From: Phycisphaerales bacterium PN19_bin_20
Lineage (GTDB): Bacteria; Planctomycetota; Phycisphaerae; Phycisphaerales; UBA1924
Direction of reading: 5' to 3'
Assembly (NCBI GenBank): GCA_021173225.1
Contig: JAJOLK010000006.1
Coordinates: forward strand, 94,251-158,250
DNA length: 64,000 nucleotides
In this document: in pieces, positions 1 to 64,000 of the stretch
Layout: each line of letters starts with the position of its first letter
Position numbering within the stretch: position 1 is the first letter of the stretch
Made by a program: the position numbers and the translations under genes
Notes under the pieces: model-generated
Database searches by the model: none
Seen by the model: only the letters and a program-made list of their open reading frames with translations
What the model was told of the DNA's origin: nothing

Positions 1-365
1 GCGGGGCGGTGCTGGCGGGGGTCTCTGCCGGGATGCTGTGCTGGTTTGAGGCGTGCCTGACGGACTCGTTCGGGCCGGTCGCGCCGATGCGCGATGGGCT
101 AGGGCTGCTCAAGGGCGCGGCGTGCCCCCACTATGACGGCGAGCGCGAGCGGCGGCCGATGTTTGAGGGGCTGATCGCCGGGCGAAAACTGCCGGGGGGT
201 GTGGCGTGCGACGATCACGCGGCGGCGCACTACAGCAACGGAGAGCTGGTCGGGGGCGTCAGCGAGGTTCGCGGCAAGGGCGTGTATATGGTGGCGAAGC
301 GCGGGGCTGAGGCGGTGACGACGCCGGTGGCGACGCGGTACTTGGGATCTGACACGGGCGCGTGA
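1..365 (+). CDS. Peptidase S51 / dipeptidase E-like protein, C-terminal part (truncated by window edge)
   Basis: Frame open from the window edge; 'GVSAGMLCWFEACLTDS' resembles the S51 nucleophile motif G-x-SAG. Confidence 0.6.
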   Translation, partial: GAVLAGVSAGMLCWFEACLTDSFGPVAPMRDGLGLLKGAACPHYDGERERRPMFEGLIAGRKLPGGVACDDHAAAHYSNGELVGGVSEVRGKGVYMVAKRGAEAVTTPVATRYLGSDTGA

Positions 366-406
366 GGTGATCTGAGCGCCGGTGGCTGGCGGGCCGATAA
401 TGGGGC

Positions 407-1444
407 ATGGACGAGACGCCGCTGAGCCCGATGCTGCTGGTGCCCGAGCTGTTTGCGAAGGTGTGGGGCGGCCGCGCGCTGGAGCGGTTGGGGAAGCGGC
501 TGCCAGCGGGCGAGATGATCGGCGAGAGCTGGGAGGTTGCTGACATGCCGACCACCAGCGCGTCAGGCGCAGGTGGGCGTGCGGTTCGCAGCGTGGTGGC
601 GTCGGGCGAACTGGCGGGGGTCAGCGTGACGGGTTTGGTGGCGTCACGGCGTGAGGAGCTGCTGGGCGCGAGCGCGCTGAGCGATGCCGGGGGCTTCCCG
701 CTGCTGGTGAAGTTTCTGGACGCGCGCGAGAACCTCAGCGTGCAGGTGCACCCGAGCCCGGCGTACGCGGCTGCAAACCCGGCGTGCAAGCTCAAGACCG
801 AGTGCTGGTACATCATGGACCACGAGCCCGGGGCGGTGATTTACAAGGGCGTGAGGCCCGGGATGACGCGCGATGTGTTCGCGGCGGCGATTGCGGGTGG
901 GACGGTGCAGGAGCTGCTGATCGCGGTGCCGGCGGTGCGCGGCGAGTGCCACAACCTACCCAGCGGGACGTGCCACGCGCTGGGGGCGGGGGTGCTGGTG
1001 GCTGAGGTGCAGACGCCCAGCGACACGACGTTCCGGATCTATGACTGGGGCCGTGCGGGGCGCGAGCTGCACGTTGAGCAAGCGCTGGCGTGCATCGACT
1101 TTGGCCCCGCGCCAGCGGCGACGCGGCTGGAGGTTGGCAAAGCCCGCTCGCGGCTGGTGACGACCGAGTTTTTCACGTTGGATCAGGCGCGAATCGGCGT
1201 CGGGACCGGCGCGAGCATGAGCGAGCCGGTGGAGGGCAACGGCGAAGCGCGTGGGCAGCGCGGGCGGTGCCGTGTGGTGGTAGCGATCAGCGGCGAGGTG
1301 ACGTTGATCAGCACGGGGGCGATGTTCCGGCCGGTGCAGGTTCGCGCGGGAGAGACGGCGCTGGTGCCGGCAAGCGTTGCGGGCGCGACGCGGGTTGAGT
1401 CTGTCGACGGCGGCGAGGTGCTGATAGCGTGCGTGCTGGGGTGA
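407..1444 (+). CDS. manA: Mannose-6-phosphate isomerase, class I
   Basis: ORF 345 aa; 'KVWGGRALERLGKRLP', 'GESWEVAD', 'LSVQVHP', 'NLPSGTCHALGAGVLVAEVQTPSDTTFRIYDW' are typical type I PMI motifs. Confidence 0.88.
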   Translation: MDETPLSPMLLVPELFAKVWGGRALERLGKRLPAGEMIGESWEVADMPTTSASGAGGRAVRSVVASGELAGVSVTGLVASRREELLGASALSDAGGFPLLVKFLDARENLSVQVHPSPAYAAANPACKLKTECWYIMDHEPGAVIYKGVRPGMTRDVFAAAIAGGTVQELLIAVPAVRGECHNLPSGTCHALGAGVLVAEVQTPSDTTFRIYDWGRAGRELHVEQALACIDFGPAPAATRLEVGKARSRLVTTEFFTLDQARIGVGTGASMSEPVEGNGEARGQRGRCRVVVAISGEVTLISTGAMFRPVQVRAGETALVPASVAGATRVESVDGGEVLIACVLG

Positions 1445-1491
1445 GCCCGAGTTTTCGCGCGTGCCGCTCGCGGGCTGGGCCGCTGGTGTGG

Positions 1492-2124
1492 CTAGCGAGG
1501 CGATTGGGCGTAGGGGTCAAAGAGCGAGTCGGGCCGCGGCGCGTCGGCATCTGTGTTGGTGCCGGGGGGCTGGTTGTTGGCGGCGAGTGGCCCGCGGTTG
1601 CCGGGCGTGTAGCCAAGGCGAGCGAGCATGTCGCGCATGATGACGCGTGATTCTTCTTCATGGCCCCAAGGGTCAACGCGGACGAACAGGCGGGTTTTGC
1701 TGGGCGTGAGTCGCCAGGCGATGAGGGTTTCTTGGATCCAGCGGGCGGAGCCGCGCTTGCCGCGGAGCTGCGCGGGCTCTTCGAGCGTGCGATCAGCGCT
1801 GTCTATCGAGTAGCCGCGGGCGCGGAGCGTGACGGCGGCGAGGGCCGCGAGCTGGTCGTTGGAATAGCTTGGCGGGAGGTTGGCCTGAAGCGTCCCGGCG
1901 GCGTAGATGACGCTGACGCCGGTGGCGTCAAGCTCTATGGGCTTGGGCGGCGTACAGGCGGCGACGAGGCTTGCGGTAAGTAGTGTCAACGCGAGCCTGC
2001 CCAGCTTGAGCCGCGCAACTAGCGGTGCTTGCGGGCGGCGCGTGGCGTGCCGGAGCGACGGCCGGGTTCGACGTGCGTCGGTCGGAGCTCGGTCGGGTTG
2101 GGCGGGGGTCTGAGGTTGAGCCAC
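1492..2124 (-). CDS. Putative lipoprotein of unknown function
   Basis: ORF with 'LALTLLTASLVAAC' lipobox. The start is uncertain: the listed GTG start overlaps the upstream NYN gene by ~105 bp. Confidence 0.5.
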   Translation of the reverse strand: MAQPQTPAQPDRAPTDARRTRPSLRHATRRPQAPLVARLKLGRLALTLLTASLVAACTPPKPIELDATGVSVIYAAGTLQANLPPSYSNDQLAALAAVTLRARGYSIDSADRTLEEPAQLRGKRGSARWIQETLIAWRLTPSKTRLFVRVDPWGHEEESRVIMRDMLARLGYTPGNRGPLAANNQPPGTNTDADAPRPDSLFDPYAQSPR

Positions 2125-2942
2125 TGTTCCATGCTGAGATCGGCTGGATCGATGCCGTGACTCAAGAGCCAGTCGGCAAGGTCTGGCGGCATGGACGGCC
2201 GGGCGCGCGGTGGTGTGGGGCCAAGGGGCGTCGAAGTGGACGGTTCGGCGGCAGGAGGTGTGCGGCGGGCGGGCGGCTTGGTCTGATTGGCAGGGCTCGG
2301 GAGACTGGGCACGGCTGAGGCGGGTTTGGGGCTTGGCACTGGGCGCGGGGCGGCGATAGGAGATGGTGGCTGCAGGCTCATGGCGGCCTCGATGGCGGCA
2401 AGGTCGGCCAGGTCGCTTGGGGTCAGCTCGGCGAGCCAGCGTTCAAGGGTGGCGCGGTTGAGCGGGATGTCGGTGGCGAAGGCCGGGCGGGTTGGGGTTC
2501 GGCTGCCGGGGGCGACCGGGCGGCCGCGCTGGTGGCTGGCGCGGTCAAGGGCAAGCTGATGGAGAAAGGTTTCGCTGCGGAGTGTTCGTGCGTGGGCGCG
2601 GCCGGCGGCTTTGCGCAGGCGGTGATCGCTGCTGACGACGATGACACGCTTGGACCTTGCGGTGATCTCGAGCTGGGCCTCGATGAGGTCGTCGGCAGTA
2701 TGGGCGAGGCCCGCGAACTGCAGTCGGATGGTTGGCGGGAGCGTGGCGGGTGAGTGGTGCGCGTGGCCGGGGTGGGCGCGGTCGAGGGCGGCGCGGGTGC
2801 CGTCGCAGATCAGCAGGGCCTCGCGCTTTGCGTAACGGCTGGTGGCGATGAGATCGGCCAGGCCGAGCGGGTCGAGCCCGGCGAGCTCTGGTGGGAGCAC
2901 GCCGGTGACGTGGAGCACGTTGTAGACGTCGACTATGAGCAC
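2019..2942 (-). CDS. NYN/PIN-like (YacP/DUF901-type) RNA-binding or nuclease domain protein with Pro-rich linker
   Basis: N-terminus 'MLIVDVYNVLHVTG' and 'LLICDGTRAALD...VVSSDHRLRKAA' fit NYN domains. Confidence 0.7.
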   Translation of the reverse strand: MLIVDVYNVLHVTGVLPPELAGLDPLGLADLIATSRYAKREALLICDGTRAALDRAHPGHAHHSPATLPPTIRLQFAGLAHTADDLIEAQLEITARSKRVIVVSSDHRLRKAAGRAHARTLRSETFLHQLALDRASHQRGRPVAPGSRTPTRPAFATDIPLNRATLERWLAELTPSDLADLAAIEAAMSLQPPSPIAAPRPVPSPKPASAVPSLPSPANQTKPPARRTPPAAEPSTSTPLGPTPPRARPSMPPDLADWLLSHGIDPADLSMEQWLNLRPPPNPTELRPTHVEPGRRSGTPRAARKHR

Positions 2943-3227
2943 GGGGAGCCGGGGAGCACGAGGGGAGGAATGAGGAGGGCGGAGGAATGGGCACGGCGCA
3001 TCAGGGGCGCGGCTATGGGGGCGCGGAGTCGCGGGCGAGTGTGGTAAATACCCTTGAACTGGCTGGGATGGGATTCGTCGGGTTTGTCGGGGTGATGATC
3101 GGTGGGGACTTGAACCCGGGCGGGTGTTCGGCTTTACTTGCGACCCTACGTGAAACCTTAGGGGCTCAGGCCGCGGGCCTGTGCGATTGGATAGTTGGTC
3201 CTTCTGCGCTGGAAGAGGTCAAGGTTT

Positions 3228-3455
3228 ATGGCGATCCGTGTGAAAAGCCGCTCTGGTGAGTCGGTTGACCAGATGATGCGTCGGTTCAAGAAGCTCTGCG
3301 AGAAGGAGGGGCTGACCAAGGACATCAAGCGGAAAGAGTACTACGAGAAGCCCAGCGAGCGTGCGCGTCGTGACGTGCGCAAGGCGATCGGTCGTCGTCT
3401 GCGCGAGGCGATGATCGCGGGCGAGATCAAGCCGACGCGTATCAGCAAGGGCTGA
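3228..3455 (+). CDS. rpsU: 30S ribosomal protein S21
   Basis: 75 aa 'MAIRVKSRSGESVDQMMRRFKKLCEKEGLTKDIKRKEYYEKPSERARR...'; ATG at 3228. Confidence 0.93.
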   Translation: MAIRVKSRSGESVDQMMRRFKKLCEKEGLTKDIKRKEYYEKPSERARRDVRKAIGRRLREAMIAGEIKPTRISKG

Positions 3456-3654
3456 TCGGGCGTGGCTTCGTGGTGTTAACTGATCGGTGGCCCGTTGGCC
3501 GCCGTGGTAGTGTACAGCGAGACGGCCCGTTCTGGCGTTGCTCGCGTGAAGTGTCGGGCCCGACTGTTGGGCGTCGGCCCGGCCTTGGGTGTAGGACCAG
3601 TGTCCAGCCCTGGGCGGGCGTTTGAAACAAGCACACAGCCTCAGGAGGTTGAAC

Positions 3655-6462
<2,808 letters not shown>

Positions 6463-6501
6463 GGGCGGTAATGAGGCGTGAATTTGATGTGCGTGACACG
6501 C

Positions 6502-6530
6502 GGGGCGGCCTGATGGGTCGCCCCCGTTTC
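6502..6530 (+). terminator. Terminator-like hairpin downstream of hppA
   Basis: GGGGCGGCC-tgatg-GGTCGCCCC stem (one G.U), followed by cgtttcgtt. Confidence 0.45.
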
Positions 6531-6607
6531 GTTGCAGCGGGCCCCCGGGGTTTGGGCAGGGCAAGGCCGGTGGTGGGCGTAGGTTCCAGGTGCGTCTTGA
6601 TGGAACC

Positions 6608-6637
6608 TTGACATGAGCGTTACACCCGCTTCATAAT
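6608..6637 (+). promoter_or_regulatory. Sigma70-like promoter in hppA-rny intergenic region
   Basis: TTGACA (6608-6613), 18-nt spacer, CATAAT (6632-6637). Confidence 0.55.
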
Positions 6638-7192
6638 GGTGGAGCGTTTGTTGGGACGGGACATTCGGTGGTCCGCACGGGCGGACGCCGTTCACAGGGT
6701 TCGCTCGCGGCCTGGGCCTGCGTGCGGGCCCGCCGGGACGTTCGGACGTTCTTGGCATAGATCTGGCTGGCTTCAACCCCTTTGTTGGGCACTTGGATCG
6801 GACAGTTGGGCTTGGCACTTTGGCGGCAGGTTGGGCGGAAGGTTGCTGGCGCTGGCTCTGCGGGGCGGCTTGGCCGCTGGGCGCTGGGCGTTGGCGGAGC
6901 ATTGGTGGGGCGTTTGGTGTGGCGATTGGTGGGCGGTCGCGGGCGGATGGGCCGCGACGCAGGTGCTGAGTCGGGCGTAACAGGGTGCTTCGCGCTGATG
7001 TGTGTGTTCTGGCGCGGCGGGGCTGGGCTGAGCGAGACTGGTGTGAGCGGCGACGGGCGCGTTGAGAGGCCCGGCGGTGGTCGTTCAATTGACGTGGGGC
7101 TTGGCGTTGGGCTTGGCGTTGGGATTGGCGGTCGGTGGGGTTGATTGGTGGTCAAGCCCGGTTCGGAACAACACTTCGATAAAGGGGCGTCT

Positions 7193-8776
7193 GTGCTCTA
7201 TGTGCTTGGACAAATCGACTTTGGTGACGCGACCATCGGCGCGGTGATCGGGCTGGTCATTGGTCTGCTGGTGAGCGTGCCGGTGCTCAAGCGGCTGGGC
7301 GTGGGGACGGTCGGGGCGGCGAAGGCCGAGGCGACGGCGGTGAAGGCCAAGGCCGAGCAGGACGCCAAGGACATCGTGACGCGGGCGGAGATCGACGCGG
7401 AGAAGAGGGGCATCGAGCGGTCTCAGAAGCTCGAGGCCGAGTCATCGGTCAAGCGCGAGGAGCTGCGCGAGACCGAGCGGCGGCTGACGAAGCGCGAGGA
7501 CCTGGTTGACCGCAAGCTTGAGCAGCTCACGGGCCGCGAAGAGTCTGTGGCCAGGACCGACGAGCAACTGAAGGTGAAGCTGGCGAGCGTGACGGCGCGC
7601 GAGGGCGAGCTTACCAACGCAGTGGCGGAGCAGCGCGAGAAGCTGCTGGCGATCGCCCAGATGAGCGTGGAGCAGGCTCGCGCGCAGGTGCTGGAGCGGG
7701 TTGAGAACGAGAGCCGCGCTGAGGCGGCCAAGGTGGCGCGGAAGACGATCGAGGAGGCGGAGACTCACGCCAAGGAGCGTGCGCGCGAGGTGACGCTGAT
7801 GGCGATCCAGCGTTACGCCAGCGAGCACACCAGCGAGAGCACGGTGCGGACGGTGCCGATCCCCAGCGACGACATGAAGGGCCGGATCATCGGGCGTGAG
7901 GGGCGGAACATCCGGGCGATCGAGAAGGCCACGGGGGTGGACATCATCGTTGACGACACGCCCGGGGTGATCGTGGTGAGCTGCTTTGACAAGGTGCGCC
8001 AGGCCGTGGCGGTCGAGAGCCTGCAGCGGCTGATCGCCGACGGGCGGATGCACCCGTCGCGGATCGAAGAGGTTGTCGAGAAGGTCCGCTCAGAGATGGA
8101 GGAGCGGATCAACAAGCACGGCAAGGACGCGGCGGCGGAGGTCAACCTGCGCGGGCTGCACCCGAAGATCAACGAGGCGATGGGGCGGCTGCAGTTCCGC
8201 ACCAGCTACGGGCAGAACGTGCTGAAGCACTCTATCGAGGTTGGATACATCTGCCAGCTCATTGCCGACCAGCTCGGCTTTGACGGGGCGCTGGCGCGGC
8301 GATGCGGCTATCTGCACGACATCGGCAAGTCAATGGACCACGAGGTGGAGGGCACGCACCCGAAGATCGGCTACGACTTTGCCAAGCAGTTTGGCGAGCG
8401 CGAGCCGGTGCTCAACGCGATCGCCGGGCACCACGGGGACGTGCCGAGCACGAGCTTCTACACGCCGATTGTGATGGCGGCCGACGCGATCAGCAGCGCC
8501 CGCCCGGGTGCGCGGCGTGAGAGCCTTGAGAAGTACATCCAGCGGCTGGAGCAGCTGCAGGACATCGCGATGAAGCACCAGGGCGTGACGGAGGCGTATG
8601 CGATCCAGGCCGGGCGCGAGGTGCGGGTGATGGTGGACGCCAACCGTGTGGGTGACGATGAGGCGTACGCGGTGGCGCTGTCGATTGCCAAGCGTGTGAG
8701 CGAGGAGATGACGTTCCCCGGTGAGATCAAGGTGACGGTGCTTCGCGAGACGCGCGCGATCGAGATCGCGCGTTAA
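7193..8776 (+). CDS. rny: Ribonuclease Y
   Basis: N-terminal TM, coiled coil, KH 'GRIIGREGRNIRAIEKATGVDIIVDDTPG', HD 'GYLHDIGKSMDHE...GHHGD'. GTG at 7193 is preferred over the listed 7145 start. Confidence 0.93.
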   Translation: MLYVLGQIDFGDATIGAVIGLVIGLLVSVPVLKRLGVGTVGAAKAEATAVKAKAEQDAKDIVTRAEIDAEKRGIERSQKLEAESSVKREELRETERRLTKREDLVDRKLEQLTGREESVARTDEQLKVKLASVTAREGELTNAVAEQREKLLAIAQMSVEQARAQVLERVENESRAEAAKVARKTIEEAETHAKERAREVTLMAIQRYASEHTSESTVRTVPIPSDDMKGRIIGREGRNIRAIEKATGVDIIVDDTPGVIVVSCFDKVRQAVAVESLQRLIADGRMHPSRIEEVVEKVRSEMEERINKHGKDAAAEVNLRGLHPKINEAMGRLQFRTSYGQNVLKHSIEVGYICQLIADQLGFDGALARRCGYLHDIGKSMDHEVEGTHPKIGYDFAKQFGEREPVLNAIAGHHGDVPSTSFYTPIVMAADAISSARPGARRESLEKYIQRLEQLQDIAMKHQGVTEAYAIQAGREVRVMVDANRVGDDEAYAVALSIAKRVSEEMTFPGEIKVTVLRETRAIEIAR

Positions 8777-8875
8777 AGCGGTGGCTTGGGGCCGCTTGAG
8801 ACCAAGCCCGATGGGGCCGGTCGTGGCGGCTTCTTTCTGCTTGTGTTTGGCCGTTCGGTCTGCTACATTGCCGGC

Positions 8876-10345
8876 ATGACTTCACTGCCGCCGATGGGGG
8901 GGTTGGTTGGTCGGCCCGGCGTTCCGGGCGGTGCCGCGGGTGGTAGCGGGCATGCCGCGGCACGGGCGGTCTTTGATGACGGGGGCGACGACGAGGCTCT
9001 TTTGCAGGCGCTGGCGGCGATGCAGCAGTTGAGCAAGGCCGGCGAGCCGCGGCACCTGTTCAAGCTTGCCGCCGACTTTATCCTGGGTGCTACGGGTGAC
9101 GACACGGCCCACGCGGTGCTGGTGGTCAGTGACGCCGGGCTTGGGCCGGGCGAGTTCCGCGTGACGCGGCGGCTTGTGAGCACCCCCCACCGTCGGATGG
9201 TGGTCGAGTCATTTGAGGATGAGAGCGTGGCCCCGGTGCTGCGCGGCGGCGTGGTGGCGAGCCTGCTGCGCAAGAAGCGTCCTGAGCTGGTGCGTGAGAT
9301 TGAGCTGCGCGCCGAGGACCCGCTGGCCGACGAGCTGGCGGGCTTGGGCGAGTGCCTGGTATTGCCGGTGTTTCATGAGGGGCGTGTCGGGCGGCGGTAC
9401 CTGGTATTCCGTCCGCGTTGGGGGGCGGTAGAGGTCTCGGGCGTTGAGCGTGCGATGCTGCTGGCGGGGTTTATTGAGACGTCGATTGCGAACCTGCAGA
9501 GCGCGCGGTGGATTGAGGCGTACGCGCGTGAGCTTTCGGTGCAGCTTGAGCGTGTCAGTCGCCAGCAGAAGCACCTGCTGCCGCGGGCGCACAGCGAGCG
9601 GCCCGGGCGCTGGGCGGGGGTTGAGGAGCACTGCCCCGGGCTTGACGTGGGGCTGGCGTACCGCCCGGCGATCCGCGCGGGTGGCGACTATTTCCAGTTC
9701 TTCCCGCTGCCGGGGTTGGACGGCTCAACGAACAGTGAGCGGCTGGTCACCGTCGTGGCTGATGTGTCTGGGCACAGCGCCGACGCGGCGATGGTCATGA
9801 GCATGCTGCACGCGATCTTGCGTGGCGATGCGCCGCTGAGCGCGGGCCCGGGCGCGGTGCTAAGCCACCTGAACAGCCGGATACACCCGCTGCTGATGGA
9901 GGGTCAGTTTGTTACCGCCGCGGTGCTGGAGATCGACCCCGGTGCCAAGGGCGGTATGGGCCGGGTGGTGTACGCGACGGGCGCGCATCCGCCGCCGCGA
10001 TTGGTTCGCTCGGGCGTTGGGGTGCTGAGCCTTGAGCACGCCAATGGCGGGCTGATCGGGCTTGAGCCGGGCATGCTGTTCCCTGAAGCCGAGGCGGAGT
10101 TCCGCGTGGGCGACCGCGTGCTGCTCTACAGCGATGGGCTGATCGACTCACTGGCCCAGAGCAGCCACTTGGGCAGCACCAATAGTGTGGATCAGCTCGA
10201 CGCGCACCTGACGAACCTCTCACACCTGGACTCTGAGGCCACATGCGCCGAGCTGATGCACCTGTCGCGCGGCGACGGCACCGGGCCGGCGATCGATGAC
10301 ATCACCGTGGTGTGCGTCGGGCGGCGGGCCAGCCTGGCCGAGTAG
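8876..10345 (+). CDS. PP2C/SpoIIE (RsbU-like) serine phosphatase with N-terminal GAF-like region
   Basis: 'RAGGDYFQFFPLP...VVADVSGHSADAAMVMSMLHAILR', 'GDRVLLYSDGLIDSL'. ATG at 8876. Confidence 0.85.
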   Translation: MTSLPPMGGLVGRPGVPGGAAGGSGHAAARAVFDDGGDDEALLQALAAMQQLSKAGEPRHLFKLAADFILGATGDDTAHAVLVVSDAGLGPGEFRVTRRLVSTPHRRMVVESFEDESVAPVLRGGVVASLLRKKRPELVREIELRAEDPLADELAGLGECLVLPVFHEGRVGRRYLVFRPRWGAVEVSGVERAMLLAGFIETSIANLQSARWIEAYARELSVQLERVSRQQKHLLPRAHSERPGRWAGVEEHCPGLDVGLAYRPAIRAGGDYFQFFPLPGLDGSTNSERLVTVVADVSGHSADAAMVMSMLHAILRGDAPLSAGPGAVLSHLNSRIHPLLMEGQFVTAAVLEIDPGAKGGMGRVVYATGAHPPPRLVRSGVGVLSLEHANGGLIGLEPGMLFPEAEAEFRVGDRVLLYSDGLIDSLAQSSHLGSTNSVDQLDAHLTNLSHLDSEATCAELMHLSRGDGTGPAIDDITVVCVGRRASLAE

Positions 10346-10413
10346 TAGATACTCTTGCTCACTCTTTTTCTCGCGAAGCGTGGGAGTACTTAGCCGCTGC
10401 AGCATCAAAGAAA

Positions 10414-10438
10414 GCGACCCGGGTATTGCCCGGGTCGC
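10414..10438 (-). terminator. Rho-independent terminator of the chemoreceptor gene
   Basis: Perfect 10-bp stem GCGACCCGGG-tattg-CCCGGGTCGC; on the minus strand it is followed by TTTCTTTG. Confidence 0.75.
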
Positions 10439-10492
10439 GTGGTGAAGTTAGGATGTGTTGCGAATGTGTTGACGGGCTATGGGCCCGCTGGC

Positions 10493-12436
10493 TTAGGCGA
10501 GCTTGAAGCGGCCGACGAGCTTCTGGAGGTTCTCGGCCTGGTTTGAGAGGTCCGCGGCGGCCTTGGAGCTCTGCTGAGCGCCCTCGGCGGCCTCACGCGT
10601 CACGGCGTTGATCGACTCAACACTCTTACTGATCTGCGTGCTCGCGGCTGACTGCTCCTCCGCCGCCGCCGCGATTGACTGCACCATCACGCCCAGCGTC
10701 TGGCTGCTGGTCACGATGGTTTCGAGCGCTTTACCCGCGTCGGTGGCGAGCTGCACGCCGCTGGTGACCTTCTGCGTGCCAGCCTCGATGCACGTGACTG
10801 CGCTCTTGGTCTCAGCCTGGATCTCGCGGATGCTCTTGGCGACCTCTTCGGTGGCCGTGGTCGTACGCTCGGCGAGCTTGCGGACCTCGTCAGCGACGAC
10901 GGCGAACCCGCGGCCGTGCTCGCCGGCACGTGCGGCCTCGATGGCGGCGTTGAGCGCCAGCAGGTTGGTTTGATCGGCGATGTCGTTGATGACACCGATG
11001 ATCTGGCCGATCTGCTCGCTCTTCTTGCCCAGGCTGTTGACGTTGCTGGCGCTCTCAGCGACCTGCTTAGCGATCGCCTTCATCTCGTCAACGGTCTGCT
11101 GCACAACCTCACCGCCGCCGGTGGCTTGCTGCCCGGCGCTGGCCGCGTTGGCCGCGGCTTCTGAGGATTTCTTGGCGACCTCGACAACGCTGGCTGACAT
11201 CTCCTCGACCGCCGCGGAGACCTGCTGGGTCTGCTGGGTCTGCTTGTCGAGCCCGGCGGCCATCTCCTCGGCGGAGGCGGCGATCTCGGTGCTTGCCGCC
11301 GCCACCTGCTTGCTGGAGGCCGAGACCTCGAGCATCAGGTTCTGGATGCGGATGACGAACTTGTTGAACCACTTGCCGAGGGTTCCGAGCTCATCGCCGC
11401 GGTTCTCGTCGACGCGTTGGGTCAGGTCGCCCTCGCCCTCGGCGATGTCGCGGAGGCGCTCGTTAACCAGGCGGAGGGGGGTGATGATGGAGCGGGCGAT
11501 GAAGAACGCGAAGGCGACGCCGATCAGGACTGCCACGCCCGTGATTACTGCGGTCTGGACCATGGCGGACTGCATAGTCGAGACAGCGGTCTTCTCCGTC
11601 TTGCGACCGGACTCAGCCAGCACAGCGATCAGCTCGTTATTCGTCTTTGTCATCCGATCACCGGCGGGGAAGAGCTTGTTCGTTCGAGTGCTCTGGATTT
11701 CATCAGCCATGACCTTGACGCGTGTACCGATTGCGACGTACTTGTCATAGTCGGCCTTGAGCGTGCCGAGGCGGTCACGAGTAGGGCCCGTCGCCGATGC
11801 GTAGAGCGAGGCCAAACGCGGCTGGACGCGGGCGATCGCATCGCTGGCCATCTTGAACTCGTCGCCGTCGAACGTGACTAGGAATCGGGCCACGCCCAGC
11901 CGCGTTGAGTTGATGTCGGCCTTGACCTCCATCAGCGCCAACGCGAGGTCGCGGTTGTCGGCGGCTGCCTCGCGGGCCAGGTTCGTCACGCTTTCTTCGA
12001 GCGCCTTGCCCGTTGGGCCGCACTGCTTGTAAAAGATGTTGTCGCGCTCCAGATAGCCGGAGATCATCGTCTTGGCATAGGCCTGGAAGCTCGTGAAATC
12101 TTCCTTGAGCTGATTGACGAGCTTGGCCTGGTCGGCCTCGGTCATGACCTCGGCGGCCTTGTCAAGCAGCTCGCTCGACTTGGCGACGACGGTCTCGTAA
12201 TTCTTGATCTTGTCGGCGCTCGGCTCGATCTGAACGCGGTTGATCGCCGCGCGGGTGCGCACGATCGTGGCCCCCAGCTCGGCACCGACGGTGAGGTCCT
12301 CAGCGACCGTGCCCAACTCTTGGGCTGTGCTGACGGCCTGGTCGGCCTTCCACATGGCGATGCCGCCGATGCCCGCCACGAGCAGGCAGAGGGTTCCAAA
12401 GCCCAAACCAAGACGCTTGCCGATGGTCCACTTCAT
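10493..12436 (-). CDS. Methyl-accepting chemotaxis protein
   Basis: TM, helical sensor region, TM, HAMP, and signalling hairpin '[50 protein letters not shown]'. Confidence 0.95.
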
Positions 12437-12627
12437 ATCTAGTTCCTCCGTTGTTTCGGCCGAGCACCCTGAGCGCTCGTTCCGCGTAGATCATCGGGCG
12501 AATCCGGCAGAAACTGCGTCCGCGTGATCGGAGGACCTTCCGTTGCCGTATAGGGGTTTTCCCGCGCGCGACCACCTTTGAGTGGCCCGCAACCGGGTGC
12601 CTGACGCTGCGGATGAGTTCCGCATAG

Positions 12628-13680
12628 TCAGCGCGCAGGCGTGCCTGGTGTACTTGGGGTGCCTAGCGAAGACCCGAACGACGCGCCCATTGGCACGACC
12701 ACCGCGCGTGAAACCAGCCGCGCCAGCAGCGCGTCCATGGCCTCGCGCTCGAGCCCGTGGCGGATCGAGTCGCGCTGCAACGCCTCGAACGCACCGAGTG
12801 CCACGCCTGTGGCCGACAGGCGCTGTTCGACCAGCACCAGCGCGTAGCCACTCGGCAGCCCGACAAGCCCCGAGAGCTGCCCGGGCTCGGTGCTCAGCAG
12901 CGCCTGACGTAGCGCGAGCGGGGCCCGAGGGTCATCAACGCTCAGCGGGGCTAGCAGCCCGCCACGCGGGGCCGATTCGTCGGCAGAGAACTCAAAGGCC
13001 AAGCTTGCGAAACGTGCCGGAAGCGGCGTGCCATCGCCCGGTGCCGTCAGTCGCTCACGGAGTCGCTGCGCAAGACTCGCAGAGGCCACGACGATGACCC
13101 GCGCGATGCTCCGCTCGCCGTGCCGCACGCGGTGCTCAAGGGCCAGCCGCTGCGGCGTAAGCACGACCCCGGGTGCCACCAGCGCACGCAGCGCGGCGTT
13201 GCGGCGGAGCTGGCGGGTCAGCGCCGCGCGGTCTAAGCCTGCGCTGGCTAGATACTCGCTTAGGCGCTGCGACGCATCGCCAGGGGCCGCCAAGCCCCCA
13301 CTATCGCCCTGACCCGCCGCCACGAGCAGGGCCCGCTCGGCGTCGACCATCGCACTGGTCACCGAGAGGCCCACGCGCTGAAGCTCGGCGGCCAGGGCGC
13401 GATCAAGGATCAGTCCCTCCAGCGCCGCCCGACCGGCCCTCTCCAGCAGCTCTGGGCCGAGCTCGGCGATCGTGACTGGCTCGCCATTGACAACAGCGAG
13501 GGGCGTTTCGGGGGAGCCCACTTGAGCGCGAGGTGCTGGCTGGTCTGGGATCGGGCGCGGGCCGCAGGCCGTCAAGAGGTAGACGAGCAGCAGCCCGGCG
13601 AGCGCGCGCGGGGCAAGCTGCGATCGCCTGCGCGACGCGCGAGCGATTGACGCACCCGGGCTGAGATCGACGCTGAGCAC
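12628..13680 (-). CDS. SurA/PpiC-like peptidyl-prolyl isomerase lipoprotein
   Basis: 'LLLVYLLTACGP' lipobox, 'AVVNGEPVTIAEL', parvulin-like C-terminal half. Confidence 0.65.
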   Translation of the reverse strand: MLSVDLSPGASIARASRRRSQLAPRALAGLLLVYLLTACGPRPIPDQPAPRAQVGSPETPLAVVNGEPVTIAELGPELLERAGRAALEGLILDRALAAELQRVGLSVTSAMVDAERALLVAAGQGDSGGLAAPGDASQRLSEYLASAGLDRAALTRQLRRNAALRALVAPGVVLTPQRLALEHRVRHGERSIARVIVVASASLAQRLRERLTAPGDGTPLPARFASLAFEFSADESAPRGGLLAPLSVDDPRAPLALRQALLSTEPGQLSGLVGLPSGYALVLVEQRLSATGVALGAFEALQRDSIRHGLEREAMDALLARLVSRAVVVPMGASFGSSLGTPSTPGTPAR

Positions 13681-13729
13681 GGCAGAAGCGTAACCGCCGC
13701 CGGATCACGCCGGCCTCAGGCCAAGGGAC

Positions 13730-13758
13730 TTGCCTTAACCGTTCGGGGGGCGCATACT
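13730..13758 (+). promoter_or_regulatory. Candidate trp operon promoter
   Basis: TTGCCT (13730-13735), 17-nt spacer, CATACT (13753-13758); predicted +1 near 13765. Confidence 0.45.
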
Positions 13759-13764
13759 GACGCC

Positions 13765-13851
13765 GTGACGTCGCCCTCGCCAAGCCCGAGCCCGCGCCAA
13801 CCCGCCGACGGTGGTTGGTGGTGGCACGCTCAGGCGGCTGGCGACCGATAA
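13765..13851 (+). CDS. trpL: Putative trp leader peptide (VTSPSPSPRQPADGGWWWHAQAAGDR; GTG start read as Met)
   Basis: 28-codon ORF, GTG start, three tandem TGG codons at 13816-13824, TAA stop at 13849, immediately upstream of trpE. Not in the supplied ORF track because of length. Confidence 0.68.
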   Translation: MTSPSPSPSPRQPADGGWWWHAQAAGDR

Positions 13852-13978
13852 CCGTTGAAGACACGGTGCGTTGGTCGAAGCCAGCGGAGGACCTTCCGAC
13901 GAGGTGTTGCGTTGGTCGATGGACGGGTCTGGATGGTGACTGGGGCCGGGCTGCTCCGGCGAATTAGTGGCAGGAGCG
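13837..13978 (+). promoter_or_regulatory. Candidate trp attenuator with alternative hairpins
   Basis: gccagcg (13880-13886) can pair with gctggc (13837-13842), cgttgg (13869-13874) or cgttgg (13910-13915). GCCGG/CCGGC hairpin 13945-13960; TGCTCC (13952-13957) complements GGAGCG (13973-13978) over the trpE SD. Confidence 0.5.
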
Positions 13979-13981
13979 CAC

Positions 13982-15367
13982 GTGCAGACGCCCTTTGACA
14001 TCGCCGCAGACTTGGATACGCCCGTGAGCGCGCTGCGCAAGCTGACGGCCTTCGACCCGGTATTTTTGCTCGAGAGCGTGGAGGGCGGCGAGCGGCTGGC
14101 GCGGTTTTCGTTCATCGGGCTCGGGCGCGCGATGACGCTACGGATCGACCAGGAGGGCTTGAGCATTGACCAGGGGCCGCCGACGCCCGTGCCACCGGAG
14201 CGCGCGGTGCTGGAGGCCATCCGGGAAGTGCTGGCCCGCGCGCCGCGCTTGCTACCGAAGATTCCAGGCGTGCCGCTCGACGGCGGGCTGGTCGGGATGA
14301 TCGGCTACGACTTTGTCAGGCGGCTTGAGCCCGTTGGGCCCGGGCGACCCGCGGCTCAAGGCGAGCCTGAGGTCATGCTGGTGGCGCCGCGCTCGATGCT
14401 GGTGTTTGACCACCTGACGCGCCGGGTGGCGTTTGTCCACAGCGGGCCAGAGTGGGAGCGCAAGAGCCTGCGGCGTGAGATCGTGCACGCGCTACGCGGT
14501 GGCCTGCCCGCGCCGAGCGTGCGCGTCGGGCACGCGCCACCATCAACCAGCATGAGCCGCGATGAGTTCATCAGCGCGGTGGGCAAGGCCAAGGGGCACA
14601 TCACCGCGGGTGACATCTTTCAGCTTGTGCTGAGCGTGCGGTTTACGGGCGGGTGCCGGACCGACCCGTTTGAGGTCTACCGCGCGCTGCGGCTGCTCAA
14701 CCCTTCGCCCTATATGTACTACTTCAACTTTGGCTCAACGCAGCTTGTCGGCAGCTCACCCGAGGCGCTAGTCAAGGTGCAAGACGGACTTGCCACACTC
14801 AGGCCGATTGCTGGCACGCGCAAACGCGGGGCCACCGAGCAGCTTGACAAGGCCCTTGAGGCCGAGCTGCTGGCCGACCCGAAGGAGGCCGCCGAGCACG
14901 TCATGCTGGTGGACCTTGCCCGCAATGACCTTGGTCGCGTGGCTGTGGGCGGCAGCGTGCGGGTTGACCCGTTCCGCAGTATCGAGCGTTACAGCCATGT
15001 GATGCACATCGTCAGCGGTGTTTCTGGGCGTGTCGCGCCCGGGCGTGATGCGCTCGACGTGCTGGCGGCGACATTCCCTGCGGGAACGGTGGTGGGCGCG
15101 CCCAAGGTGCGGGCCATGCAGATTATCGATGCGCTCGAGCCGGTGCGGCGCGGGTTCTACGCGGGGACGGTTGGCTACCTTTCAGTCAGTGGCCAGATGG
15201 ACCAGGCGATCGCGATTCGCACGATGATGTTCCACAACGACGCGTACGCGTATCAGGCCGGTGCGGGCGTGGTGGCTGACAGCTCGCCAGAGGGTGAGCA
15301 CGACGAGGTGCGGCACAAGGTCGGCATCCTTGAGGCCGCGATGCTGCTGGCGGAGGAGGGCCTGTGA
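13982..15367 (+). CDS. trpE: Anthranilate synthase component I
   Basis: 'PSPYMYYFNFGSTQLVGSSPEALVKV', 'RPIAGTRKRGATEQLD', 'LVDLARNDLGRV'. AGGAG at 13972-13976 favours GTG 13982. Confidence 0.95.
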   Translation: MQTPFDIAADLDTPVSALRKLTAFDPVFLLESVEGGERLARFSFIGLGRAMTLRIDQEGLSIDQGPPTPVPPERAVLEAIREVLARAPRLLPKIPGVPLDGGLVGMIGYDFVRRLEPVGPGRPAAQGEPEVMLVAPRSMLVFDHLTRRVAFVHSGPEWERKSLRREIVHALRGGLPAPSVRVGHAPPSTSMSRDEFISAVGKAKGHITAGDIFQLVLSVRFTGGCRTDPFEVYRALRLLNPSPYMYYFNFGSTQLVGSSPEALVKVQDGLATLRPIAGTRKRGATEQLDKALEAELLADPKEAAEHVMLVDLARNDLGRVAVGGSVRVDPFRSIERYSHVMHIVSGVSGRVAPGRDALDVLAATFPAGTVVGAPKVRAMQIIDALEPVRRGFYAGTVGYLSVSGQMDQAIAIRTMMFHNDAYAYQAGAGVVADSSPEGEHDEVRHKVGILEAAMLLAEEGL

Positions 15368-16071
15368 GCAACCACGCGCCACAACCCGGGCCGATCGCGC
15401 GCGGTGAGCAGTACTTGCCGCCGAACGCGGGCGATGGCGGCGCGCCTCGTGGCAGGGTGCTGATGATCGACAACTACGACAGCTTCACCTTCAACCTGGT
15501 GCAGGCGATGCTCGAGCTAGGGGCGGCGGTTGAGGTCTTCCGCAACGATGCGATTGCGCCCGGTGATGTGCGGGTCGCTGGCGCGGGTGAGCCCGACCGC
15601 CGCGGCGCTTACACGCACCTGGTCATCTCGCCGGGGCCGGGGACGCCGTATGACGCGGGCGTGAGCATGGAGATGATCCGCGTGTTTGCGGGGCGATTGC
15701 CAATCCTTGGTGTCTGCCTCGGGCACCAGAGCATGGCCGAGGTCTTTGGCGGCGCGGGCAGCGTTGGGCGGGCGCCGCGCTTGATGCACGGCAAGGCCAG
15801 CACGATTACCCACGACGGGCGCGGGCTCTATGCCGGGCTTGCACAGGACCTGGAGGTTGGGCGGTACCACTCGCTGTGCGTGCTGACGGGCCGCGTGCCC
15901 GAGGGCTTCAGCGTCACCAGCCGGACCGAGGCCGGCGAGATCATGGGCATTCGGCGTGACGATCTGCGCATGGAGGGCGTGCAGTTTCACCCTGAGAGCG
16001 TGCTGACCCCGACCGGGCCGGCGATGCTCGCCAACTTTCTGAAGCCCGGCTTTCTTGCACCACACGCCTAG
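15364..16071 (+). CDS. trpG: Anthranilate synthase component II (glutamine amidotransferase)
   Basis: 'MIDNYDSFTFNLVQ', 'PGPGTPYDAG', 'GVCLGHQSMAEVFGG', 'GVQFHPESVLTP'. GTGA overlap with trpE. Confidence 0.95.
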   Translation: MSNHAPQPGPIARGEQYLPPNAGDGGAPRGRVLMIDNYDSFTFNLVQAMLELGAAVEVFRNDAIAPGDVRVAGAGEPDRRGAYTHLVISPGPGTPYDAGVSMEMIRVFAGRLPILGVCLGHQSMAEVFGGAGSVGRAPRLMHGKASTITHDGRGLYAGLAQDLEVGRYHSLCVLTGRVPEGFSVTSRTEAGEIMGIRRDDLRMEGVQFHPESVLTPTGPAMLANFLKPGFLAPHA

Positions 16072-16098
16072 AACAAAGGTGCCTTTCGAGCTTGCCGC

Positions 16099-17220
16099 AT
16101 GACCGATCTGCTCAACACCTTGCTGGATCGTCGCGACCTGACGCAGGTCCAGGCCAGCGAGCTGCTGCGCACGTTGATTGCACCCGGCACGCCAGCGACG
16201 CGCGTCGCCGCGGCACTGATTGCGCTGCGCAGCAAGGGCGAGACGCATGAGGAACTTGCGGGGCTTGCTGGCGCGATGCGGGAGGCGGCACTCAGCCCGC
16301 AGCTTCCGGCGGGGCCGCCGTCGATCGACATCGTGGGCACCGGTGGCGATGGCGCGCAGACGCTGAACATCTCGACCGCCGCGGCGCTGCTGCTGGCAGC
16401 CGCGGGGCTTGAAGACGGCGCAGAGCCGCGTGCGCGGCGCTGGCGGGTTATCAAGCACGGCAACCGTGCGATCAGTTCATCCTGCGGCAGCGCCGACGTG
16501 CTGGCGGCACTGGGCGTGCCTATGCCCATGACGCCACTTGCCGCGGGCGAGATGCTGGAACTGACGGGCTTTACGTTCCTGTTTGCCCCCCATTACCACG
16601 GCGCGACCGCCGCCGTCCAAAGTGTGCGGCGAGAGCTCGGGGTGCGGACGGTGTTCAACCTGCTCGGGCCGCTGACAAACCCGGGCCGGCCTGATGCGCT
16701 GCTGATCGGCGCTGCTTCGCCGCGTGCCGCACAACTCATGGCCCTGGCGGCGCACGCGCTGGGGCAGCGGGCCACGGTCGTCCACACGCCTGCGCCGGCG
16801 GGCCCGTGCGATGAGGCTACGACCTGCGCGCCGTTCACCGTCACGCTCGCTGGCCTTGACCCTTCGCAAGCTGGCCCGCTTGTGCGAGAGCAGGACTTTG
16901 ACGCGCGCCCTCAGTTTGCCCGCGGTGGCGAGCCCTCACTGGCTTCGCTGCGCGGCCAAGATGCGGCCTTCAACGCTCACGCCATCAGCGCCGCCTTTTC
17001 GGGCACGCCGACACCCTTTGCTGAGAGTGTGGTGCTAACGGCAGCGCTGGCCCTGGCAACACTGCGCAGCGAGCTTGACCGCGACTGGCCGGTTGCTGAG
17101 GTGCGAAACGCCATCAGCGACGGGCGGGCACGGCGGTTGCTCGATCTGATCGCGGCGCTCGGGCCTCGACTTCAATCACTTTGCCACGCACAGCAGCACA
17201 CCACGGAGACGCCCCGATGA
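16099..17220 (+). CDS. trpD: Anthranilate phosphoribosyltransferase
   Basis: 'DIVGTGGDGAQTLNISTAAALLLAAAG', 'KHGNRAISSSCGSADVLAALG', 'FNLLGPLTNPGRP'. Confidence 0.95.
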   Translation: MTDLLNTLLDRRDLTQVQASELLRTLIAPGTPATRVAAALIALRSKGETHEELAGLAGAMREAALSPQLPAGPPSIDIVGTGGDGAQTLNISTAAALLLAAAGLEDGAEPRARRWRVIKHGNRAISSSCGSADVLAALGVPMPMTPLAAGEMLELTGFTFLFAPHYHGATAAVQSVRRELGVRTVFNLLGPLTNPGRPDALLIGAASPRAAQLMALAAHALGQRATVVHTPAPAGPCDEATTCAPFTVTLAGLDPSQAGPLVREQDFDARPQFARGGEPSLASLRGQDAAFNAHAISAAFSGTPTPFAESVVLTAALALATLRSELDRDWPVAEVRNAISDGRARRLLDLIAALGPRLQSLCHAQQHTTETPR

Positions 17221-18116
17221 ACAAGCCTAGCGATACTCCGCCGACCCCCGCGCCGCATGATTTGCTGGCCGAGATGACCCGCGCCAGTGAGCAGCGATAC
17301 GAACTTGCGCGCGACCAGCGGCCCTTTGAGGACGTGTGGAACGCGGCACTGAAGGCCCCGCCGCCGCGCGAGATTGACCTTCGCCCCGGTGGGTTTGGCC
17401 TGATTGCTGAGTGCAAGCTGGCCAGTCCGAGTGAGGGCACGCTCCGCGCGGTGGCACCTGGGGGCGAGACAGGCCACGTTGTTGCGCAGGCCCTTGAGTA
17501 TGCGCGGGCCGGTGCCGCGGCCGTGAGTGTGCTGACTGAGCCGACGCATTTCGGCGGGAGCCTTGAGCATCTGGCCAGCGTGGCGCGTGAGGTCAACGTG
17601 CCGGTGATGCGCAAGGACTTTCTGGTCGCGGACTATCAGGTGGTTGAGGCGAGGGCTGCGGGCGCGTCGGGCGTGCTGCTGATTGTGCGGATGCTTGCCG
17701 ACGAGGACCTGTTCGAGATGCTGGACCTGACGCTCGACCTGCGCATGTTCGCGCTGGTAGAGGCCTTCGACCAGGAGGATCTCGAGCGCCTCGGGCGCGT
17801 GCTGATTACGCGCGGGCGCGAGCTAAGCGAGGGCACGCTATTAGTTGGGCTCAACTGCCGAAACCTCTCTGACCTCTCTATGGATCAGGCGCGGTTCGCG
17901 AAGCTGCGGGCGCACTTCCCACGCGGGCTCACGGCGGTGGCTGAGAGCGGGCTGTCAATGCCCGCTGACGTTGCAGGCGTCGCGGCCTTGGGCTACGACG
18001 GCGCGCTGGTGGGCTCATCGCTCATGCGAAGCGAAGACCCCTTCGCGCTCGCACAGTCGATGCTCTCCGCCGGGCGAGAGGCCCGCGCGGGTGCGAGCGA
18101 TCGGAGGCGTGCGTGA
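17217..18116 (+). CDS. trpC: Indole-3-glycerol phosphate synthase
   Basis: 'LIAECKLASPSEGTL', 'VSVLTEPTHFGGSLEHL', 'VPVMRKDFLVADYQV', 'GLNCRNL'. ATGA overlap with trpD. Confidence 0.94.
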   Translation: MNKPSDTPPTPAPHDLLAEMTRASEQRYELARDQRPFEDVWNAALKAPPPREIDLRPGGFGLIAECKLASPSEGTLRAVAPGGETGHVVAQALEYARAGAAAVSVLTEPTHFGGSLEHLASVAREVNVPVMRKDFLVADYQVVEARAAGASGVLLIVRMLADEDLFEMLDLTLDLRMFALVEAFDQEDLERLGRVLITRGRELSEGTLLVGLNCRNLSDLSMDQARFAKLRAHFPRGLTAVAESGLSMPADVAGVAALGYDGALVGSSLMRSEDPFALAQSMLSAGREARAGASDRRRA

Positions 18117-18918
18117 CCAGAGCGCCCGTCAAGGTCTGCGGCCTTAGCACGTCCGAGCACGTCCGCGCCGCGTGCGAGGCCGGGGCGGCGGCGGTCGGCT
18201 TCGTGCTTACGCAGAGCGTGCGACGCGTGACGCCTGAGCAGGCCGTGGCTCTGTGTGAGCTCGTGCCTGCGGGCGTTTTTCGCGTTGGCGTCTTTCGCAG
18301 GCTTGAGGTTGGCGAGCTGGCCACGGTGCTGGCGCTGGTGCCGCTGACGCACGTGCAGGCCGACTGGATCGACGAGCCGGTGTTTGATGAGGCGATCGCT
18401 GAGGCCGTGTGGCGTGCGCCAGCGATGCGGAGCGTCACGTTCATCCCCGTGTTCCGCGACGTGCCGACGCTGCGGATCGACCTGGCTAACGAGGCCAGCA
18501 CATGGCCCGCGGCGCGGCTGATCCTGCTTGAAGGGCCCGATAGTGGGACGGGACGCCAGCCAGACTGGGGCCGGCTGGCCCGCGCGCTGGACGCCACGCC
18601 GCACCCGCGCGTGATGCTTGCCGGCGGACTGCACGCGGGCAACGTTGCAGCGGCGGTGCGGCTGCTGAGCCCCGCGATGGTCGATGTCTCGAGCGGCGTG
18701 GAGTCTTCGCCGGGCGTGAAGGACCCGGTCAAGATCGCTGAGTTCATCCTCGCGGCCCGCGCGGCCATGACTTCATCTGCCATCACCCCTAACGCCACAT
18801 CTGGCGCCGAATCTGCCGCCGCATCTGGCGCCGCATCTGGCGCTCGACACGACATACTCACACGCGACGCCGACGCGACCACTTCCCATCGCGCGTCAAG
18901 CGTCGATAGGCCCACACC

Positions 18919-18922
<4 letters not shown>
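18113..18922 (+). CDS. trpF: Phosphoribosylanthranilate isomerase
   Basis: 'VKVCGLSTSEHVRAACEAGAAAVGFV', 'LAGGLHAGNVAAAV', 'VDVSSGVESSPGVKD'. GTGA overlap with trpC; low-complexity C-terminal tail. Confidence 0.93.
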
Positions 18923-20163
<1,241 letters not shown>

Positions 20164-20243
20164 GTTCAAAGTTGCGCGAGCGCCGAACCGCGCAGCCACT
20201 CATACACATCGCCCTTTCCGCGCTTCCGGCGCACAACACTGAT

Positions 20244-20302
20244 CACCGACACGCAGCACCGACATTCAGCACCGACACGCAGCACCGACACGCAGCACCG
20301 AC
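20244..20302. repeat. 13-bp tandem repeat (CACCGACACGCAG, ~4.5 copies) between trpB and trpA
   Basis: Units 20244-20256, 20257-20269 (two mismatches), 20270-20282, 20283-20295, partial 20296-20302; it ends one base before the trpA ATG. Confidence 0.92.
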
Positions 20303-20303
20303 C

Positions 20304-21131
20304 ATGACCATCGCCAAGCACGTTTCTGACTCCATCCTGCGCCGCAGCGCCCGGGGCCGCCCCGCGCTGGTGCCGTACATTACCGCCGGCTTCCCGAAGC
20401 TTGAGAGCCTCAGTGCGCAGCTCCGGGCCCTCGCGCCGCACGCGGCGGCCATCGAAATCGGCGTGCCTTTCTCTGACCCCATGGCCGACGGGGTCACGAT
20501 CCAGGGCTCGTCGCGCAAGGCCCTGGACAACGGCGTGACGCTTCGCTGGATCCTCGACCAGCTCGGCGCGATGACCGCGGGAAACCAGCAGGCCACCGAG
20601 CACTGGCCGCAGCAGCCGCCGCTGGTGCTGATGAGTTACCTGAACCCGGTCATCAGCTCGTTTGGCGCCGGGCGGTCGTCGCTGCGGTCGCTCGCGCAGG
20701 CGTGCCGCGGTTCGGGCGTGAGCCTGCTGATCATCCCCGACCTGCCGCTGGAAGAATCGGGCGAGCTGCGCGAGCAGTTGCACCTTCAGGGCGTCGGGCT
20801 GGTGCAGCTTGTCTCACCGGTGACCCCGCAGGCCAGGGCGCGGACGATCGCGCATGCTAGCGATGGGTTCCTGTACGCGGTGACGGTCACGGGCGTGACA
20901 GGCGGCTCGGCACCCGCCGCGGCTGCCGCGACGGCGGTGTCACCCAACCGGTACCTCGACTCTCTGCGCGAGCTCTCGCCTGTGCCGGTGTGCGCGGGCT
21001 TCGGCATCCGCACGCGCGCCCACGTTGACGCGTTGGCGGGCCACTGCGACGGCGCGATCGTCGGCTCGGCGCTGATCGACGCGATCGACAAAGGCCAGGA
21101 CCCCGCGGCCCTGCTGGCTTCGATGGTCTAA
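20304..21131 (+). CDS. trpA: Tryptophan synthase alpha chain
   Basis: 'ALVPYITAGFPKLES', 'IEIGVPFSDPMADGVTIQ', 'LIIPDLPLEE', 'YAVTVTGVTGG'. ATG 20304 is preferred over the listed 20172 start. Confidence 0.95.
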   Translation: MTIAKHVSDSILRRSARGRPALVPYITAGFPKLESLSAQLRALAPHAAAIEIGVPFSDPMADGVTIQGSSRKALDNGVTLRWILDQLGAMTAGNQQATEHWPQQPPLVLMSYLNPVISSFGAGRSSLRSLAQACRGSGVSLLIIPDLPLEESGELREQLHLQGVGLVQLVSPVTPQARARTIAHASDGFLYAVTVTGVTGGSAPAAAAATAVSPNRYLDSLRELSPVPVCAGFGIRTRAHVDALAGHCDGAIVGSALIDAIDKGQDPAALLASMV

Positions 21132-21205
21132 ATGGTGCGGTCTGCTGGCGCTGCGCTCTACTGGGCCAACTGAGCCGACACGGTCAACTGAGCCGAGTTG
21201 GCCGC

Positions 21206-22186
21206 TCAGCCGAACCGGCCCGTCACGTACTGCTCAGTCTCGGGCAGCTTGGGGTTCTGAAACACGTCCGCCGTCGGTCCGTACTCCACCAGCCGCCCCA
21301 GATACATGAAGGCCGTGAAGTTGCTGACCCGCGCCGCCTGCTGCATGTTGTGCGTGACGATCACCACCGTGATCCGTCCGGCGATTGCGCGGATGAACTC
21401 TTCAACCTTCAGCGTCGCGATCGGGTCCAGTGCGCTGCACGGCTCGTCCATCAGCAACACATCAGGCTCAGCGGCGATCGCCCGCGCGATGCAAAGGCGC
21501 TGCTGCTGCCCGCCCGAGAGCCCAAGAGCGCTGTCCTTGAGCCGGTCCTTGGCCTCGTCCCAGAGCGCCGCGGCCCGCAGTGCCCGCTCGCACGAATCCT
21601 CCAGCACGCTGCGCCGGCGTTCACCGTCAATGCGCAGTGAGTAGACCACGTTCTCAAAGATGCTCATCGGGAACGGGTTGGACTTCTGAAAGACCATCCC
21701 GATCCGTTTGCGAATGTCGATCACGTCAACGTTGGGCGCGTAGACGCTCCGCCCGTTCAGCAGCATCTCGCCCGTGCACTGCACGCTGTCGATCAGGTCG
21801 TTGAGGCGGTTGATCGACCGCAGAAGCGTGCTTTTGCCGCAGCCCGATGGGCCAATCAGCGCCGTCACCCGCTTGTCAGGGAAGGGCATGTTGACGTGGT
21901 GCAGCGCCTTGGCCTTGCCGTAATAGAGGCTGAAGTCCTGCACCTCAATCAGCGGCCGTTCACGCGCGACCGCAAGGTGGATCGCCGACGCGAACGGCAG
22001 CCCCTGGCGCACGCAGGCCTGAAAGTCCATCTCGCCGGTGCGGGGTAGCACGCCCTCAACCGTCGGGCCCGCCGCCGCGGGGCGACCCACGGAGACCGCC
22101 GCGGGTATCACGCTCGCGGCCTTGATCACGCTTGTGGGTTCTGTCTGCACGTCTCGGTCACTTTCCGCGGGCCTTAGCCGCCGCAA
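21206..22186 (-). CDS. pstB: Phosphate ABC transporter ATP-binding protein
   Basis: '[23 protein letters not shown]', '[18 protein letters not shown]', '[33 protein letters not shown]'. Confidence 0.95.
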
Positions 22187-22226
22187 ATCTCCGGTCCGAT
22201 TGGTCTCTAGTCCAAGAGTTTGCCGG

Positions 22227-24722
22227 TCAGAACGCCTCGCCCATGAACTTTCTTCGCAGGCTCGCTCGCACGCGGATGGCCGTGATGTTCAGCGCCACCA
22301 CCACCACAATCAGCAGGAAGGTGGTGCACCAGACCACCGGGCGGGCCGCCTCGGCGTCGGGGCTCTGGAAGCCCACGTCGTAGATATGGAACCCCAGGTG
22401 CATGAACGGGCGGTCAAAGTGCACGTACGGCGCGTTCGAGTCGATCGCCAGCGCCGGTGCCAGCTTGACCGCGCCAACCAGCATTAGCGGGGCCACCTCG
22501 CCTGCGCCGCGCGCCATCGCCAGGATCATCCCTGTCATGATCCCTGGCATCGCCCGCGGCAGCACGATCCGCTGGATTGTCTGCCACTTGCTCGCACCGC
22601 ACCCGTAGCTGCCCTCGCGCATGCTGCGCGGGACTGACGCGATGGCCTCCTCGGTCGCCACGATCACCACCGGCAGCGTGAGCAGCGCCAGCGTGCAGGC
22701 CGCCCACAGCATCCCCTTGGCCGCGAACGTCGGCGCCGGCGATCGCGCCTCGAAGAACCCGCGGAAGTACGGGGTGTACGCCACCAGCGCCAGCGCTCCA
22801 AACGCCGCCAAGATCCACCCGGCGAACGCCAGCCGCGCCAGGTACTGCTGACTATCGCTGGCATGCTTGCCCGGCTGCGGACGCGCGAACCCGCCGACGA
22901 GCACCACGCCCACCACCAGCAGCCCAAGGCTCAGCACGCCCGCCCACCAGAAGACCACCGACCGCATCGGTAGCGACGCGCCCAGAAGACTGACCGGCTC
23001 ACTCGCCAGCACCCCGCTGCCCGTGTCAATGTATTGCCCGACGGTGTAGCAGAAGAACCCGAGCCCGAAGACCCCGTACACGATGCTCGGCACGCCCGCA
23101 AGGTTGTTCACCGCGATTCGCAGCGCGCTGGTCAGCGGGCCCTGCTTGGCGTACTCACGCAAATACAGCGCCGCGATCACTCCCAGCGGCACCACCACCA
23201 CGCTCAGCAGCAGCGTCAGCGTCACAGTCCCGAAGATCACCGGAAAGATCCCGCCCTCGGTGTTGGCCTCGCGCGGCAGGTCAAAGAGGAACTCACCCCA
23301 GCGGTCTAAGTACACCGCCAGCCGCGCCGACCAGCCAAGCTCGTTGGGCTGCACGGCGCGCACCACCTGCGAGATGCGCATCGGCGTCTCGGGCTCAGTC
23401 TGCCGCACGGGCGCGAAACGCCCCGTCGTCGGCTCAACAAACACCGCCCGCCACTGGGCGTCGTCGGCGTCCACTTCCGCAACCTGCCGCATGATCTGGT
23501 CGTACTCAACCTGCAGGCGGGCCGACTGCTCACTGGCCGCGGCGCGAACCTCGGCCAGCCGCTCAGGAGTCATACGCCCGCTGAGCCAAGGGTTTTCAAG
23601 CCACGCCAGCAGCCCGAGCATTACGCCAAGGCACAGCAGGCTCACGCCTAGAAGCGTCCCGCGCGGGTCGGGCGGCGGCAGAAACCCAGGCTCAACCGCC
23701 TTGCGGCGCGAGAGCCGTCGCAGGCCCACCACCACACAACCAACAGCCAGCACCCCCGCGATAACCGCCACGGCCCCGCGCGACTTGCCGAGCCCGGCCC
23801 CGGCCAGCAGCCCACTATCCGCGCCGATCCGCTGGCGCTCCAGCACAATCTCAGCCTTGCGGACGCTCAGGCGTGAAGCCTCAAGCTGCGCGTTGATCGC
23901 ACCGACACCCTCGGTCTTGAGCCGCACTATCTGCTCGCGACGCTCGCGCGCCTGCGGCAGCACCTCCAAGAATTTGGCATACGCCAGCTCGGCCGAGGCG
24001 TCGAAGATCGTCCGCTCGATTACCTTGACCTTGCCGCTGGGCAGCTCGGCTGTCACGCGCCGCTCGACGCGCTGCGCGTCGCCGGGCTTGCCTTCTGCCA
24101 GTCGCACCGCCGATGCCGGGCCGTCAAGCTCTACCGTTTGCTCGTGCACCACGGCCTTTGGATATCCGTGCCACACGCCCCACTCGGTCCTCTCAAGGAT
24201 CGTTGCCGAGGGCTCAATCTGAGCCGACACAATCTGGTACACCGGCACCCACAAGAACGGCTGGGAGCGGAACTCCTTGTTGCCTGTACGGTACAGGCGA
24301 CGGACCGCCAGACCGTCTTCGTCCAGCGCGCCGGGCACCAGCTTGCCCGATGCCGCCATCGAATCAAGCGTCGCCCGCTCCTGCGGCGTAGGGGTGTACG
24401 ACTCAACCCGCACCACGTTGCCCAAGAACACCTCGGTGACGGACTGACTCGTGCCGTCACCCTCACCAGATAGCGCAGGGCGCGTGAGCGTCACACGCTC
24501 GATAGTCCGCGGCCAGAACGCCCCGACGCCACCGGCCACGACCACCGCCAGCAGGCACACGACCATGAGCCCGCACAGCGCCAGCGCAGCGCCGGTGAGC
24601 CAGACCATCGGCTCGCCGCGCGATGCCAGTCGGGTTGCCCGGTTGCGAGCGGTGAACCCCGCGCGATCGCCGATGGGCTTCGCTTCAGATTTGCCCGGGA
24701 TGCTCGTCTTACCGCCGTTCAT
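22227..24722 (-). CDS. pstA: Phosphate ABC transporter permease, extended form
   Basis: C-terminal PstA-type domain '[37 protein letters not shown]', '[53 protein letters not shown]'; large N-terminal half. Confidence 0.88.
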
Positions 24723-24755
24723 GTGGTCTTCCGAGTCGTCCGTCTGTGAGCCGGT

Positions 24756-27746
24756 CTAGAGGCTGGAGATCCGCCGGCGCACGCGCGCCCGAACAATCTC
24801 GGCCAGCGTGTTGATCACCGCCGTCAGCGCGAACAGGCACAGCGCGCCCAGGAACAGCACGCGGTAGTGCGTGCCGTCGCGCGCGGCCTCGGGCATCTCA
24901 ACTGCTATGTTGGCCGAGAGCGTCCGGAAGCCTGAGAAGATATTCCAGTCCATGTCGGGCGTGTTGCCAGTACTCATCAGCACGATCATCGTCTCACCAG
25001 CCGCCCTCCCAAGGCCGATCATCACGGCCGAGAAGATCCCCGACATCGCGATAGGCAGCACCACGCGCGTGGCCGTCTGCCATCGCGTGGCCCCGCAGCC
25101 AAGGCTCGCGCTGCGGAGCTGGCCCGGCACCGCGCTCAGGGCGTCCTCGCTGATGGTGTAGATGATCGGGATGACCGCGAAGCCCATCACCACGCCCACC
25201 ACCAGCGTGTTGCGCTGCGTGTAGCTGCCCAGCACAGAGTCGCGCGCATCAAAGCCAAAGCCCGAGAGCAGCGCGGCCCCCAGCGCCGCAAGCCCAACGC
25301 CAGCCACGAGCGTCAAGATGAACTTGCCAAGCTCAGTCGGCGCAGCCAGCGGGCCGGTGCGCGTTGCTGGCAGCAGCTCGTACACCAGCCGGTCAACCAG
25401 CCGCGACCGCAGCAGTGACGCGACGATCAATCCCGGGCCCGTGAGCACGATCAGCCACCCCGGCAGCGGTAGCCCGACGACACCATCAAGCCAGCGCCGA
25501 ATCTCGGCGCGACCGATCTCCGACTCCGCCAGCGCCTTCACGACCTTCGCATCACCGAGGCTGCCTGTGGGCCGCACAACCGTCCCCTCGGCGTAGTACA
25601 GCCCCGCGGCGCGGTACGGGCGAAGGTCCTGCGTCGCCAGTGAACGCCGGTCTTGCAGCGCCGCGGGCCACTGCTCGCGCGGCACCGGCTCGAAGCTTCG
25701 CGCCAGCACCAGCACCTCGCCGGTGGTGGGCGTGAACAGCGCTCGCTCGGCCATGCGACCAAGCCCCACGCTCAGCGGCGCTGCCACAATAACCAGCAGC
25801 GTCACCACCCCCGCGTGCTGCAGGCTCGTCAGACGCGAACGCGTCTGTATCGGCAGCATCTGCCACAGGTACGCCGCCATAAGCACCGTCACTGGCAGCA
25901 CAAAGAACGCCATCAGCACGCCGGGCAGATAATCCCTAAACAGCGGCGCAATCACCAGTGCCGCCAAGAAACCCAGCACCACGCTCGGCAGGCTTGCCAT
26001 CATCTCGATCACGGGCTTGACCGCGTTCTTGACGCGCGGGTGCAAAAACTCGCTGGTGTAGATCGCCGCCAGAAGCGCGATCGGCACCGCGAAGAGCATC
26101 GCGTACAGCGTTGACTTGAGCGTCCCGAAGATCAGCGGCATCTGGCTGTACTTGGTCTCGGCACTCTCCTCACTGCTGGACGACTGGTACGTCATCTGCG
26201 CCCGAGGATCGCCCTCGTACCATACCCGGCCAAACAGCGACGCCACCGAGACCTCAGGGTGCCCCGGATCGATGTCCAGCAGCAAGCCTCCCACTTCACC
26301 GCCACCGACTTCACCATCGACACTGCCCCCCACCGCTCCACCCGCGCCGCGCGCTGCGCCCGCCCCACGCGCGGCCGGTGCGCTCAACGCCACCACCGCG
26401 TCGTACTTTGGCGAGATCGTCACCAGCCCGACCGCGCCGCTGAGCCCGCCAGCCCCGCCGCCTAATGCGCCATTCATCGCGCTACCCGTCGCGCTACCCG
26501 TCGCGCTGGTCTCCGCGTCGCGCTGCAGCACCAGCTTCTGGCTGGTCATGTTCCACAGCCGCAGGTTGCCGCCCTCGTCACCGATGACAAACGAGCGGTC
26601 GCGTTCCGAGACGCCGATGGCCGTGACCGCGCGCCCTGCGCCGGTGCTCAGGCGATGCGCCGTGGCCCACTGGTACCCGTCGGGCGTGGTCAGCGTGTCA
26701 GTTCGTGCCGCAAACGATCCCAGCACAGATCCATCGCTGCCGCCGACAATCAGCGTCTTGCCGCCGATGTGCATCCGCGCGCGTGTGATGCTCGCGCGCG
26801 GGGTAACGGGGCCAACGCTCGCGGTTTCTGCGAGCGAGAACTCGCCGGCCCCCACGCGCACATAGCGCTGCATCGTCCCTTGCTTCCAAAGAGCCAGTAC
26901 CCCCGTGCCCTCGCCGGTGGCAAACAGATAGTCAGGCACCTTGCTCAGCAGCTCACGCGCCGGCGGCGCATACGGCACCACCGTGCTTTCAAGCCGCGTT
27001 CGCGGGCGACCCCCGCCCAGCGGTGTCGTCACCCGCACAGTGCTGAACGCCAGCGTCGCGTCCTCACGCATCGCCACCAAGAACTGCGCCGCCGCCGAGG
27101 CCCGGTAGTCCACGCGCACGACCGCGCCGCTGCCCACCGGCACCGCCACCGGCGCCGCGGCCACTACTCTCGGTCGCGTTCGCCTGAACTGCAACTTGGG
27201 CGTCACCTGCACGTACCCGCCGTCCGCTAAAACCTCGCGCTGCCCGGGCATCAGCCGCTTCATGCTGGGCGTGACGTCCGCAAGGTCTAAAAAGTCTGTC
27301 ACAAACCCAACGTCGACCACCGAGACTGTCCCATCGGCCAGGCCAAGCGCCAGCTTGCCAAGGTCGTTGAGCTCGCTGATGGCCGTGACCGCGACGCCCG
27401 CCGGCACCAGCGAACCTCCATCGCCCCCACCGCTGCCGTCAAGCATGAACCAGCGCCACGAGCCGTCGGCACTGATGATCACGCCCTGCCCGCGGTACTC
27501 GTCCACCCGCAGCCGCTCTGCCGAGCTCGCACCGCTTACTGAGAAACCAGCGCTGGCCAGCACCCGCCCGCGTGAGAACAGCGGCAACGCGTTGGCGGCC
27601 AGGTACACCAGGATCGCCAGCACCGCAGCGATGACCCCAAACCCGCCGATAGTGATCACGACCCGGCTGGCCGAGTCCATCAGGCGCACGCGTGGGTGGG
27701 TGGATCGCTTCAATCGCTGCTCACTAAACCCCGCTGCGCTCACCAA
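24756..27746 (-). CDS. pstC: Phosphate ABC transporter permease with WD40-like insert
   Basis: 'GTLKSTLYAMLFAVPIALLAAIYTSEFLHPRVKNAVKPVIEMMASLPSVVLGFLAALV', 'ATRVVLPIAMSGIFSAVMIGLGRAAGETMIVLMSTGNTP'; 996 aa. Confidence 0.87.
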   Translation of the reverse strand: MVSAAGFSEQRLKRSTHPRVRLMDSASRVVITIGGFGVIAAVLAILVYLAANALPLFSRGRVLASAGFSVSGASSAERLRVDEYRGQGVIISADGSWRWFMLDGSGGGDGGSLVPAGVAVTAISELNDLGKLALGLADGTVSVVDVGFVTDFLDLADVTPSMKRLMPGQREVLADGGYVQVTPKLQFRRTRPRVVAAAPVAVPVGSGAVVRVDYRASAAAQFLVAMREDATLAFSTVRVTTPLGGGRPRTRLESTVVPYAPPARELLSKVPDYLFATGEGTGVLALWKQGTMQRYVRVGAGEFSLAETASVGPVTPRASITRARMHIGGKTLIVGGSDGSVLGSFAARTDTLTTPDGYQWATAHRLSTGAGRAVTAIGVSERDRSFVIGDEGGNLRLWNMTSQKLVLQRDAETSATGSATGSAMNGALGGGAGGLSGAVGLVTISPKYDAVVALSAPAARGAGAARGAGGAVGGSVDGEVGGGEVGGLLLDIDPGHPEVSVASLFGRVWYEGDPRAQMTYQSSSSEESAETKYSQMPLIFGTLKSTLYAMLFAVPIALLAAIYTSEFLHPRVKNAVKPVIEMMASLPSVVLGFLAALVIAPLFRDYLPGVLMAFFVLPVTVLMAAYLWQMLPIQTRSRLTSLQHAGVVTLLVIVAAPLSVGLGRMAERALFTPTTGEVLVLARSFEPVPREQWPAALQDRRSLATQDLRPYRAAGLYYAEGTVVRPTGSLGDAKVVKALAESEIGRAEIRRWLDGVVGLPLPGWLIVLTGPGLIVASLLRSRLVDRLVYELLPATRTGPLAAPTELGKFILTLVAGVGLAALGAALLSGFGFDARDSVLGSYTQRNTLVVGVVMGFAVIPIIYTISEDALSAVPGQLRSASLGCGATRWQTATRVVLPIAMSGIFSAVMIGLGRAAGETMIVLMSTGNTPDMDWNIFSGFRTLSANIAVEMPEAARDGTHYRVLFLGALCLFALTAVINTLAEIVRARVRRRISSL

Positions 27747-27904
27747 GCCTTCGCAAGACGCTGCGCCGGTCAGACGCGGATGGTACCGTCGAACACGCCC
27801 GCTTCAACCAACCCCGATCGTCACCCCACAGCTAACAACGCCACAGGCACCGCACGCCGCTAAGAGCGGCTGCAGACACCCGAACGGTTCCCGCTAGAAC
27901 AAAG

Positions 27905-27935
27905 GCCCGCCGCACGCGATCTGCGCACGGCGGGC
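27905..27935 (-). terminator. Terminator between pstS and pstC
   Basis: 8-bp stem GCCCGCCG/CGGCGGGC; the minus-strand transcript continues with CCTTTGTTCT. Confidence 0.65.
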
Positions 27936-27977
27936 TTCAATTTCATCACTCCAATCACCCACGATCCGCGAGCCAGA

Positions 27978-28961
27978 TCAGAAACCGGGGGTCACGCCCG
28001 CGGCCTTGAGATCCTCGCGTGCGATGTCCGCCGTCACGGGGATCAGCTTGTCCTTCAGCACGCCCTCTTGGCCCTGCCTGGAGAACATCATCTTGACCAT
28101 CTCAACCTGCACCGGGGGCAGCGCCTCGCCGGGCTTCTTATTGATATAGACCATCAGGAAGCGGGCGACGGGGTACTCCCCGCTGTACGCGTTCTCGGCG
28201 CTAGGGGCAAATGCGGCGTCCTTGGCGGTCTTCTTGACCTTGAGCGCCTTGACGTCAGCCGTGCGGTACCCGATCGCCGAGTAGCCGATGGCAAACTTGT
28301 CGGTCGCGATCGCGTTGATCACGCCCGAACTGCCCGGCTGCTCCTTGACCGTGGGCTTGAAGTCCTTCTTGCCCAGCACGTGCTCCTTAAAGTAGCCGTA
28401 CGTGCCCGACGAGCTGTTACGCCCGTACAGCGCAAGGGGCTTGGAGGCCCAGTCGGCGTTCGTCACGCCCAGGTCGCCCCAGCTCATGTCCTTACCCTCA
28501 ACCGAGAAGATCGCCTTGGCCTGCTCGATCGAGATCTCCGCGATCGGCGCGTCCTTGTTCACAAAGATCGCCAGGCAGTCGATCGCGACCCGCAGGCCCG
28601 TGGGCTTATAGCCGAACTTCTTCTCGAACTTGTCGGTCTCCTCGCTCTTCATTGGGCGTGACATCGGGCCGAACGTGGCCGTGCCCTCGATCAGCGCAGT
28701 GGGTGCCGTGCTGCTGCCCTTGCCCTCGACCGACTTGCCCACGCTGGGGTACAGCTTGGTGAACTCCTCGGCCCAGTGCGTCGACAGCGTCAGCATCGAG
28801 TCAGACCCGACGAATTTGACCTCGCCAGCGACACTCTGCGCAACCTTGTACGTTGGCAGCGCGCTGTCGACGACCGGCTCCGAAGACGCCGAAGCGGTCC
28901 CGGCCAACGCAACTACCGCCACCGCACCAGACATCATCCGAGCAAAGGTCGTGTTCATCAA
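27978..28961 (-). CDS. pstS: Phosphate ABC transporter substrate-binding protein
   Basis: Signal peptide; 'VKFVGSDSMLTLSTHWAEEF', 'TFGPMSRPMKSEE', 'YGRNSSSGTYGYFKEHVL'. Confidence 0.9.
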   Translation of the reverse strand: MMNTTFARMMSGAVAVVALAGTASASSEPVVDSALPTYKVAQSVAGEVKFVGSDSMLTLSTHWAEEFTKLYPSVGKSVEGKGSSTAPTALIEGTATFGPMSRPMKSEETDKFEKKFGYKPTGLRVAIDCLAIFVNKDAPIAEISIEQAKAIFSVEGKDMSWGDLGVTNADWASKPLALYGRNSSSGTYGYFKEHVLGKKDFKPTVKEQPGSSGVINAIATDKFAIGYSAIGYRTADVKALKVKKTAKDAAFAPSAENAYSGEYPVARFLMVYINKKPGEALPPVQVEMVKMMFSRQGQEGVLKDKLIPVTADIAREDLKAAGVTPGF

Positions 28962-29031
28962 AGGCTACTCCGTAAGGGTGAGACTCCAAGACCGTAGAAG
29001 TCTTAGCGGACTGGACCCTCACGGAGTCAGG

Positions 29032-29053
29032 CGTTTCGTTAAGGTTTGGTGAA
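29032..29053 (-). promoter_or_regulatory. Candidate Pho box upstream of pstS
   Basis: Minus strand TTCACCAAACC|TTAACGAAACG: two adjacent 11-mers matching at 8/11 positions, similar to PhoP/PhoB direct-repeat operators. Confidence 0.35.
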
Positions 29054-29217
29054 GACCCCAAGTTCACGCCACCACGACCCGCGAACCCGACTCGATCAAG
29101 CTTCGTCTTCCTCATCCCTACCGTAAATGGCCTCGCCCAAGTGCGCCGCCCGCCAACGTGGCCTCTCTCTCCAGAGCTCTGGACTGTCCGTCTCCGCCCC
29201 GCAACCATTACTCTCTC

Positions 29218-30000
29218 ATGATGGCCAGCCCACCCACAACCACCGCTTCCTCGCCCGTGGTTCGCCCGCCCTCGCCGGATGCACCGACCACATCGATTGA
29301 GGCCCGGGGCCTGTCCCGGTGCTTCGGGGCGTTCGCGGCCGTGCAAGACGTCTCTTTCACCATCCCCGGCCCGGCGCTGGTGGCGTTCCTTGGGCCAAAC
29401 GGGGCTGGCAAGTCCACTACCTTGCGACTGCTGACTGGGTTCCTGACCCCGAGCGCCGGCTCGGCGTACATCGCGGGCCTCGATGTTCAGACCGACCGAT
29501 CACTCGCGATGACCAAGCTCGGCTACTTGCCTGAGAACGGCCCGCTTCACCCGGAGATGACCCCGCCAGAGATTCTCAGGTTTCTTGGCAACGCGCGCGG
29601 TCTGCGCGGCGGCGAACTGGCCGCACGAATGGACGCCGTCATCACCCAGACGCAGCTTGGCGATGTGCTCGGGCGGCCTGCGAGCAAGCTCAGCAAGGGC
29701 TTCCGTCAGCGCGTTGGCATGGCGGCGGCACTCTTGCACGATCCGTCGGTGCTGATCTTGGACGAGCCCACGGCGGGGCTCGACCCACGGCAGGTTGACC
29801 ACGTCCGCCAGTTGCTGACCGACCTGGCCAAGACCCGCGCGATCCTGCTCTCAACGCACATCCTGTCGGAGGTCCGGGCGATCGCCCAGCGGATCATCAT
29901 GATCAGCCGTGGGCGGCTGGTACACGACGGGCCGGGACAGTCACTGGGCAGAACCGAGGCTGAGATGGAGCACCGCTTCCGAGCCCTGACGGCGGGCTGA
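29218..30000 (+). CDS. ABC transporter ATP-binding protein (GldA-like)
   Basis: 'FLGPNGAGKSTTLRLLTGFLTPSAGSAYIAG', 'LSKGFRQRVGMAAALLHDPSVLILDEPTAGLDPRQ'. Confidence 0.9.
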   Translation: MMASPPTTTASSPVVRPPSPDAPTTSIEARGLSRCFGAFAAVQDVSFTIPGPALVAFLGPNGAGKSTTLRLLTGFLTPSAGSAYIAGLDVQTDRSLAMTKLGYLPENGPLHPEMTPPEILRFLGNARGLRGGELAARMDAVITQTQLGDVLGRPASKLSKGFRQRVGMAAALLHDPSVLILDEPTAGLDPRQVDHVRQLLTDLAKTRAILLSTHILSEVRAIAQRIIMISRGRLVHDGPGQSLGRTEAEMEHRFRALTAG

Positions 30001-30096
30001 CCCGGATTGCATGACCAACACATATCAGACCGCGGCCCTTCACATCTCGGCCAGCGAGTGGACGCGAAGTCCTGCAAGCAACACGAGACCTGAACG

Positions 30097-32784
30097 ATGA
30101 GCTCAAAGCCTCCACGCCCGATTGCCGCACTGCTCAGCCGCGAGCTGGCCAGCGCGTTTACCAACCCGACGGCGTATGTCTTCATCACGCTGTTTGTCTT
30201 TCTCTCCGGGGTCGCGGCGTTCTGGGGTGACGCGTTCTTCGCCCGGAACATGGCAACCCTTGACGAGCTGAGCGCCTGGTTTCCGGCGCTGCTGCTGTTC
30301 CTTGTCCCCGCTATCACCATGGGCGCGTGGGCCGAGGAGCGCAAGCAGGGCACCGACGAACTGCTGCTGACGCTGCCAGCCAGCGAGTGGCAGCTTGCGC
30401 TAGGCAAATATCTTGGCTGCGTGGTGGTCTACACGGTCTGCCTGCTGTTTAGCACCTCGCACGTGCTGGTGCTGGCGTACTTGGGTGCGCCGGATGTGGG
30501 GCTGCTGGCGGTGACGTACCTGGGCTACTTCTTGGCCGGTGCGGCGCTGTGCGGGCTGGGCCTGCTGGCCAGCACGATCAGTGCCAGCTCGACTGTCGCC
30601 TTTATCACCGCGGCGATCGCCTCCGCGGTGCTGGTCGGGCTGGGCCTGAGCAACAGCGTGCTCAGCGGGCCGCTTGCCCCGGCCGCTGAGCTGCTGCGCA
30701 GCCTGAGCGTGCCCGCGCGGCTCGAGAACTTCACACGCGGGGTCGTGAGCCTGGCGGACGTTGCCTACTTCGTGAGCATCGCGGCGGCGGGCGTGCTGGC
30801 GGCGGCGGGCGTGCTGCGGCGGCGACGCAGTGTGGGCCTGCCCGCGGGCGGCGCGGGGCTGCACGGGTTGCTGCGGGGCCTAAGCGTGCTGGCCATCGGC
30901 GCGTGCACGGTGCTCCTGCTTGATCGCCTTGGGACGCGGGCCGATGGAACCAGCGAGCGGCTCTGGACCTTGAGCGAGCAGACCAGACAGATTGCCAAGG
31001 CCGTGCCCGCCGAGGCACCGGTGCAGATCACGGCGTATGTCTCTGCCGAGGTGCCCGGGTCATTGGCGCAGCAGCGGGCCCAGCTTTTAGGCACGCTGCG
31101 CGAGCTTGAGTCTGTCAGCGGCGGGCGGGTTCGCACGCGCGTAGAAACCACAGACGTCAACACGCCCGAGGCCCGCGACGCGGAGCGCGCGTTTGGAGTG
31201 CGCCCGCGTGAGGTCGCTGGGGAGGGGGCCGACGGCGGGGGCGCGCGGCCAGTATTCCTCTCGGTGGTCACGCAGGGGGCGGGCGGTGAGTTCAGCCTGA
31301 TGCCGTTCTTGGCACGCGGGCTGGCTGTTGAGTATGAGCTTGCGCGGTCGATCCGCGCGGTGGGTAGCAGCACGCGTAAGACCATCGGGGTAATGGAGAC
31401 GCCGGTGGGCGTCTTTGGATCCTTTGACTTTCAGACGATGCAGTCGCGACCAGACTGGCCGCTGGTGGCCGAGCTTCGCAAGCAGTACAACGTTCAGCGC
31501 GTCAGCGCAGGGGCTGAGATCCCGACGGACATTGACGTGCTGGTGGTCGCGCAGCCCAGCAGCCTGCGGCAAGAGGAGTTGGACAGCGTGACGGCGTGGG
31601 TCAGCGCAGGCAAGGCCGCTCTGCTGATGGAGGACGCGCTGCCGCTGATCAATCCGCAGCTTGCGACCAGCGAGCCCAGGCGGCCGCAGGGCAACCCGAT
31701 GATGGGGCAGCAGGACAACACGCCCAAGGCCAAGCTTGACGCGCTCTGGACGGCGCTTGGTGCCAAGGCGACGGGCGAGCAGGTGGTTTGGGACAGCTAC
31801 AACCCGCGCCCGAGCCTTGAGAACAGCCCGGGTGAAATCTTGTGGCTGCGGGCGCGCAAGGTTGGCCCCGGGCTCGTGCGCGACGACGGCGTAACGGCCG
31901 CGGGCACGCTCTTTGACCCGTTCAACCAGGGCAGCGACATCAGCGCGGGCCTGCAAGAGGTGGTGCTGCTGTTCGCGGGGCGTGTTGAGCGGATCACCCC
32001 AGCGGCCGGCGACGCGGGCGCAACGGAGTTCACGCCGCTGGTCCGCAGCGGGCCGACCGGTGGCCTGGTGCCTTACGCGCAGATGATCTCGCGCAACATG
32101 TTTGGGATGCCAACACTCAACGAGCAGCGGCGACCGACGGGGCGTGGCACGGCCCAGACGCTGGCGGCGCACGTGACGGGCGGAGTCCAGAAGATCAATG
32201 TTGTACTGATCGGCGACGTGGATGGTTTCAGCCCGCAGCTGTTCGCGATCCGAGAGAGCGGGAACGTGGAGCTTGAGTTTGACAACGTGCCGCTGCTGCT
32301 CAACGCGATTGACCGCCTGGCGGGTGACACGGGCCTGCTCGAGCTTCGGCGGAAGCGGCGCGTCTATCGCACGCTTGAGCGGATTGATCAGCGCCGCCAG
32401 GGCGAGCTTGAGGACACGCTGAGGATCGAGGAGTCGGCGCGTGCTGACGCGGAGAGCCGCGTGGCCGAGGCGCGCGGGCGGCTGGACGCGAAGGTCAAGG
32501 AGGTTGAGGACCGCACGGACTTGGACCAGAACACCAAGGCGATCATGCTCGACAGCGTGCGCCGTGCCGAGCAGGGCCGCCTGGACGCGCAGAGCCAGGG
32601 CATCGAGGCAGACCGGCTGCGGCGCGTGCAGGATGCGCGTCTGGAGAGCAAGCAGAACATCGATCGCATCGAGGGCAGCGTGCGTGCGCTGGCGGTGGTG
32701 CTGCCGCCGGTGCCAGCGCTGCTGGTGGGGCTGGTGGTGACGGTGCGTCGTCGCTGGCGCGCGGAGGCCGAGCGGAAGGCGTGA
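30097..32784 (+). CDS. ABC transporter permease fused to GldG-like auxiliary domain (GldF-GldG fusion)
   Basis: N-terminal ABC-2 permease; C-terminal 'LSEQTRQIAKAVPAEAPVQITAYVS...GTLRELESVSGGRVRTRVETTDVN', coiled coil and terminal TM. Confidence 0.85.
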   Translation: MSSKPPRPIAALLSRELASAFTNPTAYVFITLFVFLSGVAAFWGDAFFARNMATLDELSAWFPALLLFLVPAITMGAWAEERKQGTDELLLTLPASEWQLALGKYLGCVVVYTVCLLFSTSHVLVLAYLGAPDVGLLAVTYLGYFLAGAALCGLGLLASTISASSTVAFITAAIASAVLVGLGLSNSVLSGPLAPAAELLRSLSVPARLENFTRGVVSLADVAYFVSIAAAGVLAAAGVLRRRRSVGLPAGGAGLHGLLRGLSVLAIGACTVLLLDRLGTRADGTSERLWTLSEQTRQIAKAVPAEAPVQITAYVSAEVPGSLAQQRAQLLGTLRELESVSGGRVRTRVETTDVNTPEARDAERAFGVRPREVAGEGADGGGARPVFLSVVTQGAGGEFSLMPFLARGLAVEYELARSIRAVGSSTRKTIGVMETPVGVFGSFDFQTMQSRPDWPLVAELRKQYNVQRVSAGAEIPTDIDVLVVAQPSSLRQEELDSVTAWVSAGKAALLMEDALPLINPQLATSEPRRPQGNPMMGQQDNTPKAKLDALWTALGAKATGEQVVWDSYNPRPSLENSPGEILWLRARKVGPGLVRDDGVTAAGTLFDPFNQGSDISAGLQEVVLLFAGRVERITPAAGDAGATEFTPLVRSGPTGGLVPYAQMISRNMFGMPTLNEQRRPTGRGTAQTLAAHVTGGVQKINVVLIGDVDGFSPQLFAIRESGNVELEFDNVPLLLNAIDRLAGDTGLLELRRKRRVYRTLERIDQRRQGELEDTLRIEESARADAESRVAEARGRLDAKVKEVEDRTDLDQNTKAIMLDSVRRAEQGRLDAQSQGIEADRLRRVQDARLESKQNIDRIEGSVRALAVVLPPVPALLVGLVVTVRRRWRAEAERKA

Positions 32785-32849
32785 GCGCGGGTGGGCCGCA
32801 GCAGGCGGGCGGTCCAAACGGATTGAAGAACGGAGCGCGGGGCATCCAA

Positions 32850-34511
32850 ATGAGCACGATCAAGAACAAGTGGGCCTTGACGCTGAGCCTGGTGGTGATT
32901 GCGGCTGCCGCCATAGCGGTGACGGCTGGCACGCGCCCGCGCGCCGTGGGGCGCTCGGCCGAGAGCGAGCTGGGCCAGCCTCTGACGCCGCTGCTGATTG
33001 ACCCGCTGGCGGTCCGCAGCTTGGAGGTGATCGGGTTTGATGAGCAGTCGGCCCGCGCGCGGGGCTTCAAGGTCGCCTTCGACGCGTCGCGCAAGCGTTG
33101 GGTCATCCCCTCGGCGTTTGACTATCCGGTGGAGGCGACGCAGACGATGGCCACGGCGGCGGCGGGGTTTGTCAACCTGCTCAAAGAGCGCGTCGCGACT
33201 GACAACACGCAGGAGCATCAGCGCCTGGGCGTGGTTGACCCTTCTGACGAGGCGTCGACCGCGACCACCGGCCGCGGGTCGCGCGTGACGCTGCGCGACG
33301 CGAGCGGCAAGGTGCTGGCCGACCTGATCTTGGGCAAAGGGGTTGATGAGGGGACACCCGGGGCGATCACGCGCAAGTATGTGCGCGAGGCGGGCCGCAG
33401 CCGCGTGTACGTGACCAGCGCGCAGATGGCCTTGAGCACGCGCCTGGTTGACTGGCTGAACGCTGACCTTGTGAGCGTGCCCAGCGATGAGGTGCGCGGG
33501 GTTGAGGTCGTGCGGTACCGCATCGATGAGAGCACCGGCAAGGTCACAAACTTCAGTCGGCTTGCGCTTGCGCGGGGCGAGCCTGGTGCGGTGGCCACGA
33601 GCCCAGAGTCCCCGAGCCCAGTGTTCAAGATGCCGGGTCAGCCGCCGGTGCCGACAGCACCAACCTGGACCATCGAGAGTGAGCCCGAGGGGAGCCTTGG
33701 CGCGGGGCAGAGTGTTGACGCGACAAAGGTCGAGGCGGCCTTGGGCGCGCTGCGCGAAATAGAGGTGATCGGCGTACAGCCCAAGCCCGCGAACCTCGCC
33801 AAGCTTCTCGCGGGCGGCGGCGGCGAGGGGCGAATGACGATCGTGGACCAGGCGAACCTGCAGAGCCGCGGGTTCTTTCTGACGCCGCAGGGCTCAATGA
33901 TGGCCAACGAGGGGCAGATCAACATCACGACACGCGACGGGGTGATCTACACGCTATGGCTTGGCGAGCTGGCGATTGACGAGGTCGCCAAGGAGCAGGC
34001 CGGGGGCGCGAGCGCAGTCGCGAGCCCTGCGGCGACCTCCAACGCCAGCGACGCAACGCAAACGGCGGGCGAGGGCAGTGCGGGGCCGGGGCGTTATGTG
34101 ATGCTGACTGTCTCGGTGGATGAAGCGGTCATCGGCCCCGCGCCGACCAAGCCTGAGGAGCTGCTGCGTCTTGAGGGCTTGGACGCGGCGGCGGCCAAAG
34201 AGGACGGGACGCCGGTGAGCGACGGTGACAAGGCCGCGCTGGCCAGCGCGCGGCAGGCGTACCTCCCGCTGGCAGAGGCGCACGCGCAGCGGCTGCGGTC
34301 AGCGCGAGAGAAGGCCGCGCAGCTCTCGGCGCGGTTTGCGGACTGGTACTACGTGGCGAGCGCGAAGGACTTGGACCAGCTCAGGCCAACGCGCGAGCAG
34401 TTGATAGCCGCGCCTCTTTCGCCAAATGATGCCCCGGTCGAGCAGGAATCTGCGCCGGTGCCGCCATTGACACCGTTGTCACCTTCTGTACCGTCCGCAC
34501 CGACGCCCTGA
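32850..34511 (+). CDS. DUF4340-family protein
   Basis: N-terminal TM, 'IDPLAVRSLEVIGFD...RKRWVIPSAFDYPVEA'; directly downstream of the GldFG-like gene. An alternative start at 32781 overlaps the upstream stop. Confidence 0.75.
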   Translation: MSTIKNKWALTLSLVVIAAAAIAVTAGTRPRAVGRSAESELGQPLTPLLIDPLAVRSLEVIGFDEQSARARGFKVAFDASRKRWVIPSAFDYPVEATQTMATAAAGFVNLLKERVATDNTQEHQRLGVVDPSDEASTATTGRGSRVTLRDASGKVLADLILGKGVDEGTPGAITRKYVREAGRSRVYVTSAQMALSTRLVDWLNADLVSVPSDEVRGVEVVRYRIDESTGKVTNFSRLALARGEPGAVATSPESPSPVFKMPGQPPVPTAPTWTIESEPEGSLGAGQSVDATKVEAALGALREIEVIGVQPKPANLAKLLAGGGGEGRMTIVDQANLQSRGFFLTPQGSMMANEGQINITTRDGVIYTLWLGELAIDEVAKEQAGGASAVASPAATSNASDATQTAGEGSAGPGRYVMLTVSVDEAVIGPAPTKPEELLRLEGLDAAAAKEDGTPVSDGDKAALASARQAYLPLAEAHAQRLRSAREKAAQLSARFADWYYVASAKDLDQLRPTREQLIAAPLSPNDAPVEQESAPVPPLTPLSPSVPSAPTP

Positions 34512-34515
34512 TGCT

Positions 34516-35874
34516 TCAGAATCTCAGCGTGGCGAGCCGCGTCATCGCCTCGGCCAGGCGGTCGGTCTGGCGCGTCAGACTGAGGCGGAACCAGTCGTGC
34601 GCGGTGTCGGCGAAGCCCGCGCCGGGGACGGTCACCACGCCGGCCTCATCGATGAGCTTCTCGACAAACCGCCAACTGTTCATGGGCTTGCCGGTGGTAG
34701 TGTCGATCGGGCAACGCGCCCAGACGAAGATCCCGGCCTCGGGCGGCGTCAGCTCACAACCGATGGCCCGGAGCCCAGCCACGGCGATGTCGCGCCGACG
34801 CGCGTACTCGCTGCGCATCTCTGCCAGCAGCGGGTCGTCGAAGCGTTCCAGCGCGAGCGCGCCGGCGTCCTGAATCGCGTTGAACGGGCCGCTGTCGTAG
34901 TTGTCCTTCGTCTGCTTCAGGGCCTTGATGACCCGCTCATTGCCGACGGCAAAGCCCAGGCGCCAGCCGGTCATATTGAAGGTCTTGCTCAGCGAGTGAA
35001 ACTCGATCACCGCGTCGCGCTCGATGTCAACGCCCGGGGCTTGCAGCAAGCTCGGCACGCTGGCGGGCGCATCAAAGTACACCTCGCTATATGCCAGGTC
35101 GCTGGCCAAGATCAACCCCTGCTGGCGGCAAAGATTGGCGGCGGCGGCGAGCAGGCCCACGTCTGCGCACGCGCCGGTGGGGTTGCCGGGGAAGTTGAGC
35201 CACATCAGGCGGCTGCCGGGCAGGGCGGCGTTCAGGGCCTCATTACCAGGCGACAAGTCGGGGCGCCAGCGGTGCTGGGCGTCGCACTGCACGCGGTGCA
35301 GCGTTGCGCCCGCAAGCAAGCTGGCCTGCGCATAGACGGGGTACGCGGGCGTGAAGACGATCGCGCCCTCACCGGGGTTGAGTACGCCCAGCGGCAGGTG
35401 GCTGATGCCGTCCTTACCACCGATGGTCGCGCAGATGTGCCGCTTGGGATCAACGCTGACGCCGAAGCGGCGATCCATGAACGCTGCGGCAGCGTGCAGG
35501 AAACGCTGTGTCCCGTAGCAGTCTGGATACTGGTGATTGGCGGGAATGGCCGCGGCCTTCGCGAGCGCGTCGATCACGAAGGCGGGGGTCGGACGGTCAG
35601 GGTCGCCCACGCCCAGGTTGATCACGTCCTTGCCAGCGGCGATCGCGGCCCGCTTCTTTTCATCGATGGCGTTGAACAAGAACGGCGGGAGCCCGCGCAA
35701 GCGATCAGACCGCACGTCGTCAGGGCCGCGCGCCGTGGCCTGCACGATCGCGCCCGGCGCTGGCACTGCGCCCGCGGGAGCGGTGCTGGTTTGGATACTG
35801 GCGATTTGGCTGCTGGCAGACTGGCTACTCATGGTCATCGGCCCATTGTTGCCCGTCCGCCCCCGCTCTACCAT
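34516..35874 (-). CDS. Class I/II aminotransferase, LL-diaminopimelate aminotransferase-like
   Basis: 'INLGVGDPDRPTPAFVIDAL', 'WLNFPGNPTGA', 'EFHSLSKTFNMTGWRLGFAVGN'. Confidence 0.85.
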   Translation of the reverse strand: MVERGRTGNNGPMTMSSQSASSQIASIQTSTAPAGAVPAPGAIVQATARGPDDVRSDRLRGLPPFLFNAIDEKKRAAIAAGKDVINLGVGDPDRPTPAFVIDALAKAAAIPANHQYPDCYGTQRFLHAAAAFMDRRFGVSVDPKRHICATIGGKDGISHLPLGVLNPGEGAIVFTPAYPVYAQASLLAGATLHRVQCDAQHRWRPDLSPGNEALNAALPGSRLMWLNFPGNPTGACADVGLLAAAANLCRQQGLILASDLAYSEVYFDAPASVPSLLQAPGVDIERDAVIEFHSLSKTFNMTGWRLGFAVGNERVIKALKQTKDNYDSGPFNAIQDAGALALERFDDPLLAEMRSEYARRRDIAVAGLRAIGCELTPPEAGIFVWARCPIDTTTGKPMNSWRFVEKLIDEAGVVTVPGAGFADTAHDWFRLSLTRQTDRLAEAMTRLATLRF

Positions 35875-35883
35875 CGCTCAGCA

Positions 35884-37170
35884 ATGACACAGACCAACGG
35901 TCCACTTTCGCCCGCGGCCTCGGCCAGCGGTCAGGCCACCCTAGTGATCCGCAATGCCCGCGTTGTGACAATGACCAAAGACGGCAGCGCGCCAGCGGGC
36001 CCGGCCCGCGGCGAGGGAATGGGCGAGCTGCATGTGATCGAGCGGGCCGACGTGCTCATCGCCGGCTCACGTGTGACAGAGGTCAAAAAGATCGGCCCTA
36101 AGGCCAAGCCACGCGCACCGCTGGCGGGCGTGACGGAAATCGACGCCGCCGGGCGAGTCTTGATGCCCGGGCTGGTGGATTGCCACACGCACGCGTGCTG
36201 GGCGGGCTCACGGCTTGATGAGTGGGACCAGCGCCGGCGCGGGGTGGCATACCTCAAGATCTTGGAGCGCGGCGGTGGCATCATGGCGACGGTGCGCGCC
36301 GTGCGCGAGGCAACGCTCGATCAGCTTGCCGAGGGGCTGCTTGAGCGCGCAATCGAGATGCTCCGCCTGGGCAGCACGACCATCGAGGTCAAAAGCGGCT
36401 ACGGGCTGACGACCGTCGACGAGATGAAGATGCTGCACGCCGTGGTGCAGGCGCAGGCGAAGTTTCCCGGTCTGCTGGTGCCGACGGCACTGCTGGGGCA
36501 CGCCATCGACGAGTCTCAGGCCGGCTTCGTAGGGCGCATCACGCGCGAGACGGTGCCCGTGGTAGCGGCGGAGTTTCCGGGCATCGCGGTCGATGCGTAC
36601 TGCGAGAAAGGCGCGTGGAGCGTCGAGCAGTGCGTCAAGCTGTTCTCGCGGGCGCGCGAGCTGGGGCTGGGCGTGCGCGTTCATGCCGACCAGTTCAACA
36701 GCCTGGGCATGGTCGCGGCGGCGCTGCACATGGGGGCCACGAGCATTGACCACCTGGAAGCGACGACCAAGGAAGACCTCACCAGCCTGGCCCAGAGCAA
36801 GACCATCGGCGTGATGCTCCCGGCGTGCGGCTTCCATACCGACGGGCGCTACGCGCGCGGGCGGAGCCTGGTCATGCAGGGCGGGGCACTGGCCATTGCC
36901 AGCAACCGCAACCCGGGCTCGGCCCCGTGCGGGTCGATGGCCCTGGTGGTTGCGCTGGCGGTGCGGCACCTGGGCCTCTCGCCGCAAGAGGCGATCACCG
37001 CCGCGACGCTGAACCCCGCGCGGGTGCTGGGGCTGCTTGACCGCGGGTGGATCGGGCCCGGCGCGCGGGCCGACGTGCTGCTGCTGAAAGATACCGACGA
37101 GCGGGCGCTGGGCTTTGAGTTTGGCACCAGCCCGATTGCGCGGGTGATCGTCGGCGGGCGGGCGATTTAG
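35884..37170 (+). CDS. hutI: Imidazolonepropionase
   Basis: 'VLMPGLVDCHTHACWAGSR', 'GGGIMATVRAVREAT', 'STTIEVKSGYGLTT', 'VRVHADQFNSLGM', 'IASNRNPGSAPCGSM'. Real start taken as ATG 35884. Confidence 0.93.
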   Translation: MTQTNGPLSPAASASGQATLVIRNARVVTMTKDGSAPAGPARGEGMGELHVIERADVLIAGSRVTEVKKIGPKAKPRAPLAGVTEIDAAGRVLMPGLVDCHTHACWAGSRLDEWDQRRRGVAYLKILERGGGIMATVRAVREATLDQLAEGLLERAIEMLRLGSTTIEVKSGYGLTTVDEMKMLHAVVQAQAKFPGLLVPTALLGHAIDESQAGFVGRITRETVPVVAAEFPGIAVDAYCEKGAWSVEQCVKLFSRARELGLGVRVHADQFNSLGMVAAALHMGATSIDHLEATTKEDLTSLAQSKTIGVMLPACGFHTDGRYARGRSLVMQGGALAIASNRNPGSAPCGSMALVVALAVRHLGLSPQEAITAATLNPARVLGLLDRGWIGPGARADVLLLKDTDERALGFEFGTSPIARVIVGGRAI

Positions 37171-37209
37171 CGCCGCTACCAAGGTGCGTTGCCAGCACGT
37201 TCGCGTGGA

Positions 37210-37226
37210 GCAGGATTTCATCCTGC
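37210..37226 (+). terminator. Hairpin downstream of hutI
   Basis: Perfect 7-bp stem GCAGGAT-ttc-ATCCTGC followed by cgcttcgtctt. Confidence 0.45.
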
Positions 37227-37295
37227 CGCTTCGTCTTACCGGGTTGACCGTTTTTCATCCGGCCGCTCGGCTGCAGGCACGTCGCTCGCCGCGCA

Positions 37296-38522
37296 TCACT
37301 TGTCCGCAACGTTGACGATAAGGATCACCAGCGCGACGGCGGCAATGCACAGCAGCACAAACCCGGTAATCTTCCAGGCCGAGTACGGCCGCTGGCCCAT
37401 CACCTCGCCGGTCTGCGCGTTGACGATGACGTGGTAAACCTTGTTCATGTACCGGTACGCGGTGATCCACACGGGCAGCAGGATGTGCTTGAACGTCACG
37501 TCGTAGTGGTGCGCGTCCATGTGGTTGATGCGCTGCTCGTCGCCGCCGATGTCACCCCGGACGGCGAACTCGATGAACCCGGACATCTCGACCTTGGCCT
37601 TGCCGAAGCCCTCGGGGAGCGTGACGGCATAGCTCTCGGCGGTATAGCCAGCAAGGTACGCGTCGTCGTAGCTCACGCAGTCAGTCAGCTTCCAGGGCGC
37701 AAGCTGACTGGCCTCGGCCTCGGTCAGCCCGCTACCAGCAAGCACCAGCACATCGTCGAAGCGGTTCTCGACGGTGCCCGAGACGGACGTCCAGCGGACC
37801 TTGCGGACGCGCTGAGTGGTGTTGCCGCTGCGGACGGTCACGTAGTACGCGTCGCCGCGCTGGCCGGAGTACTCAGTGACGGTGCGCGCGTCGAACGTCC
37901 AGTAGGGCACGTAGACCCCCTGCACGCCCGCGTCGAGCTTGCCCTGACGCTTGAGCGCGCTGGGCGCGAACCACCGCGACGCCAGCCAGGCGCGGAACGC
38001 CGCAATCGCCGTGTCACGCGGCAGCGCGAAGGGCAGCACGCCGTTGGGCTTAATCACCCGCTTGGTGACGCTCGTGGCAACGATGTTGCTCCCGCAGTAC
38101 GGACATGAACCGGCGGCGATATGCCCAGGCTTGGTCACGCTCGCGTTGCACGACTGGCACGTGAAAACCTGGGCCTGCATCGACTCGGCAGCGTCGTCAC
38201 GCAACTTTGCATAGGCCTCAAAGTCCAGCTCTTCGAGGACCGCAAGGCCCGCGCTGGCGACCTCGTTAGTATGCCCGCAGAATCGGCAGACCAGCGAGCG
38301 TGTGCCGGGCTTGAACTCAAGCCGCGCGCCGCACTGTGCGCACGGAAAGCTTTGTACGCTGTGCCGTGCCTGCGCGGGGGTAGGGTTGGAAGCAGGAGCA
38401 GAAGTAACCGTGCGATCACCCTGCGCCGCTCCGGGCGCGACGCCGTCGCCCGGCTCATCGTCAAACTGCGTGGGTTGCTCTTCGCGCACGATCGCCCCGT
38501 GGACAGCCACCTCGAAGACCAC
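37296..38522 (-). CDS. Zinc-ribbon membrane protein of unknown function
   Basis: 'FPCAQCGARLEFKPGTRSLVCRFCG', 'FTCQSCNASVTKPGHIAAGSCPYCGS', C-terminal TM. GTG 38522 preferred over the listed start. Confidence 0.7.
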   Translation of the reverse strand: MVFEVAVHGAIVREEQPTQFDDEPGDGVAPGAAQGDRTVTSAPASNPTPAQARHSVQSFPCAQCGARLEFKPGTRSLVCRFCGHTNEVASAGLAVLEELDFEAYAKLRDDAAESMQAQVFTCQSCNASVTKPGHIAAGSCPYCGSNIVATSVTKRVIKPNGVLPFALPRDTAIAAFRAWLASRWFAPSALKRQGKLDAGVQGVYVPYWTFDARTVTEYSGQRGDAYYVTVRSGNTTQRVRKVRWTSVSGTVENRFDDVLVLAGSGLTEAEASQLAPWKLTDCVSYDDAYLAGYTAESYAVTLPEGFGKAKVEMSGFIEFAVRGDIGGDEQRINHMDAHHYDVTFKHILLPVWITAYRYMNKVYHVIVNAQTGEVMGQRPYSAWKITGFVLLCIAAVALVILIVNVADK

Positions 38523-38538
38523 AACGCTGGACGCTCGC

Positions 38539-39687
38539 TTACGGCGCGGGCGGAACCGGCGGCACGCCGCCACCCAATCCGGCACCCGGCACCGGCGGCG
38601 GGCCAAAGAGCCCTGCAAGTTCGGTCATCGAGCCCGCCATCGCCCAAGTTGACATCCCGGCACGCCAGACCAGCGTCTCGCGCGACAGCGCCCCGCCGCT
38701 GACCTGCGCAGCAAGCCCCGCGGCGTCCATCGGCCCAGAGGGCTGCCCGTTGAGCGCAACAAAGAAGCTGATCGCCTGCGGCGTTCCGGGCACCGGGGGC
38801 GGGGCCATCGTCGCCTGCTGCGCGTTGCCCATCGCACCGACCATCCCGCCGGCCATCGCCTGCCCCAGGCCCAGCCCGATGAACGAGCCAGCGGTCCCGG
38901 GGTTCTTCGCCGCGTCGCGGATCGCCTCGGCGGTCTGGAACTGAGTGAAGACGTTCAGATTGCCGATCACGCCCATGCTGGTGCGCTTGTCGAGCGCGGC
39001 CTCGACCTCAGGCGGGAGCGAGACGTTCTCGATCAGCAGTTGCAGGACCTCGATCCCGAACTCGCCGAACTCGGCCTTCATCTTTCCGCCCATGAAGCCT
39101 GAGAGCTTGTCGTAGTTGCCGGCCAGATCAAGCACCGGCACCTTGCTCTGAGCGACGATGTCAGCAAAGCGGCTGACGATCAGGTTCCGCAGCTGTGTGG
39201 TGATCTCTTCGGTGGTAAATCGCCCGTCGGTGCCCACGATCTTCTTGAGGAAGACGCCCGGGTCGCTCACGCGCATGGCGTACGTGCCAAAGGCCCGCAC
39301 ACGCACGGGGCCAAACTCCGGGTCGCGCATCATGATGGGGTTGGCGGTGCCCCACTTCAGGTCCGTAAACGTCCGCGTGCTGACAAAGTAGACCTCGGCC
39401 TTAAACGGGCTCTCGAACCCGTACTTCCAGCCCAGCAGCGTGCCCAGCAGCGGGAGGTTCTTGGTGTCAAGCGTGTACGTGCCCGGGGTCTTGACGTCGG
39501 CAAGCTGGCCCTCACGCACGAAGCACGCGGCCTGGCCCTCGCGCACGATCAGCCTCGCGCCGTTCTTGATCTCGTTGCGGTACCGGTCGAAGCGGTACAC
39601 CAGCGTGTTGCTGGTGTCGTCAAGGAACTCGATGATGTCGATGAACTCGTGCTTGAGACGGTCCCAGATAGACATCGAGCCTGACAT
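38539..39687 (-). CDS. SPFH-domain protein (YdjI/virion-core-like) with C-terminal GYF_2 domain
   Basis: 'IVREGQAACFVREGQLADVKTPGTYTLDTKNLPLLGTLLGWKYG', C-terminal 'FFVALNGQPSGPMDAAGLAAQVSGGALSRETLVWRAGMSTW'. Confidence 0.82.
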   Translation of the reverse strand: MSGSMSIWDRLKHEFIDIIEFLDDTSNTLVYRFDRYRNEIKNGARLIVREGQAACFVREGQLADVKTPGTYTLDTKNLPLLGTLLGWKYGFESPFKAEVYFVSTRTFTDLKWGTANPIMMRDPEFGPVRVRAFGTYAMRVSDPGVFLKKIVGTDGRFTTEEITTQLRNLIVSRFADIVAQSKVPVLDLAGNYDKLSGFMGGKMKAEFGEFGIEVLQLLIENVSLPPEVEAALDKRTSMGVIGNLNVFTQFQTAEAIRDAAKNPGTAGSFIGLGLGQAMAGGMVGAMGNAQQATMAPPPVPGTPQAISFFVALNGQPSGPMDAAGLAAQVSGGALSRETLVWRAGMSTWAMAGSMTELAGLFGPPPVPGAGLGGGVPPVPPAP

Positions 39688-39722
39688 GGCGCTACTCCAA
39701 CGGCCCGGGCCTGTGCGTCGGC

Positions 39723-41624
39723 GTGCACGCCGGCAAAGGGCCCACTGAGCGAGCCCAAATGTACGCCCGCCAAGGGGGCCGCGCTGCGAGTCTCGCGCGG
39801 GCTCTATGCTCAGCGGTGCTCAGACGCGTCTCGCTGGCCAACAAGTGCCTGTTGCTGTTCGGCCTGGCCGTCGTGCTGATCATCGTGGCCGCCCTCGCGG
39901 TGCCGTGGGCCCGCATGAACCTGATGGTAGATCAGGCTGAGCTGGCCGCCGCTCAGCAGGTCGTCTCAACATGGGAGGCCGCGGTACGCCGCACAGAGCT
40001 GACCTCCCAGGCACCGAGCATGCCTGTGCCCGCTCCGGCCGACGGTTCCACCGGATCAGATTCGCGCAAGGCCACAACGCATACGCCGCTCACCGGCCTG
40101 CGCCCAGGCGACCGGCTGTTTATCGATCAAGCCCGCGCCGAGGTCATCGGCCCCGCGCGCGCCAAGCAGCTTGCCGAGCTGAAAGACCCCTCTGAGGAAG
40201 AACTCGCGAGTCTCGAAGCATGGCAAGCGCTGAGCCTGAACCCCGCGCGCAGCGAGTTTGCAGACAGCAGCTGGGGCCTCTCGGCCAGGCGCTACGTCTA
40301 CGCACGGGCGATCCGCGAGCCAGCCCGTACCGAGGTCGGCCCGACCGGTGTGGTCAGGAGTGAGCCCGGGCCCATCGAGGGCGTGATCGTGCTCACGCGC
40401 ACCAGCCCACAGGCGGCACGCGAGATGCTGCTGAACACCGGTGCACTGCTCGCCGCCGGGTGCGTCGCGCTGGCCCTCGCGGTGCTCGTGTTCTACCTCA
40501 TCAGCAGCAAGATCATCCTCTCGCCCGTGCGTCGCCTGCGGCAAACCGCCGAGCTGGTCCGCTCTGGCAACATGGACACCCGCTCGGACATCCACACCGG
40601 CGACGAGTTTGAGGAGCTGGCCGAAGCCTTCAACGAGATGCTGGCGGTCATCCAGTCCAGCCAGGGCCAGCTCCGCGCGCTCAACGCCCAGCTTGACGAC
40701 AAGCTCACCGAGCTGGGCCAGCGCAACCTGGCCCTCGCCGACGCCACGCGGCTCAAGGGCGAGTTTCTCGCCAGCGTCACCCACGAGCTGCGGACCCCGC
40801 TCAACAGCATCATCGGCTTCGCCGAGCTGCTTGACGAGCAGCTCTCGCGCGATGCCGAGACCGGCTACGACCCGCAGCGTTTGGCCAAGCGCCGGCGCTA
40901 CATCGACAACATCACCGCCGCGGGCCGTTCACTGCTCGAGCTGATCAACGGGCTGCTCGAGATGGCCCGGGTTGAAGCGGGCAAGGTCCAGCTGGTCATC
41001 GGGCCCGTGCACCTGCGTGACTTCTGCGAGACCATGGCCGCGATGATGAAGCCCGTTTCCGACAAGCGCGAGGTTGAGCTGCGCATCGAGACCGTGGGGG
41101 TCGAAGAGCTCAGGCCGATCCTGACCGACCAGCGCAAGCTCCAACAGGTGCTCTACAACCTGCTGAGCAACGCGATCAAGTTCACCGCCGACGCCGCCGA
41201 CGCCCGCCAGAGCCAGATGGCGCAGATGGATCCCGAGTCGGCCGACCGCCTCAGCCGCAACGCCTTTGTAACCCTCCGCGCCGAGCATCTGCCGGCCAGG
41301 GCGGCCGAGGGGCCCGACGCGGTCGAGCGCGTCCGTCTGAGCGTGCTGGACACCGGCCCGGGCATCAAGCCCGACGACCAAGGCCGGATCTTCGAGAAGT
41401 TCACGCAGCTCGATGTCGGCCTCAGTCGCAAACACGCCGGCACGGGCCTTGGCCTATCGATCGTCAAAGAGCTCACCACGCTGCTGCAAGGTGAGGTGCA
41501 CGTTCAGAGCGAGGTCGGCCAGGGGTCGATGTTCTCCATCATCTTGCCCGTGAAGCTCGATCCTTCCCGCGCGGCAGAAGTCCGCCTCGAACAATCGCTT
41601 CGCGGGGCGCTCTCCTCAGGCTGA
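39723..41624 (+). CDS. HAMP-domain sensor histidine kinase
   Basis: Two TMs, HAMP, 'ASVTHELRTPLNSIIGFAELL', 'NLLSNAIKFT', 'DTGPGIKPDDQGRIFEKFTQLD', 'GTGLGLSIVKEL'. Confidence 0.93.
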   Translation: MHAGKGPTERAQMYARQGGRAASLARALCSAVLRRVSLANKCLLLFGLAVVLIIVAALAVPWARMNLMVDQAELAAAQQVVSTWEAAVRRTELTSQAPSMPVPAPADGSTGSDSRKATTHTPLTGLRPGDRLFIDQARAEVIGPARAKQLAELKDPSEEELASLEAWQALSLNPARSEFADSSWGLSARRYVYARAIREPARTEVGPTGVVRSEPGPIEGVIVLTRTSPQAAREMLLNTGALLAAGCVALALAVLVFYLISSKIILSPVRRLRQTAELVRSGNMDTRSDIHTGDEFEELAEAFNEMLAVIQSSQGQLRALNAQLDDKLTELGQRNLALADATRLKGEFLASVTHELRTPLNSIIGFAELLDEQLSRDAETGYDPQRLAKRRRYIDNITAAGRSLLELINGLLEMARVEAGKVQLVIGPVHLRDFCETMAAMMKPVSDKREVELRIETVGVEELRPILTDQRKLQQVLYNLLSNAIKFTADAADARQSQMAQMDPESADRLSRNAFVTLRAEHLPARAAEGPDAVERVRLSVLDTGPGIKPDDQGRIFEKFTQLDVGLSRKHAGTGLGLSIVKELTTLLQGEVHVQSEVGQGSMFSIILPVKLDPSRAAEVRLEQSLRGALSSG

Positions 41625-41649
41625 GGGGCCCGATCGGTTTTCGACCCGA

Positions 41650-41709
41650 CCACGTCAGGTCCGCCCACGTCAGGTCCGCCCACGTCAGGTCCGCCCACAT
41701 CAAGTCCGC
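41650..41709. repeat. 15-bp tandem repeat (CCACGTCAGGTCCGC x4) between histidine kinase and desaturase
   Basis: Three identical units (41650-41694) plus one with two mismatches reaching the desaturase 3' end. Confidence 0.93.
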
Positions 41710-42794
41710 TTGGAGTCCAGCCGCTCCTGCCCCGGCGTGCGGACGTCCCACGTCAGCCCGACGTACGACAGGCCCTTGATGATGACGTAGCTGAGGTCAA
41801 ACTGCCACCACTCAAGCCCGTGCCGGGCGCTGGTCGGGAACGCGTGGTGGTTGTTGTGCCAGCCCTCGCCCATGCCCACAAAGCCAAAGAGCACGTTGTT
41901 ACGGCTCTCATCGTGGCTGTCATAGGGCCGCGCGCCCCACACGTGGCAAACGCTGTTGATGCTCCACGTGACGTGGTGGACCACAAACGTCCGCACCAGC
42001 CCGCCCCACAGCACCCCCAGCAGCCCGCCCACCACCGTGCCGGTGACGGCCCAGGCGATCAGCCCGGGAATAACCAGACCAAGGGCGACCCACAGCGGGA
42101 AGAGGCGATCGATCGTGCGCAGCAGACGGCTCTTGCTCAGATCGGGCGTATACCGCTCGAAGCCCTCGGCCGGGTCAGACTTAAAGATCCAACCCATGTG
42201 CGCAAACCACAGGCCCTTGAGCACGCCCAGCGCGCCCCCGCCGTGATGCGTCGGGCTGTGCGGATCATCGTGATCGTCGCTGAACTGGTGGTGCATCCGG
42301 TGCGTGCCGACCCAGCGGATGACCCGCCCCTCAGTCGCCATCGAGCCCAAGATCGCCAGCAGCGCCGTGATCACCGGGCCGGTCGAGAAGCTCTTATGCG
42401 TAAACAGGCGGTGGTACCCGATGGTGATGCCCAGGCCCGTCGCCAGATACCCACCCACCAGCAGCGCGATGTGCACCGGCTGCACGCCCCAGCCCCAGGT
42501 CAGAACGATCGCCGCCAGCACGCCAAGGACCGGCAGCCCGACCGCCACCACCACCGCCAGGCGCTCGACCCCTGAGATGGTATGCTCGCGCAGGTGCCCA
42601 TCAACCCCGCCGTAGGCCCGCTCGGCCGTGCGGGGTTTTGCGCCACTTGGCGCGACTGCGCGCGGAGCGCTGGCAGTGCTCTCACCATTGGTATGGGTCG
42701 GCACCGCGCCATGGCTTGGCTTGGCCTCGATCAACTCGATAGCCCGCTGACGCATCGCTGAACCGGCACTGATCACGTTGTCGTTTGGAACCAA
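41700..42794 (-). CDS. Acyl-CoA/fatty acid desaturase
   Basis: Histidine boxes 'HRLFTH', 'HRMHH', 'HNNHH'. Confidence 0.92.
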   Translation of the reverse strand: MVPNDNVISAGSAMRQRAIELIEAKPSHGAVPTHTNGESTASAPRAVAPSGAKPRTAERAYGGVDGHLREHTISGVERLAVVVAVGLPVLGVLAAIVLTWGWGVQPVHIALLVGGYLATGLGITIGYHRLFTHKSFSTGPVITALLAILGSMATEGRVIRWVGTHRMHHQFSDDHDDPHSPTHHGGGALGVLKGLWFAHMGWIFKSDPAEGFERYTPDLSKSRLLRTIDRLFPLWVALGLVIPGLIAWAVTGTVVGGLLGVLWGGLVRTFVVHHVTWSINSVCHVWGARPYDSHDESRNNVLFGFVGMGEGWHNNHHAFPTSARHGLEWWQFDLSYVIIKGLSYVGLTWDVRTPGQERLDSKRT

Positions 42795-42975
42795 GGTCGC
42801 TCGTTTTCTGCCCGATCCGTGGGCGAGCCCGCGGCAGAGCGCAAGGGTGAGGCCGGTCGGGGCTCCAACCCCGCGAGCGGCTTGATGACATCATATCAGA
42901 CCCGCCAGAGCCACGCCGGAAGGACCCATCCCGCATCACGCGGCGGCACCCGCGCTCAGACCCGCCTCCGCCAGC

Positions 42976-44625
42976 CTAAGTCTTGACCACGCCAATACCC
43001 GCCGCGGCCCGAACGCCCTCTACGTAATCACGCTGGTTGGCGCACCGCGGAACCTTGTTCTGTCCGCCCAGCTTCCCGCGCGAGGCCAGCCACGCGTGGA
43101 AAGTTCCCATTGCTACCGGCGTGACCGTCGGGGGCTGCATGCCCAGCTCGCCCGTCCGCTTGATCCCGTAGTCCACGCACTGACGCTTAAGGCTCGCGTC
43201 GTAGGCCTGACTAAAGCGTTCGCGCACGTCCGCAGAGAGCGCGCCGCCTGGCACCTCGACCACCAGTTCATGCCCGGCCCGCGTGCTCTCGGTCGGATAG
43301 ACCGGGCCCGCGGTGAACTCACCCATCTCTACGCTCAGCGCTGCGCTCGCCTCCGCCGCGGCGGTCTCGATGTTCTCAACAATCAGGTTTTCGCCAAAGG
43401 CGTTGACGAAGTGCCGGTGTCGCCCGACGATCCGCAGGCGCGCTGGGCCGTCGCCGTGCCCCGTGTCGCCGCCGCGGGCGTACTCGGGCGCGGCGCAGAT
43501 GGTGTCGAACTGGACCACGTCGCCGATCACGTAGCGCCATAGCCCCGCGCAGGTGCTCATCGTCACCACGTAGCGCTGGCCCTTCTCAACCTCGTGGCAC
43601 ATGAACGCGCGCGGGCTGGGGCTGTCGATATCTTCGAGCGGGACGAACTCGTAAAAGTTCCACGCGTCCGCCTGCAGGCGCAGGCCCGGGTCGCCGCGCG
43701 TGTCCTGCATCGCGATGAACCCCTCGCTGGCCGGGTAGAGCTCGAGCCGGTTCGGGACGTCCGTCCCCAAGTCGCCGCTCCACGCCTTGGCCACCCGCGG
43801 CTGGAACGGCGCGTACCGCACGCCACCATGCACGAACAGCGACCAGTTCGGCCACACGTCACGCACGCAGTCGGCCTTGCGCCCCTGCGCCCGCGCAAGC
43901 TCCAGCACCTTCTCGAGGAGCACCAAGCTCCAAGAGGCCATCCCCGAGATCATCCGCACGTCGCTGGCCAGGCACATCTCCGCGATTGCCTGGATCTTGC
44001 TGGGCCAGTGGCTCATCAGCGCCACCTTCGGCCCGGGCAGGTAGATCTCGCTCAGCGGCCAGCGGATCAGCGGCGTCACCAGCGCCGAAAGGTCGCCCGT
44101 CTTGATCCCCTGCTCGCTGGTTTCAAGGTCGGTGCTACCGCCCAGGAACACGCACTTGCCGCTTAGCAGCCGCGGCAGCGAGACACCGAACCTCTCCGCG
44201 TGCGCGAAGATGTCCAGCGCGCAGCGGTAGTTGCTCTTGAGCATCTGGTCAGAGACCGGGATGAACTTGTCGCCGGCGGTCGTCCCGCTGGTCTGCGCAA
44301 AGTTCCGCACCACCCCCGGCCAGAGCACGTCGGGCGTTGCCTGCTCGCGCATCTCCGCGATCATCGGGCGGAACCCGGTGATGTCCTGCACCGGCACCGC
44401 CGCCCGGTACGCCGCCAGCATCTGCTCGCTGGGCAGCGCCGCGATGCGCGCGTAGCCGTGCTGCTTGCCCCAGCGCGTATCCGCGGCGGTGTTCAGCAGC
44501 CAGCGCAGCTGCGTGAGCTGGACCCGCGCCGTGTCGTTGCGCCAGTACGCCACGTCACTGAGCCGGCGCGTCCGCCCCGACACGAACGCCTTCAGCCCAA
44601 GCCCGACCAGTGAAGTCCACGCCAT
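42976..44625 (-). CDS. GH3 auxin-responsive promoter family protein (acyl-adenylating)
   Basis: 'FAQTSGTTAGDKFIPVSDQM', 'YPASEGFIAMQDT', 'YRYVVTMSTCAGLWRYVIGDVVQF'-like motifs, 'FGENLIVENIETA'. Confidence 0.87.
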   Translation of the reverse strand: MAWTSLVGLGLKAFVSGRTRRLSDVAYWRNDTARVQLTQLRWLLNTAADTRWGKQHGYARIAALPSEQMLAAYRAAVPVQDITGFRPMIAEMREQATPDVLWPGVVRNFAQTSGTTAGDKFIPVSDQMLKSNYRCALDIFAHAERFGVSLPRLLSGKCVFLGGSTDLETSEQGIKTGDLSALVTPLIRWPLSEIYLPGPKVALMSHWPSKIQAIAEMCLASDVRMISGMASWSLVLLEKVLELARAQGRKADCVRDVWPNWSLFVHGGVRYAPFQPRVAKAWSGDLGTDVPNRLELYPASEGFIAMQDTRGDPGLRLQADAWNFYEFVPLEDIDSPSPRAFMCHEVEKGQRYVVTMSTCAGLWRYVIGDVVQFDTICAAPEYARGGDTGHGDGPARLRIVGRHRHFVNAFGENLIVENIETAAAEASAALSVEMGEFTAGPVYPTESTRAGHELVVEVPGGALSADVRERFSQAYDASLKRQCVDYGIKRTGELGMQPPTVTPVAMGTFHAWLASRGKLGGQNKVPRCANQRDYVEGVRAAAGIGVVKT

Positions 44626-44712
44626 GGTGCGATTGTCCCCCGACCCCGCGCGGGGTCAACAGCCCGTCGACGCGCGCCAGAAACGCGAGTCAGCTGAGCC
44701 CGCGCCGCGCGC

Positions 44713-45630
44713 TCAGGCCCCCAGCGGCTCGCAGAACTTCAGCAGCTCGCCCGCGAAGACACCCGTCCCCTCCGCCATCGGCACGTGCCCGCAGTTGTCC
44801 GCCCATGCCAAACGCGCGTTGGGGATGAGCTGCGCAAACGCCGTGGCGGCCTCCGGCGGGGTCACCACGTCCTGCCTGCCCCAGATCAGCAACGTCGGGG
44901 CCGCGATCCGCCCGACCTGGTTTCGCAGCACGTCACGCCTTGCTGAGCGCGAGAGCTTGACCATCGCCCGCGCGCCGCGCGGACGCGAGAGCGCCTGGAA
45001 CGCGCGGTCCACGTCCTGGTCGCGCACGTTCGAGGGGTTGAAGTACAGTTCTTCGATCTTGCTCTTAAGCCACGTCCGCGTCGGGCGGATCTCCACCGTG
45101 CTGACCATCGACTTCTCGATCAGCCCTGAAGAGCCCGCCAGCACCAGCCCACGCACCAGCTCGGGCCGTTCGATCGCCAGCCGCAGCGCCACATGGCCCC
45201 CAAAGCTGTTGCCCACCAGCACCGCCGGGCCACCGATCCGCTCGCGCAGGAACCGCTCGGTGATCGTCGTGACCGCCTCGATGGAGCAATCCTCGTTAGG
45301 GATTTCCAGCAGCGGCATCTCAAGCAGCACGCACCGCAGACGGTGCTTGACCAGCGCCACCAGCTCTTCCCAATGATCGTTCAGACCAACAAGCCCGTGC
45401 AAAAAAACCACCGGCGTGCCAGCCGTCGGCCCGTACGTCAGCACCTCAGCCGCCAGAGCGTGCTTCGCGTGCGGCGAATCTGGCGTGTACAGCGGCCAAC
45501 TCGTGGCGCTGGTCGCCCCGGCGTACACCGACCGATGGGCCGATGAATCGCCCGGCACCGGCCCGCAAGAGGCCAGCACCTGCACGGGGCTCGAAGTCTG
45601 ATTGGTGTGAGCTCCAGCCGGCAACGACAT
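44713..45630 (-). CDS. Alpha/beta hydrolase
   Basis: 'VVFLHGLVGLNDHWEELV', nucleophile elbow 'GNSFGGHVALRLA', 'NCGHVPM'. ATG at 45630. Confidence 0.87.
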   Translation of the reverse strand: MSLPAGAHTNQTSSPVQVLASCGPVPGDSSAHRSVYAGATSATSWPLYTPDSPHAKHALAAEVLTYGPTAGTPVVFLHGLVGLNDHWEELVALVKHRLRCVLLEMPLLEIPNEDCSIEAVTTITERFLRERIGGPAVLVGNSFGGHVALRLAIERPELVRGLVLAGSSGLIEKSMVSTVEIRPTRTWLKSKIEELYFNPSNVRDQDVDRAFQALSRPRGARAMVKLSRSARRDVLRNQVGRIAAPTLLIWGRQDVVTPPEAATAFAQLIPNARLAWADNCGHVPMAEGTGVFAGELLKFCEPLGA

Positions 45631-45688
45631 GCTCAGAGGTCTCCGGGCGACAGGCAGGGCCCGACGCGTATAAGGCAATCCTACCCGA

Positions 45689-46456
45689 TCAGCCCACCGC
45701 TTGGACGGTCTGATCCACCACGATCCTTCCATCTACCAAACGAACGACCCGATCGGCGCGACTTGCTACCTCAATTGAGTGAGTGACAATCACCATCGTT
45801 GCCCCAGTTTCACGCCGGTAAGCGTCCAGCAGGTCCAAAATCTGCCCACCTGTCGAGGGGTCGAGGTTTCCTGTCGGTTCATCGGCAAACAGCAGGAGTG
45901 GGCGGTTGATCAGAGCCCGGGCCAGTGCGACCCGCTGCCGCTCCCCGCCAGAGAGCTCCGCCGGGCGGTGTTCGAGCCGGTGTCCCATCCCGAAGCTGGT
46001 CAGCAACGCCGCGGCCTTGGCCATCTGTGCGCCCCGCTGGGCCCCAAACGCCAGCCCGTGGCGCACCATCGCGGCGATCGCGACGTTCTGCAGCACCGAA
46101 AGCTCGGGCAGCAGGTGATAGAGCTGGAAGACAAACCCGACCGACTGCGCGCGGTAGCGGTCAAGGGCCGACCCGCGCAGACGCGTGACGTCTGTTTCGC
46201 CCGCGCGAACCTGCGCCGGCCCCAAATCCGCCTGCCCGGGGTTGGCCTTGTCAGGGCGGTCAAGCCCGCCGAGCAGGTGCAGCAGCGTGCTCTTGCCCGA
46301 GCCGCTCTTGCCGACGACCGCCACGCAGGCGCCCGACGGCACCTCTAGAGAGACGCCGCGCAGCACCTCGACGCGCTTGCGGTGCAGCGTGTACGTCTTG
46401 AACAGGTTGGCCGCGTGCAGGTCCATGGGGGGGATCGGCGGGCTAAGGCTACTCAA
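45689..46456 (-). CDS. lolD: ABC transporter ATP-binding protein, LolD-like
   Basis: '[22 protein letters not shown]', '[20 protein letters not shown]', '[33 protein letters not shown]'. Confidence 0.88.
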
Positions 46457-48011
46457 ATCGCAGTGCGGCGACGGGCTTCATGGCCGCGGCCCGGAGGGCC
46501 GGGATGATCGCACCAAGCAGCGAGAATCCAACGCCGCACAGGCCGACGGTAAGCGCTCGGTGGAGTTCGATCTTGTTGGGGATGGTGGCGAAGTAGTAGA
46601 CGCGCGGGTCCCAGACATAAAGCCCCAGCGCGCTGCCGAGCCACTCGTGGATCGGGTTGATGTTCAGGACAATCACGCTGGCGAGGGCCAGGCCCAGGGC
46701 TGAACCGATGATGCCGATGACCAGCCCGTAGGCCAGCCAGATGCCCGCGATGCCGCGCCCGCTGGCCCCGATGGCGCGGAGCGTGCCGATGTCCTTGGTC
46801 TTCTCGCTGATCATGGCCCAGAAGATCGCCAAGATCAGGAAGCTGGCGACCAGGCTGATGAGCCACAGCAGCATCAGGACCAGCCCCGTCTCTTTGCGGA
46901 CAGCGCCGACCAGCGTGGCGTTCTGATCCTCCCAGGTTCGCACGATCCGCCCGCGGTTTCGGGCCATGAGGTCACCCGACGGGACCTGCCCGGCAAACTC
47001 GGCGGCGAAACTGGCATAAACCCCTTCGCAGTACTCGCGCAGGGTCTCGGGGCTGATCCCGTTTGGTGCGCGGACCAGCACGGTGGTCACGCGGGCCGGG
47101 GCGATCCGCACGCCGGGCTTGGGCGCGTCGGGCGAGAACGCGTCGTTCTCGGCGCTCTGGGTGTCGACGATCGTCGCCTGGTCCATCTTGAGCATTTGCT
47201 GCAAGCGCGCCAGCGGGACCATCACCGTCCGGCGATCAACCTCATACACGCCCGTGCGGAACTCGTTGGCGATCGGAAAAACCCCCGGCACCAGCGAGAC
47301 CTCACGGCCCTGACTGTCAAACGGCACGACCCGCAGTGTGATCCGGGTGGCTGGCGCAAAGACCCCGACGTTCCGTACGTCACCGGTCGCCGTCAGCTTG
47401 ACGCGCCCGCGGTCAACGCTGTAGAACCCCTCGGGCGAGCGCGTCGAGAGGCCCAGCAGTTCGATGCCGGGGATCGCGGCCGGCACCAGCGCGCCGGGGC
47501 CCACGTTGCGGTCAGGCTCAGCAAGCCTGCGTCCGTCAGTGAGCACCTGGTCCAAGTCCGTGGCGTAGTTCGGGTCAAGCCTGACGTCGGCGCGCGACTT
47601 GTCACGCGGGAGCGCCTCGGTCACGGGCCGCCACCAGAGGCTCTGGTCAAAGTCGACGACCTTCGAGTAAGTCGCGGGGTCAATCCCGCGCACGGTCACG
47701 GCCTCGACGCGGTCGTCGGGCAAGCTGGCCATCGCGAGGGTCTCAATCACCGGCGTGGCGGCCAGGACCATCGCCTTGTCCTGCTCAAGCAGCTCGATGA
47801 GCCGCTCGTAGTGCGCAAAGCCGGTGGTTGGCCAGGTGATCGAGACATCACCGACCATGCTGCGCCCGGTCGAGAGCAGCATGGTCAGGAACCCGCCCAT
47901 GACCGACCAGACGACCAGCACCATCGCGGTGCACAGCGTGACGGCCACGGCCGCCAGCAGCGGCATGACCTTGCTCGTCAGATAGATGCGTGTCAGGAGG
48001 GCTTGGTACAC
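46449..48011 (-). CDS. ABC transporter permease, LolC/LolE (FtsX/MacB) family
   Basis: 'TRIYLTSKVMPLLAAVAVTLCTAMVLVVWSVMGGF', 'ISEKTKDIGTLRAIGASGRGIAGIWLAYGLVIGIIG'; overlaps lolD. Confidence 0.87.
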   Translation of the reverse strand: MYQALLTRIYLTSKVMPLLAAVAVTLCTAMVLVVWSVMGGFLTMLLSTGRSMVGDVSITWPTTGFAHYERLIELLEQDKAMVLAATPVIETLAMASLPDDRVEAVTVRGIDPATYSKVVDFDQSLWWRPVTEALPRDKSRADVRLDPNYATDLDQVLTDGRRLAEPDRNVGPGALVPAAIPGIELLGLSTRSPEGFYSVDRGRVKLTATGDVRNVGVFAPATRITLRVVPFDSQGREVSLVPGVFPIANEFRTGVYEVDRRTVMVPLARLQQMLKMDQATIVDTQSAENDAFSPDAPKPGVRIAPARVTTVLVRAPNGISPETLREYCEGVYASFAAEFAGQVPSGDLMARNRGRIVRTWEDQNATLVGAVRKETGLVLMLLWLISLVASFLILAIFWAMISEKTKDIGTLRAIGASGRGIAGIWLAYGLVIGIIGSALGLALASVIVLNINPIHEWLGSALGLYVWDPRVYYFATIPNKIELHRALTVGLCGVGFSLLGAIIPALRAAAMKPVAALRFE

Positions 48012-48079
48012 GTGGGCGAGAGCATAGGTGCTGGTGTGAAGGCATGCGCCGATGCGCAAATTTCAACTCACCGGTACGA

Positions 48080-49277
48080 TCACTTTGCCGGTACCCGGCC
48101 GTCATGTAAGGGCGGGCTCAATCGTTCGTGAGGCCACTGCGGCTCCCCCATCCGCGTAACCCGGACTTGGCTGGTCCGGCGTTCATCGCCAACGGCGGTG
48201 TTGGCCCGCTGGCTGGTAAAGATCAGGCGGGTGCCGGCGGCGTCGAAGGCCAGCAGCCCGTCCAAGCCTGTGGCGGGCGTCACGCGGACGCGCGGCAGCG
48301 GCCTGGCCGCGAGGACATCAGGCTTGATGCTCCCGATCAGCACGCGCTGAACGTAGATAGAGAACAGCTCATAGTTGCGGTGCCCTTGGGCACTGCTGGC
48401 GTAGATGAGCCACTCGTCGCTGGGGTGCCAGAACGGGGCCCAGTTGACCACATCAGCTTCGGCGGTGATCTGAAGCTCACGCTTCACGCCCGTGACCCGC
48501 ACGGGATGCGTCGCGTCGGCGAACTCAAGCTCGCCCAGAAAAAGCTGCAGGTTGTTGTCACCCTTGCGGTCTGAGCGGTAGCAAATCCACTGGCCGTCAG
48601 GCGAGAAGAAGGCCCCGCCGTCGTAGCCCTTGGCGGCCACGACCTTGACGGCGTCTTGCGACTTTGGAAAGAACGCCCACAGGTCCGGGGCGTAGTTCGC
48701 GGGGTCAACGTGCGTGAAGAGGATGTTGCTGCTGGATGGGTCCAACGAGCACACCGCGGCGTACCCACTTCCGCCCGGGGTCGGGACCTCTTGCCGCACG
48801 CCGTTAGTGTCGAGCAAACGTCCTCGGGGCTGGTGCACAGCGGGGTCTCGATGTAAACGACGCGGTCGCCGTCACACTTCTGCGCGCCACGTACATGGCG
48901 TAGTGCGGGCTTGTCGCGGTCGCGGGCGAGGCGAGCTTGTCCTCGCCCGTCAAGCCAAAGATCGCCACGGGCACCGGTCGTGCCGTCGCCTGAAGCGCAA
49001 TCCAGCGCGGCGGGGTCGCGTAGACCAAGTACGCTTCACCCGCGCGCGTGAACTGAGAGGGAAAGGTGAGTTGAATCTACTCACTGAGCAAGGGCTCGTT
49101 GGCCTTCCAATCAATCGGCGGCTGGCTGGAAGGTAGCTCAGACGAAGGCACGTTCATTGGTGCCGGCGAGGGCGTAGTCGAGGGCACAGAAATTGGCTGC
49201 GCGCCCTGCCCGAGTGCGGCAGAAGCCGAGATGCCGACGATTATCACAAGCCATAGTGCACGGGCGAAATTGACCAA
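48080..49277 (-). pseudogene. TolB/PD40-like beta-propeller secreted protein, disrupted
   Basis: Signal peptide 'MVNFARALWLVIIVGISASAALGQ'; in-frame TAG at 49077-49079; frame changes near 48880-48890 and 48815-48837; intact propeller part 48080-48838. Homology-like text continues across all breaks. Confidence 0.65.
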
Positions 49278-49302
49278 GGGCCTAGCGTACGCTGAGCCCC
49301 CC

Positions 49303-50100
49303 GTGCAGCGCGATGAACACCACCCCGCGGTTCCGCTTCCAGGTTCATCAACACCGGCAGGGTCGCCACCTTCTGCGCCGCCGCCACCGCCAGCGCCTCG
49401 CCCGGGCCCATCGTTGCTCGATCAGGTTTGCATCGTGGCGCAAAGTATTGGCTGGGTCGCGATCAACAAGCCCGCGGGGTTGCCGAGCGTTCCGGCCAAA
49501 GACACCACGATCCCGCACGCCGTCGCGTGGTTGGCCGAGCGGTTCCTGATCGCTGGCACGAGAATCACCTGGCCCGCGACGATCCATCGCCTTGACATGG
49601 ACACCAGCGGGCTGCTGCTGCTGGCGCTCACCGCGCAGTCGCAGCGGGCGATCTCGGCGCAGTTTGAGCAGCGCCTCGTGCAGAAGCGGTACGTGGCGCT
49701 GCTGCAGGGCGTGCCGCCAAGTGCCGAGGGCGAGGTCTCCGCGGCGATGCGGGCGGACCTGGAACACCGCCCGCGGCAGGTCATCGACCTTGCCCAAGGC
49801 CGCCCGGCACACACTACGTATCGCGTGGTGTCGCGCGAGCACGCGGCAACGGGCGGGCCTTTGCCTGAAGCAGAAAGCAAAGAAACGTGGAGCCGCGTCG
49901 AGCTGGTCCCGCGGACTGGTCGCACCCATCAACTGCGCTTACACATGGCCAGCCTGGGTTGTCCGATCGTCGGTGATGTGCTCTACGGCCACGGCCGCTC
50001 GGCCACGGCCCCGCGCATGATGCTGCACGCGTCGATGCTCACGTTCAATGATCCGACAACCGGGCTGCCAGTCGTGCTGGAGTGCCCCGCAGACTTTTAG
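49303..50100 (+). CDS. RluA-family pseudouridine synthase
   Basis: 'NKPAGLPSVPAKD', 'IHRLDMDTSGLLLLAL', 'PRTGRTHQLRLHMASLGCPIVGDVLYG'. GTG 49303 preferred over the listed 49099. Confidence 0.9.
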   Translation: MQRDEHHPAVPLPGSSTPAGSPPSAPPPPPAPRPGPSLLDQVCIVAQSIGWVAINKPAGLPSVPAKDTTIPHAVAWLAERFLIAGTRITWPATIHRLDMDTSGLLLLALTAQSQRAISAQFEQRLVQKRYVALLQGVPPSAEGEVSAAMRADLEHRPRQVIDLAQGRPAHTTYRVVSREHAATGGPLPEAESKETWSRVELVPRTGRTHQLRLHMASLGCPIVGDVLYGHGRSATAPRMMLHASMLTFNDPTTGLPVVLECPADF

Positions 50101-50174
50101 CGCCGGGCGCTTGCACTTGCGCGTTGGCGCGCTGACAATCACATCCACACGCACACGGCGCACGAAACGGCTAT

Positions 50175-50957
50175 GTGCCCAACGCGCTGGTCGGCATTCT
50201 GGACCTCACGCGACCGGACCTCACGCCATGGGACCCTGCACGACCATCGGCGAGCTTTGACGATGCCTACGCAACGCACACAATCTGCGCAGAGACCGCA
50301 CCCGCGTGCCGACCTCGGCGCACGCCCACGTCATGCACGCCAACGTCATGCACGCACACGGAGAGCACGCTGAGCGCTACCGAGGAGCAGATCCTGCTGG
50401 GCGTGGCCCGCGGCGATGAGCCCAGCGTTGTCGCGTGCATCGAGACCTTCGGCCCGCTGGTCCAGAGCATCACGCGCACCGTGCTGGCCGACCGCGCGCT
50501 GGCCGACGACGCCTGCGCTGAGGTCTTCGCAAGGCTCTGGGCCTCAGCGCCGCGGTTTGACCCCGCCAAGGGCTCGGCCAAAGCGTGGGTCTGCGTGTTG
50601 GCCAGGCGCACGCTCATTGACATGGGCCGCAAGGAGCAGTCGCGGGCCAACACCCGCGCGGGCTGGGCCGCCGAGGTAAGAGCCAAGGGCACTTCGGCCC
50701 AAATGTCGCGAGACGCTTCTGCGCCGAACCTCGACGATGATCTGGCCAGTGCCCGACGCGCTCTGGCGCTTCTGCCAGCGACCGACCGCGAGGCTCTTGA
50801 GCTTTCGGCCGCACGCGGGTGGAGTCACGCGCGAATCTCGGCCCACATGGCCCTTCCGCTGGGCACGATCAAGACGATGATCCGCCGCTCGCTTGTCCGC
50901 GTGCGTGATTCGCTCAGTGGGGCGGGCGCGGCGCGTCAGCAGGGGGTAACGCCCTGA
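50175..50957 (+). CDS. ECF-type RNA polymerase sigma factor
   Basis: 'EEQILLGVARGDEPSVVACIETFGPLVQSITRTVL...DDACAEVFARLW', region 4 'LPATDREALELSAARGWSHARISAHMALPLGTIKTMIRRSLVRVRDSL'. Start uncertain. Confidence 0.86.
   Translation: MPNALVGILDLTRPDLTPWDPARPSASFDDAYATHTICAETAPACRPRRTPTSCTPTSCTHTESTLSATEEQILLGVARGDEPSVVACIETFGPLVQSITRTVLADRALADDACAEVFARLWASAPRFDPAKGSAKAWVCVLARRTLIDMGRKEQSRANTRAGWAAEVRAKGTSAQMSRDASAPNLDDDLASARRALALLPATDREALELSAARGWSHARISAHMALPLGTIKTMIRRSLVRVRDSLSGAGAARQQGVTP
50202..50246. repeat. 15-bp period repeat (gacctcacgcgaccg, 2-3 copies)
   Basis: Units 50202-50216, 50217-50231 and degenerate 50232-50246; encode DLTRP-DLTPW-DPARP in the sigma ORF. Confidence 0.6.
50324..50368. 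repeat. 15-bp period repeat (gcccacgtcatgcac, 2-3 copies)
   Basis: Units 50324-50338 and 50339-50353 differ at one base; third degenerate. Encodes TPTSC-TPTSC. Confidence 0.75.
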
Positions 50958-50989
50958 ACAGCCAACCTCCAGACCGCAGGCCCGAGGAT

Positions 50990-51910
50990 GTGTTGGCCGA
51001 CCCCGGCCAGTTCGCCGGTGACCCGACATCAGCCGCCGACGCAACCCCCGACGGCGGCATGGATCAGCGCGCTCTCGACGTGGTCTTCGCGGCTCTTGTG
51101 CTCGACCTTGCAAATAGCCAGGCCCGGCAGAGCGCCGAGCCTCCCAGTCCCGAGCCGCTCAGTCCCGAGCCGCTCAGTGCTGGGTTGCGGGCCCGGCTGC
51201 TGAACGCAGCACCTCTCTCCTCAACGCTGGCTATGTCAACGCTGACTATGCCAACGTTGGAGACGCCAACGATGGGTGCGTCAACGCCGCAAGCCGCACC
51301 AGACTTTGCCGATTTGCTTCCAGTGCCCTCTGGTCGATCGCCCCAAGCGCCTCGTTCACCCCAAGCGCCTCGATCACCTTGGCTCGCCGGCGCGCTGATC
51401 GCCACAGGCCTCGCCACCGCGGCGTGCTTAGCGGTCGGCGGTGCGCTCTGGGCGATCCGTGGCACCTCCGCTGGCTCGGCGCGTGACGCCGGTTCACTTG
51501 CAGCCGTGCAAGCCCAGCCGCGCCTTGAGGTTGTGCAGCGCGCCTTGGCGAGCACCGCCGATGTCGAGCAGTTCCAGTTCGCGCCCGGCGGCAGCGAGCT
51601 TCAGGGCGTCCGCGGCAGCGTCCGCTGGAGTGACAAGCTCCAAGTCGGCACGCTTGTCTTCACGGGCCTGCCCGCCAACGACCGCACGACGACGCAGTAT
51701 CAGCTCTGGATCGTTGACCCCACGCGCGATGCCCGGCCTGTTGACGGCGGCGTCTTTGACGTGCCGCCCTCGGGCAACGTCACCATCCCCGTCGCCGCGC
51801 GGCTGCCGGTCCGCACGCCCGCTGCGTTCGTCATCACACGCGAGAAGCCCGGCGGCGTGGTCGTCTCGGCAGGTCCGCTGATTCTCGTCGCCGCGCGCCC
51901 CGCGCGATAG
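50990..51910 (+). CDS. Anti-sigma factor with RskA-like C-terminal domain
   Basis: Follows the ECF sigma gene; central TM; 'GTLVFTGLPANDRTTTQYQLWIVDPTRDARPVDGGVFDVPPSGNVTIPV...FVITREKPGGV'. Start uncertain. Confidence 0.8.
   Translation: MLADPGQFAGDPTSAADATPDGGMDQRALDVVFAALVLDLANSQARQSAEPPSPEPLSPEPLSAGLRARLLNAAPLSSTLAMSTLTMPTLETPTMGASTPQAAPDFADLLPVPSGRSPQAPRSPQAPRSPWLAGALIATGLATAACLAVGGALWAIRGTSAGSARDAGSLAAVQAQPRLEVVQRALASTADVEQFQFAPGGSELQGVRGSVRWSDKLQVGTLVFTGLPANDRTTTQYQLWIVDPTRDARPVDGGVFDVPPSGNVTIPVAARLPVRTPAAFVITREKPGGVVVSAGPLILVAARPAR
51134..51178. repeat. 15-bp tandem repeat (CCCGAGCCGCTCAGT x3)
   Basis: Units 51134-51148 (mismatches), 51149-51163 and 51164-51178 (identical). Confidence 0.88.
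51221..51295. repeat. 15-bp period degenerate repeat (tcaacgctggctatg, ~5 copies)
   Basis: Units start at 51221, 51236, 51251, 51266 and 51281; each begins t/c-caacg. Confidence 0.75.
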
Positions 51911-51946
51911 CAACCGCGCATGCGCCGCGCGCCGGCACCAAGGTGC

Positions 51947-52759
51947 TCACGCGTACTGCGTCGGGTCGGGCACGCCCGCGTCCGCAAAGCCTTTGACCCG
52001 CAGCAGGCAACTGTCGCAGTGCCCGCAGGCCAGGCCGGATGGGCTTGGGTCGTAGCACGAGTGCGTCAGGGCGAAGTCAACCCCCAGCCTCAGCCCCAAG
52101 GTGACGATCTGCGCTTTGCTCAGCTCTACCAGCGGCGTGTGGATGCGCCACGCGCCACGCCCCGGCTCGCCACGCGCCGGCCCGCCACGTGCCAATTCGC
52201 CGCCCGCCCACTCCACGCCAGACTTGGTCGCCAGGTTGAGCGTCCGGATCATTGATTCGACAAACGCTGGGCGGCAGTCGGGGTACCCGGAGTAGTCCAC
52301 GGCGTTGACGCCGATGAACAAGTCGGTCGTGCCCAAAGCCTCGGCATACGCCGCCGCCAGCGAGAGGAATACCAGGTTTCGCGCCGGCACATAGGTCACC
52401 GGGATGTCCTCGGGCGCGCCGGCGACACGCGCATGCTGCGGGCGGTCTTTGGGCACCGGCGTATCACTGGTCAGGGCCGAGCCGCCGAGCAGGCGCAGGT
52501 TCAGCGGCAGCACACGGTGACTCGTCGCACCTAGCTGGAGCGCCACGCGTGCCGACGCCGCAAGCTCAACCCGGTGCCGCTGCTGATAGTCGATTGTTAG
52601 GGCGTGTGCCTCAAAGCCCGAGGCCTGGGCGCACGCCAGCACCACCGCGCTGTCAAGCCCGCCCGAAAGCAGTACGACCGCGCGCGGCGCACCGACGTTG
52701 CTCAAGGTTGGGTCGCGCACGGCTTGGTTCGGCAAACGCACGGCCCTTCGCGCATTCAA
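51947..52759 (-). CDS. queC: 7-cyano-7-deazaguanine synthase
   Basis: '[35 protein letters not shown]', '[17 protein letters not shown]', '[18 protein letters not shown]', '[21 protein letters not shown]'. Confidence 0.95.
52152..52211. repeat. 15-bp period degenerate repeat within queC (~4 units)
   Basis: gcgccacgccccggc / tcgccacgcgccggc / ccgccacgtgccaat / tcgccgcccgcccac. Confidence 0.65.
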
Positions 52760-52874
52760 AAGCCCGCTTTACGCCGACGTCGCGCAGCGCCGGAGCCCGC
52801 TTTATGCAGCGCAAAAGCCTCAGGTGAATCGGGCCTTCGGCCTACCGCCGGGCCTTCAAGGCGGATGAAGGAAA

Positions 52875-52948
52875 TGCCGAGGGGCGGACTCGAACCGCCG
52901 ACCTCCGGGTTATGAATCCAGCGCTCTAACCAGCTGAGCTACCTCGGC
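52875..52948 (-). tRNA. tRNA with CAU anticodon (elongator Met, or Ile2)
   Basis: Acceptor GCCGAGG/CCTCGGC 7 bp, D-arm GCTC..GAGC, anticodon loop TTCATAA, T-arm GGCGGTTCGAGTCCGCC; no encoded CCA. Confidence 0.93.
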
Positions 52949-53198
52949 GTCGAGCCGAGAGTCTAGGAACGCCCGCGCGGGCCGTCCACTGGCCGCGGCC
53001 CGGCGTCGCGCGGTACCGTAGAGGGAAGGGGGAGCGGTGCTTGCCTGCCTTAGCGTGGAAGGCGTGGCGGTTCGGGAAAACTGCCGTTCATTCGGATGAA
53101 TGGATATACTGAAGAGTCCGGGGCCTCGGACCGATGACGCTGGTTGGTTTGGGCGCAGAGTTGCGCCGGGCCAGAGGGTCTGGCTGGAAGGACGAAGC

Positions 53199-54146
53199 AT
53201 GCACATCCGCGACATCTTCGCCCAGCAATCAACGACCTTTAGTTTCGAGTTCTTTCCGCCCAAGACCCCCGAGGCCGCCCATGCGCTCTACGAGAACATC
53301 CGCGAGCTTGAGGCGCTGCGTCCGAGCTTTGTGTCGGTGACATACGGCGCCGGCGGGGGCACGCGCGAGGTAACTAACGAGCTGGTGGTGCGGCTGAAGA
53401 AAGAGACGGCGATGGACCCTGTGCCGCACCTGACGTGCGTGTGCCACAGCGAGGCGGAGATCAACGCGATTTTGGAGCGGTACGCCGCGGCGGGCGTATC
53501 AAACATTCTTGCGCTCGGCGGCGACAGCCCGCGCTCGATGCCGGATCACGATCGCGGCAAGGACGCATTTCGTTATGGCGCACAGCTTGTCGCGCACATC
53601 AAGAAGTTCAACGAGCGCGGCCTGCACCCAGACCCGCGCGGGTTCGGCATCTGCGTGGCGGGCTACCCCGAGGGGCACCCCAGCACGCCCAATCGTGTGC
53701 GCGAGATGGAGCACCTGAAGGCCAAGGTGGATGCCGGGGCCGACTGGGTGTGTACGCAGCTGTTCTTCGATAATCGGGATTTTTACGACTTCCGTGATCG
53801 CTGCACGCTGTCGGGGATCTCGGTGCCGATCGTGGCGGGCATCATGCCGGTGGCAAGCGTCAAGGGCATGATGAGCATGGCGGACATGGCGCTGGGGGCG
53901 CACTTTCCTGCGCCGCTGCTGCGGTCGATCAACCGCACGGGCGGCGTGGCCGAGAGCGTGCGCAAGGTGGGCGTGCACTGGGCTACGGAGCAGTGCCGCG
54001 ACCTGCTGGACAACAACGTGCGCGGCATCCACTTTTACACGCTTAACAAGAGCAGCGCGACGCGGGAGATCTACAGCACGCTGGGCGTGCAGGACACGCT
54101 AAGCCTGCTGCACGCGCGCCCGATGGTTGCGCCGACAGGGCAGTAA
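53199..54146 (+). CDS. metF: Methylenetetrahydrofolate reductase
   Basis: 'TFSFEFFPPKTPEAAHAL', 'PSFVSVTYGAGGGTRE', 'PHLTCVCHSEAEI', 'LALGGDSPR', 'QLFFDNRDFYDF'. ATG 53199. Confidence 0.94.
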   Translation: MHIRDIFAQQSTTFSFEFFPPKTPEAAHALYENIRELEALRPSFVSVTYGAGGGTREVTNELVVRLKKETAMDPVPHLTCVCHSEAEINAILERYAAAGVSNILALGGDSPRSMPDHDRGKDAFRYGAQLVAHIKKFNERGLHPDPRGFGICVAGYPEGHPSTPNRVREMEHLKAKVDAGADWVCTQLFFDNRDFYDFRDRCTLSGISVPIVAGIMPVASVKGMMSMADMALGAHFPAPLLRSINRTGGVAESVRKVGVHWATEQCRDLLDNNVRGIHFYTLNKSSATREIYSTLGVQDTLSLLHARPMVAPTGQ

Positions 54147-54153
54147 CCTGTGC

Positions 54154-54561
54154 TTAGCCCAGCAGCGTGGCGATCTGACGTGCAAGGACCGTGTCAAGGG
54201 CTTGGTCTGATGCGGCGGCGTCCCACGCGATGCCGAGCTGTCGTCCCTCCAGGACCGGGATGATGTGGAAATGAACGTGGAAGACGGCCTGATGGGCCGC
54301 GGCACCGTTGTTTTGCAGCACGTTGTACGAGGTCGCGCCAGTGGCCTTCATCACGGCTCGGCAGACCTTCGGCAGCGCACGGCCAATGGCGGCGGCGGCG
54401 TCGTCACTGAGCGCATCGAGGGTTACGGCGGGCTCTTTAGGGATGAGCAGCGTGTGCCCGCGCGCGATGGGTTTGATGTCAAGGAACGCCAGGACGTGGG
54501 CGTCTTCGTAGAGCTTGTGGCAAGGGATCTGGCCCGCGAGGATCTTGCTGAAGATGGTCAT
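54154..54561 (-). CDS. HIT-family protein
   Basis: 'MTIFSKILAGQIPCHKLYEDAHVLAFLDIKPIARGHTLLIPK', 'HVHFHIIP'. Confidence 0.92.
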   Translation of the reverse strand: MTIFSKILAGQIPCHKLYEDAHVLAFLDIKPIARGHTLLIPKEPAVTLDALSDDAAAAIGRALPKVCRAVMKATGATSYNVLQNNGAAAHQAVFHVHFHIIPVLEGRQLGIAWDAAASDQALDTVLARQIATLLG

Positions 54562-54655
54562 GGGCGAACGTAGGCCGCGCGTGCGAGGCAGCACGTGCCG
54601 TCCTGCGCGTGAGGGGCACCGCGTGCTGGGCCGGTGAGGGGAAGACTTAGGCGAC

Positions 54656-55084
54656 TCAGGCCTTGTCGGGGCCCGGCGCTTGCTCGCCCGCCTGTTCGGC
54701 ACGCAGTTGGTCCGCGGCGGCCTGCTCAGCCTGGGCGATGGCGCGGGGGTCAACGCTGCCGGTGGCGATGCGGCGGCGGCCTTGGTGCAGTGAGCCGCAG
54801 GACGGGCAGGCGATCCCGTGGGGCCCGTCAAGGACGCTAGCAAGGTCGTGCCCGCAGGCGTAGCAGGTAGGTTTGTCAAGGCGGGCGGCCATCTTGCTCA
54901 TCGTGACGACCGCGGCAGCGACCGCTACGCCCACCGCGGGCACCCAGCCAATGGGCGTCCAGACAATCAGCACGGCGGCCGCAAGCCCGAGGCCGAGCGT
55001 CCAGGCCACGGCGCGGATGCGCAGCTTGCCGACGTAGCTCTTGCCAGTATCGATCAGTTGCGGGATCGGTCCGATCTTGCCCAT
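54656..55084 (-). CDS. Small membrane protein with zinc ribbon, unknown function
   Basis: Two hydrophobic stretches, then 'CYACGHDLASVLDGPHGIACPSCGSLH'. Confidence 0.6.
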   Translation of the reverse strand: MGKIGPIPQLIDTGKSYVGKLRIRAVAWTLGLGLAAAVLIVWTPIGWVPAVGVAVAAAVVTMSKMAARLDKPTCYACGHDLASVLDGPHGIACPSCGSLHQGRRRIATGSVDPRAIAQAEQAAADQLRAEQAGEQAPGPDKA

Positions 55085-55184
55085 GTCACTGAGTATATCG
55101 GTCTGGGAGTGCGGGCGGCTCAACCGGTTGTAGCCGCTACCGCAGTAGATTTGCAGGCGGGCCGGTGCTCGCTATGCTGACGGC

Positions 55185-57362
55185 ATGAGCAGTTGCGCTG
55201 GCGTGCTTGGGCGGCGGACCGTTGGACGTTTGATGCTGGCGGGGCTGGCTCTCGCGGGCGCAGCGGGCACGCCCACAGCACGCGCCGACGAGGGCATGTG
55301 GCTGCTGAACGACCCCCCCACCACCATCATCCAAGATCGGCACGGCGTGACGCTGACGCCCGAGTTCTTGGCCAAGGCCCAGCGGGCGGCGGTCAACGTC
55401 GGGGCGTCGGGGGCGTTTGTCTCGGCGCGCGGGCTGGTGATGACGAACCACCACGTGGCGACTGGCGCGCTGCAAGACCTGAGCACGCCCAGGCGCGACC
55501 TGCTGGCCAACGGGTTCTTTGCGAGGGCGCCCGAAGAGGAGCTTCAGATCCCCGGCGGGCGCGTGAGTGTGCTTGAGCGGATCGTGGACGTGACCGAGCG
55601 GATCGCGCAGGCCGAGGCGCGCGTGCGCGAGGCCGCGGGCAAGGCGAGCACCCCGCCTGAGGCTTCGGCGGTGCAGGCGGCGATCGCTGCCGCGGTGCGG
55701 GCTGAGGGCAGCGCCATCGAGCGTGAGCTGGGCGTTGAGGCGGGCGAGAGCGTGCCGGACACGAGGGTGCGGTGCCGGATTGTGACGCTCTTTGGCGGTG
55801 CGCTGACGCACGCGTACATCGTGAGAGACTTTACCGACGTGCGGCTGGTATTTGCGCCCGAGAAGGCCGCGGGGTTCTTTGGTGGCGATACCGACAACTT
55901 TGAGTTCCCGCGGTTCGCCTTTGACGCGGCGTTCTACCGCGTGTACAGCGGTGGCAAGCCCTACGTGCCAGCGGCGTACTTCCCCTTCAGCGCCGCGGGT
56001 GCCAGCGAGGGCGAGCTGGTGATGGTCTTTGGGCACCCGGGGCGGACGCAGCGCGGGCTGACGGTCGAGGACGTGAGGTTTCGGCGTGACGTCGAGCTGC
56101 CGGCGACGCTCGCTTCGCTCTGGCGCGCCGAGAGCTCGCTGCGGACGTTCATGGGGCGCGGGCCCGAGCAGGCGCGGATCGCGCAAAGCGATCTGTTCGG
56201 CGTGGCCAACTCGCGCAAGGCCGTGACTGGTCAGCTCGCGGGCCTGCTGGACGGCGCAACCATCGACGCGATGACGCGCCGAGAGGACCAGCTTCAGCGG
56301 GCTGTGCTGGGCGACGACGGCTGGCGCGGGCGCTGGGGCGACGCGTGGGAGGATCTGTCGCAGCTTGCTGGGCGGCGCGTGGCGTGGCACGGGCGCTGGA
56401 TGCTGATCCGCCGCGGAATGCGCAGCGACGTGGCCGACTTTGGTCAGAGCCTGCACCGCTACGCCGGGCAGTTGCCGCTAGCGGATGAGCGGCGGTACGA
56501 GGAGTTTCGCGCTGGCGCGCTGCCGGGGTGGAAGCGGCGCGTGCTGGCGGAGGTGCCGGTGGATGCGGCCTTCGAGCGACACCAGCTCGCGTCGATGCTC
56601 AGCGAAATCTGCGAGCGGCTTGGCGCGGACGACCCGCTGGCCAAGGCGCTGCTGAACGGCAAGGCCCCGCGGGATCGCGCGGCAGAGGTCATCGCGGGCT
56701 CGACGCTCGGTGATGCGAAGGTCCGCGCGGCGCTGATTGAGGGCGGGCCCGAGGCGATCAACGCGAGCGCAGACCCGGCGCTGGTGCTGGCGCGGGCGAT
56801 GGAGCCGTTCTACGCCGAGCTGCGCAAGCTGCAAGATGAGCAGGTCGAGCCGGTAGAGCGGGCCGCGTACGCAAAGGTCGCGGCGGCTCGCTTTGCGATG
56901 GCGCAGCGCGAGGGCGGCGGACAGGTCTACCCCGACGCAACCGGCACGCTGCGGCTCTCCTTCGGCGTGGTGAAGGGGTACCGCGAGCCGGACGGCACGG
57001 CGGTGCCGGCGTTCACGACCATCGGGGGCACTTTCGAACGAGCAAAGCTGATGGCGGGGATCGAGGGCTTTGTGCTGCCCGCGAGCTGGGCGAAGGCGGA
57101 GTCAACGGTGAACAAGGCGACGGCGTTCAACTTTGTGTGCGACGCGGACATCATCGGGGGTAACAGCGGCTCGCCGGTGGTCAACATCAAGGGCGAGGTC
57201 GTCGGGCTGATCTTCGACGGGAACATCCAGTCGCTGCGGGGGGCGTTTGTCTATGACAGCGAGCGGAACCGCGCGGTAAGCGTGGACAGCCGTGCGATCG
57301 TCGAGCTGCTGCGAAGCGTGTACGGGGCGGGCGCGCTGGCCGATGAGCTTCAGGGTCGGTGA
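55185..57362 (+). CDS. S46-family peptidase (DPP7/DPP11-like)
   Basis: 'DEGMWLLNDPP', 'GLVMTNHHVATGALQDLS', 'DNFEFPRFAFDAAFYRVY', 'ADIIGGNSGSPVVNIKGEVVGLIFDGN'. Confidence 0.93.
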   Translation: MSSCAGVLGRRTVGRLMLAGLALAGAAGTPTARADEGMWLLNDPPTTIIQDRHGVTLTPEFLAKAQRAAVNVGASGAFVSARGLVMTNHHVATGALQDLSTPRRDLLANGFFARAPEEELQIPGGRVSVLERIVDVTERIAQAEARVREAAGKASTPPEASAVQAAIAAAVRAEGSAIERELGVEAGESVPDTRVRCRIVTLFGGALTHAYIVRDFTDVRLVFAPEKAAGFFGGDTDNFEFPRFAFDAAFYRVYSGGKPYVPAAYFPFSAAGASEGELVMVFGHPGRTQRGLTVEDVRFRRDVELPATLASLWRAESSLRTFMGRGPEQARIAQSDLFGVANSRKAVTGQLAGLLDGATIDAMTRREDQLQRAVLGDDGWRGRWGDAWEDLSQLAGRRVAWHGRWMLIRRGMRSDVADFGQSLHRYAGQLPLADERRYEEFRAGALPGWKRRVLAEVPVDAAFERHQLASMLSEICERLGADDPLAKALLNGKAPRDRAAEVIAGSTLGDAKVRAALIEGGPEAINASADPALVLARAMEPFYAELRKLQDEQVEPVERAAYAKVAAARFAMAQREGGGQVYPDATGTLRLSFGVVKGYREPDGTAVPAFTTIGGTFERAKLMAGIEGFVLPASWAKAESTVNKATAFNFVCDADIIGGNSGSPVVNIKGEVVGLIFDGNIQSLRGAFVYDSERNRAVSVDSRAIVELLRSVYGAGALADELQGR

Positions 57363-57413
57363 ACTTTTGCGTGGGAGTACGCGCGGACATTCGCGCGGAC
57401 AGTGCGACGGCGG

Positions 57414-59270
57414 TCACTCGGCGGGCAGTGTGATGCTGAACTGAGTGCCAAGCCCGGGCGTTGATTGCAGCGCGATGGTCCCGCCGTGCTCTTCGATGTA
57501 GCGCCGCGTGGTGGGCAGCCCGAGCCCTGTGCCGCCGGCTTTGGTGGTGAAGTAGGGTCGGAAGACCTTGTCGATGTTGTCGGGGGCGATGCCCGGACCA
57601 GTGTCGATCACGTCGATGATCACGCCGGGGTTGGTGCCGCTGGGCAGGTTGCCGAGCTTTGACTGTGCGCGAGCCGACTGGACGCGCGAAGCCTGGGCCC
57701 GAGCAGACTGGCCCCGCGCAGACTGGCCCCGCGCAGACTGGGCACTTACAGGCTGGGGGCGGGCGCGCAAGATGACCTCGCCCTTGGATGGCGCGGGCTG
57801 CGTCGCCGTGCCCTGCGGGTGCATCGGCACCGGGCCACCCACGGCCTGCACGGCGTTGAGCAGCAGGTTGAGCAGGGCCTGCTTGAGCAGGCGTTCATCG
57901 GCAAGGACCACCAGCGGCTGCTCGGGCGCGTCAAGCCTCAGCCGGACGCCGGCGCGCTGGGCCTCGGGGGTCAGAAAGTCGACCATCTCAATCAGCACCT
58001 CGCGGATGTCGAGCGGACGTTTGTCAAGCCGGACGTTGCCGGCGTAGTCGAGGAAGTCTTGCAAGATGCCGCGGAGCCGCTCGCTCTCACGGCGCAGCGC
58101 GCCCGTGCGTGAGCGCAGGCGTGCCTTGACGGGCTGATCGTCGGGGAGTTCATCGACGGCCTCCGCAATGAGCTGGGCGTTGAGCCCCAGGGTGCTCAGG
58201 GGGTTCTTGATCTCGTGGGCCAGCCCGCCGGTCATGCTGCCCAGCTCGGCGAGGCGCTCGTTCTGGCGTGCGCGAAGGTCTTCGTGTTGGCGCTGCCGTG
58301 CGCTGCGGCGCAGGTAAGCGCGGGTCAGCAGCGCGCCGGCGAGCGCGCCAAGGGCCAGCGCGCCGGCAACGCCAAGCAAAATGGTCGCGCCGCTCACGGG
58401 TGATGATTGGTCATCGCCAGAATCGGCGGCGGGCGTGACGGCGGGACTCACCGCGGGCTGCTGCAGCGGCGCGGGCAAGCGTGCGGCGTCAGGATCGGGC
58501 CTGCTTGCGGAGGTGTTTCGTGGGCCGACGCGCTCCTGCTCGGACCCCTCATTAGCAGGGCGAATCTGAAGCTCAAGGGGTTGCACTTTGACCGTCGGGT
58601 CGAAGGCGGGTGTGACGCCGGCGCTTCCGCGCGGCAGGCCCCGAGCGCTGCCACTAGGCACCGCCCGGTAGACGTTGTAGACGTGGCGGATACGGAGCTC
58701 TGTGCTCGAGCCGGGGGCTCCGACCCACCGCAGCACGCTGACACGGTCGGACCCGTGGGCGTAAAGCTCAGCCCAGGCTTGAATCGCGCGCGAGTGAAGC
58801 CTGCGGCCGTCGCTGCCCAGCGGCGGGGGGCCGGGGTGCTCGAGGGCGCTGAGGGCGGCGATCCGCTCAACGTAGTCGTCGGGCGCGGCGAGAGTCCAGT
58901 CGTGGGGCGTCGCCGTGACCTTGCTTTGGCCCAGGGTGAGGTGCCAGGATTGCTGGGAAAAGTTGCGGTTGGTGATCAACAGCGCGTGCTGAACGAGCGT
59001 CGCACCTCCGGCGGAGTCGATCAGCTTGGCACCGCTCGCCTCGCGCGGAAAGACCAGAAAGCCAAAGTCCGCGGGCACCGTGGTCCGCGCGTCGGCGTCC
59101 CAGCGCATCACGGCTGGGGCCCGTGGACCGCCGATGACCCCGGTGAGCACCAGCGTGCCCCCGAGCAGCACGACGGCGGCGCACGCGATCACGGCCCGCC
59201 TCAGCAGGCGTCGGGCCGGGTCGGCGCGGGGCGTGACGGCCCTCGTCAACGTGGACGGATCAGCACTCAT
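57414..59270 (-). CDS. Sensor histidine kinase
   Basis: 'LGSMTGGLAHEIKNPLSTLGLNAQLI', 'LLNLLLNAVQAV', 'DTGPGIAPDNIDKVFRPYFTTKAGGTGLGLPTTRRYIEEHGG'. ATG 59270 preferred over the listed 59693. Confidence 0.9.
   Translation of the reverse strand: MSADPSTLTRAVTPRADPARRLLRRAVIACAAVVLLGGTLVLTGVIGGPRAPAVMRWDADARTTVPADFGFLVFPREASGAKLIDSAGGATLVQHALLITNRNFSQQSWHLTLGQSKVTATPHDWTLAAPDDYVERIAALSALEHPGPPPLGSDGRRLHSRAIQAWAELYAHGSDRVSVLRWVGAPGSSTELRIRHVYNVYRAVPSGSARGLPRGSAGVTPAFDPTVKVQPLELQIRPANEGSEQERVGPRNTSASRPDPDAARLPAPLQQPAVSPAVTPAADSGDDQSSPVSGATILLGVAGALALGALAGALLTRAYLRRSARQRQHEDLRARQNERLAELGSMTGGLAHEIKNPLSTLGLNAQLIAEAVDELPDDQPVKARLRSRTGALRRESERLRGILQDFLDYAGNVRLDKRPLDIREVLIEMVDFLTPEAQRAGVRLRLDAPEQPLVVLADERLLKQALLNLLLNAVQAVGGPVPMHPQGTATQPAPSKGEVILRARPQPVSAQSARGQSARGQSARAQASRVQSARAQSKLGNLPSGTNPGVIIDVIDTGPGIAPDNIDKVFRPYFTTKAGGTGLGLPTTRRYIEEHGGTIALQSTPGLGTQFSITLPAE
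57661..57750. repeat. 15-bp period repeat inside the kinase gene (gactggccccgcgca, ~6 copies)
   Basis: Units start at 57661, 57676, 57691, 57706, 57721 and 57736; the 57706 and 57721 units are identical. Encodes (QSARG/A)n. Confidence 0.88.
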
Positions 59271-59442
59271 TGATTTCAAGCGTTCAGCGCAGGCGTGCGA
59301 GAGCTTACGCGGATTCTCGCTCACACCTTTGCTCGCAATCCGAGCCAACGTCGAAGTGGCCAAGACGCACACGGAGCGTGGGGGTACCAAGACAAGCGAA
59401 ATCAAGCGTGCCCAGTGCTCGTGACGGGCGGCTTGCGAGCCG

Positions 59443-59829
59443 TTACCGGCGTGGCGTGCGGGGGTAGTGGCGGCGGACGGCGGGGTCGCCTTCGTCAACC
59501 CGAACCACCCGCGTGGCCGACCAGCCCTTGTCGCTGCGTTCCGCGTCGTACAGCACACGCGAGCCGTCTTTGAGGACGCGGAATCCATCGCCAGCGATGC
59601 GTGAGAAGTGGGCAAAGATGTCTTGCCCCGCGGGCCCGACGATAAAGCCGAAACCCTTCTTGGGGTCGAACCACTTGACGCTGCCCTCAACATTCGTGAT
59701 GCGGTCCGCGGTCACGATCGCCTCGGGCCTTTGGGCGGGGCTGGTCCCCGTGAACGTGTTGCTGGAAATCGAGGGGCTGGCGCTGTTGGTCTGCGCCGTG
59801 CCAGAGATATTTTCGCTCTCGGTAGTCAT
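59443..59829 (-). CDS. Cold-shock domain protein with N-terminal extension
   Basis: 'GSVKWFDPKKGFGFIVGPAGQDIFAHFSRI'. Confidence 0.87.
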   Translation of the reverse strand: MTTESENISGTAQTNSASPSISSNTFTGTSPAQRPEAIVTADRITNVEGSVKWFDPKKGFGFIVGPAGQDIFAHFSRIAGDGFRVLKDGSRVLYDAERSDKGWSATRVVRVDEGDPAVRRHYPRTPRR

Positions 59830-60093
59830 ACGAATTGCTGCCTTAAGAGGCCCTGCTCAGATGGCCGCCCCGACGGCGTCCCAGACGCGCGTGGCATTAC
59901 GCACCACGCCGCCCATTGCAGCATACCTGAGATTGGCAAGTCACGTCGCATAATTGCGGTCAAGATCGACGATTTTCCACGCAAATGGGGCGACTGCCGA
60001 GGGTTTTAATCATAACGCTCAAGGCAGTGGTGCGCGGAAAGGGCCGACCGTTCATCAGGATTGCTGTTTCAACAAAGGCTCTCAGAACAAAAC

Positions 60094-60119
60094 AAGGGCC
60101 GGGCATGAGCCCGACCCTT
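60094..60119 (-). terminator. Terminator of pnp
   Basis: AAGGGCCGGGC-atga-GCCCGACCCTT, one mismatch; minus-strand continuation GTTTTGTTCTG. Confidence 0.72.
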
Positions 60120-60186
60120 GGACAATCATCGAAATTGCATGGGCTCTTAAGGTTGGCCTCAACGGGCGACCGCTCAAGCCCTCGCC

Positions 60187-62382
60187 TCAGTTGCTCGAGC
60201 CGGCGGGCTGGCTGGTGATGGTCGCGGCGTTGGCGGCAGCGCCGGCGGCCTCGTCACGCATGGCGGCCTTGCGAGACAGCTTGATGCGGCCCTGCTCATC
60301 GATCAGGATGACCTTGACCTTGACCATGTCGCCGATCTTGACCACGTCAGCCACGGCCTTGACGAACCCGTCGGCCAGCTCAGAGATGTGGCACATCCCG
60401 TCGGTGCCTGGGACGAGCTCGACGAAGGCACCGAAGTCCTTCATGCTGACGATCTTGCCGAGATAGACGGTCCCGACCTTGATCTCTTCGCAGAGGGCCT
60501 CGATCTCGGCACGGGCGGCGGCGATGGTCTCGCCGTTGGGGCTGGCCAGGACGACCTTGCCGTCGTCCTCGACATCGATGGAGATGCCGTACTTCTCTTG
60601 CAGGCCACGGATGACCTTGCCGCCGGGGCCGATGAGCTTGCCGATCTTCTCGGGGTTGATCTGGATGGTGACTAGGCGCGGGGCGTTGGGCGAGATCTCG
60701 GGGCGGGGCTTGGCGATCGTCCGCTCCATGATGTCGATGATCTCGATGCGTCCCACGCGGGCCTGCTCGAAGACGCGGACGACCTGCTCTAGGACGATGC
60801 CGCGGGCCTTGAGGTCAAGCTGGATGCCGGTGATGCCGTCACGGGTGCCCGAGACCTTAAAGTCCATGTCGCCGAAGAAGTCCTCTTCACCGATGATGTC
60901 GGTGACGAAGACCTCGTTGTTGCCGTCGTCATCGGTAAAGCGGCCGACGCTGATGCCGGCGCAGGTGGCCTTGATGGGTACGCCCGCGTCCATGAGCGCG
61001 AGGCAACCGCCGCAGACGCTGGCCATGCTCGACGAGCCGTTGGACTCGGTGATATCGCTGACCACGCGGACGGTGTAGGGGAAGTCTGCCGGGCTGGGGA
61101 GGATGGCCAGGAGGCTTCGCTCGGCGAGGGCGCCGTGGCCAATCTCGCGACGGCCCGGAGCCATGATGCGCTTGACCTCACCGGTAGAGAAGGGCGGGAA
61201 GTTGTAGTGCAGCATGAACTTCTTGCTGTACTCGGGCAGGAGCCCGTCAACGATCTGCTCGTCCTTGCCGGTGCCGAGGGTGACAGAGATGAGGCTCTGC
61301 GTCTCGCCGCGCTGGAAGAAGGCGGAGCCGTGGGTGCGCGCGAAGACGCCAACCTCGCAGGTGATGGGGCGGATCTGTGTGGCGTTGCGGCCGTCGGCGC
61401 GAACCTTGCTGGTGGCGATCAGGCGGCGTGTGACCTTCTCTTCAAGGCGCTTATACGCGTCCTTGGCGAGGTTGCGGGCCTTGTTGCTGTCAGCCCACTG
61501 CCCGTACGTGCCGTCGGTCTTGACGACAAAGTGCGTGTCAAGGGTCTCTTTGCGGAGCTTGTCGACGGCTTCGTGGCGGTCCTTCTTGCCCTTGATCTGG
61601 CGGGCGGTGACCATCTTGGCCTCGGCGGCGACTCGGACCTTCTCGGTGATCTCGGGGGTCGGCAGGAAGAGGTCGCCAATGACCTTGGGCACGCCGGCCT
61701 TGGCCTGCAGCTCATCAATCAGAGAGAGCAGCTCGGCGACATGGTCCTGGCCGAACTTGATGGCGGCAACGACGTCGGCCTCGGGAAGTTCGGCGGCGCC
61801 GACCTCGATCATGTTCAGCCCGTCCTTGTGGCCCGAGAGGACCAAATCAAGGTCGCTGAACTCCATCTGGCTGGTCGTGGGGTTGCAGACAAGCTGGGCA
61901 CCGGCGTCGGTGTAGATGCGGGCGACGCGGACGGTCGCGATGGGCCCCTCGAAGGGAATGTCGCTGATGGCTAGGGCGGCGCTGGCAGCGGTGCCGGCGA
62001 GCACGTCGCTGTCATTCTCCTGGTCGTGGCTCATGACGAAACACTGGACCAGCACTTCGTCGTAGTACCCGTCGGGGAAGAGCGGACGGATCGGGCGATC
62101 GATCATCCGCATCGTGAGGGTTTCCTTCTCGTTTGGCGGGCCTTCGCGCTTTTTGAACCCGCCGGGGAACTTGCCCGCGGCGCTGGTCTTCTCGCGGTAG
62201 TCGATGGTCAGGCCCAGGAAGTCGGGCATCTCGTTGCGAGACTTGCCACGGACGACCGCAGCGAGCACGGTGGTGCCGCCGTAGGTCAGCATGACGGCTG
62301 CGCCGGCGAGCTTGGCAACCTTCCCGGTTTCGATGGTGAGCGTCCGCCCGGCAAACTGGCGGGAAACGACAACGTGCGGCAT
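60187..62382 (-). CDS. pnp: Polyribonucleotide nucleotidyltransferase
   Basis: RNase PH repeats 'MIDRPIRPLFPDGYYDEV', KH 'IGKLIGPGGKVIRGLQEKYGISIDVEDDG', S1 'GTVYLGKIVSMKDFGAFVELVPGTDGMCHISEL'. ATG 62382. Confidence 0.97.
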   Translation of the reverse strand: MPHVVVSRQFAGRTLTIETGKVAKLAGAAVMLTYGGTTVLAAVVRGKSRNEMPDFLGLTIDYREKTSAAGKFPGGFKKREGPPNEKETLTMRMIDRPIRPLFPDGYYDEVLVQCFVMSHDQENDSDVLAGTAASAALAISDIPFEGPIATVRVARIYTDAGAQLVCNPTTSQMEFSDLDLVLSGHKDGLNMIEVGAAELPEADVVAAIKFGQDHVAELLSLIDELQAKAGVPKVIGDLFLPTPEITEKVRVAAEAKMVTARQIKGKKDRHEAVDKLRKETLDTHFVVKTDGTYGQWADSNKARNLAKDAYKRLEEKVTRRLIATSKVRADGRNATQIRPITCEVGVFARTHGSAFFQRGETQSLISVTLGTGKDEQIVDGLLPEYSKKFMLHYNFPPFSTGEVKRIMAPGRREIGHGALAERSLLAILPSPADFPYTVRVVSDITESNGSSSMASVCGGCLALMDAGVPIKATCAGISVGRFTDDDGNNEVFVTDIIGEEDFFGDMDFKVSGTRDGITGIQLDLKARGIVLEQVVRVFEQARVGRIEIIDIMERTIAKPRPEISPNAPRLVTIQINPEKIGKLIGPGGKVIRGLQEKYGISIDVEDDGKVVLASPNGETIAAARAEIEALCEEIKVGTVYLGKIVSMKDFGAFVELVPGTDGMCHISELADGFVKAVADVVKIGDMVKVKVILIDEQGRIKLSRKAAMRDEAAGAAANAATITSQPAGSSN

Positions 62383-62647
62383 ATGATGCCCTTTCTGAGC
62401 GTGCGGCGGGCGCACCCAAGGGTCATCGCGCAGGCGCCCACCAAAGGACCACGCGAAGGGGGCCTCGCATCACGCCCTGGGCAGAAGACACGGACGCGCT
62501 CGACGCTGGGCGCGACCGGCAGAGGCCGTGCGAGAGCGCGAGTGCGGCTGTGTCCACTGCCAACGGCAGAAACACTGGGACCCCGGTTTCCAATCGAACA
62601 AGCAAGCCCGGGCGCGGTTGGCACACGGGCTTGGTGGGTTTAGTGGC

Positions 62648-62917
62648 TTACTTGCGCAGGCCGAGCTTGCCGATAAGCTCGGTGTAGCGGGGCCGGTCAG
62701 TCGCGGCCAAGTAGCGCAACAGCCGGTTGCGCTTGGCAGCCATCATGACCAGCCCGCGGCGGCTATGGAAGTCTTTGCGGTGCTGCTTGAGGTGCTCGGC
62801 AAGATCGTTGATCCGCTCAGTGAGCAGGGCGATCTGGACAGCTGGGGAACCGGTGTCGGTCCCTGCCGTCTGATAGGTCTTGATGAGCTGGGTCTTGTGC
62901 TCGGCGCTGCTGGGCAT
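62648..62917 (-). CDS. rpsO: 30S ribosomal protein S15
   Basis: '[52 protein letters not shown]'. Confidence 0.97.
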
Positions 62918-63175
62918 GAAGTCTGCTTCCTTCCGGGGCCCGGCCCCGGTTCTTGGTTAAGACATTAGGCGCTCTGGCGGGCGAGTTCAACGTCGTGGAG
63001 CAAACTCCGAACCCGGGCATCGAGCGCGAGAGGTGGCCTCGACCGCGAGGCGGTGGCAGCAGCCATGATGGCCGAGTTGATGAGACGCCGCTAACCGGCC
63101 GTTGAGGCGTGAAAAAATCCCCTCATCGCCTCTATTCTTGGACATGCCACCTACGCAGGCTACCCTCAAAAGGTG

Positions 63176-63204
63176 AGCCGGGCACTCGTGGGCCCGGCTG
63201 TTTT
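63176..63204 (+). terminator. Terminator-like hairpin just upstream of a lipoprotein gene
   Basis: AGCCGGGC-actcgtgg-GCCCGGCT followed by GTTTT, 17 nt before ATG 63222. Confidence 0.55.
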
Positions 63205-63221
63205 CGTGGGAGTACTTAAGT

Positions 63222-63776
63222 ATGAAGAGCATCATTAAAACGTCCGGTAAGCGTCCGATGGTCCTGACGACCCTGGCGGTCGCCGCCTTGGCGTCGGGCC
63301 TGGTGTTTGGCTGTGACGAGAAGAAGCCCACGACGGTGAGCAGCGCAGCGACCTCGGCCGGCAAGGCAATGGGCGACGCGGGCAAAGCTATGAGCGGGGC
63401 CGTGGGCGATGCCGCCAAGGGCGCTGGCGAAATGGCCAAGGGCGCGGGCGACGCGGTGGCCGGCGGCTTCGGGAAGATCAAGGCCGAAGGGACCAAGTGG
63501 GTGAGCGAGACGGTTGAGAAGCAGTGGCCCGAGGCGAAGAGGAGCCTCGAGACCATGGCCGCCAAGGTCGGAGATATCAAGGATAGCGCGACGCAGACGA
63601 AGGCGCAGGGCCTGGTAAGCCACCTGCAGGCGAGGGTGCCGCAGGTGGAGGGGCTAGTCAGCAGGCTTAAGACCGCCGGCGAGGGCGATTACAGCAGGGT
63701 GATGAGCGAGGCCAAGAGCATGTGGGACACGTTCGTCAGTAAGCTGGGTGAACTGAAGAAGCTGATCCCGAACTGA
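63222..63776 (+). CDS. Putative small lipoprotein, Ala/Gly/Lys-rich helical repeats
   Basis: 'LAVAALASGLVFGCDEKK' lipobox; 'GKAMGDAGKAMSGAVGDAAKGAGEMAKGAGDAV' LEA/apolipoprotein-like pattern; SD GGGAG before ATG. Confidence 0.65.
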   Translation: MKSIIKTSGKRPMVLTTLAVAALASGLVFGCDEKKPTTVSSAATSAGKAMGDAGKAMSGAVGDAAKGAGEMAKGAGDAVAGGFGKIKAEGTKWVSETVEKQWPEAKRSLETMAAKVGDIKDSATQTKAQGLVSHLQARVPQVEGLVSRLKTAGEGDYSRVMSEAKSMWDTFVSKLGELKKLIPN

Positions 63777-63901
63777 GCTTTCGGCTGCTTCTGGGCGGAG
63801 GGCGCGCTCAGTTTTGAGCGGCTTCGGCACGGTCAGGCGGACGCCGCGCGAGAGCCGTGAGGCTTGACTCCGCGACCCGGAAGGATAAACTTCTTCCAGA
63901 T

Positions 63902-63975
<74 letters not shown>

Positions 63976-64000
63976 TTGCCAAGGTCGTCCAGAAACTGGC

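Follow-up and report, generated by a model that had tools for sequence, protein, structure and literature searches.

The trp operon of the window (the whole stretch of 64,000 nucleotides analysed here) is preceded by a short ORF with three consecutive Trp codons, which is very probably a Trp leader of attenuator descent. We suggest, with a probability of about 0.5, that this ORF is the leader of a ribosome-mediated trp attenuator, the likeliest output of which would be altered readthrough into trpE via competing hairpins; that the output step has been lost is almost as probable as altered readthrough. Taken on its own, continued regulation of trp by the leader in response to Trp is somewhat probable, whereas regulation by transcription termination falls a little short of an even chance. 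By translating the leader, the organism may sense charged tRNA-Trp, and the locus points to this kind of sensing in Planctomycetota.

The lineage, which the earlier note had treated as conditional, is very probably planctomycete: PF07596 (SBP_bac_10/DUF1559), a domain typical of planctomycetes, is found in 7 places of the organism's own genome (5 of them over the cut-off), versus 0 of 14 control genomes. The same note had supposed that trp attenuation may be undescribed in planctomycetes, and we found no report of it from Planctomycetota in the open-licence literature that was searched, although an earlier report may exist elsewhere.

Table 1. Positions of the predicted leader elements and of trpE in the window.
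Feature	Position	Strand	Basis
Predicted promoter TTGCCT-N17-CATACT, -10 box ends 6 nt before leader GTG	13729-13758	+	sequence
ORF of the 28-aa leader peptide, starting with GTG, mRNA probably leaderless	13765-13851	+	sequence, shuffle test, homologous leaders before the same trpE type
Three consecutive Trp codons (TGG TGG TGG), leader codons 18-20	13816-13824	+	sequence
Predicted 2:3 (antiterminator-like) hairpin, -22.9 kcal/mol	13836-13882	+	RNA folding
Predicted 3:4 (terminator-like) hairpin, -20.4 kcal/mol	13875-13919 (also given as 13872-13920)	+	RNA folding
trpE Shine-Dalgarno AGGAG, 5 nt before GTG 13982	13972-13976	+	sequence, folding
trpE, first gene of the trpEGDCFBA operon reaching 21131	13982-15367	+	Pfam PF00425, PF04715

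Leader ORF and promoter

The leader starts with GTG at 13765, stops with TAA at 13849-13851 and is separated from the trpE start by a gap of 130 nt. These coordinates, the GTG start, the Trp codon run, the stop codon and the length of the gap had all been read correctly in the earlier note. Its peptide was two residues short, one 'SP' having been missed; the true product, VTSPSPSPSPRQPADGGWWWHAQAAGDR, has 28 residues.

That this is a chance ORF without function is hardly credible. Short ORFs containing WWW arose in 0.07% of 10,000 dinucleotide-preserving shuffles of 13681-13981, and a WWW ORF starting 5-9 nt behind a promoter of at least 8/12 arose in none of the 10,000. When real sequence was sampled as 301-nt tiles in 100-nt steps along the 64 kb, the full combination of ORF and promoter was seen in 2 of 1,274 tiles, a count in which overlapping tiles cover the leader locus itself. 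The string TGGTGGTGG, found at 13816-13824, occurs nine times over both strands of the 64 kb, with the leader as the only occurrence on the + strand. The eight other strings, all on the other strand, speak for chance, as does the absence of the ORF from the nearest congener (locus L083). Nevertheless, the presence of a WWW ORF with its promoter upstream of trpE is beyond chance, and the same architecture precedes the same gene in many relatives.

The promoter matches the sigma-70 consensus at 8 of 12 positions, better than any other site in the 80 nt around the GTG; a generic promoter scan with a threshold of 9/12 does not list it. No Shine-Dalgarno sequence was found upstream of the leader. 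Because the promoter ends 6 nt before the GTG, the leader mRNA probably begins at the start codon and is thus leaderless. Among related leaders the end of the -10 box lies 5-9 nt upstream of the start codon in 25 of the 29 with a scorable promoter, and just 2 of 30 have a motif resembling a Shine-Dalgarno sequence. In Sinorhizobium meliloti, where trpL (rnTrpL) has been studied experimentally, the attenuator transcript begins with the trpL ATG (PMC7298713), as it would in the window by prediction only. That leader has 14 aa, an ATG start and a working terminator, whereas the leader described here starts with GTG.

The trp operon

The operon order trpE-G-D-C-F-B-A, as first read from the ORFs, agrees with the Pfam assignments of the genes after trpE (PF00117, PF00591, PF00218, PF00697, PF00291 and PF00290), and the trpE start at 13982 agrees with the M-x-x-PFDI of relatives. 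The order trpEGDCFBA was found in 7 of the 8 family genomes that were read (in L141 nothing matched trpF), and most of the proteobacterial loci have trpEGDC(F).

Hairpins between the leader and trpE

Classical transcription attenuation requires a terminator. The predicted 2:3 and 3:4 hairpins have one arm in common according to RNA folding, and the 3:4 hairpin is followed by TGGACGGGT, which contains no U-tract. No U-tract lies behind any hairpin from the leader to trpE in the window, and no terminator-like site was seen there. The region 13832-13981 folds somewhat better than its shuffles (z -2.4). Energies at least as low as that of the best local hairpin were reached by 72 of 400 shuffles, and as that of the overlapping hairpin pair, with sliding boundaries, by 46 of 500; neither is significant. 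A joint-hairpin test with boundaries from the real fold (0 of 2000 shuffles) was set aside because these boundaries were chosen post hoc.

At the gathering score Rfam gave no match for the window and 16 related loci, only chance-level ones with E up to 10. A covariance model of proteobacterial attenuators, built from 13 leaders, aligns the Trp codons in its best match to the window and skips the terminator (9 bits). Since a terminator is needed, and there is no U-tract, the hairpins are not significant and the model finds no terminator, classical transcription attenuation is unsupported for the window copy. Of the trp attenuation proposed in the earlier note, the leader peptide of the attenuator kind is thus supported and, for this copy, the classical termination step is not.

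In the reading that we prefer, RNA polymerase would start at or next to the GTG and ribosomes would load on the leaderless mRNA, as suggested by the promoter spacing. With charged tRNA-Trp scarce, the ribosome would presumably stall at the WWW codons. In the relatives such a stall would let an antiterminator form in place of the intrinsic terminator. The sensor half is still intact in the window, where the terminator may have turned into a hairpin that lacks a U-tract. The output would then most likely be changed readthrough into trpE via the competing structures at 13836-13882 and at 13875-13919, and termination would be weak or assisted by a factor.

Rho-dependent control, where the leader ribosome, by stalling or by coming off, would expose the untranslated spacer to Rho or hide it, is very improbable, because the 130 nt of the spacer contain 54 G and only 30 C, a G-rich and C-poor composition that typical Rho loading sites do not have. 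An untranslated spacer of 130 nt that lacks an intrinsic terminator would nevertheless suit it, and Rho has been proposed to act at actinobacterial cys leaders without terminators (PMC1262725).

Conservation in planctomycetes

Of 163 family genomes, 17 carry the trpE type of the window, and W-rich leaders precede it in 14 (the window, L112, L113, L114, L116, L117, L118, L123, L085, L119, L120, L121, L122 and L087; L123 is the 5' end of the split gene of G021, and the ATG start of L116 was read by eye). The three loci with the same trpE type and no leader are L083, from the same genus, L086 and L115. Conservation of the leader in relatives, the check that the earlier note had proposed, is therefore borne out in most family genomes with this trpE type and in further families, but not in the only testable congener (G002, L083), a single case in which the outcome that the note had named as refuting did occur. 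At 21 loci of the family and order with the other trpE type there was no convincing leader, just two short WW ORFs with poor promoters.

By the author's reading, a U-tract, plain or interrupted, is present in 6 of the 14 family leaders (L085, L112, L113, L114, L116, L118) and absent from 8 (the window, L117, L119-L122, L087, L123). In genus g24 the three Trp codons are invariant in 5 genomes, though there is no U-tract; in L120, L122 and L087 they occupy the same positions as in the window and are preceded by Gly.

These observations bear on whether the window leader is a decaying relic, in which leader and promoter remain from an ancestral attenuator that has lost its terminator, and trpE transcription escapes Trp control. 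We consider this unlikely, though not negligibly so. It would account for the missing U-tract, the non-significant hairpins and the failure of the attenuator model downstream of the Trp codons, as well as for the lack of a leader in the congener L083 and in two other family genomes. Against it, the window has kept both the Trp run and the spacing of promoter and start codon, leaders that lack a U-tract are common in the family (8 of 14), and g24 keeps its Trp codons without a U-tract, which is unexpected for a relic.

For four of the g24 leaders (L119, L121, L122, L087) a common fold is predicted in which the trpE Shine-Dalgarno sequence and start codon are enclosed, with arms CCUCGG...CCGAGG (CCUCGU...ACGAGG in L122). 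The consensus fold of five g24 leaders, a small set, contains some compensatory changes, and its covariation term is unfavourable (+4.8).

Folds of this kind raise the alternative of translational attenuation, which needs no terminator, the position of the leader ribosome setting the pairing of the trpE ribosome-binding site. In the window, folding predicts that the trpE Shine-Dalgarno sequence pairs with an upstream CUCC in some states; it is predicted to be paired with the ribosome at the stop codon and partly open when it stalls on the first Trp codon. The enclosing g24 consensus fold, used as a hint only, would agree with such control, but its covariation term does not. Moreover, the mean accessibility of the ribosome-binding region, as judged from equilibrium folding only, does not vary with where the ribosome sits, either in the window or among most of the relatives, and translational attenuation is rated improbable. 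A further, doubtful reading is that a planctomycete subset (the 8 of 14 family leaders that include the window) might carry out leaderless Trp-codon attenuation with no U-tract terminator at all; its output step, either U-less termination or control of translation, would be of a sort so far undescribed among trp leaders.

Beyond the family, Trp-codon leaders were found in f19 (L125-L127), f71 (L143), f57 (L144), f89 (L145), f99 (L148, L153) and f49 (L149, L150, L155, L156), and most of them have plain U-tract terminators. L147 (f99) is a weaker candidate, and no leader was found in L146, L151, L152, L154 and L157. Leader-like ORFs at more distant trpE loci (e.g. L029, L043, L073) do not show the promoter geometry and are left out of the counts.

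Relationship to proteobacterial attenuators

In a quick tree the family trpE sequences of the window's type form one clade (SH-aLRT 99), apart from the other planctomycete type, and this clade groups with sequences from gammaproteobacterial MAGs (100). Two f19 trpE sequences were placed among proteobacterial ones; the placement of L125 is to be disregarded. It is a reasonable inference that the trpE type and the attenuator were transferred together between planctomycetes and Gammaproteobacteria, in one direction or the other.

The leaders predicted in those gammaproteobacterial MAGs whose trpE is nearest (L004-L017, L021) resemble that of the window in trpE type, in being leaderless and W-rich and in their tandem Trp codons, and most of these loci share the operon order trpEGDC(F). 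They differ in having a conserved CCCATCTCCGG...CCGGGATGGGTTTTTT terminator, which the window lacks. The covariance model from proteobacterial leaders matches the planctomycete leaders L125, L144, L127, L143, L126 and L145 at E values from 9e-9 to 1e-5, and L117 at E 0.007. Other planctomycete families and Gammaproteobacteria have homologous predicted attenuators with canonical U-tract terminators. Since the model matches six leaders but skips its terminator part in the window, related planctomycetes share the same attenuator, the output half of which has been lost or replaced in the window.

The other planctomycete leaders predicted before the same trpE type (L085, L112-L114, L116-L123, L125-L127, L143-L145, L148-L150) have Trp codons and, in most, the same promoter geometry as the window. 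Many have U-tract terminators, plain or interrupted, whereas L117, L119-L122, L087 and L123 are like the window in having none. The attenuator goes with one trp operon type common to planctomycetes and Gammaproteobacteria, and the related leaders form a series from a canonical U-tract to none, which lets one ask what an attenuator needs to keep working.

Among well-known systems, trpL of E. coli resembles the window in that its Trp codons stand in tandem and trpE follows; the 5' UTR of E. coli trpL carries a ribosome-binding site and a U-tract terminator is present, whereas the window leader has neither a Shine-Dalgarno sequence nor a U-tract. The trp attenuators of Corynebacterium and Streptomyces also resemble the window, with two or three UGG codons in a row in the leader of the trp operon, but all of these actinobacterial attenuators are described with GC-rich terminators and poly-U tracts behind the leader (PMC1262725), and the window has none.

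One leader was seen at a more distant trpE type: locus L056 (myxococcal/deltaproteobacterial) has MNHEQRYHYISLGNWWWLNSDLS upstream of trpE, 7 nt behind a 10/12 promoter, and U-tract hairpins are present.

Other features of the window

Hairpins with interrupted U-tracts occur near gene ends elsewhere in the window, at 6502-6524 (+) and 27935-27905 (-). In the region 6608-7190, a near-consensus promoter (TTGACA-N18-CATAAT, 11/12) precedes the gene for RNase Y (7145-8776, PF12072) by about 500 nt, leaving a long, G-rich presumed 5' UTR; a search across the family found no conservation of this 5' region as DNA.

Divergent from the trp operon, at 12628-13680 (-), lies a gene for a rotamase-domain protein (PPIC-type, PF00639) with a lipoprotein-like N-terminus. 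By eye, the congener locus L083 seems to have the same rotamase-domain neighbour, though the intergenic gap is shorter there. The region 21206-28961, which lies downstream of trpA, encodes on the other strand an ATP-binding ABC-type protein, a PBP-family protein and two long ORFs (831 and 996 aa) that look permease-like by eye. This set looks like phosphate transport with unusually long permeases.
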